A DNA stretch of 64,000 nt from Gracilaria domingensis (lineage: Eukaryota > Rhodophyta > Florideophyceae > Gracilariales > Gracilariaceae), in assembly GCA_022539475.1 (NCBI GenBank), contig VCMS01000026.1, positions 236,530-300,529 of the forward strand. The letters run 5' to 3'. The notes beneath the pieces are model-generated. The model was not told where the DNA came from, ran no database searches, and saw nothing but the letters and a program-made list of their open reading frames with translations. A program made the translations under genes and the position numbers. Of the stretch, positions 1 through 64,000 are shown piece after piece. The first letter of the stretch is position 1, and the number at the start of each line of letters is the position of its first letter.

Positions 1-275
1 GATTGCGCACGGCGCCGCTGTTAGGAGCGTATGAGCTGTTCTCCACGCGAACGTGCGAGTTTTCTCGCGAAATTCTCTGTAGGAGCGCAATGATGCCTCG
101 CACATCATTGCCCCGTCTCACAGTTTTACTGGAGCACGTACAGAAGTCATGCGCCACGCGCGTGCCATGATTGTAAAATAAACGTTGCTGGCTCCACGTA
201 TGCCGGTATTCTTCCACCCTCGTTATTCTCTTCAAGATAGTCGCTCACGACTCAAACGGCCTGATGAAAAGAGTA

Positions 276-856
276 CCCTATGAGAATTTTGGAACGGGGA
301 GTGAATTCTGAGGTTGGTGGACCAATGGATATACCTGATCAAACGATGGCGAGTATCAGGCGACTGCAGTCTAATTTCACTGAATTGGCTCCATCAACTG
401 GAGCGCAAATGCGAAATAACTGTTCTTGTATTGTCTAGTGATCGCTGTTGTGACATGGACGGAAGAGCTGCAAGCGACTCATAGGTTCACGACTGGCTCC
501 AATATGCGTACTGGTGCCACATCGAAATAAGTTCGATAGATCTGCTCTACGACTCAAGAACTCTGAGGAGCAACATGACCCTATGAGTGGAAAGGGAGTG
601 CATTTGGTGGATGGTACCAATATGATACATGGAGCAAACGGATGCCGCATTGAGTGCGATCAAGCGACTGCAGCTAATAATTGAACTCCACATCGCACGA
701 GTCAGCAACATGTCACTGGAAGGTTAACATAAAATTTTCCCGGCCAAGGGTTCACATTGGAACGCGGATGGCGTACAGGCGGAGTGCAGTTGGAGGCTAA
801 ACACCCCGAAAGATGCACTCCCTTTGCACTCACAAAATGAAAAAATTCTTGTAGGG
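276..856. mobile_element. Miniature TIR element, family B, rearranged copy
   Basis: The left end begins CCCTATGAGAATTTTGG and the right end is the inverted form (AAAAAATTCTTGTAGGG). The interior matches the cleaner family B copy at 37241-37657 in reverse orientation. One internal segment is present twice here (about 296-410 and 588-700), and 740-850 matches the opposite end. No coding capacity is seen. Flanking trinucleotides (gta, tga) do not match, so the target duplication has decayed or the copy is a rearranged compound. Confidence 0.65.
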
Positions 857-1149
857 TGAGGCATGCGTCAGCGTCCAGGTAATCTTTCCACCACTGGAGG
901 AGAGACGTTTAAGGGCTAAACCATGAACGTATGCTTTGCCCTCCAATGATGACGTGACACGAGAGATGAGGTGCAGTGAGAGTATTGTAGTCAACGCGGA
1001 GTGGCACTACAGTGATCTGAGTGGGATATGGGGCTGGCGTGTCTTCGTCTTCCGTAATAGTGGCTACTATATCATCCAGCAGATGAACTGGTCGCCGGCA
1101 ACCGGTGACTCATTCTCTCGTGTAGCGATTATGAGGGGACACTAGGACA
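857..1149. other. Unassigned stretch
   Basis: There is no recognisable gene or repeat end between the family B element and the gypsy fragment. One 69-codon open frame on the plus strand (936-1145) has no family resemblance I can name. Bases 1-275 likewise hold nothing I recognise. Confidence 0.4.
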
Positions 1150-2890
1150 TATCGGGGTGCCTGGCTTTGACCACCTTACAGGTCCATAGAATTTGACTGA
1201 AAGCAGGCCACTTCACGTTTGGATGAGGGCTTCCCATGTATCACTAAGACCTCGTCGCCGATATTGAACCGGTGTCCGGACTTGTAGTCGTCTTGTCGAT
1301 TAGGCTAAGCGTGAACCCTGGAAATTCTGCCTGCGGAATTTGCCAGGAGTTCATGGTGACGATTAGTGAAGGTTGGATCTACGATGAGTGGAGGTATGTC
1401 TTCTGAGCTCATCCGTGAGACTGTGCCATACACGAGCTCAAAAGGAGAAAATCCGCCTCCCAACAGGCGCCTCCTGTACCAGTAATGAATCTTCTCGAGA
1501 GCCTCATCCCATTCTTGTCCTTTATTGAAGATCGTCTTCGCAATTGACTTCTTGATGGTGCCAACCATCCTTTCCGCACGGCCATTAGACATCGAAGCGT
1601 AGGCAAGGGTCAGCTTGAGAGATATCTTCTTAATCTCCATGTTCGCCTTGACTGCCTTGGCTTTGAAAGAACTGAAGTTGTCGGATACGATTGTCACTGG
1701 GAGGCCAAACGGAAAACGATCTGCGATAGAACAAAGTGAATGACGGTGTTGGAGGTCGGATTGCCGTAAGCTGCAGCAATAGGCCATCCTGTTATGTGTT
1801 CTACACCGATCAGAGCAAAACGGTTACCATTTCTGGTAGCCGGGAGGGGACCAGCGAAGTCGACAGAGAACCTATGAAACAGTCCAGTAAAAGGGGCTCT
1901 TTTTCCTGGCCTGTACTTAAGAAGGGGGGTTGTAAACTGACACCCATCACAACAGCGAACATACTAAACGATTTCGGGGTACATTCCAGGCCACCAGAAT
2001 CGAAACTGAACAAGATTCTTAGTAGCATCTAAATCCCAATGTCCTATGTCATCATGAAAGGAAGAGAGAATGCTACAGCGCTGGATTGCGCCGGGTACCA
2101 CTCTTAATCCTTTCTTACTACGACGGTAGAGGAGACTTTGCCAAAGGAAGAACTTTTCGCATTTCTCTTAATCAAAGCGCGAATTTTGGGGTCTTTTTCC
2201 GGAAAAAAAAGTGGCAAGGTACAGCTTGATTTGTGCGCAGAACGGTTCCAAGTCATAGACTTCGTCCGTCGCATTCAGTACAACAGACACGTCATCATCT
2301 GGCTCCGGCGGATCCCCAACGGGAAAACGAGAGAGATAGTCGGCAGCCAGATTCTTGTCACCAGATCGATAGACTATGATGAACTCGTATTCCGCCACCC
2401 TAAAAGAAATTTTTGAAGATTGTGAGTCACGCGTGGATATAAATTGGATGGATTTTCGAAAATAAGAGCGTGATATGTAGCGGAATGGAGGAATATAATC
2501 GCCTCATACGACCCCATTCAGGGTGCCAAAAGGGAATGCACTCTGAGTGTGGGAGGAATATGAAAGGATAGTTCAAGTGTCATATCGCACTCACAACAGC
2601 GTAATACGCGGTGAGAACAACTTCAGCACACACTCACATGACGTTCACAAAAGTGAAAAAATTGATGCTTTAGTTTGCACCGTGCCAAAAAGGAGGCTGC
2701 GCGGAAGGCCTAATGAATGTAATGTGAGGGTTTTGAACATCCCATCTAGCTCATTTTAGGCTCACAATTTTGAAAAAATTTCTTATAGGGTGCTGGCCAC
2801 CAGGTCTATCCATCGGGCTAGGGGCCCATGAATGTCCTTCTTTTGTAACGCATACTTTTGCGCTTGGTGATCCGCCGCCAGAGTGAGAAT
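1150..2890 (-). mobile_element. Ty3/gypsy fossil fragment (RNase H end and integrase)
   Basis: This is a 5'- and 3'-truncated piece of a Ty3/gypsy pol, read on the minus strand. About 2791-2885 encodes the RNase H tract around DHQAQKYALQKKDIHGPLARW, and about 2170-2397 continues it (VYRSGDKNLAADYLSRF). About 1310-1790 is the integrase core, with an SDN motif and the NGRAERMVGTIKKSIAKTI helix. About 1150-1300 is the integrase C-terminal segment (HRFNIGDEVLVI). The wording is close to LTR-A and LTR-D in this window, so it is the same lineage. It is a broken old copy with several breaks and no LTRs. A miniature element (2398-2790) is inserted in its RNase H part. Confidence 0.85.
2398..2790 (+). 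mobile_element. Miniature TIR element, family A, copy 1
   Basis: This is 393 bp with left end CCCTAAAAGAAATTTTTG and right end AAAAATTTCTTATAGGG. It interrupts the gypsy RNase H reading at the DLVAEYE tract. The interior shares the ccccattcagggtgcc block with the copy at 9367-9758. It is non-coding. A clean target duplication is not visible here, unlike three other copies. Confidence 0.8.
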
Positions 2891-5479
2891 ATCTCCGTTA
2901 GCGATATGGAAAAAGAGGAAAATGGGTGAATCAGGCCTTGTGTACGGGACAAGAACCCAAGAAGCAGCGATAGATGGCAAAAGCAGCACTGAATGAACAT
3001 GTATACACAGGGCGGAACACACCAAAACCGTGTGAAACCAACGTAGGGATAGTGAGCACAGAAACAAACAATAAAAGCAAGTAAGTAGCACCCTGATATA
3101 CGGACAATGGTTCCTCGACGGGCAAGGGGGCATAAATGTACCAGAATGGTGGCGATACTCTCTTCGATGGAGTAGGACGGCTCACCAGCCGAGCTAGTTA
3201 GAGCGAAGATTTCCCTCGTCGGTGATTTGCTTAGTGGGGTGGACGGCAGTCGCCGTCGCCATCGCCTAAATATTATCACTAAGCTACCTTAGATTACTAA
3301 TCATTGCTGGCACAGTGGCCAGTATTGGCCACGTGTGCCGCACTGTAACCCTCTGATTCACGGGACGTACGCCTATGACGGCCACACTACACGTGCCCGG
3401 AAACCATACTCTTCTCCAGTAGACTCCCGAGCTGGGTCCATTCTCCATGTCTATAGTCACAACTGAAGGGGTTACTGTCACAACGGATCTAATATTTATG
3501 AGACGCAATTTGGCGGCCTTCCCCACAAAAGGGGTTCTGCTCTACGAAAATTGCAAGAGATATTTTCACCAACAAGTTGCAGGAGAGAAATGTGAAGGAA
3601 GCAGAGATAGAAGAGGCAGTGAGATCAAAAACAGAACTCTGTGATCTCCAACGGAAAAGAAGCATCGATAACAGATTCCGAGTTGTATAGATAAAGTTTG
3701 TGCACGAGCGCAAAATTCAACTCCCAAGAGAGAGGGGCGAAAGATGTATGTGGATGTTAGGAAAGGCTACTACATGATTGTTGATAATTTTGGGGCGCTT
3801 TTTGGGGGGTTGTTTGTGATGCAGTAGGGTTGGAGCCGGTCCTAAGTTGACATGGTTTGTCCTTCTCCAAGGCTTAGCAGTGGATGGTTGATTTGTATAC
3901 TTTTGCCTTTTCGACAGGAGAGAGCAAGAGAGAGCTAATAAAACAAAACTCGCTGTCCGACATTTGTGTCAAACTATATAATTACAAAAAGGTTGTACAC
4001 ATATGTGAATTCCGTAGAATATTGCTGATAGTAAACTGATGCATTATTGACATGACAAGAGCGCGTTTACGTTTTGGATGGCCAACTCGGCATTTGTTAT
4101 GAGGAATAGTGGTGTTTATCGGAGCATCATTTACAGCATCTTTATCAGCGAAGCCAAATGCTAAAGCCGAAAAATCCAAATTCCGGAAATTTAGTTTAGC
4201 TAGCAAAGAGCACTCCTATCAAACCTGACTATTCCAAAACTTGTCGCCAACACGTTTTCATTAACTGAGATCTGGCAAATCGAATACCATCGCACTGTTT
4301 GAGCTACGGAAAACAAACGCAAAAAATAACTAGTACTATGAACACAAGCTCGACTGGTCTAGTCGTTTGGATTGCGTCTTTCAGATATACCCGAAAGTAA
4401 ACTCTAGAATATGGAAATGTATCATTCTACAAAGCTGTAACGATGAACATTCTGGTGAAGCTTTGCAGAATGGCTCATTATGTGGTCAAGGGCCGATTGA
4501 GAAGTAGAGCTCCAAGAACGCACACATCAAGTCTTAGAATGAGACTTAGCAATTACGCATTCTTGTCGTGGAGCTTAATATTACAGTGTACTCTACAGCA
4601 CGGAAATGGAGACTCTGGTCACATTTCAATCAAGATATGGCAAGAACGTCTGTGCCACACACTGCGACGCGCAGTCTGCGCTGCATTTACTTGCGAAGAT
4701 ACGTGACGTTCGAACTCATTCGTCTGACCTTGGCTCCAAATGACACAGATGCCAAGAGGTTCGCGTGACACAATTTGATTCGTTTTTGGTTTAGGTCGCG
4801 ACCTAAATAGCTGGCTAACTTTGTTTCAGAATACCCAGAAGTTTAGGTCTCGTCGTAAAATATTTTGGGTTTTTGCGAACTCATAGGGTTGCGTTCTTTG
4901 CTTACGACTCAAAAGTTTTTGTTTTAAGTCACTGACAGAGATTCTTTTAATCAGTTTGTTCAATTCTCGAAGACGATGAACATATTTTCCGTACAGCTTC
5001 AGTACTTTGAAATAATAGTAGCAGTAGTACTAGAAGTTCCATTTTAGAGTTGAGATTCCCAATGTAGCAGTATAAATTGGTGGCTACGAACCGCAGTATA
5101 TAACAATTTTGTGGCTATATGAGGTGTGCAGTACAGCGTACTTCTGTAGGTTACTTATTAATTTTTACTTGAAAACAGAGTACTTTACCTTAAAATTCGA
5201 CCTTTGAGAAAAGTTTCTTCGCTTGCGATCTAAAATGGCTAACAAGCGAAGGGGACAACGTTTTACTTTTTGATGAAGGGTAATGTCGACGTTTAGTGAT
5301 TCTTCGACATATTCCACCAGGAGCATGTACATTTCGGCAGCACTTTTCATAGTACGGTAAGATTGCTGTCAGGCTAGTGTTACAGATGAACGAAATTTAA
5401 ATACATTTTTCAAAAATTGCTGGGCGCACGATTGTATTTTCTGTCAATAATCTGAGTCATTTGCCATTTCCAGCTCCCT
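2891..5479. other. Unassigned 2.6-kb stretch
   Basis: Only short open frames occur (under 155 codons, most under 90), with no motif I recognise. The minus-strand frame at 3982-4206 ends in a basic tract (GHPKRKRAL) that recalls the tails of some transposases, but it is too short to call. Base composition drifts AT-rich after 3700. I see no terminal repeats. Confidence 0.4.
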
Positions 5480-5835
5480 CCAGAACCTGAGTACCGTCTC
5501 AAGAATTTCTTCCAGAAATTGAGCTGTCCCGAAAGGATCTTCTAATTGATGATATCCGTTTCTACGACAAAGCTTGTGCAATCGACGTCACTGTGGTCAG
5601 TTCTCACAGTGCGACATAGACTAACCATGCTGCGATCCGAGCCAGAAGAGCAGCTATAAAAGCCGTAGGAGCCTAGAAGAGCGCAAAGTACGATGGGCTC
5701 TTCCGGCAAAACGAAGTGGAATTCGTGCCCAGGGGCTTAGATGTTCATGGTGCGTTCGGTTCGTCATCAAAGCAACTTTGCAGACGTGTAGCTGGGTACA
5801 CAAGCGGTATCAGAGGCAAGAAACCAGCGACAGAG
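5480..5835 (+). mobile_element. LINE 3' fragment (restriction-like nuclease type), piece 1
   Basis: This stretch aligns by eye with 25880-26205 plus 26601-26640 of the fuller LINE at 22044-26806. Shared landmarks include the DNA for a DDIRF-type nuclease motif, the aaagtacga...gaattcgtgccca tract, tgcgttcggttcgtc and agcggtatcagaggca. It is a 5'-truncated LINE end. The copy is then interrupted by a TIR transposon at 5836-8801 and resumes at 8802. The sequence cagag stands on both sides of that insertion (5831-5835 and 8802-8806). Confidence 0.75.
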
Positions 5836-6872
5836 TTAAGGCATCTACACCTGTTACCGTAATACGGTGAAACAAAATATTACGTCGGGGATTTTCCCAA
5901 AAGTCAAAATTTAGCTTCTTCACCGTGGACTCCGAAACGCTACCTGCAACGGCATAGCTGTTTGGACCGCCAAAACTTTCGCTATAAAATCTTTTTTAGC
6001 GGCAGTTTTGGCAGCAATGGCATACCATGCCGAGCCAACACCATTGCGCCATCACACATAATCAGTGGCAACGTGCTGTACTCGCCTTTTCTTTTGCACT
6101 TCCACCCTTGCTGCGTAGTCAACGAGCCTCTGCGCCTCTCAAACGCGCCGCAGAGACGATCTTAGTTTGTTGAGGCGTCTTGCTCTGGCTTTTGTGTCAC
6201 CTTCAGCAGCTCTTCAAGCTGCTTTTACTGCTTGAGCGCAACATATAGAGTTAAAAATGTACCACGCGCCCATCTAATTCACCGTCTGTTGCTGCCCGTA
6301 TTACGCAGTCGTACATACTCGAATTCACGTCACGAGGTAAATACCTCTCCCTTTTGTTTCTACCACGGACCCAGGCAAAACTCGTTAATTGAAAACTAAA
6401 AGGGTTTGCAGTAGACTTGCAGACAAGATGACTGGTGTAATAAGGTAATATGACCAACGTCATTGACAAATAAGTAAGTTTTTGTTTCACTAACATTTCC
6501 ATGAGTGTGAGTTTTTGAAAAAATTAAATTCCTCGGAAGTGCCCTTATATTTTATTGAAAGGCATCAACTTCATTTACCGCCGCATGATGATTCAATGAC
6601 AATGGGTTTTGCTAGGGGTCGTGGGAAACACTGATAGCTACAGTAAGGTTACAAGGTTCGTCCATTAGTCGTTCAAAGCAGAAAAGAGTGCATTGGCACT
6701 CACATTTGAAAGGCGAGTTTGGCACACTGTTGAGGGTACTGATTACTACATATAAAGAACTGACAACTGGGAAGAAATGGATGTGCGGAAGAACATATCT
6801 GAACGCAGCATTATGGAGCACGAGCAGGAAGGCTTAGCACCTTGTCGAAAGTAACGAGGTTGTTTTCGACTT

Positions 6873-7364
6873 GTGGAGGCTTCTAGGTTTACTTGGTATG
6901 CCTCAAACGCTGACAAAATGCGATACGCGGTTGGACTGTTCAATGATGTGATCAAAGACTCACATTTCTATGAAGTCTTGAGGAACCCAAAGGATGCCAT
7001 TGGGAACGAGTTTCCATTTACAAAAACATTCGACTGGTTGAACAAAGAATCACATGAGCTTGACCCAATCCCAAAAGAAAATTTTGGCCGAGAAAAGAAC
7101 TTAGCAGACGGGAAAGAAGGTACTTATATTGGGGCTAGCGGCGGGGCAAACGATAGATCTGTGGGGGAACGTGAGAATTCTGATGGTGATGGAGGGGCTG
7201 CTTTAGTTGCTAACGATGAACGGGCTCCTCCCAAAGCTGTCGAAAGAAAGAGACCGATGGGAGTAAAAGCATCAAAAGCCGCCGAAGAAAGCAAAGAAAG
7301 AATCGGAGAAAGAAAATATAGGTTTGCAGAACGATTTGGAATCATGGACGAAATGTTTTGCTGA
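6873..7364 (+). CDS. Hypothetical 163-residue protein with a basic C-terminal tract
   Basis: This open frame starts MEASRFTWYASNADK. Residues 1-75 could be folded; 75-125 form a Gly/Asp/Glu-rich linker; 125-155 form a charged tract (RKRPMGVKASKAAEESKERIGE). That tract recalls the RPxGxKxAK motif of proteins related to the NAM-associated/Myb-like partners of Harbinger-type transposons. This is a weak resemblance, seen by eye only. Downstream bases 7365-7600 look like decayed continuation of a coiled, charged protein. It lies inside the TIR element at 5839-8801, so it may be the DNA-binding partner of a lost transposase. The true start is uncertain and upstream exons are possible. Confidence 0.35.
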   Translation: MEASRFTWYASNADKMRYAVGLFNDVIKDSHFYEVLRNPKDAIGNEFPFTKTFDWLNKESHELDPIPKENFGREKNLADGKEGTYIGASGGANDRSVGERENSDGDGGAALVANDERAPPKAVERKRPMGVKASKAAEESKERIGERKYRFAERFGIMDEMFC

Positions 7365-7731
7365 AGCAAATAGCGGTTCAATTCAAGCAGCCAACTCGCT
7401 CGCAAATATATACAAGAAACAATTGGACTGAAACTACCAGCTTCGAAAAGAAGCTCGTGAACTCGAGGCAGTAGCGGCGCTTTCTTGATGACAACGACGA
7501 AAACCGCAAGGAGTACAGGAAAGCGCTCAGAAAGAGAAGGCTTATGAAACTTCTTCAAGAAGAATATGAAGAGGAAGACAGCGAACAAGCGAAAGATTGC
7601 TGAGTCAAAGAGAGCGCTTAAGCGCCCTTATCAAAACAACTGTTATCCTTTAGGTATTCATCCAGCTCTCTCCGTCCTAATCTACCCTGGATAGCGTGTG
7701 TTAGAGCGTTCCAAAGATATCCATGGTCATT

Positions 7732-8066
7732 TTACTTTTCAGCAGTGTCCACATTATCAAGATAAAAGTCTGCACTTTCGTATGTCTCGATTGTAACTGT
7801 AGTAGACCGAACGGGAAATACTGCAGCATTAGGGTCAATGCTGACAATATTGACCGTACCCATCTCTCCTTCACTGTGTAGTGCCTCAATGATCATATTT
7901 TGCACTCTACAGTTGTAGTTCGGGATCTTTGGACTTACCGATATTGCGTCGGTGCTTCAGGACTGAAAACCAGTTCAATTTCCATCGAGAGCACTTCAGG
8001 AAGCCAATCGCTCCGGGGAATCCCAGGTTTCCATGTTTTTACCTTATTAAGTCCACGTCTTGGAAG
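7732..8066 (-). CDS. Hypothetical two-exon coding piece with a 32-nt intron
   Basis: On the minus strand an open frame runs 8066-7939 (VKTWKPGIPRSDWLPEVLS) and stops at a GTAAGT donor. After 32 nt ending in TGTAG the frame reopens at 7906 and runs to a stop at 7732-7734 (VQNMIIEALHSEGEMG, then TVTIETYESADFYLDN). Joining across the GT-AG keeps one frame and gives about 99 residues with normal composition. No family is recognised. There is no start codon in the first exon, so it would need an upstream exon, and the frame at 8144-8347 is a candidate. It lies within the TIR element at 5839-8801 and could be captured host sequence. A chance open frame remains possible. Confidence 0.35.
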
Positions 8067-8143
8067 TTAGGTCTACGGGGGTACTGCGATTAACATCTCT
8101 CAAATTTTGTGAGAACATATCGCTTAGAGCACTCATTTAGTGC

Positions 8144-8347
8144 TCATTCAGAAAAGCGTATAAATTCAGACAAAGAATCTGCTACTATTTCCGAACGGAG
8201 TAGTCGCAGAGCTGCGATGAGCTTTTGGAGAGTGGTTTCCGATTGCTTTCCGCAGTACTCATTTCCCTCTGCGAAGTATTTCTGAGTTTGAACAACATCG
8301 GTATAAACTGCTAAAAATACATCTAGAGATGAAAAATCGTCTTTCAA
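8144..8347 (-). CDS. Hypothetical 67-residue open frame
   Basis: This minus-strand frame starts MKDDFSSLDVFLAVYTDVV and carries a helical-looking, Leu-rich second half (LQKLIAALRLLRSEIVA). It is not recognised. It lies directly upstream of the spliced candidate at 7732-8066 on the same strand and could be one of its exons, although I could not find splice sites that join the two in frame. Confidence 0.25.
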   Translation of the reverse strand: MKDDFSSLDVFLAVYTDVVQTQKYFAEGNEYCGKQSETTLQKLIAALRLLRSEIVADSLSEFIRFSE

Positions 8348-8801
8348 ATTCTTGCTCCGTAAAAAACGGATCTGCTCTACCTGTCAAAGGAGTAATTTGT
8401 GTTTTGGGTCGAAAGTATGGGTTATCTATGTATTGGGCTCCAATTCAGCGGTCAATGTCACTATTTGTGGTCTTTCTAGGTCGCGAACCACCATTGTTGT
8501 GTTTCATGTGACGTTACCGATGTATTTTGCCTCGAAAAGCCAGCGTAGTGACGAGCAGTGTAGTGAAAGATGCGGCTATGCTTGGAAACGGCACAGACTC
8601 GTCATCAGAGCGAGAGTTCATTTTCGAGCCTTCAGCAGTGACCACTAGCGGTCTCTCCATTCACCCAGAAACACCGGTGGAGAAGACCTTGTCTATGGCG
8701 CTTTGCCGGTAAGCCATTTTACTGGAAGCCAATAAATCACACCAACGTTTCCGCAAATTATAGCGTTTTACCGATATAGCTTGGCCTTGGTGAAGATGCC
8801 T

Positions 8802-8845
8802 CAGAGGGCTACCACAAACTCGCACTCGACGTAGAGTGGATCATA
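8802..8845 (+). mobile_element. LINE 3' fragment, piece 2
   Basis: This short stretch (taccacaaactcgcactcg, then gtagagtggatcata) matches 26638-26680 of the fuller LINE. It continues the copy that broke off at 5835. It is cut at a TA by the Tc1-like element at 8846-10343. Confidence 0.7.
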
Positions 8846-10343
8846 CAGTCCTCGGAATTCCTATAGATCCAAAAATCCTTTCATGTCATATTGATAACGA
8901 AATTACTTTAGAAAATAAAAGAAAGTACGTACGCTTGTTAGGCAGGCCACAAAAATTAGATGCAGCCCAGCACACATCCAACAGCATTATTACTTGCCCG
9001 TCTCTGTGCGTAGAGTCCAACAAATTGTATCAAATTCACCCCACTTGCGATACGAGCGTTTGCCGATGGGATCATATATGACGAAGATACACAAGAAAAA
9101 CCGCATAGAGTGGGCCTGATCAAAGCTTCAGTTTGGTGTCACGAAATGGAAGAGGTTTCATTCTCAGCGATGACAAAAAGTTCAACGTAGATGATTCGGA
9201 TGGATTAGAATCTTATTGGCACGATTTGCGGACGACCTCTGGAGTTTTTCCAAAAGACATCAAGGTGGTGCGGGCCCTCTCTTACTACGGAGTTGTTGAT
9301 TTGGAGCCTGTCGAAGGCAATCAGAACTTCAAGAAGTATTGCGAAACTCTTTAGTGCAAGTTATTACCCTATAAGAAATTTTTGCGGCTTGCGGATCACG
9401 CGCGGATGTAAATTGGATGGTTTTTCAAAAATAGAGGCGCAGTAAGTGACGGAAAGGAGGATTAAAATCGCCTCCTATGACCCCATTCAGGGTGCCGAAA
9501 GGGAGTGTGCTGTGAGTGTAGGAGGAGTGGGAAAAGATAGTGCAAGTGTCATAACGCACACAGAACAGCCTACCATGCAATGAGAACAACATCAGCACAC
9601 CCTCATATAACATTCACAAAACTGAAAAATTGGTAATATAATACGCACCGTGCCAAAATGGAGGTCACCCGGAAGGCTTAATGAATGTAAAATGAGGGTT
9701 TACAACATCCGATCGCCTTCATGTTACGTTCACAGTTTTGAAAAGTTTTCTAATAGGGTTACCGTTTGCTACCGAAGCTTTTGTAGAAAGGTGTACTGTA
9801 ATGCATGATGGTTCGTCCACTCATGGGTCAAAACATACGAAAAGGGGTTTTTTGATAGAGATATCGATGTTTTGGATATTGGCCTGCCCAATCTCCCGAC
9901 CTAAATCCTATTGAAAACGTATGGTTTTTGCTTGCTAGAAATATTTATAGAGGAAAACATTTTGAAGACGTGGAAGAATTGGCACAGAAGGTGGTTCAGT
10001 GTTGGGACGAAATAAGCGAGGGTTACATTCGTTATTTATATCATTCTATGCCGAACAGTTTGCCAAGTGTAATCGAAGGAAACAGAGCGACTAAGAAGTA
10101 CTGAGAGCGACAGTGAGCAATTGGCGATGTTTTGGTTCGTATAAAAGTTTGCCGTTTTATGTCTGTTTCATGTTTCTTTATTGACAATAAATGTTTTCTA
10201 TTGTGTGTTTGTGGAGCTTTATTGTGTCTATTAAGGCTTTGAGAGCTCTTTGTTCAAGTCGCAAGCCAAAACGCAAGTTCAGCTGTTGGCATTTGGCTTG
10301 GGGACTACAAAGATTTTTGGATCTATTCGCATTTCGCATACTG
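8846..10343 (+). mobile_element. Tc1/mariner-like transposon with broken transposase
   Basis: The inverted ends are about 32 bp, starting CAGT and sharing the inner block ATAGATCCAAAAATC at 8846-8877 and 10312-10343. TA stands on both sides (8844-8845, 10344-10345), as expected for Tc1. The transposase is read on the plus strand. Around 8940-9030 is a helix-turn-helix-like tract (LLGRPQKLDA); around 9085-9350 the core reads KNRIEWA, then FNVDDSDGLESYWHDLR; about 9885-10104 ends the protein with WPAQSPDLNPIENVW, where the E of PIE is the third acidic residue of the DDE triad. The central Asp region is decayed, frames shift several times, and a miniature element (9367-9758) interrupts it. It is inserted in a LINE 3' end. 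Confidence 0.88.
9367..9758 (+). mobile_element. Miniature TIR element, family A, copy 2
   Basis: This is 392 bp, starting CCCTATAAGAAATTTTTG and ending GTTTTCTAATAGGG. The trinucleotide TTA is directly repeated on both sides (9364-9366 and 9759-9761). It splits the Tc1 transposase coding region, and reading on either side joins naturally across it. Confidence 0.85.
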
Positions 10344-10716
10344 TACTTAAACCTGACAGCGTTGGCTGTAAATCGCCGTCACCTGCCCTAGCCAAACCCA
10401 TTGCCATTGAATCATCAGGCGGCGGTAAATGAAATTGATTTCGGTCAATAAAATGTAAAGGCACTTTCGAAGAACTTAGTTTTTTCAAAAAACCACACTC
10501 ACGGAAATATCAATGAGTGAGACCTTTGCTTAAAACTCAATGACGATGTTCATGCTTCACTTACTACAGGACTACTCCTCTTTGCGCATCTAATGAAAAC
10601 TCTCTTATGTTCCGTTAAAAAAGTTTGCCTGGGCTCGCAGCAGTAAGTCAGACAACTCGGAGTCGGGCTAGATGCGGGTGTCTCTCACGAAAACAAAGGC
10701 TTCATTCATTCATTCA
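10344..10716 (+). mobile_element. LINE 3' fragment, piece 3, with simple-repeat tail
   Basis: Bases 10355-10384 (ctgacagcgttggctgt) and 10634-10716 (cagcagtaagtcagacaac, then a (attc)n tail) match 26682-26806 of the fuller LINE. About 250 bp between them (roughly 10385-10633) has no counterpart there and may be a further small insertion of unknown type. The tail at 10694-10712 is the LINE 3' terminus. Short open frames in the 250-bp part mean nothing to me. Confidence 0.65.
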
Positions 10717-10804
10717 TTACCGTTTGCAGCCCCGCATTTTGGTGCATCGGCGTCGAGTCGTTTTCAGATTGTCACTGAAAGTGGTACCAAAATGATAGAA
10801 TTCC

Positions 10805-11290
10805 ATGATCGATACAGAAAGTGTTGCAATCGTACGCAAGATCGGAACCGCTATATGGTGCTACTTTCATCACATCAAAGAACTCACGAAATTGTACAAG
10901 TGCTTCCTGAATCGATCTATTCGGATACCGACAGCACCGACCACCAACTATTACCATACGCAGATGAACGTAATAGAGCTAGAAGAATTGATTACGTCAA
11001 TGCTGGGGGTCAAAGTCAGGTATGTTTCGGCAATGTAGAGAACGCGTGTTCAACAAAAATACAGGTTGTGGGGGGAGACATTCGATAGGATTGCGGTAAT
11101 ACTAGTGGAGTGTGTCGAAGCTGAGGTGAACATTGAAGCAAAGGAAGGAATGAAATGGATGTCGAGAAACGAATTAGAGGGTGGGAACTGGGTAGGAGCT
11201 GACAAAGAACTTGGGCCGAGTCCAGGAAAAACTAAAATGAGGGCTGTGAAGGAGATAAATGGAAACGTAAGAGTGAGAAGGCCGCCATGA
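10805..11290 (+). CDS. Hypothetical protein, candidate two-exon gene with a 45-nt intron
   Basis: Exon 1 (10805-11019) starts MIDTESVAIVRKIGTAIWC and ends at a GTATGT donor. The 45-nt intron (11020-11064) ends ACAG. Exon 2 (11065-11290) continues in frame as LWGETFDRIAVILVECVEAE and closes with a basic tail (VRVRRPP). The join gives 146 residues: an amphipathic N-terminal half, a hydrophobic stretch in exon 2, then a charged region. No family is recognised. It lies between a LINE tail and the start of another LINE, so it may be host sequence or cargo. The frame at 11297 may be a further exon, but I could not find a splice pair that keeps the frame. Confidence 0.4.
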
Positions 11291-11296
11291 CGTCGC

Positions 11297-11870
11297 TTGG
11301 GAGGGTTGACGAAAACTTTACACTGGGTGAAGGATATATCGAAATGGGAGATCAGTGACGATGAGCTTTATATCCTGTTTTCAAAGGATGTAAACAACCA
11401 GCATTCAGTTTTATGGCATTGCCTTTCGGATCTTTCAAACGCAAACTATGTACCTTCGATTGATGGGAACATGGAATTTGTATACATAAAAGTGGCGCTC
11501 AACAGCTACGATTGCGAAGGTGCTTGACAGACTGAAGATTGTGCCCGAGATTGTTGCGATAATAGAAGATGACTGCGCTTTAATGATGCGTAATGCTGGA
11601 AACATAAGAGATGATTATGGATTGGTAGATATAAACCTGCTAGTACTAACGGTTGTGTGTATGCAAAAGTGGTCTTTACAGCATTTAGACAAACTGAAAA
11701 CAGGAGGGGTGAAAGTCCGGGATAGCGAATGTCTTCTTACGAATGCCCACTGTATCTTGTGTGATGAAAGTATTCACAAAGTGGTGGTAGATAGTGAAAA
11801 GAATATCAAGACGCTTTCGGACATTCGACACTGCGAAGAAGATGTGAGGGATATTTTTAATCATATCTAA
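11297..11870 (+). CDS. Hypothetical coding region, two abutting open frames
   Basis: Frame 1 (11297-11527, includes WVKDISKWEISDDELYILF) and frame 2 (11520-11870, includes LKIVPEIVAIIEDDCALMM) overlap by a few bases in different phases. Frame 2 has a pair of cysteines (NAHCILCDE) and a charged C-terminus. Composition looks like real protein in both. Either a tiny intron or a frameshift near 11500-11520 links them, or they are unrelated. No homologous family comes to mind. It follows the candidate gene at 10805-11290 on the same strand and could be its 3' part. Confidence 0.3.
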
Positions 11871-12690
11871 AAGTATGATGCTCCAAATATATTGGTTCAT
11901 GGTGACCTAGTGGAAGGAAATACTGACAGTTTGAAAGCTGTAGGGAGCAAAGGTGGTTATCAATTTTATGATTGAGATAGGTCACACATAGGACATACGT
12001 TTGAAGTTTATAGCAGTGTGTTAAGTCCATTTTCAGATGTAGAAAATGAGATGGAAACACGGAATCTAGAGTTCTGGAAGCATTGGAAATCAGTTATGAA
12101 TGAAGAAGAGTTTTGGAAGGGCACGTGCTACTTGCCTCCCCGCGGTGTGCCTGGATCAGATCGCTTTAGCGATCGGGGCGAAATCAGTCGGAAGATGGGA
12201 CTCAAACGGAGGCCAACACCAAAACGTCATTGTCAAAATCAAAAAAGGCGACGACGATACGGATCATGCAGATCAATCTAAGTGGTCTTCCCGGCGGCGC
12301 GAGGCGCACCGAGCTCGCGGGACTCGCTCATTGCGACAATATAGACTTTATCTGCGTGCAGGAAATTTTTCTCAAAGCAAATAACAGAACTCCTACCGTA
12401 CAAGGATGTAGAATGCTAAGACGTTGCGACAGAGACCTCGGGTTCACAATGTTAGGAGGTCGGGGTGGAGGGGTCGCAGTTTACCAGCGAGACGGATTCA
12501 ATGCTGACCTCGTCGACGAGAAAGGGGTCCTGCCGGGTATCGACACCGTCGCAGTCTCAGTACGAACTACAAAAAGACCGTTGACAAATGCAAACTTGTA
12601 TGTCGCTCCAACACTAAGACATTCCAATTGGTACAAACAGGTGCCGAGTGAACATACAATCCTTGCAGACTGCAATGTGTGCTGGACGTG

Positions 12691-13080
12691 CCTAAGAAAA
12701 TTTTGCAAAATTCTGAACCTAACTTGAGGGCATTCGGATGTTCCAGACACTCACATTACGCTCATTGAGCATTCTGCACAACCTCCTTTTTGACAGGGTG
12801 CAAATTAATTTGTCAATTTTTTCAATTTTGTGAATGTCATTGGAGGGTGCGTTGCGGTCGTTCTCGTTGCATGTTATGCTATTGTGAGTGCGGAGTAACA
12901 CTCACACTATCCTTCAACCTTCCTCCGCCACTCTTATCTCCTTCCCTTTTGACACCCTAGATAGGGTCGTATGGCGCGATTTTTCTCATCCATTTCTGTA
13001 CCACGCGCCCTCGGATTTTTGAAAAAGCGTCCAATTTATACCCGCGCGTGCTCCACGGACCGCAAAAATTTCTCATAGGG
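12691..13080 (-). mobile_element. Miniature TIR element, family A, copy 3
   Basis: This is 390 bp, starting CCTAAGAAAATTTTGC and ending CAAAAATTTCTCATAGGG, in reverse orientation relative to copies 1, 2 and 4. GTG is directly repeated at 12688-12690 and 13081-13083. It lies inside the endonuclease domain of the APE-type LINE. Confidence 0.85.
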
Positions 13081-16000
13081 GTGGTACCCTCAATGGACAG
13101 AACTCTCTGGGATCATCCTTGAAGAATACATGGAAAGGACGGACCGGATGATTATGAAGATCGAGGGAACTGCAACCCGAACAGAGCCATCAAAGGGAAC
13201 ATGAAGCTGTATTGATGTAGCGGCTCTTCCATCAAAATAGTTTCCTCATACAACCTGATATGTCTTTGAGATGCCGTTCTCAGACCACCATATATGCACT
13301 CTGTCCATCGATATACCCCCAACAGATATTCGAAAAGAACCTCGCTGGTGTCTTAAGAAAGCTAACTGGGATCTTTACAGAAAAGAAGTAGAGAAAGAGC
13401 TCAATCGAAGAACAGAACAACGCGAGTGGACAGTTGAGGAACGAAAGAGAGCATTCGTTAACGCTGTTCTGCCAGCAGCGAAAACAGTTATTCTCAAAAG
13501 ATGGAAAAGAAGAAGAGCAACCTGGTGACGTGAGAGTGCCTCAGAAGCTTTCAAGTGTCGGGCAGAGGCATGAAAAGCCTGGAAACGAAAACCGTGTGCA
13601 CATACAAACGCGGCACTTAAAAAGCTAAGGTGGAAACACGAAAGGTCATCGATCGACTCAAACGAGAGTCATGGCGTGAGTTAGTATCGAATTTGAAACC
13701 ACATACCGACGACTGGAAACTGTGAAGGATCCTCCGTGCTATGGAAGACAACAAAAAGACGATCTCATCGATGTGCCCTCCGAATGGTGAGTCACGGTCA
13801 GACCTCAAAAGAGGTTACTGGTTCATGAAAACTGAGCTGAAAAAAATCCGAAAGTTGGGAAGGCAAACGGAAAGAACGGAGAAATATAGGAGACAACTAA
13901 ACAGTGACAACAAGAAGATAGAGAACGAAGAGCCATTTCAATTTTTTGGGACTCATCTAACAAAGGCCCTCGACTAAATGGATGAGAACAAGGCGGCTGC
14001 ACTAGATTATTGAAATAGCATTCGTGAAACGCATACCTATGTATGCGATACAACGCTTCCTAGCTTTGATCAGCTACTCGTTAAGTTGCGGCCAAAGCCC
14101 CATGAACTGGCGGCTCTCTAAGCTCATCCATATTCCTAAACCGGGCGCCCGCGGGCGATTCAGACCAATATCGTTCACGACAGTGATATCAGAAATAACT
14201 GAGCGCATGGTGAACCGCGTTTTCAGTGAATGGCTGGAACCCAAACTCCCGCCAAACCAAGCCGGTTTCCGAATAGGAAGGAATTGTGAGCAGCATATGG
14301 AAGCTATCACATAAAGCATGAGGAAGGCTTGGGACAGGAAACTGCAAACGCTTCCGGCGTTCTGAGACTTCTTCAAAGCGTACGACTGTGTCTCTCATCA
14401 AATATTTCTAACAAAGTTTGCAGCCATGAAATCCCCCTCTCAGCTGTGGCATTGGATACGAAGGTGCGTCATGGACAGACAAGGGAGGTGCCGATGGAGA
14501 TCAAACACGACTGGAAAACGACTCGTACCACAAGGACACCTATAGTGGCGAACTTTTTCACCAGGGCTATGGATTGCTTACATCTATGATCTGTCGGCAT
14601 GGATCTAAGCGAAGGAAAACTCCACGCAACTGAACTTGTTTGCTGATGACACCGTAATGTGGGGATCAGAAACCTCACCGGCGGAGTGCAAGCAGAAAAT
14701 TCAGCGCGCAATGGACGAACTCAGCGACAACTGCCGAGAGACCGACATAACTGTGAACCCAAACAAAACTGTCATTGTGCCGTTCACACTCAAGCGCTGG
14801 GAAGCAGATGACAGCACGTTTTCACTTGACTTGGACAACCATAAATTGACTCCGAGAAACTGCGCAAAATTGCTCGGCGTCACACTAGACACACGCATAA
14901 GCTTCAAACACTATATCGACAAGGCAGTGCCGAAGTATAGACAAAGAAATCGAATAATGCGTGCACTATCTGGGAAAACTTGAAGTTCGAATTGGGAAAC
15001 AATTGGCGCAGTGCGGAAAGGATTTGCAGAGCGCATAGCAGAATATGCACTGGCGACACTAACCTCTAATTCAACACAAACAGGAATACAGGCCATGGAG
15101 AGAATTCAGAACGAAGCCATACGTATTCAAACAGGGTGCCTCGCATTCACACCCATTGATTCTCTAACGGCCCTAGTCCGAATGCAGCGAATGAAAGGAA
15201 TCAAATCACTAAAATCCGCCCTCATGTTCGAGAAGGCAATCCGTAACACCGCCGAAACGCCACTAAAGGCAGCTCTGTTCACAGCCGTAACGAAAAGAGC
15301 TCTGATAACCCGACCAACACTCAAACGACTCACGCAGCAGTAGCGTACAGAAAACAGCATATTATATCTGCCCAAAGCACATCTACCATGCGAAACAGGC
15401 ATTTTGGACCTCTTCAATATTAATTTCTACTCTGCCGATTGCTCAAAGGAAAACCCGAGTCATTTCCCAAAGCGCCAGACAGAAACACTAATCAGAACCC
15501 TTCCTATAGGAGACCTGGATATCTGGTGTAATGGATTGGTGGGACAACACTCCGGAGAAAAAGCAAAAATCCCAAGAGCCGCTGTAGAATGGGACCCTGG
15601 ATGGTACTGTGTCAACGTCTACTATTTCAACGAGGACAGCAACGAAGACTTATCGAGCACGTTCATAAGACACCAGGGCAGATACCCAATCTCTGGATCA
15701 CTTACGATGACGGCTTGTAGATGGCGTACACTGACAACGAAGAAACTTAAACGGCAGTTGATAGGGGAGGCGATGAACTCAACATTCGATTCCTTCTGCC
15801 CAAAACAGTTGGTGCAGGGGCTTTAGAGATCTAGAGAAAAAGCGGAACTTTGTACAAACAACGAAACTTTCCTGCTGGCATTAATCTCTGCTCCTACGCG
15901 GCTGAAATTCGTGCCATGCTCACTGCTATCAGGGAAATACCTCCAAACTTTGAGGGTCTACTAAGCATCTTAATGGACTCCGAATCGCTGGTACTCGCGC

Positions 16001-16429
16001 TACAGAGCAATTTGCAAAAGCAGCCATCCCACCTACAACACGTCGCAAAAGAGCTTTCTCAGCTTAGTACTCGTTGCGTTGCTGACGTGGTCTGGACACC
16101 AGCACATTGCAAAGTACTACAAAATGAACGTGTAGACACTCTCGCAAAAACTGGTCTTCGTATTCCCCTGGAAAATCAACTTGCGATCTAGATAGATCTC
16201 CTTGAAGTGAAAGCACAAATTTTGAAAACGGTTAGAGATGAAAGAAGTCTACCTGAAACGGACAACGTCATGAAAGGTACACTTGCGGCGCGAAAAGCTG
16301 TGGTTTTACTACCCCAGCTTTTTACAGGACACGTTCCGAATCTACATTCAGTTGCTTCGTACATCCAGAAAAAAAGTGAAAGATGTGGTGGTGGTACAAA
16401 TGTCAAAAAGGATCCAGGCCATATGGTAC

Positions 16430-16682
16430 TGTTGTGAGGTACAGAGTTTACGGCGACTAACGGTATCAGCATGTACGGTGCTGTGGTGCGACTCAAAATT
16501 CGCAGACCTTAGTACAGTGTCTGTTTAATTCTGAAGCCATCAAAGGGCGTGTGGTGTCGACAGAGGAGTTAAGACATCAGTCGAGTAACGGCAAGGCCAG
16601 TTCATCGGATGAACGAGAGCCTGAGTGACCGTTCTGTGTTTTGCCTTGGGTGAGAGTGTTCGTTGCTGCGTGAGTTGCAACA
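16430..16682 (+). repeat. 5' LTR of LTR-B
   Basis: Direct repeat partner of 21398-21649. TGTTG...CAACA termini, flanked on the left by GTAC. Confidence 0.85.
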
Positions 16683-19600
16683 GTTTAAACTGTTTCTGGA
16701 AACTTACCGCGCGCATCGTTTTATCACCATGTGCAATATCCAGGGCGAGTCTGAAAAGAACGCAACGGTCTGCCAGACGATCTTGGTTAACCTTGAAGGA
16801 CCACGAATGCAGGGAGTATATACAAAAAACTTCACAGCGTGCCAAAAGCGGCGTGACCTGTATGCAAAAAAGGTGGACGAGAAGAACCGTGAACCAGGTG
16901 TAAATGTCACTCCAACTTCTTTCAAGGCTTCAATCGATGCTAGCCTGATATCTCTATGACTGCAGCGTGGATCGATGCTGTCTCTGTTGAAGAAATCACA
17001 GAGGAGCAGTTGCAGAACTGCGTACGCGAGAGGGCTAATTTTGAGCCAGAAGGTGACGACCTCTCGCGTATTCGCTATCTCATCCGTAAGGTCAAGACGG
17101 ATGAATCCAAAAAGGACCCGGAGCAGCACGTGCGCACATTACACTACAAGTATGTCAAAACCCTGCACTATCATGGACTTTGTGATCTTCCAAAGACAAA
17201 ACAACACATAGCAATTAAGCTCATCTTCAAGGTGATCAAACCGAAGAGGCTTCGTGAGCGTATGCAGGATATTGTAAAATGGAAAAAGGACGAACATTTA
17301 GAGAAGAAAGAGTTCGGCGCGTTCATAAGAGAGTTGGCTAGACAAGCCAAGAAGCTCGAAGAGAAGCCTAGCCCAGACAGAATCAGTGAGAGCGATGACA
17401 AAAGCGAGCATAATGATTCATCGCGTTCTACTGAGAAGGAGTCACGCAAGTTCGAGCGATCCAAGAACAACAAAGACAAAAAGAGTGGAAGGAAAGGAGG
17501 CCGAAACGATCAGGGAGGAAGAGAAAGCAAGGGGGGTTAGCTCTATGAAACAGAATCGAGACCTACCTCTCTTTCGCAATCCAGATTGTGGCAAGCACCA
17601 ATATGTCAAGAACTGTAAGAAAACTTCCGAAGAACAGAAGACGAAGCTGCTCAGGGAGTTCAAAGCGCAGAAAAAGCGCGATGCTAAGAACAAGGACAAT
17701 GACAGTGGCTCAACAAAGGGCAGAGTTAACCACATTGCGGCTGACCGTATTGACTCCCACTCGCCGTTGTTCAGTTTAGCGGCTTCTTCTGTGAAGGAGC
17801 CGTCGAGGTTGTGGTCATGGCGGATAAAGGTTCAAATGTGCATCTCATCCCGAGAGAGATATTTGACCAAATCTTATCGGCCAAACTAACGCTGCAGCTC
17901 CATCAGTTGGACCCGCCGCATTTGTATAATGGCATAGCGAAGAATAACGAGCCAATTACGTGCACCGATGAAATTTCGCTGGACATTCAGCTAAGAATCC
18001 GTCACGGTAGGAGGCTTTTGCTGCGCTCAATGCTGTCGAAGGTAGGAGAGGCTGCGATTGACCAAGTCATCATAGGCCAGGAAGTCCTTCAGTCCCTTGG
18101 GTACGACAACCGTGCAATCGCAGCAGCTGCATGCGATAAGAACGATGCAGTTATCAACATTCCAACCGCGATGGCAGAAGACGCAGAGAAACGTAAAGCC
18201 GCTGATGCCTACACAATCTGTTCCGTAATGCGGGAAGGTCTCTACCACAGAAGTGCCCAGGAAGGAGACGATGGTTTGGAGGACAGCAAGGTATACATTG
18301 ACCTTGGTGGCGATAAACCAGAAGTTCTCGATGAGGCTTTGCAGAAGCTCATCTCCGAGGCAGAAGCAAATAGTAGGTCCGAGACGGGGGTTGAAGAACT
18401 CACAGAAGTGATTCAAGAATTCAAACCGGTTTTCGGGTAAGGCTGGGGAAATCCGACCCAACCAAATTGCCGCCCATGAAGATCAAGTTGGATCCCGAGA
18501 AGCGACCGATGAAGGTAAAGGCGAGGTGCTATCCCGCGCCGCAACGAACCTTTCTAAAGGCGAATACGGCCAAGCTTGTTGAGCTAGCAATATTTGTGCC
18601 GAACTCTCATGCGGATTGGCAGGCAGCACCGTTTTTGGTCCCAAAAGTAGGTTCAAAGGCCAAGTTTTGGTGTGCAACAGATCTGCTTCCGGTGAGCGTG
18701 GCTACGATAAAGCCATCATGGCCGATGCCTCACCTCGACTTCGAAGTTCAAGACTTTGCCAGAAGCCATTGTCGCGATTATTGAATTCGTACAGGAGTAC
18801 TGGCAGCTCCCGCTGCACCCAGAGTCATATACGGCGTGTGGTGGGGTTTGTCCGAACGGAACATACTCATCTATTCGAGTAATTCCAGCGTTAACCAACG
18901 CAGCTGCGCATTTTCAGTCATCCGTGGAACCGTTATATAAGGATCTGAGGGCCAACCTGAAAGCTTGGATAGACGAATTTAACCTCCACGCGAAGAATGA
19001 AAACCTTTCACTCTCGGTGATGCGGCGTGTCTTTGAAATCTGCAGATATTAATGGGTGTTTGTTTCCGCGAAAAAGAGTAAGATTTTCGCCAAGGAAATC
19101 AAGTGGTGCTGGAGACTGGTCAATGGCGATGGTTAAACAATGAACCCACCTAATGTTGAGGTCTACACGATATGCAAGGGCCACAAACCACAGATGAGTT
19201 GTGTGAGTTCATGCACTGTTGCCGGTGGATAGCAACTGCAATCCCTGACTTTGATCGGCGCGTGGCTCCACTGACAAATGTCACGGAGGAATCAAAAAAG
19301 AAGGCCGGCAGGAGAAAGAAGCGAGCCGTAAACGGAATAGCATCACAATCTCTGTCTTGGGGCTGTGTACAAGAGAGAGGCTTCTCAGAGATACAATACA
19401 GTCTCTGTAATGCTGCGCAGCTTTCCTATCCAAGGAAAGGCAATGTTATCTGTGTCTTCACGGATGCTTGAAACAATCATTGGTCCACTTTAGTGACTCA
19501 AACGGACCCGAAAATGCTTACCAAATCATTTGCTGAGCAGCAGCTCGAGCCGCTGGCTTTCTTGAGAGATACATTCAAAGGAGCTCAGAAAAGCTGAAGC

Positions 19601-21397
19601 ACATATGAGCAAAAAGGTTTCGCTATCTTCAAGACGATTGACAAGTTGGACTAATTGTTTTTGTACGAGCATTCTGTGCACGTGTTTACAGATCACAAGA
19701 ACCTCTTGTTCGTGTTCGCACCGTATGCGATGCAGCCTGCGATCAGTCAGCGTATTGTGGAAAAGTAAATATGCTTACCCGGTGGACAAAGGGCTACCGA
19801 AGAAAGACTTTGACGACGAGCAAGATCTTTAGTGTGGTGCCATCGGCTGCACAGATTGCACCACCCACGAACAAGGTGGAATGGTCTGATGTCGAAGAGT
19901 TTTGTTCGGCACAGCCTACGCATGGAGCTCCAGCGTAGCTCAAGAAAGGAAAGGACAATTTACTACATGATGATTCACTAATACGGATTCCTTCTGAGAC
20001 TACCGAGCTAAAGTTAAAGGTTCTAATCATTTCTCACTGCCACAGTATTGGAAACCGCGGCGCGTATGCCACGGAGAGCATCATTTGTGAGAACTTCAAG
20101 TAGAATGGAATGTCGGACGGAACATTCAAGACTTCGTGCGAGCTGCTTGCAGTGCCTAGTGACGAGATCCTGCGAGGTTGTTCCTAGGCCCCTAAGTTGA
20201 GGCCTGCACGATTACCAGCCCAATGAGGTAATTCACTTTCATTTCATTTACTTCGGAGAGAACGTAAGTGAGATGAAGTATGCTTTGATCATACGGGATG
20301 ATCTGAGCTTATTCACGTGGCTAAGGCCTACTGCAGAAGCGACGAGTAAAGCCGCTGCTGACGCTATCGCTACGTGGGTCGCGAAATTTGGAGTCATGGG
20401 GTATATGGTATCCGATCAGGTCACACACTTCAAGAGTGAATTGTTTCGCCTTCTAGACGAGATGTTGAACATCAGCCACCATTTCACGACAGCGTACTGT
20501 CCATGGGCGAATGGGTCGGTCGAAAAAAAGGTCTAGAAGTGAAACGCGCTTGCTTAGCAGTGCTACACGAGTTCCGTTTATCGGCGAAGGACAGGCCTGC
20601 TGTGCTGGAACATGTTCAAAGCATGCTGAAACAAGCGCGGCTGAAACAACTTGGAGTGCGTGAGAAGGGTTCTGGTGTTTTCTGTACACCATTGGAGGTG
20701 TTCATGCGACATAAGCCAAGCCGACCACTGCTACGAGCGTTGCCGATCGACAAATATCTGGCGCTGTTGAGCATATCAGAGGTCCAGGCAAGGCAGTTTG
20801 TTGAAGTCGAGAAGATGCAGAGCGCACTAGACGACATACTCAGAGAAGTCAGTGGCAGCGTTTCAAATCGTCGAAGGCAGGCGATTAAACTATACAACGC
20901 AGAGATAGGTGACTACGATCTGGTGCGAAAGGCTAAGAAGCATGGGCATAAACTCTAATTTCGATGGAGAGGCCTACGTCAGATTACCGGAACAAAGTTA
21001 CTATGGGTCTATGAAGTTTAGGACTTGGTGAAGGGTAAGAAAGAACTGGTTCATGCGCGCAGAATAATCCGATACCGAGTGGCACTAGACAACGAGGAAG
21101 TAGATCCGCAGTTGTTAGAACTTTCCGAGCACTCTGAGACAACATATCAAAATACGAAAAGATTAAGCGACATACGTAACCAGGAAGGTCAGGTCGAAAT
21201 ATTGGTGTAGTGGCAAGCATTACCCGATCGAGTGGATCAAAAATGGGAACCACTAGCGGTTTTATTTGAAGACCTGCTGTGGATCCTAGAGAACTACCTC
21301 TGCACTGCAGAAAATAGAAACCTTACGGCCAAAACGCGCAAATTTTGTAACTTAGATCAATGAAGCTCCTGTTTGCTATGCGAACTTCATGGGGCCG

Positions 21398-21649
21398 TGT
21401 TGTAAGATACAAAGTTTACGGCAGCTAACGGTATCAGCACGTATGGTGCTGAGGTGCTACTCAAAGGTCGCAGACCATAGTACAGTGTCTGTCTGATTCT
21501 AAAGTCAACAAAGAGCGTGTAGTGTCGTCAGAAGAGTTAAGACATCTGTCGATTAAAGGCAAGGCTGGTGCATCGAAGGAACTAGAGCCTGAGTGCCCAT
21601 TCTGTGTTTGCCTTGGATGAGAGCGTTCGTTGCTGCGTGAGTTGCAGCA
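21398..21649 (+). repeat. 3' LTR of LTR-B
   Basis: Direct repeat partner of 16430-16682, about 85% identical by eye, followed by the GTAC target duplication. Confidence 0.85.
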
Positions 21650-22043
21650 GTACTGAGATCCCCTCTGACGAACGCCTCTCGCCGAGAAATGCTCCCTCCC
21701 TTATCTGCAAAGCAAAATCCTGGATCTCCAAGAATTGATTAGAAAACACCCGCAAAGGTTGTTGGCCTCTCTGACGAGACAGAACTTTCTGTAGAAAGAA
21801 CGTTCTGCTTTGACCTAGGAGTTGGAGGTCGATGTCCGAAATAAAAGAAAAAAAAGAGCTTTGGAAGTTAGGAAATATGGTTCCTATAATCTGCGAATAT
21901 GCTACCTTTGATATGTACTTGAAGGAATCTAAGATATGCGCTGATGAATGGGATGGCGTGGAAGAGCTCATAGAGAACCATATTGATTTTACTCATAGCA
22001 TACTTATCAAATTCAAGCTCTATTCACTCATTCATTCATTCAT

Positions 22044-25000
22044 TCCTGCCAACTCGGCCCTTTGAAGAATTGAAGAAGTGACTTCCCCCGCCTTTGAAAA
22101 AGATAAAAACCCTGCGACAACAACAAGAGTTGAGAACCGCGATGGCAACAGTGTCGGCACGTCAAATATAGCGACTGAAACGCCAAACATACCGTCGACC
22201 CAAGCTCCAAAAGGCATATATGAGCAAAAGTCCGACGCGCTGGTGCACTTTGCGGCCATATACAAGACCCTAATCAGCCCCGAACTGCACCTACGCAACC
22301 CGGAACACTTGCGAAAATTTGCGAGCGTGCTAGGACCGAACAACGGACAGCTATCCTATCCACAATCGCCCAGCTGGTAGAAGGCGATTTTGGGGACCTC
22401 GGAGCGCTGGCGGCCGTTATCCTTAACGAACTAACCAAAAAAAGACCACCTCGCTCACAACCACTCGTGAGCACTACTGAAAACGGCAGAGATTGAGGTG
22501 TGGCTGCTCACCCAGAACTCCAAACTTTCACTTATGCGCAGGTGCCTCAGAAACGTCTCCCGAAACCACAGTCATCAAAGCCCTCACGTCTCCCAGTGAT
22601 GACCGCAAACAAGGAAGAAAACGCCAACGAATTCAATCCCGACACATATGAACTCTGCAAAGAGGGCCGCAGCTGCATCTATCGAACAGCGGAAATCACG
22701 GTAGGACGTGAAACCAAACGCTTTGCAGTGATTCAAACTCCTGAAACAGACTTACCAATAAAAACCCATTCAAAATTTCTCGTTGCTTATCCGCAGCAAG
22801 GGCCCGAGAGCCGTTAACGATCGTTAAAACCAAGAAACCAACAAGCTTCTTACTCTTCGCCCCAGAAAGCTGTGTACCGCTAATCAAGCCTGCATACGAC
22901 CGCTTTCAAAGCACGGCAATACATCAGTGTGGTGTGAAACAGCTCCAAAGTATAAATGTTAACCTTGTGGGCGATATCCTTGACCTGTGCGACAACGACA
23001 ATTCATCAGATGACGTCGTGAGCTACTGCTGAAGCTTCGTGACGAAATCCATCGACTGGAGTCTCCGGCGACACTGCGGAGACCACGACTCTACTTTGCC
23101 GACGCAATTCGCGAACACGAACAGTATTGTTATGAGACATACGCACATCAAAACCCGTCGACAAAACTTGCACAACTAGAACCATGCTGACCACAGACCA
23201 GAGCCACAGCGGCCACACAAAAGTAGATGGAAACCAATCATACTGGAGCACAAGTCCGAGCGCCGATAGGCGTTTCAAAAACCGCAGCACCTTTGCGGTC
23301 CCAGACCAATTTACCCTCAGAAGCAACTATTTCACGACGTCCTACGAGCTCTTCCTCCCCTGTCACTACAAGAAATCGTTTCACTGCACTTCAAAAACCC
23401 CAATCCGGCCCAGCGGCTGCGCTTCACATGGGTCAAACAGTTGTTAACTATAAGAGAGACAGTAGTATACCACAGGACCACCTCACATGCCAATTCCACT
23501 CACGGTAGGAGAATGTTTACCAGTCTCGATCATCTTTAATTGGCGAGTTCCAACAATGGATTAAGTTCCACGCTCCCTTCGACTAGACTTTATCAACCTC
23601 TACTACCACCTGTTGCAAAATTGCAACACTGCCAGAACCGAATCATTCAAGCGCCACTGCATGCAGGGCTTAATCGCTAGCCTGAAACTCGTGTTCCGCA
23701 AGAATGGCCGGGGCAAAACCCGGAATCGAAACTCAGCCTCACTTCACCCCTCACTGAAACGCAGAATGGCGATGGCGCTTAGAGGAGAGTGGATGAAACT
23801 CCTCGAAAAAGCCCGATTTGCTCACCCCCGAGTTCCTTCCACGGCCTCCCAGAGCGAGCACAAAGATTTTGAGAGCAAGAAGAACATTCCCGAAAGGTAA
23901 CTATACAAAAGCCTCCGACATTTTTTACAGCCAAGGCGCTCCAGCTTCTATCTCATACGAAGCAGCAGCTGAACTCGAGACGCTGCACCCCCCTCCTGCA
24001 AAGCCAATTGAATCAAGGGCGACCTCCCTCTAAACTGTCGTCCGCCTTAGAAGTAGACGAAGCATTTGTCCGAAGCACAATCAGAGCAATGAACACATCT
24101 TCGGCCGCTGGGATGGACAGAATGTGGCCTGGACTTTTCATATGCATCGCAGCGACACCAGGAAGACAGCCCCCCGACCGTTTGATACTCACAGAGTTAA
24201 CTGGGTTCATTAACAAAGTCATTGCGGGCAAAGCACAAATGGTTTCGGAGCTTTGGTTTGCATCCAGAAAGCTTATCGAAATACCGGAAAGCAACCCGGA
24301 AAACTTGAGACCGCTTGCAATCGGACTCGTGTGGAGGCGATTCGTCGCAAGACTACTGGCGAGATTCGCATCCCGAATGCCAGCGGTACAATCGTAGCTG
24401 AGACCTCACCAACTGGGGGTTTGTACATCATGCGGAGCCGAAGTTATCATTCACACCCTACGCACAGTCTCGAACAAGCTCCGCGGGAAAGACCTAGTCC
24501 TCCTCAGTATCGATGCTAAAAGCGAATTTAACTCGATGAAAAGAGAAAATATACTGGAGGCTGTGACCATTGTCCTCCCATAGCCGAGTTTGTGCACTAC
24601 TGCTACAGACAACCCATCCCACTCCGTCTTGATGACTTCACAGTGCTTAGCAAAACAGGGACCCAGCGAGGTGACCCGCTCAGCCCACTCTTGTTCGCTT
24701 TGGCCCTCCATCCGCTTGTGCTCAAACTAGGGCAACAACTCTGACCGGCAGTAAACCAATTCTTTGCTGACGACAGATCAATTATAATCCGGCGGCAGGA
24801 CGCCTGTACATGCCTCTCAATCTTAATGACCGAGAGAAAGAACTGTGGTTTCGTACCGAATTTTGAGAAACCAGCGCCGTGGTGGTGGTGTGTTCCTCGC
24901 ATAACCCGTTTCCAACCACAGATCTCAACCGCAGGGGCAATCAAAATCCTGGGAACCCCAATCGGGCACAAAGAGGCCGCCATCTCAAATATCGAATCCA

Positions 25001-26806
25001 AAATGCGGAGACGTGAAGGAATGTTAGACGCTCTACTCCATTTAAATGACTCTCACAGAGCGCTTACACTATTACAATACTGTCTGGGAGCGTGCAAAAT
25101 GACGTACATCTTAAGGACAGGTCCGCCGCACTTAACCTCACATGAAGTCGAACCCTTCAACAAAAAGAAGCGAGAAGTTTTCCAATTGACACATCGCACA
25201 GTGTCGCATAGGGGATAGGACCGCGCCTGCCTTCCGTTCTCAAAAGGCGGTCTGGGGCTCACGCAAACCAAATGGATGAGAGACGGAGTGTATCTGTCAT
25301 CATTTCTCTCCGCTTGGTCTATTATCAATAGTAGCATTCACATCGCACGTAGCCGGTTTAACATCGTAAAGTCCCACTTCAACAGACTAGTTCAGAAAGC
25401 AAACGCGATCAAAAGCTGTTACTTTTTGCCCGACGCATTTAAATTCGATAATCTGTCAGCGAGTCAGAACAGAGCGGAATGATCGTCAAACTGCAGCACG
25501 AATATGCAGCAGCTACAAATCATACATAAGCTTTGAAGTTGGCTCCGCATGCAAACAACAAGGTAAGTAAAGCACCATTACTCTCTTGAACCACGTCGGG
25601 AGCAATTCAGCAATTCACGGCGTTTACGGATCCGCGGTCGAACCCGTCATCGTCGCTTGAGTTGTAACAAACTATGATCGATTTGCGCTTTGGCAAGAAG
25701 ATGTTTACCGGCGACCCACCCTGCCCTGCTTGTTGTTAAGCTAGGTACACTACTGTGATACAACTCGACGACCTTGGTTATCACGCCATGACATGCGTAG
25801 TTTAACTGTTATCAACCCGGAGACGCAACGCACCTCGTGATGCGCTGTACGCTACGTTTAAAAGACCGCCACTGTGCTTCTCGGTAGCACGGAAGTGGAA
25901 GTTTGGGTCCCAGGAACATCTGCAAGAAGTTGAGGAGTCGCGCATGGATCTGTTAATAGATGATATTCGCTTCGGCGAAGAACCCTGTGCAATCAAGGTC
26001 ACAGGGGTAAGCCCTCACGACGGGCAAAACACTATCTAAGCTGCAATCGGTGCGGGTGTAGCAGCCATAAGAGCCGAAGAAGCGAAGAGAACAAAGTACG
26101 AAGCTCTATACCAGCAGAACGCCGTAGAATTCGTGCCCATCGGCTTTGATATGCATGATGCGTTCGGTTCGTCGAAGCATTTCTGCCGAAATGTGTAGCT
26201 TATTACAGCCCGTTATGAAATTTTTGCGGTTTGTGGAGCACGCGCGGATATTAATTGGACGCTTTTTCAAAAATTGGAGAACGCTTGGTAGTGAAATGGA
26301 TCAATAAAATCGCGCCATACGGCCCCATCTACGGTGTCAAAAGGGAAGGCGATAAGAATATGGAAGGAGTGTCGAAGGATAGTGCTGGTAGTACATGACA
26401 CTCACAATAGCATAACGTGCAACGAGAACAACCATAATGCACCCTCCAATGACACTCACAAAATTGAAAAAATTGAGAATTTATTGTGCACCTTGTCAAA
26501 AAGAAGGTCCCGAGGAAGGCTGAACGAGTGTAATGTGAGGGTCCGGCGCATCCAAATTCCTTCATGTCACGTTCAAAAAATTGAAAATTTTTTTATAGGG
26601 CAGGAGCGGTATCAGAGGCACACAGCCAGCGACGGAATACCATAAACTTGCACTCCACATAGAGTGGATCATACTACAGCTGACAGCGTTTGCTGTCAAG
26701 CGCCGCCGCTTGGCATCAGTACAATCGGACAACGTGACGGCCCGCTAGCCGTGGGCGTTTCTCAAAAAACGCATAAATAAAGGCCTCATTCATCATCATC
26801 ATCATA
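22044..26806 (+). mobile_element. LINE with C-terminal restriction-like nuclease, decayed
   Basis: Read on the plus strand. About 22070-23900 holds a poorly conserved N-terminal part, Thr/Pro/Ser-rich. About 23900-25250 is the reverse transcriptase: SQGAPASISYEAAAELE, then SSAAGMDRMWPGLF, LRPLAIGLVWRRFVARL, TQRGDPLSPLLFALAL and FFADDRSIII. About 25690-25800 gives a CxxC...DDLGYHAMTC knuckle, and about 25900-26200 a PD-(D/E)XK-like tract (MDLLIDDIRFGEEPCAIKVT, then AKRTKYEALY), so this is a nuclease-type LINE rather than an APE type. A miniature element lies at 26209-26600. The 3' end is a (cat)n tail at 26788-26806. Several stops and frameshifts show that it is dead. A 5'-truncated relative lies at 5480-10716. 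Confidence 0.78.
26209..26600 (+). mobile_element. Miniature TIR element, family A, copy 4
   Basis: This is 392 bp, starting CCCGTTATGAAATTTTTG and ending AAAATTTTTTTATAGGG. CAG is directly repeated at 26206-26208 and 26601-26603. The related LINE fragment at 5480-5835 runs through this site without the insert, which gives a direct empty-site comparison. Confidence 0.9.
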
Positions 26807-26811
26807 CTACT

Positions 26812-27044
26812 TGTTATCAACCGATTTGGGCTAAAAGAAGAGAGTTCGTGTTGTTCTTATTCTTCGTAGTGATGGAGTCTGTTTGCCACAGATTGCACCT
26901 ATATACTGTGTAATTTTAAGTTCCCGTTGTTTCTGTAACTAAATTATAAATACCATACTAACCAATAACATAAAAATGATAATGCATTATAACATTTTTT
27001 TGAATAGGATGATTCCAAGTCGTACACGTATACAATCGTGTACA
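26812..27044 (-). repeat. 3' LTR of LTR-A
   Basis: Direct repeat partner of 33953-34182. On the plus strand it begins TGTTATCA and ends around GTGTACA. The outer end could extend a few bases further (shared aaaact.ctc). Confidence 0.75.
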
Positions 27045-27396
27045 AAACTGCTCGGACTCCAAGTACAGCCACGGGCTGAGGTTTAACAGCATTTATGATG
27101 ACTCTTCGAGTTGTTCTGTCTTCTCTTATGATGACCAAGGCCCTTCTCAACACAGATATAGGTAATATCGCATATATTTGAACATATATAAACATACTTT
27201 GAATTACGTATACCGCTTCTAGGTGAAGTGAGACATACCGTGGTGCTGCCGAACAGCCGGTATACTCCTCCACTTCAGTCTCCTTTCTAAAAATTTGTCT
27301 TGATGCATCACATGTACTTCGTTGTACATACGTATCTTTATTATTGACTCATTTGTCACTTCAAAAACATTTCCATTCTTACGGTGTTCTTTAGTT

Positions 27397-28521
27397 ATGG
27401 CCCGTATGAAGCAGCTTGCAGCAATCAGTACTGGTGGTCACGTACCGCGCAAGCAGTTGGCTATGAAGACTGTTCGCAATGGCAGCCCGCCCAAACCTCG
27501 TGATCTGCTTATGTATTAGCTTTCAAGTCGACATGACATTGAACTTGTTTCTTTCCTTAACATTCGCAGTGAACGTTATCCTTATATCAATTGGCATGAG
27601 CCATCACATCGTGGCTATTGAGTTTCGAGGGCGGAGTTTGAAGAACTACTCGGTTTTCACATCGCTAAGTATCTCTTGCACTGTCCTCATGGGGAACTTT
27701 CCGCTCATTATCTGTGGCAACTAGGGCTCACTGAGTCTGTTCATGATAACAATCGTTGCGTGGTGGTTGGCGATCACGACTGGAATATCGAGGCATTAGA
27801 GTGGGATCCACATTTTGGTTCTTATTTGGCCACAGACGAAGCAGATAGTCAGAAGTATCCAATCCTTCTCTATACTTTGACGATATTCAGGGAGCAATCG
27901 GAGAGAAACCATTGGATATATTCAAATCGATACTTCAAGTATGGTCATGGTGGCCGAATCATAGCCATCTTAAAGACCAACAAGTGTTGTGAAGAGCACC
28001 CGGGAAAATTCATGACGATGAAATATACTCGGTATCGTGAACCTCGTACTAATCCGATTCTATTTGTTCGATCTTCTCGAATTCATATCGTGTTTCGAGA
28101 TTCCCTTGACTTGTGCATTCCATCCGCGCTTTGCATCGCGCTTCGATGTATAGGATTGGAAATGGACGCCGTCAACAGATATTGGTCTCACTTCCTCACG
28201 AATGCTAAACGATTTGAAGACAAGGGTTCGCTTCCGAGACGCATTCGTGGTCTTCGGGATGCTCAAAAGCACTTTCATCCTGGACATGCCGTTCTTCGCC
28301 ACATTGGACACAGATCTCTGACACTCCAAGAGATTTCAAGACTCTCTTCTTGTGTCTACCTTGTTTGCATAGATGGCAAGAACGATTTTCTCCAGTCTTT
28401 TGTCTTGGAAAACGTTCGTAATCTTATCCTAGATTGTATGGAAAGATACGAATTAATCGCAAGTCTGGATGCTTTCAAAGACTGCATCGGGCGAAATTCT
28501 TTCTTAGTCGGCATTCGGTAA
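27397..28521 (+). pseudogene. Antisense cargo gene of LTR-A: histone H3 tail-like start, cysteine-peptidase-like body
   Basis: This is a single reading frame of about 375 codons opposite in direction to gag-pol, broken about twice. The first residues (MARMKQLAAISTGGHVPRKQ) follow the H3 tail; over H3 positions 1-30, 18 match by eye. R2, K4, Q5, S10, T11, R17, K18, L20, K23 and R26 are kept, while K9, K14 and K27 are not. The histone fold does not follow. The body is not a family I can name with certainty. A CIPSALCIALRCIG helix near residue 240, a YLVCIDGKNDFLQSFVL strand pair near residue 320 and a later LDC tract are laid out like a papain-fold cysteine peptidase. The usual His would fall where Q stands in LQSFVL. 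A TATA-like acatatataaac lies near 27182. Confidence 0.6.
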
Positions 28522-31500
28522 ATTCGAGAACTTTTCTTTGTTAGTCAAGCGCCATCCAAACGTCCTCGACATAGGGGATACAACTCAACTGGTATTCGAA
28601 AGCGTCAAGCTCGTGATAGTATCGAGCTTCCCCGCTTCTCATTCAACTTCGACATGTCTTTTCGTATGAGTCATTGATTGATCTTTAATGACCTCCCATT
28701 CTTCATATGCATCATCAACTAGGCGATTGCAGCACATCACGTTCATAGCACATTTTGCGCGATAGCTTCTTCTTCGGTAAAATCATTGCATTGCTTTCTG
28801 CTTCATACGTCTATTTCTTCAGCATTAGGTACAACTGTAGAGTTAAAGGGCGGCGACGATAGAGAACCAATCTTCTTGTATGGATTGGTTTCCTAGAAAT
28901 TGCTATTTCTAGCGCTCATCAGCGTATATCTAGGGTGTTGAGCTTCGATGACCTTATACCGTCCGAAGAACTTGGACTTGAAAGGAGGCCATTTTTTTGA
29001 TAGGTTCAAAGCTTATCCTTTGGCCACAAGTACTCATCACCAATGTCGAACTTTATCAACTTCACGGTTTTTGTATTCTCTTTCTCCTTGTTGATAGCTC
29101 GTTGAGCTTTCATGGCGTGAGGAGGTTCTAGCTCCGATTCTCTCAAGCTTTCTCTTTCGCTCATAGCGAGACTTGGAGAAGGATATTTTGTCATTTGGGG
29201 TGGAACTCCGTACAGTAGCTCGAAGATAGACTTGCCACTCGTAAGGACTTACGACGATATCCGTAGAGGATTATTTTCAACGCTTCATCCCAAGGTTCTT
29301 TGCCTTCTAGAATAGTCTCTGTAATCGATTTCTTCAATATTCCAATCATTCTTTCGGCTCTTCCATTAGACATGGAAGCATACGCTAACACAGTTTTCCA
29401 GATGATTCCATTTTTCTCCATGAATGTAATAACGCTTTTGGCCAAGAAATATGTCGCATTGTCAGAAAAAATAATCCTTGGTGGTCCAAAAGGGTACATT
29501 ATTTCTTGTTGTAAAAATTTGATAACGGTCTGCGCAGTTGATATTTCTGTTGAAATAGCAAGAGGCCAGCCAGTCATATGTTCCACAGCAACAAGAATGT
29601 AGCGATGCTTCGAGGGAGTGACGGCTTGCGGGCTTGCAAAGTCGATCGAAAAGACATGGAGAATTCCAGCTAACGGATAATTTCAACTAGTATTGTACGT
29701 GCGGATTCTAACTGCTTTCTGGCATCCATCACAACTACCCACATAATCGATGATATTTCCATTAATCGCGGGCCACCAGTACCTGTCTAGTATGAACTGC
29801 TTTATAGCAATTACACCCCAATGCCCAATTTCATCGTTAAAGGCTTTCAGAATGTTAACTCTTGTCTCAATCAAAGAAATGACTCGTAATCGGTTTCGGG
29901 TGCGACGCATTATCCTCTCATTTCAAATAATAAACATCTTCGCATTCCGTTTCAAGCTCTTCTTCTTTCTTGGATCTGCTTCATCTATCTCTTCTCCGAT
30001 AAGATATTTGACAGTATTTTGTAGATGTTCTTCTAATCCAGATAGTTCAAGAATTCGAACTGTTACGCAAAGTGAAGATAAGTCGTTTTCAGCATATTTA
30101 AGTCTTGAGAGATAATCAGCGACTTTGTTCTGTCTTCCAGATCGATTCTTAATAACGAAGTTATATTCTGCAAGGAAATCCATCCACCTTGATAGTCGAC
30201 CATGAATGTCTTTCTTCTTGAATATGTACTACAAAGCAGTATGCTCAGTGATGAACGCGAAAGGAAGTGAAGAGAGAAGATATACCCTAAATTTATTTAG
30301 AGCAAATACGACTGCCAATGCTTCCCTTTCACAAGTTGAATAGTTCTTTTCTGCAGAATTCATTGTTCTGCTAGCGAATTGAATAGGATGAAGTTGCCCA
30401 TCTTCTTTCTTTTGAGATAAGATGGCTCCAAGGGAAACCTCTGATTCGTCTGTTTCGACTACAAAGGGTGTGTCGAAATCTGGAAATGCTAAAAGAGGGG
30501 GCGAAACTGTGCATTTCTTCAGTTTCTGGAATGCATCTGTTCATTTCAATATTTTCTTCTTGGAGGTAGCCCCGTGCAAGACAGCACAAACGTCAGCAGA
30601 ATGAGGTATGCATCGTTGATAATATCCTCCTAATCCGAGGAAGCTTCTTAGTTCGGTAACGGATTTAGGGACTGGTGCAGACTGGTTGAAATCGATTTTC
30701 TTCTCAACCATCACGCCTGATTCATTAAGAACATGTCCTAGAAGAGCAATTTCTGCCTGAACGAAAAGGCACTTTGTTGTTTTCAATCCCAATCCATTGG
30801 ATGCAATGCGTTCAAAGACTCTTCGACAATGATCCAGATGCTCTTCTACTGACTTTGAGAAGATAACGACATCATCAATATAAACCCGTACGAACGATAG
30901 ATCAGTTAATGTAAAGTCCATTATTCTTTGAAACGTCGCAGATGCGTTCGTCAATCCGAATGAAATGACTTTGAATTGGTAGGTTCCATACCTGCAAACA
31001 AATGTTGTCATCTCTTTGCAGCATTCATCCATTCGAACTTGACAATATCCAGAAAACAATTCGAGTGTATTAAACATTTTCGAACCTGCTAACTCATCAA
31101 ATATTTCTTCAATTCATGGGAGAGGCCATCGGCTGGGTTTCATTATCGTATTCAAAATACGATAAATGACACAGAATCGATACTTTCCGTCTTTCTTCTT
31201 AGCGATCACAACTGGAATACGCCCCGCAGATTTCGAAGGAGTTAGGATTCTATTGCTAAGCATCTTATCAATTTCATTCTTCACATAACGCCATTATGAC
31301 GAGGGGCTATTCTTCGTTGATGATGATATATTGATTTTGACTGGTACCTTAGAGGGTCTTAAGTCCTCAAGTGACCAGGCAATAATGCTGAACTCCTTAA
31401 GAAATGACGTGATCGATAGTTGTACATTTGATTCAAGATGATTCAATTTGAATGCCAAGATTACTGATTTTTCGGATGATTCAAAGTCGTAATCGATCTT

Positions 31501-33952
31501 AGTAGCATCAATAGTTTCTTCTACTTCGATGCTTTCAAAATTTTCGATTTCTGTCACCGAAGCGACAATGGGGGCTTCATCGTCACTTTCATCAGAAGAT
31601 CAAGATGGTGGCACCAAGTCTGAATCAGAAGTGGACTGGACACTATCAGTACCAGAAGGTCTAACTTTGTACAACTGGTGTCACGATATAGTGGAAGTGT
31701 AACGACCTTCTTTCCATCTTTAAATGTTTCAATTCCGTTATCAAGGTCGAGGGCTGCACGTAACTTTTCCAGCGACGGTAGTAAAATGATAAGGTGAAAT
31801 GGAGGGTTTTCAACAACAAGGAATGTAATCAAAGCCTTAATATCTTCAAAAATAATAGGTACGTGGACAAGAATTCCAAGTACAACTGAGACGGTTATTC
31901 TTCTTCCGGTTTGTTGCGGGGAAAGAGAGAGCTCATACGAAAGATTGAGCGACATTCCATTAGGAATCGCTCCAGCATCGAGAAGAGACATCACTTGAGT
32001 TCCATACACCTTAACTCGGGCTACTTTAAGACGACGGGGTTTCTCTGCTTCTTCAATGACAGCTACAGGTTTAGTTGAAGAAGCACGAGGAAACAACTTC
32101 TTAATTTCCTTATAGGCTTCAGCGGCATCTTCTCTCATGAGTTGACTGAACGATGATCCAGATGAGGCTGTAATATAGTGAGGTCAGTACTGTTGTACGG
32201 GTGATCCGATCGGTATGGAAGGTAAAAAGGGATGTATCAGAGGCTGGCTGGACATGCGAAATTTCCCACGTGTGTGGCGATGACACCCCGTGCGGACTTG
32301 TACGATAGGAACTACATGTAACATAGTTGTAGATAGATGGCACGAGCTCCACCTGTGAATATTCTCGCCACGTGAACAGGGTGCCCATTCGGACTGTACG
32401 CGGTGCGTTGCAGCGTCGACGTGCTACTTATGCATCTCCACTTCTCCCGTACACCTAACTAGTAAAGGGTAAGCACCACCGTCCTGAAATATATTTTCGC
32501 TAATTCAGACCTGCGACTAGACCGTGACGGACAACTACTAGGTTTCGAAGCCATTCGGACTCAACGCGCGTTTCTCGAGCTCGCCTGACGTACCCAACCG
32601 CTTAGTCTTCCTTCGACCGCCCGGTGCCGGCGATCGTTTTCACACGTCACACTCTATAACCGACCGGATCACGGAACTATACGCCCCGCTTACGAACCGT
32701 TCACGGATCGCGCCTCTAGGACTCTTCCGCCAGACGGCGCTATCTCACAGAGGCATTTGCTAACTCATATATCAGATTATAGCTTCCAACATGGTCATGA
32801 ATGAAATCTTTCTTTGACTTAGATTTCTTCTTCCGAGTCTTCGGCGGTTTTCGTGATCTTGGCTGCTGAGCTTGGCGATTATCTGGGAAAGAGGCCAGAG
32901 TTTGTTTTCTGGCTGGGTTAAGGACAGACTCAACTTCTATTCCAGTTCCTCGCTGTTTCCGAAGAGCTCCTCCATCTAAACCTCGTTCAGTTGTGTTCAC
33001 TATATCTTTAATAGGATCTGTAATGATCGTTACTTTTGCTGTTGGGTTAGAAGAAGAAGAACCTGAGGTTGAATTTTGAGATTACTCCTTTGGTGACTCA
33101 GATTTCTGTTCTTTGGGTTTGGGCATCTTTGACCAGCATGTGGCTTCTGAATGTTGCCTCTCATCACATCTTTGAAAACAACTGTTTTTGTGAGGATTCT
33201 GTTCACATCGATTAGCGCCATGTCCAGGTTTGCTACAATAGAAACAGATTCTTTCCCAATCACCAGATATAACCAGAGACTGACTTTTTTTCAATACAAG
33301 AGTTAATTAAGAAAGCTGCTTCGTTACGTCATCCACTTTATCCTGCAGAGAATGAGCTGTCTTTCTACGAGACTTGTCCCTCTCCGGAGCGGAAGTGGTG
33401 GATCCGGATAAACCTCGAACTAAAAGTGCTTCGCGTTTATTGACGAAGTCCTTCACTGTTTTCTTCATACTCTCCTATGAGTCAGGTACACGCATAAGAA
33501 CAAACTCGACCATATCCATGTGTTCGATAACTGCCTTTTTAATAGACCAAACTTTTTCTCTTCATTTAAACCGGCCTTCAGAAAGTGTTTATCCATCTCA
33601 GATAACGATTGAAGCACATGATCAAGGTCAAGACGGCATAAAATAGCGTTTTGAATACAATCACTAGGATCTTTGATAGTTGAGAACTTCTCAATTACGA
33701 CTTCTTTGACCGTGGAGAACTGATCAGATTATTCCTTCATTTGTTTATCCAAGACAAATCTATGGCACTAATAATCAAACGCACTTCGGGTCAAGTGGCA
33801 TGGTAGTTCGTCTGCTTTTTCTTCAATCGTAACATTCTGCATTGCCACAATCTTGAAGTAGAAGAAGAACTTGACAACATGGGAGTTCGTATTACCGTCG
33901 AACGATAACGTTGTAGTCGTTGAGGCACTTAGGTACCTCGGCGAGAGTACCA

Positions 33953-34182
33953 TGTTAGCAATTGAATTTGGCTAAAAGAAGAGAGTTCGTGTTGTTATTC
34001 TTCGTAGTGGTGCAGTCTGTTTGCTACAGATTGCACTTATATGCTCTGGAATTTTAAGTTCCAGCTTTTTCTGTAACTAAAGTATTAATACCGTGCTAAC
34101 CAATAAAATAAAAATGATAATGCATTATAGCATATTTTTCAATAGGATGATTCAAAGTCGTACACGTATAAAACCGTGTACA
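33953..34182 (-). repeat. 5' LTR of LTR-A
   Basis: On the plus strand it begins TGTTAGCA directly after the complement of the primer-binding site, and ends around GTGTACA. No clean target duplication is visible; ctact (26807-26811) against cttct beyond the right end is the closest match. Confidence 0.75.
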
Positions 34183-34399
34183 AAACTTCTCTTTAAGTGG
34201 AGAGGATTGAAAATGACGTGGGGAATTTGTGTGCACGTTCACTTTAATTACTCGCTATGGTACTTTCTGGGAACCAGAGAAAACGCACGATACTTCATTT
34301 TTGGCCCATTTCGGCCAGAAAACCAAAGTTCAAGAGCTTTTAAAAGACTTTCGTTAACATTTTACGGTTTCGGATATGAAGCTCTACTTATCAAGATAT
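34183..34399. other. Flank between LTR-A and a transposase fossil
   Basis: This short stretch holds only a 102-codon plus-strand frame that begins inside the LTR and has no recognisable motif. It may be the decayed 3' end of the transposon read on the minus strand at 34400-35960. Confidence 0.35.
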
Positions 34400-35960
34400 G
34401 AATCAAACAATATCATTCTTCGCGAACCCAGTTGGTACCGCAATCAAAGTAAGTCTTTACAAGTTCTGCGTCGCTTGCGTAGTAGCGCTAAAGCACATCC
34501 TTCACCAGATAGTCCTTGCGACTTCCCTCTTGCGCAGACGGAACGCGTTCAAGGTCCATCCAGGTCGAACTAAAACCCTTCAAATTGTCTGTAGATGTAG
34601 GCGCTATCACTAGTGAAACAGTAGTATTCCTCTTCAATATAGTAAACGAATCGTGCTCTGTACTTGACGAAAACATCTTCGCCTTCAATCGGCCTGGTTC
34701 TGATGCTTCAAAAGTAAACACGTGATATTTCGTAATACGAAATAAAGACGGTAGAGTAAAGAACTACGTTAAAACCTTTTCCCATTCAGTCCAAGCTACA
34801 TCCTCAGATTTAATCATTGTGTTACTAACAAGGCTATCTTCAATAACCGTCATCATTTCTGCAGGACTTTTAACGCCTCGTTCTTACAGTCGTCGTTTGA
34901 CCAGACCGAGCGCACCATTACAAAGGTTTTTTGCGTGCCCAGCGACCAAACAGTGGAGCATAATCTTACTTTCCTTTCCAGCTAATACCTTCCAAGCAAG
35001 ATAATACAGAATAAATTTGTTCTTGTTCTGTCTACAACAGTTATCCGCATGAAGATTGAGCTCCTTGACTCCCGTTTGTTGCTTCTTATACTGTTCGATG
35101 CAGTGATGAAGCATAGAACCAGTTTCATGCGCCGTTTTATTACCAGGCCAATGTCCCTCAGGTAGCCCGTAAACGTTTGTCCTCCCTACATTGCTAACAT
35201 GCACACCATAGAAATCGAACTTTAAACCGGTGACGAAGTGCAACTGGCCCGGCTGGCGCAATAGATGTGGGAGTAACACTCTTTCGGCGAAATCGAACAC
35301 TACATGTTACGATGTAGCAGTAGTTCTTGATGTTCTTTGTTGACCTTTATAGCATTTAAATTCGACAAGTGCCTGTCGACGATTGTTCCCCAGAGTTTTT
35401 CGCAGGGCTTCCTGTTTGGAAACATCGCTCGTGTTTTCCAGCGTGTTTCGCAGCTTCGTGCATGTCTCACCAAAGTCACTACCTCTCTTCATTATTCGAA
35501 GCGTAGGGTAGTATTGTTTCCAAACTTTACAGAAAAAGTTCTTTAATAAAGGCAGTTCTGAGCGAGACAATCCAACACGTGCCTCTGCGAAAAAAGCTTC
35601 CATAATTTCCTTCCACTTCGAGACATACTCGTCATACACAGAAGAGGTTATAGTAGAACTTGGTAGTAAAAGTACAGGCCTTTCCCCGGCCGAACCTTGG
35701 CCGGTTTGGCAAGACATGCCGTGAACTTCTGCATACCTGCGGAGAAAGAATAGGGTAATCATTGTCTGCGGAGAGAGACAGCTCTTTCGTCGACTACTTT
35801 CATTGCCGTTTCTTAAACTGAACGAGTCATCGTTCGCCAGTTGTGTCGCAAAAGAAGGTATTGTGCGCGGATGTAGCTGCGTTATAGCAAAAAACGCGTT
35901 ATGACACAAGCCGACTCCGCGTAATGCATACTGGGTAGTCACTCTTGGCACCGATTGTGC
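34400..35960 (-). mobile_element. DDE-like transposase fossil of a widespread unassigned family
   Basis: Read on the minus strand. About 35310-35950 encodes the N-terminal and middle part (CHNAFFAITQLHPRTIPSF, then EYVSKWKEIMEAFFAEA). About 34884-35300 holds the core: KFDFYGVHVSNVGRTNVYGL, ETGSMLHHCIEQY, then ELNLHADNCCRQNKNKFIL and VAGHAKNLCNGALGLVKRRL. About 34490-34720 is the C-terminal part (FTFEASEPGRLK). The signature HADNC..QNKN...YLAW...V.GH.K is shared with a large set of uncharacterised eukaryotic transposase-like proteins I know from protists and animals. The DN of HADN is the probable second acidic position. I cannot name the superfamily. The coding is broken in at least two places and no inverted ends were found. 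Confidence 0.6.
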
Positions 35961-36147
35961 TGTCCGCTTTTACTTTTTGCGGGTGCGAGTGCGGTTGGTT
36001 TGGGCTGGCATGGGGGCATTTGAAAATCTGGAAGACGTTGCTAAAGCTAAAAAAAAGCACTTTAAGATGTTTGTTATTTCTTTTTCCGCCGTTGCGGCAA
36101 AACTCAGAGCAAGAGAAAGGCTTCTCTGGAATTTGCACTTAGGATCA

Positions 36148-36380
36148 TGAAAGATACTGAGCCATGACGGTTGCACTGGTGGCACTGTAAGCAAACCGGC
36201 TGGTCGGATGCTGTTGTTGTAGTAGACATAGTAGTAGTAGTAGTCCACGTGTATGCCGGTGGCAACTAGTGCCCCGTAGTCGGTAAGCCGTACACGTGAG
36301 TGGCGGCGCCAGACTAGATATTTATTTTCGCCAGGTCGGCGCTAGCCCCCAAGATAGTAAACCAAGGTGCTTCCTACTAG
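36148..36380 (+). repeat. 5' LTR of LTR-C
   Basis: Begins TGAAAGATACTGAGCC and ends near cttcctactag. It contains a (gta)n run and a TATTTATTTT tract. Direct repeat partner of 45571-45803. The target duplication is unclear (gatca on the left, gttct on the right). Confidence 0.85.
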
Positions 36381-37240
36381 TGTCCTTGAACAACGAGTCC
36401 GGTCCGGTATTGAAAGGCAGCTCTCTGTGATCGTGGAAACTGTGTCGACCCGTCTTCGGAATGATTCGGTTGTAACCGAAGCGGTGGTTGAAACTGTTGA
36501 AAGTGAAGTCGCGAAGCAACTCCGCAGGCATCGCCTACTGCCTGCCGGAACATACCCTCAACCTCAACCCGCAAGGAAAGTGGTGCAGCAACTTGGTCAC
36601 CCCGACAGGGCAACTTTCGCCGAACCCTTAAGGGATGAAGTATTTAATGCTGGCGGCCTCCCCCGTGATAGACAGATCGCGGTGGGCACGTCGAACGTCG
36701 CTCGAAATCCGGGAACGGAAGGGCTCCTCAATGAAGCAGATACCATTAGAGGCACGTCGAACCCCTTACCACCTCGGGTGAACCCGAACTCGGTCGGCCT
36801 CCTCCACAATCAAGAACTTGTGCGGGGCACGTTGAACGCCCATCCAGCTCAGGTACCGAATCCGGATGGCATTCTCTGCAGTAGGGAGACTGCGCGAGGC
36901 ACGTCGAACGTCATCCCGGACCGGGAGAAAAAGAAGCGTAACAAAAGAAAGAGCTGTAACAGGAAGCGTCGAGGGTCTCGCTATTCTCGTTATGGAAACT
37001 CCGACTCCGATTCCGAATCGGAGAACTCTGGCTCTGATACGAGTCAATCCAGCGATACGGAAAACGAATCTGATATCTCCCGTATCCGGCGAATCAAACC
37101 GAACAATCGGGAGTTCGCCAAGGTCTTAAGCTTTAAGACCTACCTCTTGATGAACTGTTCGGGAAAGTACAATGCCAGAGTGGCCCGGACAGTTGCGAAG
37201 TCCGCTAAGCGGATGGGATTGCAGATTCCCGAGAAGTTCA

Positions 37241-37657
37241 CTCTACAAGAACTTTTTTCAATTTTGTGACTGCAAATGGAGTGTATCTTTCGGGGTATTC
37301 AGCCTCCAACTGCACTCCGCCTGTACGCCATCCGCGTTCCAATGTGACACCCTTGGCAGGGAATTTAATCTTTTAATAGTTTATTTCATTATTCTGAGTG
37401 CGCGTGGAGTGCAAACTGAGATCGTGGGGGGCAAATTACGGACAATGTGGGCGCAGATGGAGTGCAACATGTATCGCGGGCACTCCAAGTGCGCTCAATG
37501 TGCTTAGCGGGCGTCCTCCAATTTGACACCGCGAAATTAGGCTGCAGTCGCACATTGATCGCACTCAATGCGCCGTCCGTTTGGCATCCATGTATCATCC
37601 ATTGGTGCCATCCAGCCTCAAATTCCACTCCCCTTTTTCCAAAAATTTCTCATAGGG
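37241..37657 (+). mobile_element. Miniature TIR element, family B, clean copy
   Basis: This is 417 bp, starting CTCTACAAGAACTTTTTTC and ending CAAAAATTTCTCATAGGG. TCA is directly repeated at 37238-37240 and 37658-37660. It lies inside the gag region of LTR-C. Family B shares only the termini with family A; the interior is different and rich in repeated gcactc/gtgc words. Confidence 0.85.
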
Positions 37658-40600
37658 TCAGTGGGAATGATCCGATCACGGTTCTCAAGTTTCTCAATGC
37701 GTTTAAAACCGCATGCAACAAGAACGGCATTCATGAAGAAGCCGCCGTCTGGCTCTTTCAGTTCTTTTCATCCGGCTCTGCTTTAGAGCTCGTCAAGAAC
37801 CATTTTTCTGGCGAGTCTGGAGCCGTAGATTCGGATGAGGACGATGAGCTTCTACGATCCTATCCGGAGGTCGTGAACCATCTCCTGGAGACGTATGCTA
37901 CCGATGAAGTTATCGCGGAAGCGTAAGACGATATCACCACTTATCGACAGAGTTCCGGAATTACGGAAAGTGAATTCGCTGACCGCTTGTGGAAGAAGAA
38001 TCTCCGCTGCGGTGACATATTCAGTGATTCGTGTTTGAAGGCTTTATTCGTGGAAGGTCTAGTACATGCGATCCCGGCCTCGGTCCGCAACTATTCCGCG
38101 ACGCACCCGAAAATCGGATTCAGGCAGTTGGTGCTGTTTGCCGAAGGCTTAGGAGATACTCACCGTGGTGGAAAGAAAGTTTACTCTACGGTCGAGAAGT
38201 CCCGTGACGCACGCGAGTCACGTACTCGAGCTCTCTTTACCGAAACGGATACTAGTACGGAGTCTGGGTTAGTCGAAGGCCAGGCTGGAGAGGCCCTTGC
38301 AGTATTGCCCGCGCCGAGCGTCTCCTTCCCATCGGTACCGACGACTAGTACCGCCTCACCTTTTCAGATGAATCATAGTACGGTACCATCAACCCCGTAC
38401 TCGGCATACCAGACACCACGACAATCCTTTGAACCGAACCGGAACCCAGCATGTCGTGTATGCTTGTCAACTACTCGCCCTTGTTGCGAGTGGATGCCGG
38501 CCGAGATCCGGAACAAGTTGCTCCAGCAACGTGAGCAGAACTACTCCCACCGGGTTGATGAAGGTTATTTCCGCCGTCGGATGCCATTTACTGGCGGCCA
38601 GGAAAGTCGCCGCAGTAATGTCGGTAGCCAGGGAAGTCGCGACGACAATAGCGCTCCGATCCCCGGAAGTGTTCAACCAGCCAATAGAGGTCCCCGTCGT
38701 TCGCCCTTTATACTGGAAGAAGACCCAACCCATCATCCTGACGAGGAGGAAAACGCTCAACAACACGCGTAGAGGCGACGCGCCCTGTCACTGATGACAG
38801 CCTCAATAGAGGTCCAACCGTTGAACCGAATGCCGTTGCGGAAGAAGGATTCCATCATGAAGTGTTGAACTGTGAAATAGACACTTCCAAACCGGTCTAC
38901 TTATTTCAAAGTCAGAACTACAAGGTCCTGACAGCCGTCTATCACAAGCCCCGCCTAACTCGGATTGTTACAAGTGTCGTGGACACCGGAGCATCTCCGA
39001 ACTTGGTACACACTCGTGCATTACCATCCGGGTGGGAATCGAGACTGCTACCAATAACAGCCCCCCATGTGTCGGATGCCTCCAACCGCTCGATGAATAT
39101 CCTCGGCATAATACACTTGGATATCCGACTCGGTAACTTGAAGGTTCGTATTCGGTTTCTTGTATCTTCCAATCTGGCTGTGGATTGTATCTTGGGCACG
39201 TCCTTTATAGACCGTTACGTGAAGGCGATCTACCCCGGGGAGCGGAAAATTTCGTTCTACAACTCACCACCCGTGGCTATTCTCGATGCCCGTAAAGGTT
39301 CTCGCGACGGGATGTCTATCTCTGCCCGCATTCCGAGACATACGGTATCGCAGGAGCTCCGCGTGGCCGCTGCCATCACACTCCCTCCTATGTCCGAAAC
39401 GGCAGTCTTGGTTCAAACCGGTACATGCGGAATGGCTTACTTGCAAAACAAGATTGATACCATTCGCCGGAACCTACAACTGCTGGCTAATGGTATACTG
39501 GAAGTCCTTCTGAACCGGCCGTTCTACGTATTGGTCGCCAACATGAGTGAACGACCCACACATTTATCGAAAAACACCGTAGTCGGCGAAGCTCAAACAG
39601 CCCCAGCCGCTCTCTTGTCCGTCACGGACTTGAACCCGCAGCAAGTCGACGAGGACGTCGACAAACCTAAGAAGGGGGGTACAGAACACGTGAGTGAGTC
39701 ACCGGAAACGGACTGGACATCGACAGTAAAAATCGGTGAAGAGTACGAGCCGCAACGGAATAAGATCATTTAGCTCCTTTTCGAGTACGCTGAGATGTGG
39801 GACGGACACTTAGGAACAATCTCGGCTGCAAAACATCGGATTGAATTGGATCCTGATGGACACCCAGTGCACCAAGCCCCCTACCGATCCGGTCAGAAAG
39901 CCCGAGAATGGGAGAAGGAGCCGGTTACAAAGATGTTGAAGGAAGGAGTAATTAAACCGTCGTCAGCGGAGTGGGCTAGTCCTGTGGTCATCGCCCTGAA
40001 AAAAGATGGCTCTTGGCGCTTCTGCATCCATTACAGAAAGCTAAGCGTCGTTACAGTTCGTGACTCTTACCCGGTACCACGCATGGATGAATGCATTGAT
40101 TCTCTGGGAGACGCAAGAGTGTTCTCTACTCTTGACGCCAACTCTGGGTATTGGCAAGTGGAAATAGACACGCCGGATAGAGACAAAACTACTTTCACCT
40201 CCCATGTGGGTCTCTACCGCTTTATTCGGATGCCATTTGGCTTGAAAAACGCCCCTGCGACGTTTCAAAGAGCTATAGATGTCATCCTGAATAAGGTTCG
40301 TTGGCAATTTGCTATAGTGTATCTCGACGACGTCGTAATCTACTCGAGCTCCGTAATGGATCACTACCGACACCTGGCTAAGGTACTTGATCTACTCCGA
40401 GAAGCCGAAATAACACTGAAGTTGAAGAAGTGCTTCTTTTCCCAGTCAGCAGTTGATTACCTGGGACATGTGATCCGACCCGGGAAGCTTCAGGTGGCGT
40501 CGAAGACTTGCGACGCTGTGACGAAAGCTAAACTGTCACGGACACAGACCGAGCTTCGGGCGTTCTTAGGCCTCTGCAATGTCTACAGACGCTTCGTACC

Positions 40601-43270
40601 GAACTTTGCAAGGATCCCCCACACTCTGAACCGGAAGCTTGAGAAGGACCGACCTGTCGACCTCGAACCGTTCTCGGAAGAGCATATGGACGCTTCCGAA
40701 GAGCTGAAGAAGAAGTTCACCACCCCTCGAATCTTGTCTCTACCGAAGCCCGGAAAGCCCTACATCTTGGAGACGGATGCTTGCGGCCGTCAGATCGGAT
40801 GTACTCTGCTTCAGCAGCAAGAAGATCAGAAAGATTACCGCCCCATCGGATATTGGAGCCGTTTGCTGACCGCCTCAGAAAGGAACTACAGTACCTCTGA
40901 ACGGGAATGTCTTGCCATAGTATGGACCATGCTGCTCCTGAGGGCATACCTGGAAGGGCAAAGGTTTATTGTTCGCACAGATCACAACGCTTTGCGTTGG
41001 CTCCTCAATATACCCGATGCTACGGAAAGGCTCGCAAGATGGCCCCTACGCCTTGCCGAGTTCGACTTCGAGGTGCAATACCGACCCGGTATTAAGCATC
41101 TCCCTGCCGATGCAGTTTCACGAATGCTAACTGACGGAGAAGACGAAACGACTTTAGAGGATGACATTCCGTGCCTACTTGTGAATGAGATAGACACCGA
41201 CACGGAATATGCCATCGCGGATGTACTTGTTAACGGAGAAATCATAAGAGGACGCCTTGATTAACTGGCCTACGATCACCGACGACGGGAAGCCGCTACA
41301 TGTATTCACAACCATCCCGGAACAACCTGACGTCACCCCGATAACGGTTGAGGAGTTCCTTGCCGCTCAGGCCAAAGATCCCTTCTGCAAGGCGAAAGCC
41401 GTATCCGTCGGAGACCCTAACTCCCAGTTTGATTACAACCATTCCGGGATACTTTGCGGAATCTCGCCGATTGACGGAGCCGTACAGAGTGGTACCGGAG
41501 TCCCTACGGGAAAGAGTTCTCGAACTGACTCATTTCCAACGTTTGGCTGGACACCCAGGCGCGATCAAGATGTACTACACCTTGCGTCGGGATTTTTACT
41601 GGCCTTTCATGTCACAGCTTGTGTTTGAGACCGTTTCTCGGTGTGAAACCTGCCGGGCAGTCCGCGGAACCCACTTCAAGAACCAGAAGTACTTGAAGTT
41701 GTTCCCGGCAACCGGCCCTTTCGAGTTCGTGGCTATGGACATATTAGGTCCTTTGCCGAAAACCGGACGCGGAAAGAAGTACATACTGATGTTAACGGAC
41801 CGCTTCACAAAACTCACTGGAGCCATACCGCTGTCGGACACAAAGGCGACTGTTATCGCTATCACCTTTCTCGAGAACTCGGTGTACCCTTGCGAAATTC
41901 CTACCTATCTTCTCACCGATGAAGGCCCACAGTTCGTTGCGAAGTATTCTGAATCCCTTGCCGCCGATCTCGGTATCACGCACGCCCTGACGACTGCGTA
42001 CCACCCCCAGACGAACGGACAAGCAGAAAGGTTTAGTAAGGTTCCAGCAACCCGCTTGCGGCATTATGTATCTGAACACCAGAGGGACTGGGACAAGCTG
42101 GTCCAACCGTTGGTGTACGGATACAACCTGCAAGTTCACCGTTCAACCGGATTCACACCCTTCGAACTCTCCCTCACGCGGCACCCTCCCGGGGCTGTGC
42201 TCGACTAATCCACGTCAGCCCTCCCGCAAACGGCATCTCTCCACCCGACAACGGCTGCGACCCGCCGCGTAACACGAGCCCGCATATCAGAACTAGTCAA
42301 GCTAGCCCACACCAAATTAGGCAAAGCGCAGGAGCGCTACAAAGCATCCTTCGATTCCCTGATACGGTACACTCCAACCTTTAAGGAAGGGGATATGGTT
42401 TACTTGGACGCTCCGCCTCGGAAGAAAAACTCTACTGAGTACGAGGATGTCGTCAAGAAACTGCTACCGGCTTCGGAAGGATCATACAAAGTCGTCCGGG
42501 TTACTGAAACTACGGTCATACTCGACATCGATGGGTTACACGATATCGTTAGTAGTCGCAGAGTGACGGCGGCGCCCTCTCCAGTTTCCCAGGAGAGCGA
42601 AGCCACCGCCAATGATACAGACTCTAACCACGGATCGGATGCCTTTCCTATTTCCGAGGACCAGGATAATGCCGCCGACACAACCACTCAAGATAGAACA
42701 GCATCACCATCGGAAGTCTGTTCAGAATTACCGCAATCGGAACAACCAACCTTGCGTTTACCCGTTACCACCGAACAACCGGTAATGCTGGGTCAAACGC
42801 GGCCCAACCTGCCCCCGAATCGGAAAAGGAATGGGTCGTTGAAAAGGTTATCGATCACGGTGAAACCGAGGACGGTGAGGAACTCGTACGCGTGAAGTGG
42901 TTTGGTTTCAAGAAGCCCACATGGGAACCGAGACGGAACATTCCACACAACTTTGTAGAGAGGTATTTCCGGCCGATCGCTCGCGAGGGCGCATCGCCAA
43001 CTAAGAAGGGGGGCAACAGACGCCGAACATCTCGGAACCCACAAACTCCGGAACGGTAGTGCATCTCCACCGAACAGGATACCAACCGTGCTCTTTGTCT
43101 GATTCAATTGATGCCCAGCGAGCTACCTTCGCGTCAGCTCTCGGTGACATTACGCGCAGCATCAGACACAACTGGTTTACAACAAATTGACCCGAATTCG
43201 GAAGGACATTGAAGTAGAAGCCACCTGGAAGGCTTCCCAAAGCTTTCCGCAATGCGCGGCACGCACGGAA

Positions 43271-43352
43271 GCGCCCAGCAAGGACGCAGCACACGCGGTG
43301 GCGCCCAGCAAGGACGCGGTTCACGCGGCGGCGCCCAGCAAGGATGCGCCAC
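43271..43352. repeat. 30-bp tandem repeat, nearly three units
   Basis: The unit gcgcccagcaaggacgc plus 13 bases starts at 43271, 43301 and 43331, an exact 30-bp period. It lies in LTR-C between the chromodomain and the antisense region. A 30-bp period keeps a reading frame open on both strands. Confidence 0.85.
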
Positions 43353-43639
43353 GCCACGGAGAGCGGCAACACCATGCATGCATGCTCTCTTGGCCCGTAT
43401 ACGGCAGGTTGCGCCTTGAAGCGCCAAAGGCTACTTGCAAGGATAATCAAAATATTTGCGGCGGAAATTACCCCTCCGCAAAAGTTCAAAAACGGCGATT
43501 ACTTGTTCGCACGATATCTCGGAAACGAAGCCGTTTGAGAGGCTGAAAACACGCGATTTGCGCTTCTGGCACGCTCAAAATACTTAGGATTTTTTGAGTG
43601 CCAGCGCGCCAGCCCTACGCGCATTACTGATTACCGAAT

Positions 43640-45370
43640 CGGTTACCAGCGTGCGATTGTGCATGGCGGTACAGGAGCTCTAAAAAAATCAAAGAATTTA
43701 TTTGAGCAGCATTGCTGGATACAGAGTGGATTACCGCTATCGACTGACACGATCTAGTGCCTCGTGTTCGGCATTGTTGTTTCCATCTCCGATGTTTTGT
43801 TTTCTGGCTGCATCGAGTCACTTCGCGAATCTCTTCGTCGCGCATTACCGTCTCGCCAACCTCCTTCACGGCATCCATAATGGTTACGAAATCTCCTGCA
43901 ACCGTCTCCCGGAAACGGTCAAGACGTTTGGCGGTTTCAACTCATTTTCTGGCACGCTGCAGGGCTTGCACTAAGCTGTCCAAAATCGTTTCTCCGAGCT
44001 GCTCGCAGCATTCGTTAAGGCTCTGATACGCCTTATACACTCGCCCAGAGAGATGAGTGCCGTCGTCGGACAAGTCCTACGCCGCATCCGTCACGGATGA
44101 GTAGTGAAGATGTTGGAAAACACTTCCCGGCTCCGGCTGGATGTTCATCCAGCAAACCTGGCGCACCTCTGTGTACTGGGACCTGACCGGCGTGGGAACT
44201 TCCTCCATGGAAACTGCCTCGATCTCTTCTCCTCCCACACTCCCGTTATCGGTGTTTTGGAGATGGCCGCCGGCGATGCACTCCAGAACGAAGCCGCGCG
44301 CCTGCGGAGAGTAGTGCTCGGCGTACTGACGTGGGGCATCCATGCACTCTGACTCCGGAAGGATTGGAGGATTGTTCTTGTACTCGCGTCCGTCGTCTCG
44401 CTTTGCAGGGTGTCGGGAAATATCCGGGAAGCGGTCGTTTTCGAAATCATAACAGAGATACTCCGGGTTCGGCGTCTTATCCCAATCGATGCGGACAACG
44501 TAATCCAGCAGGGCGTCACCCTCCGCTGCGCCAAAGTCGGTACCACGGACAATGTTTTGGACACCGATCAGGCGGATGAAGCGAACTAGCTTGCAAGGAA
44601 TCTTCATCAGCCGTCCGGTCGGAGCATCCAAGTCGGCCTCCCGTGCAAGGCGCCAGTCGCTAAACTTTAGTTGGTTATAGTAAGCCGCAATCGGAGGAGT
44701 TGGCACGCAAAGGTACCGTGACACTTTGAAACACCCTTCCTCAGCCGCGACAGGAAGATAAATACCCCGCCGCTTCGGTCGAAGGAGGTCATGAAATTCC
44801 TGGTTGTGCCAACTAAAGAATACACCGTGGCTGGTTCTGATGCGGGCCTCGTCGCTGATGTCATCACCCCATAGCTCAGGCTCCGCTATGAGATAAAAGC
44901 CGTCAAACGGAACGACCGATGCGATGAGCGCGAGAAGGTTATGACCCGGTGGTGGGAACGGGCATGTGCTGTCGTTCGTATCATACTCCTCCCGAAGACG
45001 GATAAGCATGGCAGCCAAGTGCCTCTGGTAGTCTCGTTCTTGAGGACACCGAACCCACGGCATATCGGCAGGCACTCCGGATTCGGAAAGAACCGCAAAG
45101 AAACGAGGTCCCTCGTCGAGCCGAATTCACATCGGGCTTTTCAAGAGCCGTCACGTAGACGCTTGTTACTGACGAGATATCCGACTTCTGGACGGACTGG
45201 GAGAGCAGCGAAGCGCGTCGCGTCAAACCACTCAGCAGAAGTGTCAACATATTGATCCACAGAGTACGGCACAATCACCCGGCGCTCCGAGATTGGAAGG
45301 CGACCCGGGTGGCGGCGATGGTCGAATTCCGTATCCGGACTGACCCAATGCTCTCCTACCTGTGTCATTG
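43640..45370 (-). pseudogene. Antisense cargo gene of LTR-C, unknown family
   Basis: A gene-like region runs on the minus strand between the chromodomain and the 3' LTR. The first part (45370 down to about 45140) starts MTQVGEHWVSPDTEFDHRRH. The main part (45100-44080, over 330 codons) includes CPQERDYQRHLAAMLIRL, LLALIASVVPFDGFYLIAE, GVFFSWHNQEFHDLLRP and KLVRFIRLIGVQNIV. The last part (about 44075-43640) looks like a coiled coil (LGETILDSLVQALQRARK, then IMDAVKEVGETVM). Normal amino-acid composition over such a length on the antisense strand argues for real selection in the past. I see no peptidase, nuclease or envelope signature and no membrane segment. It is broken, with about three breaks. 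It is not visibly similar to the antisense gene of LTR-A. Confidence 0.6.
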
Positions 45371-45570
45371 TCGTAATGAACCGAATCGGGCGTCGAAGGC
45401 GAAAGGAAAAGGTTCAAAGGCGAGGAGAGCCGAGCACGGTATGGCGTGGAGTGAATGGAACAGAGAGCAAGGGCGGGTGCGCAGTATGCGAGGCGGGCCC
45501 CGAAAGCGGACTTGAGCGTTTCAGGCGCGAGGTTGTCCGAGGACGGACAACAAGCTAAGAACGGGGGTCT

Positions 45571-45803
45571 GTAAGATACTGAGCCATATCGGTTGAACTG
45601 GTGGCACTGTAAGCAAACCGGCTGGTCGGATGCTGTTTTTGTAGTAGACATAGTAGAAGTAGTAGTCCACGTGTATGCCGGTGGCAACTAGTGCCCCGTA
45701 GTCGGTAAGCCGTACACGTGTGTGGGGGCGCCAGACTAGATATTTATTTTCGCCAGGTCGGCGCTAGCCCCCAAGATAGTAAACCAAGGTGCTTCCTACT
45801 AGG
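45571..45803 (+). repeat. 3' LTR of LTR-C
   Basis: Begins TGTAAGATACTGAGCC after a purine run, about 96-97% identical to the left LTR by eye. Confidence 0.85.
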
Positions 45804-46175
45804 TTCTTCGTCTTGTTTCCCGTGGCACGGATTCTAAATCGTAGTAGGAACTCAGCTTGTCTAAGACCGGTACAGGCTGTTCAACAGCGATATCACTACC
45901 GTTGCCCCGGCTCTCTGCTTAGGCGTGTGGTACCATCTTGGACTGCACGTGTCTCCGTACTTGGTTTCACCACAGAGTGCTGTGAGCTACTCCGCACCTT
46001 CAACGACCGTCTCTTCCGACTCGGCAGCTCACACGGCCTTACACCCTGTGTGTCGCTTATCCACACAACCGTTCCCGGACATTCATTGAGTAGACGCTTG
46101 AAACACTACCAAAATCAATTGTGGCCCAAACCTGGTTCACTGTATTACAAACGCCACGTGACCCGAGATCAATAA
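45804..46175 (+). CDS. Hypothetical basic protein, possible mitochondrial targeting
   Basis: Open from just inside the 3' end of LTR-C to a stop at 46173-46175, about 124 codons. The first 70 residues hold almost no acidic residue and many Arg/Ser/aromatic ones (RFFVLFPVARILNRSRNSA), as in a mitochondrial transit peptide. The C-terminus (LKHYQNQLWPKPGSLYYKRH) is Lys/Tyr/Pro-rich, as in some mitochondrial ribosomal proteins, but I cannot name one. No ATG lies in the frame, so either the start was cut off by the LTR-C insertion or this is a chance frame. The element boundary right at its 5' end fits a host exon that was hit. Confidence 0.3.
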   Translation, partial: FFVLFPVARILNRSRNSACLRPVQAVQQRYHYRCPGSLLRRVVPSWTARVSVLGFTTECCELLRTFNDRLFRLGSSHGLTPCVSLIHTTVPGHSLSRRLKHYQNQLWPKPGSLYYKRHVTRDQ

Positions 46176-46248
46176 GAGGCCATAATTCCAAATAAATGAC
46201 CCAATCAAAAGACCTTATTTGAATGTGCATGGGAGGACTCATGAGTTT

Positions 46249-47990
46249 TCAACGTCGCGAAATGTTGTTTAACGTGCGCATCGCTAGCGCTCGACGCTTT
46301 CGGTTCTCTCGACGAGCCCCTCGAGACGCAATCAAGCGCTGCTGTAGAACAGCACGACGCGGAGCGAGCTCTTGAAGTCGCCGCAAGTCCGCGGCTGTTT
46401 CATAATATGGCTCCTTCGCGTTTTTTTCTTTCCTGGACTTGGAGGAGTTCCGCTCTTGGCGACCCTTCAAAGCCTCTACAACTCCAGCGTTGGTGAAGTT
46501 TATGCCTGATTCAGAATTGATACGAATAACTCCGTTCTCTTCAACACTGGCATCGTTGAGCAGCGACCGTGCTTGCTTGTCGTAAGACATTTTCACGCTC
46601 TGTAATGTTGCAGCGCTGCCTTCTTCGTCTGAAAACAACCATTCTAACGGCAAAACCGACGCCTCTCCCTCCGAATGTACGAACGCTCCCGACTTTTCGA
46701 ACCCAGCGCGAATATTTGACATGGTTATTGACTTTCCATAGGCATCCGTAATTTAATTTCCGACGTCAAATGCGTCTTATACTGAATTCATTTGCGCTGC
46801 CCTGGGAATCGCGGCTTGTAGGTGCGACGTGAAGGAAGAGAAAATTTCTACGTCTAAAGGTTGCAAGTGGTGCGAAGTGTGTGAAGGGAGCCTAATTACG
46901 ATCACGTTGCAATCACGAAGGAGAAAAATGAAGAGGAGCTGGATGTGTGCGCTGTAACCGTTCAGTAGCACAATACCCTTCTCATCTGACTTGCGAAAGA
47001 CAGACACTTCTTGCACAAACTTCTTCGCCTAATTGACGAATATATCAGTATCAACCCCTGCCAGATCGCGTTGATACAAGTGATAGTGAAGCGAAACGGA
47101 GTAGACACTCTGGTACTCTCCATTCACTTTGCGGTATTTTGCGAGCTTTCCAGGAAAGAAGATCACCGGTGTCAGTGTAACTCCTGCTACAGACACGACG
47201 GGCATTATCGTTACATGATCTATGTTTCCCTTAGTTCTAGCCAATGTCTGAACTAACCTCGTAAATGTTGTTGCAAGCGCCTTGCGTACATTTCTATTAA
47301 CAATCTTTTTGAAGCTTATCTCTGTTTGGTCTACATTCCTGATTCTGTGTGGGTCTCGAATTTGGTACCGTTCAATGGCCGCATTAATTCTCCAAATGCG
47401 TTCAGAAACATATTTCTTGGACACCGCCTTCACTCGGCGGTCATCAACCACTCGCACGCTCTTGAACTGAAGTTCAGGACGTCATCTCAGAAAACTTTAT
47501 ATCTATCTATACCTCGGTCTGCCATCACGCAAGTAGCGCTTGATCTCTTTTTGTCGACGCACGGAGCGTTTTGATACATAGTGCTTGAAAAAGTCAAAGA
47601 AAGTCACTTTGGTAAGCAGTGTCTTTATTTGTGCGTAGTCCTTTATCGATTCTGTAATTAACTGTTTTTCTTGTTCTAACAGAACCAATAGTCGACGACT
47701 ATTCCTTTAATGACAATTTGATGTCTTTCGGGTTGGTTGGCTCGTGCTGGGGACACGAATCTTCCGAGATGTAGTAATGTCGGGTAAGCGCAGTGAGGTG
47801 AGTACTGTAATGTTCGGCGGCTTCTGTAAAAGAGGAATCGTGTCTAAACACATACAATTTGGTTTTTTGAAGCATTGGAAACGTATACGGTTGCCTATCT
47901 CCGTATGCGCAAACGAATGCGGCTGCTGAGCACACAGCCATGTAATGACTGTCATCAATGGTCTGGTTGGCAATGAAAGCAGCCATCTTT
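46249..47990 (-). mobile_element. Pogo/Tigger-like (DDE_1, CENP-B-type) transposase fossil
   Basis: Read on the minus strand. About 47500-47990 is the DNA-binding N-terminal half, decayed. About 47035-47457 carries DDRRVKAVSKKYVSERIWRI, then RIRNVDQTEISFKK, where the first catalytic Asp is in NVDQT, and VTIMPVVSVAGVTLTPVIFF. About 46780-47016 carries LLNGYSAHIQ, which lacks the Asp usual in LLDGYSAH, and LPSHTSHHLQPLDVEIFSSF, with the final D of the triad in QPLD. About 46249-46722 is the C-terminal part (SNIRAGFEKSGAF, then a basic tail RRENRKRRALAMRTLNN). The missing LLDG Asp and a frame change between core pieces show it is dead. No inverted ends found. Confidence 0.85.
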
Positions 47991-48554
47991 TCAGAGGAGA
48001 GGTAGATCTTCTTTGAGTTAAGATTGACGGGCGTTTTTGTTCGTATTTTTACGGACTGTTCTGGTTGTTTGGAGATGAAAAATGGTTATTCGCGTTTTTT
48101 TATACGGTTTCTTATGGAGAACAATAAAGAAGATGTGTCAAATGTGTGGAGTTTTCTATTTCTAGCCTAAGCTTATATTAGCAGCGTTCGATTTTTACGG
48201 CTTTCGTTAACCTCTTTTTCGGTCTGTTTGACAGCGCATGGTGTCTTCTACAAGACGACGAAAGTAGAAGCACGAAATGGATCTCGTCTAAAGAGAAACA
48301 GGACGATAAAGTTGGTTTGGTCAGTCTTGGGCGGAGGCCATCTTGGTATCTCGCGGAAAATGTGCCTAAAATATAAGACCCACATTTGGGCACCAATTCC
48401 GCATTAGAGCATGCTGCGTTAACCGCTCGGAGTTATTTTTGGAGTTTTTAGCTAGGTTTGAAATGTCCTTTAATTTTTAAACGGATGGGCATGTCCAATT
48501 TGAAAACAATCTGTCTCGTGAGAAAGAAAGCCCTTGAGCAGAGCTTTCGAGTGG
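47991..48554. other. Unassigned flank left of LTR-D
   Basis: AT-rich, with one 72-codon minus-strand frame of no known family. It is the target region of LTR-D; its right edge is the first copy of the GTATG duplication. Confidence 0.4.
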
Positions 48555-48572
48555 TATGTGTGGAGGCGGTTC

Positions 48573-48599
48573 CAAGGGAGTGTCCCGCACTCCCTTGGA
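48573..48599. repeat. Perfect hairpin at the LTR-D LTR start
   Basis: The 11-base arm ccaagggagtg and its complement are separated by a 5-base loop. It recurs in the 3' LTR near 57048. Purpose unknown. Confidence 0.85.
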
Positions 48600-48618
48600 C
48601 ACGGCCAAAAGATTTTCT

Positions 48619-48644
48619 TATCTCCGGAGATTGCTCCGGAGATA
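48619..48644. repeat. Second perfect hairpin in LTR-D LTR
   Basis: The 11-base arm tatctccggag and its complement are separated by a 4-base loop. It recurs in the 3' LTR. Confidence 0.85.
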
Positions 48645-48700
48645 AAATCACCCTCCACCCCTGAACTGCGGCCGTCGCCGCCCTCGTCTGCGCTCACTGC

Positions 48701-48978
48701 TACGCGCCGCGCGCTGCGGCGCGCCGCCGAAGATGATGAGGTCGCGCGCTTCGGCGCGGCGGCAAAGAGAAGAAAGCTGCGCGCCGCGTGCTGTGGCGCG
48801 CCAATGAGAATAATGAAGTTGCGCGCCGCACGATGCGGCGCGCATAAGGACGAGGACAATGAAGTCGCGCGCCGCGCGTTGCGGCGCGTCTGAGGACGAT
48901 GAAGTCGCGCGCCGCGCGCTTCGGCGCGCCTGAGGCAGGGGGCGATGAGGTTGCGCGCCGTGCGCTGCCGCGTGCCTG
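48701..48978. repeat. GC-rich palindromic array in LTR-D LTR
   Basis: Roughly seven units of the type gcgcgccgcgcg-yt-cggcgcg are spaced by short a/g-rich linkers (gatgaagtc, gaggacgatgaag). Each unit is self-complementary. The same array lies at about 57178-57453 in the other LTR. Confidence 0.85.
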
Positions 48979-49224
48979 AAACGGAAGATGGTACCACTGG
49001 CTCTGTACTGGTGTTGCGCCTCTCGCGCTGCTGTTTTTCTGCATTGCTACGAAACTGGTTCAGGACCTAACGACATATCATCACTCACCAATCACCGACC
49101 TACATAGCGAAGAGCCGTGCGCTGACATCATTACATGTTATGGATGGTGAGCAGCACTAGGGTATTTAGGACTACACGGTGAGCAAGTTACAACTTAGCG
49201 TATACGAACCACAAGAATTGTAGA

Positions 49225-49230
49225 TATAAA
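49225..49230 (+). promoter_or_regulatory. TATA box of LTR-D promoter (putative)
   Basis: TATAAA within gatataaacccc, about 700 bp before the LTR end and identical in the other LTR. The position is plausible for a U3 promoter; no mapped start supports it. Confidence 0.4.
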
Positions 49231-49944
49231 CCCCTCGAGTTCGAGGCTTCGCAGCCAACCTAACTCAGGCAGACCACTTCCCCCCTCGACGACCCCCCCC
49301 CCCCCCCATCCTTGCCTCTCTCGTCTTTCTTCCTCCCCTTCCGTCGTCACCACCCTTCTTTCCTTTGGCAATCCCACCTTCCCTCAGCGCAGTCTGCGCC
49401 TCCCTGCCACCAACCTTTCCCCCTACATTTCCTTATTCCCGGCGGCCCGGTCTCCCGCCGCTCCCTACCCAGTGGCCTTGTGCTGCCCTCCATTGGGCTC
49501 GTCCGCACATTGCGATCATACCTACATCCCAGTTCCCCCGGACGGACGTGGGCAGTGGTACGCATTGCACGGGTTCCCTTCCTGTCCTCACCTCGCCTGG
49601 TTACTAGGTTTATGGTAGTATCGACGACAGGATCGAACGCCTCAGCCCTGCCCATTCTACTGTTCCGCCGACAGCCTTGGTGTGTTGGTCTGTTACCGCT
49701 GCATTCTGTCGTTGTGTTGGCATTCGGCATCGAACGCCGAACCACACTCTCGTTTAATTACTCTCCCCGCTTCCCGTTAGCGGAGAGTTTCTACTATCTT
49801 GGGGTTATCTTGTCTGCTCCTGCAGGCATCTGAGCTATGTTAACTTGTCGCCCCTTTTGGGCTGGTACTCTCGAGCATTTATTGTGTCGCTCTCCTTGGG
49901 TTTGTCACCACCCGCGCTGTTTCCCCCAAAAATGGCGTCCACAT

Positions 49945-49958
49945 GGTACTCTCGAGGA
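49945..49958 (+). other. Primer-binding site candidate of LTR-D
   Basis: It starts TGG immediately after the LTR, as expected for pairing with a tRNA CCA end. The 11 bases TGGTACTCTCG recur at the same place in LTR-A. The matching tRNA is not identified. It also codes for gag residues here (TWYSR). Confidence 0.55.
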
Positions 49959-52900
49959 GGGCCTGGCTCTCCTGATTCTGGTGTGATTTCCTTCGATGGT
50001 TCTGCCGTCGACGTAAGGAAGTTTCTGTTTTACTTCGAGAATGTCGCTACCCCCAACGAAGAGGATAGTATTCGGGCTATGAAGTTGCTCGGCTATCTTG
50101 AGGGGGAAGCGTTTGACTTCTACTATGACAACTATGCTGTTGATGGCTCTCTTTCGATTGAAGCAAAGGACTATCAGAAGGTGAAGTTCGCTTTGATCGA
50201 ACGTTTCGGTGCAATCGAGGAACCGGCGGAGAGGATTCGTCGGGCAGTTTCGGCACGTTTAGATTACGTTGATCTGCTAGGGTCCTTGAAGAAGATGGAC
50301 TCTTTCTTCGATCAGGCAGGTTTTAACTCGAAAGCTAAGTTCGGGTTACTACGAAACGCTGTCATGGAGTTTGCAGATCTTGCGCAGTTTGTCATATTCC
50401 GTGGAGCAGATGACTATGAATCCTTTAAGGCCCTCGTTAAGGACTTTGTTGGCGGAAAGAAAGCTCTCGGGTCGTATGGTACCCTCAACGCTTTCCCACC
50501 GGCGAAGCATATTCTTCAACGTGCTAAGGAACCTGCTCGTCCAAGTCCGCTGGAGTCGAAAGTGGATCACTTGGCTGACCAGATGGCACAGTTGCACCTC
50601 CTAGTGAAGAAGACTCAGAGCGCTGCGACTGCCACCGGACGTCAGGATACGGAAAAAGTTTGTTCGTATTGCAGCCAACCCGGTCACTTTGCGGCACGTT
50701 GTGAGCTTAATCCACATCGAGCCACACGATGTGGTAATTGTGGCAAGTTAGGTCACTCTACAGCTACGTGCTGGAGAAAGAATAACACCGATGTTGTCCG
50801 AAAAGTTGCATTTGAAGATGTGAAGTCCGAACCGGAGAAAGAGAAGTTCCTGAGTGAGAAACGAGGTTCCCAGAACACAGGTGGGAACCAAGTTTCAGTT
50901 GTGATTGCTGACCTTTCAAATGATGAAGATCCCGTTACTACCGCAAAAAGAGACGCGGAAGGGGAGCCTCTGCCCAAGCAACCGCGAACTGGCCCTCTCT
51001 CAGGGATTTCTCCTGTAATGTGTCCCGACTCCCATACTACCAGGACTGCCTCTCAGCAAGCCAAAAACCCTCCCAAGAAGTCGACAAGAACTAGGAAGGG
51101 CACTGAGAAGAAGTCTAAAGGGAAGTCCCGGAGAGTGAAGATCCAGGAACACGTTGGGAAGTATAACATTTACGAAGAATTGGCGAGAGCCCCTTCTGGC
51201 ATCACTTTTGGTCAATTAGTCCGCGGCGATGAGGACGAGGCCAAGAAAGACATTCGACGAATTCTCTCGGGAGGTCTCTCGTCAAGGCGTGTCAGTTACG
51301 CTCATACTCATTCACTCCCTCAAACTCTCAAAGTGGTGAATGTTACTGTCTATGGCACTAGTTCCCAGGCGTTGCTGGACTCCGGTGCTATCCCTAATCT
51401 TATGTCTATTGCGTTATGCAAGCGGTTATCGTTGGAGATGAAACCGTCGAGTAGGAGGATTGTCGTTGCAGACGGGACCAAATCCTTAGTTCGCGGAAGC
51501 CTGCACGATATTCCCCTCGAGTTTGGTTCTCTCCGTGTCCCGTTGGATTTCCTGGTCGTTGAGAAGCCTCCCTTCAATGTGATTGTTGGCTGCCCTGCTC
51601 TTGAGTCACTCCAAGCCTGCTTGGACCTGGGTACTCAGCAAGTTTCTATGCAATTTGACGGCGCATCTGTTGTTTTGCCTTTCGATTACCATCGCCCTGG
51701 TGTAGTGTTCGACGAAGAGAATGAACACACCGATAGTGAGGATTTCACTTTCGCTTCAGAGTCGTTCTTCTCTGAGAGTTCGGAGAGCCACGACGAAGGA
51801 TACGCGATCGCTTTCTCGAAGGGCAAAGTTGACACGTCAGTATATGCTTTGAATACTATGAATGAAGAACAAAACTCCTTACAACCACCCGAAGAGGAAT
51901 CCACGAATGGGCTGGAGGATATTGGTGCTACGAGTCTCGGTCAGGAAAGCCCCTCCCGTGCTGATCCTCAGGATTTGGAGGAAGGCATTAGGCAACTGCG
52001 TGTGAATGATGTTGAACCAGAACCTGCTATTATTACTCCTCACGCCTTTGGGGAAGCAAATAGAGAATTTGAGAACGATGAAGAATCGGAGGAAAGCGCA
52101 GACGACAACGACTCCGAAGGTTCTCCATCGGATGGAGGGCACGAACGCGATCTCGTTGTCCCAGTCAGGGATGACGTTGTTCTTCTACGAGCCGAAGATG
52201 TGAGACGCCAACCTGATTATCTTATCTTTCGAGTCTACCGTCGTTACCCTCAGTCAACTGACAGAAACCAACTCCACCCTCACACCTCCGAACTTCCGTA
52301 TGAAGAAATGGGTGTCCTGGAGCTGAATAACGGTTCCGAACCAGTGGTTCGTTTCGGAGTAGGCTGGCCTATACCTGCACCGGCTGATGAAGAACCTTTC
52401 GCGGTTCCATCACAAAGTGAAGCTCATGAAGACTATGTCATGGTTATAAGTCTTGACCACAGCGACGATGAGGCCGATAACCAGATGAGCGGTCTAGCTG
52501 AGCCGAATGACGATCAGCGCCACTCGGTCTATCACGTCCCGAATCCCTCGTCTTTTCAAAGTTCCACGACAGACACTACCCTACAACCACCTGATCCTCC
52601 CCTTTCGTCATCTAAAAATAATGGAGAAGGTGAAGAGAGGAACTCTGGAAGGGACGACGAAGAAGATGAAGATTGTGTAGAAGTAGAAGCAGGAGTTCAT
52701 GAAGCAGAAGTAGAAGTAGAAGAGGAAGTGGCGAACAATGGAAATGAAGATGATCATGAAGAGGATGAAGATGGTTCCTCACCAGAAGAAGTCGAGCTGT
52801 CTGGTACCCCTCTCTACCGCGACCCTGTCCTCACCATCCCGATTACGGACAAAGTCACTTTGCTACCACCTGAAGAAGGGGAACTTATCAGCGACTTTCT

Positions 52901-55900
52901 TTTGGTTCGTGTCCAGATTCGGCACCATGTACCCACTCCAGCGCACCCCCCTCACCTCGGCGTGCACAAAATGCCTATTGGTCGTACCGGGCTACTAGAG
53001 GAGGATGACGACGGCCGTTACGTGATTGCTTTCGAGGAAGAGCTTCCTCAAGAAGAGTTCTCGACGCAGGTCCCCCCACCACCTGTTAGGGAGTTGGAAG
53101 ATCAACCCGACCCCTCGCAAACAGAGCCGCGTACAACTGGCTCTGGTGAAGGACACTCTAGCTCACGTGATAGTGAGCCGACGGTTGCGTGTCCCGCCCC
53201 TGTGATCGAATACTCCCTGTTAGATCCGGTCGCGATTGATGGCAAGGGTCGTATACTGGATCGAAGAGATTACCCTCCTGACACGAGTCACAAAGAAGTC
53301 ATCCTCAAAAGGCTTTCACACTTGCCTAGCGGAGAGCAACAGGAACTACTTCGTGTTTTACTTGACCTTGGTGTGGTCGCCTGGTCTTTGTACGATCTTA
53401 GACCGGCAGATGTACCAGTCATGCATGAATTCTCACTGACGACCCAGACTTCGATACACTCAAGAGTTCGTAGGCTTCCCCCGCGACATAATGAAGTCGT
53501 CAAGAAGGAACTCGGCAAGATGCTTGACGCTGGAATAATCAAACCTTGTACATCGGCATGGTCCTTTCCGATCGTCATTCCGACCAAAAAGGATGGCAAG
53601 CCAAGGTTCTGTGTGGACTACCGAGCTCTGAACCAAGTTATGAAAGCGGACAGATGGCCCTTACCTCATATTGAACAAATCTTTGATGAATTGGACGGCT
53701 GTTCGTTCTTCACTACGCTTGACCTCTTCTCCGGATACTGGCAGGTCAGAATGTCACCTCGGTGTAAGGAGATGAACACCTTCGTTTGCCGTCAAGGAAC
53801 CTATCAGTTCGAGGTCATGCCGTTCGGCTTGATGAACGCCCCCTCTACATTCCAAAGAATGATGGACTCTATCCTCAATAAGTATCCGTTTGTAAGGGTC
53901 TATCTGGACGACGTGGTTATCTATTCAAAAACCTTAGAGGATCACGTCGAGCACATCAAGTTAGTACTAAGGACAATTGCCTCCCATGGGTTGAAGCTGA
54001 AGATCTCTAAGTGCGACTTTGCCCATCCCAAGATTGAACTGCTCGGACATGTTGTCGACAAGAGCGGAGTTGCAGTGGACGGAAAGAAAATAGAGGTCAT
54101 CAAGGAGGCTCCGATCCCTAAGACAACCACTGAACTGAGGAGCTTTCTTGGGCTTGCTGGCTACTACCGCCGGTTTATCACACACTTTGCCAAAACTTCG
54201 GCAGTTCTCCATGCAGCAACGTCCGGAAATCGGAAATTAGTGTTCAACAATGAAATGGTTGAAGCCTTCAAAGACCTGAAGGAGAAGCTCACCAGTCCTC
54301 CAGTGTTGGCCTTTCCCGACTTCGACAATCCGTTTCGGGTCGAAACCGATGCTTCTTCATTTGCGTTGGGCGCCGTTCTCGCTCAGAAGAAATCTGATGG
54401 CATGTTTCACCCAATTCAGTATGCCAGCCGGACTATGACTGCAGCTGAAAGGAACTACGCGGTCTGTGAGCAGGAGGCGCTTGCTGTCATCTTCGCGTTC
54501 AAGAAATTTCGAATATACCTTCTTGGATCAAAGCCATTTCAATTGATTACAGACCACCAGGCGCTGAAGTATGCGTTTCAGAAGAAGGATGTACATGGGC
54601 GATTGGCCAGGTGGCTCGATTTCCTAGCTGAATACGAGTTCGAGGTTGTATACCGCTCAGGGGATAAGAATTGCGCTGCTGATTATCTTTCTCGCTACTC
54701 CACAGTAAGCGGGCATCATGCTCCAGAGGTGGCGACTACTGTTTCTTCCCCTACATGTGAATCTTTCTCAGGCCTCGAACCTTATTATGCAAATATTGGT
54801 CGATATCTGAGCGACCTTCCGGTCGACGAGCCCAACTCGAGCCTCAGAGGGGCGATCAAAAGGAATTCTAAGAAGTTTATGGTATGGAATGGGCAGTTGT
54901 ATCGTAGAATGGGGTCCGGGTTACGACTCCTTCCTAACGTCAATGAAAGGCATAAACTCTTGAAAACATTTCATGACGAAGTGGGACACTGGGATGTCAG
55001 GGCGACCAGAAGGCACGTCATTGATCGATTCTGGTGGCCCAATATTGACTCTGATGTCACAACCTACGTCAAGAGTTGTGATGGCTGCCAGTTCATGGGG
55101 TCTTTTCTTGCTTACCGAGCGGGGTAACGAGCCCCGCTGACGGATATCTTCCACACGTTTTCAATTGATTTCGCCGGACACCTCAGGGTGACGAGGAACG
55201 GAAGCCGATTCCTGCTTATTGGGGTCGAGCACCTCACGGGATGGCCGATCGCAGTGGCAACTCGAACATCTACTGCAGTCGACGTAGTCAACTTTATTAG
55301 AAGGGAGATCGTCACACCCTTCGGCTACCCCCACACGATTGTCTCCGATAACGCTACCTCCTTTCTCGCGTCAAGTGTCCAAGCTTATCTAATGCGTCAT
55401 GATATCACTCTCAAACCGGTGCTCGCATATGCACCTATGTCTAATGGACGCGCAGAAAGAATGGTAGGGACGATCAAGAGGGCGATCGCAAAAACGATTC
55501 ATGATCAGAACTCTGATTGGGATGAAGTACTCCCGGAGGTTCTCTATGGTTATCGCACTCGACAAATGGCCGAAGGATATTCTCCATTTCAGCTCATGTA
55601 TGGAGTACGGCCCCGAATGCATCCATCAGATCCTCCTTCCCTGATAGCCACGCCGTCACTTGATCATCGTGAGGTGGAACTACAAGCCTCCACTCTTGGG
55701 AGGGCCACAAGGGTATTGCAGCAGCCTCACCGTCAAGACGATGAGCGCCGTGGACATCGGTTCGCTGTCGGAGACCAGGTACTGGTAATGCGTGGCGAAG
55801 CCCTTAATCCTTCGGTGAAATGGCCATCATTCAAATCAAAGTTTTATGGACCATGCCACGTCGTTCGGGCTAATCATCCTCGGTACATGTTGGTTTCTCC

Positions 55901-57021
55901 ACACCGACGTATGTCAAGAAGAGGCATTCATGCGAGACGCTTAAGACCTTACCGTCCTAGACCAAGGCATCTGATCCCTAGAACAGTACGACATGAAAGA
56001 AATAATCAGCCCGAAGCGGCATGCCCGGTTGTGCTACAAGAGGGTCCAAACCCAACCAGACCCCCTGCCGATTATCTGAGGATAATTGTGGCTGGATGGA
56101 GACTCTCCGAATGGCTTTTCCCTGTCAGCACGAGTACGAACGATCTACAGAAGGTCGCATGGAACCTATTACATTTTTACCTAGGGACTTTCAAACGACA
56201 TGGACCCTACATAACCGAGGGTCTTCTTACTAAGCTGGTCTCATTGACAGGAAGGGTGAACCCTTTCATTATACCGCTTGTGGGTCAGCAGTTTGTCTTT
56301 TACTACTATCACTTTGCAGTGGCTCGCTATGGACATCTTCCCCGCAGAGAACTTACGGAGTGGAAGTGTCAAGCTTCCTGCAGCGGATTGAAGCTGGAGA
56401 AGCTTTCGAGATCGATCTGGCATATGATCAAGATCGCGGTGACGTACCTCCTCCGCTCCAGATTGAAGAAACCACCCCAGTAACGCCGGCTCTTCTTGCA
56501 ATGCCGATAATTGTTGACTACGAAGTCTACAACCAGGACGTGAACTACTTGGAGATGGAAATCGGTGGGCATACACTTGAGAACTGGGTCTTCCCACTAG
56601 ATTGTGAGGACTGGGAGAAGCATTGTATTGTCTGGAATTGTTTTCACCTCTGCTTGAGCATCCACTTAATCTACGGCCAATACTTTACGCAATATGCACA
56701 CGTAATGTTGGGTAGACTGGCCAGAAGATTACATTCGCAGATGAACAGGCTTGGCGCGGATAGGACGATATTCTTTCTCTATCATTACGTCATTGGGAAG
56801 TACGGACATCTACCACCCGCAGCAACACATGAAGAACAAGTTGAAGAGTATATACGTCGTATTGAACGACATGAAGGCTTCTCTGTGGAGTTTGAACCGG
56901 ATCCTGAGTACCCAGAACCTTTGTATCCTTTCAGGTATACGACCGAAGAAGTCTCTCGGGACGGACCGATTATTCCGCTTTCATAGGTTACATTCTTGGT
57001 CTCCCAGGGGTAGCGACCGCT

Positions 57022-57034
57022 GAGTGGGGGAGTG
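57022..57034 (+). other. Polypurine tract of LTR-D
   Basis: gagtgggggagtg directly abuts the first TG of the 3' LTR. Confidence 0.7.
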
Positions 57035-58415
57035 TGTGGAGGCGGTTCCAAGGGAGTGTCCCGCACTCCCTTGGACACGGCCAAAAGATTTTCTTATCTC
57101 CGGAGATTGCTCCGGAGATAAAATCACCGTCCACCCCTGAACTGCGGCCGTCGCCGCCCTCGTCTGCGCTCACTGCTACGCGCCGCGCGCTGCGGCGCGG
57201 CGCCGAAGATGATGAGGTCGCGCGCTTCGGCGCGGCGGCAAAGAGAAGAAAGCTGCGCGCCGCGTGCTGTGGCGCGCCAATGAGAATAATGAGGTTGCGC
57301 GCCGCACGATGCGGCGCGCATAAGGACGAGGACAATGAAGTCGCGCGCCGCGCGTTGCGGCGCGTCTGAGGACGATGAAGTCGCGCGCCGCGCGCTTCGG
57401 CGCGCCTGAGGCAGGGGGCGATGAGGTTGCGCGCCGTGCGCTGCCGCGTGCCTGAAACGGAAGATGGTACCACTGGCTCTGTACTGGTGTTGCGCCTCTC
57501 GCGCTGCTGTTTTTCTGCATTGCTACGAAACTGGTTCAGGACCTAACGACATATCATCACTCACCAATCACCGACCTACATAGCGAAGAGCCGTGCGCTG
57601 ACATCATTACATGTTATGGATGGTGAGCAGCACTAGGGTATTTAGGACTACACGGTGAGCAAGTTACAACTTAGCGTATACGAACCACAAGAATTGTAGA
57701 TATAAACCCCCCGAGTTCGAGGCTTCGCAGCCAACCTAACTCGGGCAGACCACTTCCCCCCTCGACGACCCCCCCCCCCATCCTTGCCTCTCTCGTCTTT
57801 CTTCCTCCCCTTCCGTCGTCACCACCCTTCTTTCCTTTGGCAATCCCACCTTCCCTCAGCGCAGTCTGCGCCTCCCTGCCACCAACCTTTCCCCCTACAT
57901 TTCCTTATTCCCGGCGGCCCGGTCTCCCGCCGCTCCCTACCCAGTGGCCTTGTGCTGCCCTCCATTGGGCTCGTCCGCACATTGCGATCATACCTACATC
58001 CCAGTTCCCCCGGACGGACGTGGGCAGTGGTACGCATTGCACGGGTTCCCTTCCTGTCCTCACCTCGCCTGGTTACTAGGTTTATGGTAGTATCGACGAC
58101 AGGATCGAACGCCTCAGCCCTGCCCATTCTACTGTTCCGCCGACAGCCTTGGTGTGTTGGTCTGTTACCGCTGCATTCTGTCGTTGTGTTGGCATTCGGC
58201 ATCGAACGCCGAACCACACTCTCGTTTAATTACTCTCCCCGCTTCCCGTTAGCGGAGAGTTTCTACTATCTTGGGGTTATCTTGTCTGCTCCTGCAGGCA
58301 TCTGAGCTATGTTAACTTGTCGCCCCTTTTGGGCTGGTACTCTCGAGCATTTATTGTGTCGCTCTCCTTGAGTTTGTAACCACCCGCGCTGTTTCCCCCA
58401 AAAATGGCGTCCACA
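57035..58415 (+). repeat. 3' LTR of LTR-D
   Basis: 1381 bp; the 4-base length difference from the left LTR is entirely in the C-run (11 against 15). TATAAA at 57701-57706. It is followed by GTATG. Confidence 0.95.
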
Positions 58416-58420
58416 GTATG

Positions 58421-59904
58421 CGTAACTTTTGGTACTCCAAAAGTACCTTTGGTACCATAACGAGTATTTGAAGTGGAGGGCTACACATTTTGGAACGGTG
58501 ACACCGTGGAACAGTCTTCGGATGTGTCGTTCCTTTAACCAGAAGTGAGTAGCCTTATGCGGCCATGGCAATATTGTTGTATTCACAACTCTCTCTCTCC
58601 TCCTCCTCCTTTATGGAACGGTGAAGCTAATTACGCTTCTACCAGTGGGTTTGCTAAAGACCCAACGACCTATAATACCTCTACACCGCAGCCACTAACT
58701 ACTAACCAGTAGCTGCACCACACTTGCTGGACTACGATGAGATAGTATTAGATATCTTAATTGTTTCCGATCGCGGTCGTTTTGCTACCGACGCTTATCG
58801 CAATCTTTCTCCCTTTCATCTCTTCCTTCATCCTCTAGAGACCGTCGGCAGAGGGGCACACCACGACAAGGCGCTCCGCATGTACCACGTTGGCCACTCA
58901 AGAAACCATGAGCGACGTTCTTTTCACCCAATCCTCATATCATCGGCGAAACCAGGTGCAAGAACCAGTCCGTAGCCTCTCACCGTCGTCCAACTCTAGT
59001 GCAGTCCGTCCGGGAAAACCCTGGAAAAAACCCCCGTCCAGTGGCTCCGTTGGAGCATTTTCTTCAGAGGGAAAAATTCAGGGAAACGGCGGTAGGATCT
59101 TTCTCCGATGCCCTGCTCGTGACCTACTAGCTAGACGGGGGCATTTTAGCGACTTACCACCCAGGTCCATGAGAGCGACCAGCAAGCTGACCGATCGCTC
59201 GGACGAGTTTAACGACCTCCCGGGTCAAATTCATAACTCTTCCCTCAGGGACTCTGAAACATCTTTGACACAGTGAATGTTGCATTCATACCGTCGCCGC
59301 ACCAAAGCCATAACTGGAGCACAATTGGTTAGACTTGTAACCCGCGTTTCAGAAGTTATGCAACTATTTTGATGCTGAAGCAAGTGCCGCCGCTTGTGGT
59401 TGCGATTAGTGTTGGATCTTTACCTTTTGGGCATCTACGAAGGTACAGTAGTACCTTCATGTTAAAGGAAGATGGGAATGAATAAGGGCAGGAGTATCCT
59501 TTTACTTCTGCTGGTGTGTGCATTGCGCCAAACCCCCAGTACACCTCGTCCGCTGCTGGGGGCGGCAGACATGTGAGCTCGGATAAAAGAGGGGCTAGCT
59601 GCTCATCATACCCGACGAGCGGGTTTTCTGTCGCGGTCAGCGCTAGAAGCGCTTCGCGCGCCGGTGGGGTGGGGGGGGGGGGGGGGAGGATGTGCACGAG
59701 ACGAGCCGCCACCGTGTGTTGACACGCGCGGGTGTGAAATGCGCTTGAAGAGCGCTTGAAGTGGAAGGGAGGGAAACGCGTAGCAGAAAGCCGGGGCGGT
59801 CGTGGCAAGAACTGGCGAAGGTTTCTTACACTATGTCTGGGGCTGCTGGAATTCACTGGGCAATCTGCGAGCACACGCTCTGTCGCGGCACAACGAAAGC
59901 TGCG
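58421..59904. other. Unassigned stretch between LTR-D and the RsmI-like pseudogene
   Basis: The plus-strand frame 58890-59276 (128 codons) and a minus-strand frame 59356-59874 have Ser/Pro/Arg-rich, non-committal translations. There is a ctc microsatellite near 58594-58610 and a long G run near 59671-59687. Plus-strand 59385-59440 (PPLVVAISVGSLPFGHLRR) faintly recalls the start of RsmI (LYIVxTPIGNL), so the pseudogene may reach back this far. Confidence 0.35.
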
Positions 59905-60457
59905 AAGGCGAAATTGGGATCGCCCGGCACGATGTGCCGGTGCGGAGCTTCACTTTTGTCGGCTTTCTGCTGCGTGTGAGCGAAGCAAGGCTGAAAAGTT
60001 TTCGACGTATTGGTGCCAGTCAGTCCACGGTTGTGTTGTATGAGGCGGCGCATGGACTGGTTTAAGCGCTTGACGCACCGGCGCGTGGGTATGTGTGGGG
60101 AGGGCGTGTTGCTTGGCGAGGGAGATGACCAAGAAGTATGAGCAGTCTCTGCTTTGAATATGTGTCCGACGCGTATCAGTTCTATCCAACCATTTGGAGA
60201 AGCCGAGGGTTGAGTATGCCATTGTTCTGTCGCCGTCGCCGGTCCAGCCGCTCGTTCAGCATGAATTCAGTACATGTCTTACCGCGCCGCTTGAGCTGCA
60301 GGCCTTGGTTGAGAGCCTGGTCAAGGAAGGCATTCCGCTCAGCGCCGCTGCCAGAGCCGTGTCGTCGGAGTGCGATGTGCCGAAGAAACTCGTCTACGCA
60401 TATGCCACAAGGTTTATGCCGCAGATACTCTGGACTGATGACGCCGATCACACTTGA
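59905..60457 (+). pseudogene. rsmI: RsmI-like rRNA small-subunit methyltransferase, C-terminal half, broken
   Basis: RsmI 2'-O-methylates C1402 of 16S rRNA using SAM and is bacterial or organellar. Recognisable in order on the plus strand: VRSFTFVGFLL (59938-59970), like RFxFxGFLP; STVVLYEAAHGL (60022-60060), like RTLIFYESTHRL; LAREMTKKYEQ (60113-60145), like LARELTKxxE; EYAIVLSPSP (about 60213-60242), like GExVLVxEG; and EGIPLSAAARAVSSECDVPK, then LVYAYA (60330-60410), which fits the C-terminal helices of the family. A stop follows HGLV (60062-60064), the frame shifts before LARE, and another stop follows EQSLL, so it is a decayed copy unless unusual splicing removes these. The N-terminal SAM-binding half is missing or unrecognisable. 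It could be an organellar gene relic or a bacterial transfer. Confidence 0.65.
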
Positions 60458-61086
60458 CTTCCGACATCCTCAGATTTGATCTTCCTCGTGAACGGTTCTT
60501 TCAGCAGAAACTGGAAATGGAAGGAACGACTACAACATTTTTGTGGAAAGCAGCAAAGGTTGATGTTGCGGCTGTCTCCGATCAATCTGTCTGGGATTGT
60601 CTTGTCTGAGAGATCAGATATAAACCGATGAAGTCGCAGAGCGGTCTCGGTCGTTGTTCAGCAGTCGCGATCTTCTGTTGATGCGACCTGTACAATACCG
60701 AGACCCGCAACGCAACCAGCAACTTTGACTTGTTTGTTTCTTGTTTGTTTCTATCTCTTTTGTCATTGCAGAGACGACAACACCGTCCCCATAGACCGGA
60801 AGTCTACCCGACCGCAATAGCAGCTCACTACGGGAGCGTTCTGTCAACCGCAGTGAACGGAAGGCGAAGGTCTGTGACAAGCCGGAATTGGGCTGTTACA
60901 CCCACAGAAAGAGAGACATTCTTAGGGCACTGTTTGCGAGTATGTAATGAATGGTTGTCGCGACTAACAATCTTCATCTCACACAGTTCACGCCAATGTT
61001 CTGCACGTACGCAAGTATACCCAACGCGCCCCGTTTCACCGCGCGCGACAGTTGCCAACTAGCCAAAAGAAATGCGCATGTGTTTA
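60458..61086. other. Intergenic, downstream of RBBP4; possible promoter or solo-LTR remnant
   Basis: cagatataaaccg near 60610, then a C/T-rich tract to about 60770, resembles the TATA-to-leader part of an LTR, but I found no partner repeat in the window. There are no convincing frames. The RBBP4 3' end lies at 61087. Confidence 0.3.
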
Positions 61087-63113
<2,027 letters not shown>

Positions 63114-63914
63114 TTACTGGCTCAGTACGATCACCGCCGCTGGCCTGGCGTCCTCCTCTGACATTGATGCCGCCCCAGAAGATGCAGAACTCATGCCCAA
63201 TTGCGACTCAATGGGTACGAGCCTAGTCTCATCGTTCACCAGCAGCCTTTGTTTGAAAGATTCCAGGTGAGGGTACACCCCTTCCACGTTTTTGGCTTCC
63301 AGGAGACCGATGACCGCGGATACGTCACGGCTGCGATCGAGTTTCATTCCAGGAGTAGAACCTTCATACCGCTCGAACGACGAAAACTGCTCCCCGTTCC
63401 TCACAAACGGTGATAAATTGTGCGATTCGAATCGTTCTAGAATGAAATCACCCAGTGTTGAAATGACAAGAAACAGAGCGAATGGGACGAGGAACAGTAT
63501 GGGTGATACTTCGGATTGAACCATCCCAGAAGAGAGCGCAACGGAGAGCACCAGTCGCACAGAAAGACGGATTATGCGGCTTCTGTTGCGCTGACGTGTT
63601 CGAAACGCCGAAAGAATGGTTGTCATCAACACTGAACAAGCCCAAGCCACCGAAATAAGCTTGCGAGTCGAACAAGTTAGTTGGCCCTTGGGGTCTGAAG
63701 CAGTCGACATTATCTGAGCGCATGCAGTAGAGAACATGAAAACAGACAAGTGCAGTACTGCGAATAGAAACGTGCTCGACACTGATGCAATCATGCTTGG
63801 GTTGAGCGCATTTGATGGTGAAGTGTCAATGTGGTGCATTGTATGAAGTGATATCAATGACACAAAACTCAACACGGCCACTCCATATGTTGGAATCACG
63901 CGTATTGAGGGATC
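63114..63914 (-). CDS. Unknown multi-pass membrane protein, last exon (partial)
   Basis: This minus-strand frame begins after a probable acceptor (CTTATACAG at 63915-63923) with DPSIRVIPTYGVAVLSFVSL and ends at a TAA at 63114-63116, about 266 residues. Four or five hydrophobic segments are visible: AVLSFVSLISLHTM; SVSSTFLFAVLHLSVFMF; LISVAWACSVLMTTIL; LVLSVALSS; ILFLVPFALFLVISTL. A cytosolic-looking C-terminal part of about 110 residues follows, Ser- and charge-rich, with a short amphipathic stretch (YPHLESFKQRLLV). Upstream exons lie beyond the window or in its last 90 bases. A vague likeness to TMEM192 in layout is not enough to name it. It is in tandem with RBBP4. Confidence 0.6.
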   Translation of the reverse strand, partial: DPSIRVIPTYGVAVLSFVSLISLHTMHHIDTSPSNALNPSMIASVSSTFLFAVLHLSVFMFSTACAQIMSTASDPKGQLTCSTRKLISVAWACSVLMTTILSAFRTRQRNRSRIIRLSVRLVLSVALSSGMVQSEVSPILFLVPFALFLVISTLGDFILERFESHNLSPFVRNGEQFSSFERYEGSTPGMKLDRSRDVSAVIGLLEAKNVEGVYPHLESFKQRLLVNDETRLVPIESQLGMSSASSGAASMSEEDARPAAVIVLSQ

Positions 63915-64000
63915 CTGTATAAGATCTTTAGAGGGCCAAGAAGTCCATCATAGAAATCACGCCAATGTCTGGTAAGAAGTTGATTGTTCATTGCTAAGCT

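What the first reader, a model, noticed from the sequence alone, without database searches (positions are those of the whole stretch)
27397..28521. Histone H3 tail look-alike fused to a peptidase-like protein, encoded antisense inside an LTR element
Seen: a ~375-codon frame on the strand opposite to gag-pol, between integrase and 3' LTR of LTR-A, opens MARMKQLAAISTGGHVPRKQ, matching 18 of the first 30 H3 residues, and then leaves the histone sequence altogether. Known: H3 tail mimicry is used by some viruses and effectors to capture chromatin readers. Inference: the element captured an H3 exon and joined it to a cysteine-peptidase-like body (CIPSALC helix, then YLVCIDG...SFVL). The product might steer chromatin readers or steer integration. 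K4, R17, K18 and K23 positions survive, K9 and K27 do not, although this is an old broken copy so single residues mean little.
Basis: partly seen in the sequence, partly recalled or inferred. Interest (0 to 1): 0.92.

Follow-up and report, generated by a model that had tools for sequence, protein, structure and literature searches.

The report
Retroelement antisense gene with histone-H3-like tail
In what looks like a red alga, an old broken jumping gene carries, on its opposite strand, a gene whose protein would start with a recognisable copy of the histone H3 tail and continue as a relative of papain-type cysteine peptidases; the tail is real, but H3-like in this one copy only, so what it does remains a guess.

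Summary
On the + strand at 27397, opposite gag-pol, a frame begins with 32 residues of which 19 match the host's histone H3 in register; the best of 2,982 other ATG openings held scores 29 against 83. The frame is broken (stops at codons 41 and 75). The body belongs to a protein family that my searches found described nowhere. At 14 of 20 loci it runs convergent with pol, in Ty3- and Ty1-type elements; 5 showed no pol, 1 had pol on the other side. An intact relative folds papain-like, with conserved Cys and His; this copy has Gln for His. The tail is no later H3 pseudogene: about 22 nonsynonymous differences from H3, about 4 expected since insertion. Relatives have basic tails, none clearly H3-like and none detectably similar to this tail; an H3-tail search finds only the four H3 genes and this copy. 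Best reading: an antisense accessory protein of LTR elements in a red alga, whose basic tail was, in this lineage, an H3 tail. Reader mimicry is plausible, unproven.

The parts
27397..28521 (+). antisense accessory frame (tail + body), broken by two stops; TAA at 28519
27397..27492 (+). H3-like tail, codons 1-32 (MARMKQLAAISTGGHVPRKQLAMKTVRNGSPP)
27493..27621 (+). start of the body, aligning by eye with DLMALMHDREDIVSL... of relatives; holds stops TAG 27517-27519 and TGA 27619-27621
27622..28518 (+). open part of the body; relatives elsewhere in the genome
28114..28134 (+). Cys box CIPSALC, aligned with the invariant Cys of the family
28387..28407 (+). FLQSFVL: Gln where most aligned relatives have the conserved His (L004 also has Gln)
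26812..27053 (.). LTR next to the accessory frame (3' LTR of the element, which runs on -)
33953..34191 (.). other LTR (5'), 88.7% identical over 239 sites, K2P 0.12
28838..29622 (-). integrase remnant (GPY/F-like end, name recalled; no chromodomain seen by eye)
29719..31494 (-). reverse transcriptase / RNase H region (open piece 30541-31077)
31554..32138 (-). protease-region open piece
32752..33908 (-). gag-like region, in pieces

Best explanation
SHOWN: this is the decayed antisense accessory gene of a Ty3-type LTR retrotransposon in what I take for a red alga. Its protein family is shared by Ty3- and Ty1-type elements of the genome and lies convergent with pol at most loci examined; an intact relative is predicted to have a C-terminal papain-like cysteine-peptidase domain behind a basic, disordered N-terminal part. 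In this copy the tail is an H3 tail (19 of 32 residues) that was already diverged from H3 when the copy inserted. INFERRED: the protein is made from its own antisense transcript and enters the nucleus. The tail works as a nuclear/chromatin docking segment, here by resembling H3 (ARxK end, STGG, PRKQLA, K23) so that H3 readers or modifiers bind it. The peptidase or pseudo-peptidase domain then acts on, or binds, a host chromatin or ubiquitin-pathway protein in favour of the element. The H3 stretch most likely came from an H3 transcript by template switching.
For: H3 match far above chance. Body family: 8 places with the window body as query, itself included, 21 with L003 at E <= 1, 92 places (pieces, not genes) with L035 at E <= 0.001. 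Convergent pol at 14 of 20 family loci examined. Cys invariant and His near-invariant over 12 sequences, both invariant in 7. Intact relative L035: block-mean pLDDT 63-95 from residue 161 on; closest matches C39, staphopain and Josephin peptidases. Window subfamily and L035 group joined by hhalign, probability 91%, P 9.8e-7, 46 columns. Tail older than the insertion: about 22 nonsynonymous differences, 4.4 expected, P 1.8e-10, or 3e-5 at double the rate. L003-L006 body dN/dS 0.08, rough because pS is 0.75. The tail keeps amino acids better than silent sites against host H3: dN/dS 0.15-0.35.
Against: Only one copy is clearly H3-like; the tail of L004 finds only itself. The window tail is not detectably similar to the tails of L008, L003 or L004 (shuffle p 0.67, 0.20, 0.10), so descent of all these tails from one H3 tail is not shown. 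L008 and L004 resemble H3 only weakly (register-anchored p 0.005-0.008 and 0.04-0.2; free local alignment 0.13 and 0.40). H3-likeness of the tails as a group is compositional, since reversed H3 does nearly as well. Host H3 genes differ from one another at 4-75% of synonymous sites, so the low dN/dS may only mean that the source H3 gene is lost. The window copy and L004 lack the His. The window body could not be folded (pLDDT 45). Young pairs show relaxed dN/dS, 0.58-0.76. No expression or binding data.
Confidence: 0.45

Rival explanations
1. The tail is only a basic nuclear-entry or nucleic-acid-binding segment. An H3 fragment was captured because it is basic, or the tail drifted from it, and there is no mimicry of chromatin readers.
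For: Relatives with a readable start mostly have basic, low-complexity tails that are not clearly H3; group similarity is compositional; K9, K14 and K27 are lost here.
Against: Long exact blocks STGG and PRKQLA, and Ser kept through a TCN/AGT change, are more than a basic segment needs.
Confidence: 0.42
2. The H3-like stretch is a processed H3 pseudogene, or a later H3 insertion, in front of an unrelated frame.
For: Only one copy has it; its tail is not detectably similar to the other copies' tails.
Against: Divergence from H3 far exceeds what LTR age allows; no H3 sequence after about codon 40 or upstream of the ATG; similarity starts exactly at the ATG; by eye, tails of 35 (window), 37 (L008) and 37 (L004) residues stand before the same body start.
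Confidence: 0.05
3. Chance or convergence of a basic tail towards H3 without descent from H3.
For: Basic tails are common in the family.
Against: Score 83 against at most 29 for the other non-H3 openings; 0 of 5000 shuffles.
Confidence: 0.03
4. The antisense RNA, not the protein, is what matters, and the frame is a remnant.
For: Antisense transcripts of LTR elements are discussed as possible regulators in the review PMC7264820 (passages); this copy and several relatives are broken; young pairs show relaxed dN/dS 0.58-0.76.
Against: L003-L006 dN/dS 0.08, rough; open frames up to 568 codons without a stop; conserved catalytic residues.
Confidence: 0.1

Closest known systems
[quoted passage not shown]
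   Same: Position and orientation; unrelated to gag-pol; a nuclear role is suspected.
   Different: The words histone, peptidase and protease do not occur in that review's main text; here one protein family with a predicted peptidase fold occurs in both Ty1- and Ty3-type elements of a presumed red alga, and one copy has an H3 tail.
Viral H3-tail mimics (influenza NS1 ARSK, SARS-CoV-2 ORF8 ARKS, adenovirus protein VII), as given in PMC10208167
   Same: A non-histone protein bearing H3-tail sequence.
   Different: Those are motifs of four or five residues in the passages seen; here about 32 residues in register at the N terminus, on a retrotransposon protein; no function shown.
Papain-like cysteine peptidases (C39 of PCAT1, staphopain, Josephin)
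   Same: Predicted fold of an intact relative; Cys at a helix start, His in a strand.
   Different: No Pfam family assigned; this copy lacks the His.

Membership tests
histone H3 | N-terminal tail sequence | tested here: met
   19 of 32 residues in register
histone H3 | histone fold after the tail | tested here: not met
   DNA similarity to H3 at background after about codon 40; no Pfam match of the open body
antisense 3' accessory ORF (aORF-3R) of LTR elements | between pol and 3' LTR, antisense, shared by several copies | tested here: met
   window; pol convergent at 14 of 20 family loci, 5 without pol in the DNA held, 1 with pol on the other side; LTRs were checked only in the window
antisense 3' accessory ORF (aORF-3R) of LTR elements | own antisense transcript | not testable with these tools
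   no RNA data
papain-like cysteine peptidase | papain-like fold | tested here: inconclusive
papain-like cysteine peptidase | catalytic Cys and His | tested here: not met
   in the family Cys is invariant and His near-invariant; the window copy keeps Cys but has Gln for His
H3-tail mimic | bound or modified by H3 readers or writers | not testable with these tools
   needs a peptide assay

The most novel reading that the evidence does not exclude
LTR retrotransposons of red algae encode, antisense, a chromatin-targeted papain-like protease. At least one lineage replaced or shaped its docking tail into a 32-residue mimic of the H3 tail, so that the host's own H3 readers and modifiers carry the protease (or pseudo-protease) to chromatin, to block silencing or guide integration.
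Probability: 0.22. Interest if true: 0.9.

Novelty: new variant of a known kind. Interest (0 to 1): 0.68.

Why it matters
The review read here says that the roles of antisense accessory genes of plant LTR elements are not yet determined (PMC7264820). A family with a recognisable enzyme fold, and one member with an H3 tail, gives a testable idea: these genes act on chromatin. If the tail is a working mimic, it would be a far longer H3 mimic than the motifs of four or five residues given for viral proteins in the passages seen of PMC10208167, and in a retrotransposon.

Tried and rejected
Perkinsus or dinoflagellate host: my first guess. The exact spliced-leader pattern (recalled) is absent and 10 of 12 phycobilisome-family matches sit on contig C680, so a red alga; no call names the host.

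H3 mimicry as a property of the whole family: of nine further tails tested, six gave p 0.015-0.12 against H3 (L035, L048, L050, L053, L066, L072) and three did not (L034, L069, L073). Controls in the same call gave stray low values too (L050 to H4 0.008, L069 to H1 0.016, L034 to reversed H3 0.024). In register-fixed scoring of 11 tails, H3 gave p 6e-4 and reversed H3 1.5e-3 against basic openings. I treat it as composition.

Public relatives: none for the body alignment at E <= 1 among 3,289 candidates; none in IMG/VR for L035; no solved-structure sequence match up to E 10. The tail search was a weak test: by inspection H3 shares only two five-residue words with this tail, and three are needed. 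The H3-tail search among longer proteins gave 4,038 of 4,463 candidates at E <= 1e-3; the 120 listed all carry histone domain PF00125 and the rest were not shown, so it says nothing about fusions.

Fold of the window body: poor model, meaningless matches. Target-site duplication at the LTR ends: none seen by eye.

Papers: searches (61 served the wrong host guess; one returned nothing) showed, in their listings, no report of an H3 tail on a retroelement protein or of a peptidase encoded antisense in an LTR element. I read only passages and one section of PMC7264820 and passages of PMC10208167; the other papers were seen as listings.

Full report
WHAT IS THERE. The window lies in a 77.9-Mb genome of 680 contigs. 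Contig C680 carries 10 of 12 phycobilisome-family matches, as a red-algal plastid would, and the exact dinoflagellate-type spliced leader is absent. I therefore take the host for a red alga; no call names it. Between two LTRs (26812-27053 and 33953-34191, 88.7% identical, K2P 0.12) lies a decayed Ty3-type element on the - strand: gag-like pieces, protease, reverse transcriptase, integrase. Between the integrase end (28838) and the 3' LTR lies the frame of the finding on +.

THE TAIL. The first 32 codons read MARMKQLAAISTGGHVPRKQLAMKTVRNGSPP. Nineteen residues match the host's H3 without a gap. A genome search with this tail finds itself and the four H3 genes. The reverse search with the H3 tail finds the four H3 genes and this place, five matches in all at E <= 10 (the tool scores only its best candidates). 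Of 2,985 distinct ATG openings of 32 codons in the DNA held, two are true H3, this one scores 83, and the best of the other 2,982 scores 29. DNA similarity to H3, counted in blocks of ten codons, is 18-20 of 30 in the first two, 14-15 in the third, 11-12 in the fourth and mostly background after that; it is absent upstream.

AGE OF THE TAIL. Against host H3, synonymous sites differ at 62-73% and nonsynonymous sites at 31-34%, which gives dN/dS of 0.15-0.35. LTR divergence allows about 4.4 neutral nonsynonymous changes in the tail since insertion, against about 22 seen (P 1.8e-10; 3e-5 if the rate is doubled). Gene conversion between LTRs would make the insertion look younger. So the tail most likely travelled with the element. 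Caution: host H3 genes differ from one another at 4-75% of synonymous sites, so the source gene may be lost and the dN/dS is only suggestive of constraint.

CONTEXT ACROSS THE GENOME. Of the 20 family loci, all with some flanking DNA held, 14 have a pol gene running convergently towards the frame: five Ty3-type (window, C167, C57, C2, C85) and nine Ty1-type (C116, C38, C204, two on C197, C10, C17, C5, C195). Five show no pol in the DNA held (two on C22, C239, two on C73); for C239 only 1.5 kb on either side was held. One degenerate match with six stops (C412) has pol on the other side. Several of the Ty1-side loci matched L003 only weakly (E 0.005-0.84) but match L035 at E 3.8e-11 or better. 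L035 as query gives 92 places at E <= 0.001, pieces and overlapping hits included, some with stop-free frames of 420-568 codons. So this is a widespread antisense accessory protein family of LTR elements in this genome.

TAILS OF RELATIVES. L007/L008 begins MARKQQRVRGRKRQTPQRQHLPIQAIKPS, L004 MACRRKKFKERKRRRVSRRYLASSAL. They are related to each other (0 of 5000 shuffles) and, by eye, 37 residues long against 35 in the window. But the window tail is not detectably similar to them: shuffle p 0.67 to L008, 0.20 to L003, 0.10 to L004; in fixed register, jointly, 0.02-0.04. Their similarity to H3 in fixed register is weak: p 0.005-0.008 for L008, 0.04-0.2 for L004, joint 0.007-0.019, and by free local alignment only 0.13 and 0.40. 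L007 ranks 7th of 249 basic openings, true H3 included. The L004 tail as query finds only itself. Tails of the Ty1 group hold KAPR-type motifs (L066 has GKAPRK), with p 0.015-0.12 against H3 for six of nine, but reversed H3 does nearly as well for the group. So I do not claim that the family's tail is H3 by descent; that remains possible for the Ty3 branch.

HOW IT MAY WORK. Inferred: a protein from an antisense transcript, brought to the nucleus and to chromatin by its tail, with a peptidase or pseudo-peptidase domain acting on a host factor. The kept residues (A1-R2-x-K4, S10-T11-G12-G13, P16 to A21, K23) are sites used by known H3 readers and modifying enzymes (general knowledge, no call), which makes mimicry reasonable; loss of K9, K14 and K27 limits which. 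A plain basic docking tail explains the rest of the family as well and is nearly as likely.

KNOWN OR NEW. Antisense frames between pol and the 3' LTR are known in plants, without determined function (PMC7264820, passages and one section). Short H3 motifs in viral proteins are known (PMC10208167, passages). Searches showed no listing that reports the peptidase-like family or an H3 tail on such a protein. Hence a new variant of a known kind, with one odd member.

Noticed in passing
L004:1434, L005:2100 (-), L006:1576: Three copies from different contigs share an in-frame TAG at what looks by eye like the same aligned site (before IFALG / IFVPS / IFAPS), as if copied after the stop arose, or read through.
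   Followed up: no
L032:1399-3102 (-), L035:442-1704 (+), and the list: Stop-free antisense frames of 420-568 codons next to Ty1-type pol, i.e. apparently intact members of the peptidase-like family.
   Followed up: partly
49845-56986: A Ty3-type element with a 1760-codon open gag-pol frame and an integrase frame; a further sense frame at 56360-56986 resembles the end of the integrase frame (28% over 92 residues), like a duplicated extra domain.
   Followed up: no
39795-42895 and L050:1579-3990: A second Ty3-type lineage with a copy on C204 that is 88-89% identical in reverse transcriptase and integrase protein sequence.
   Followed up: no
L014/L039 (C17:557178): One H3 gene has Ile in place of Ala at residue 31 and appears interrupted, probably by an intron, after about codon 45; the other three read straight through.
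   Followed up: no
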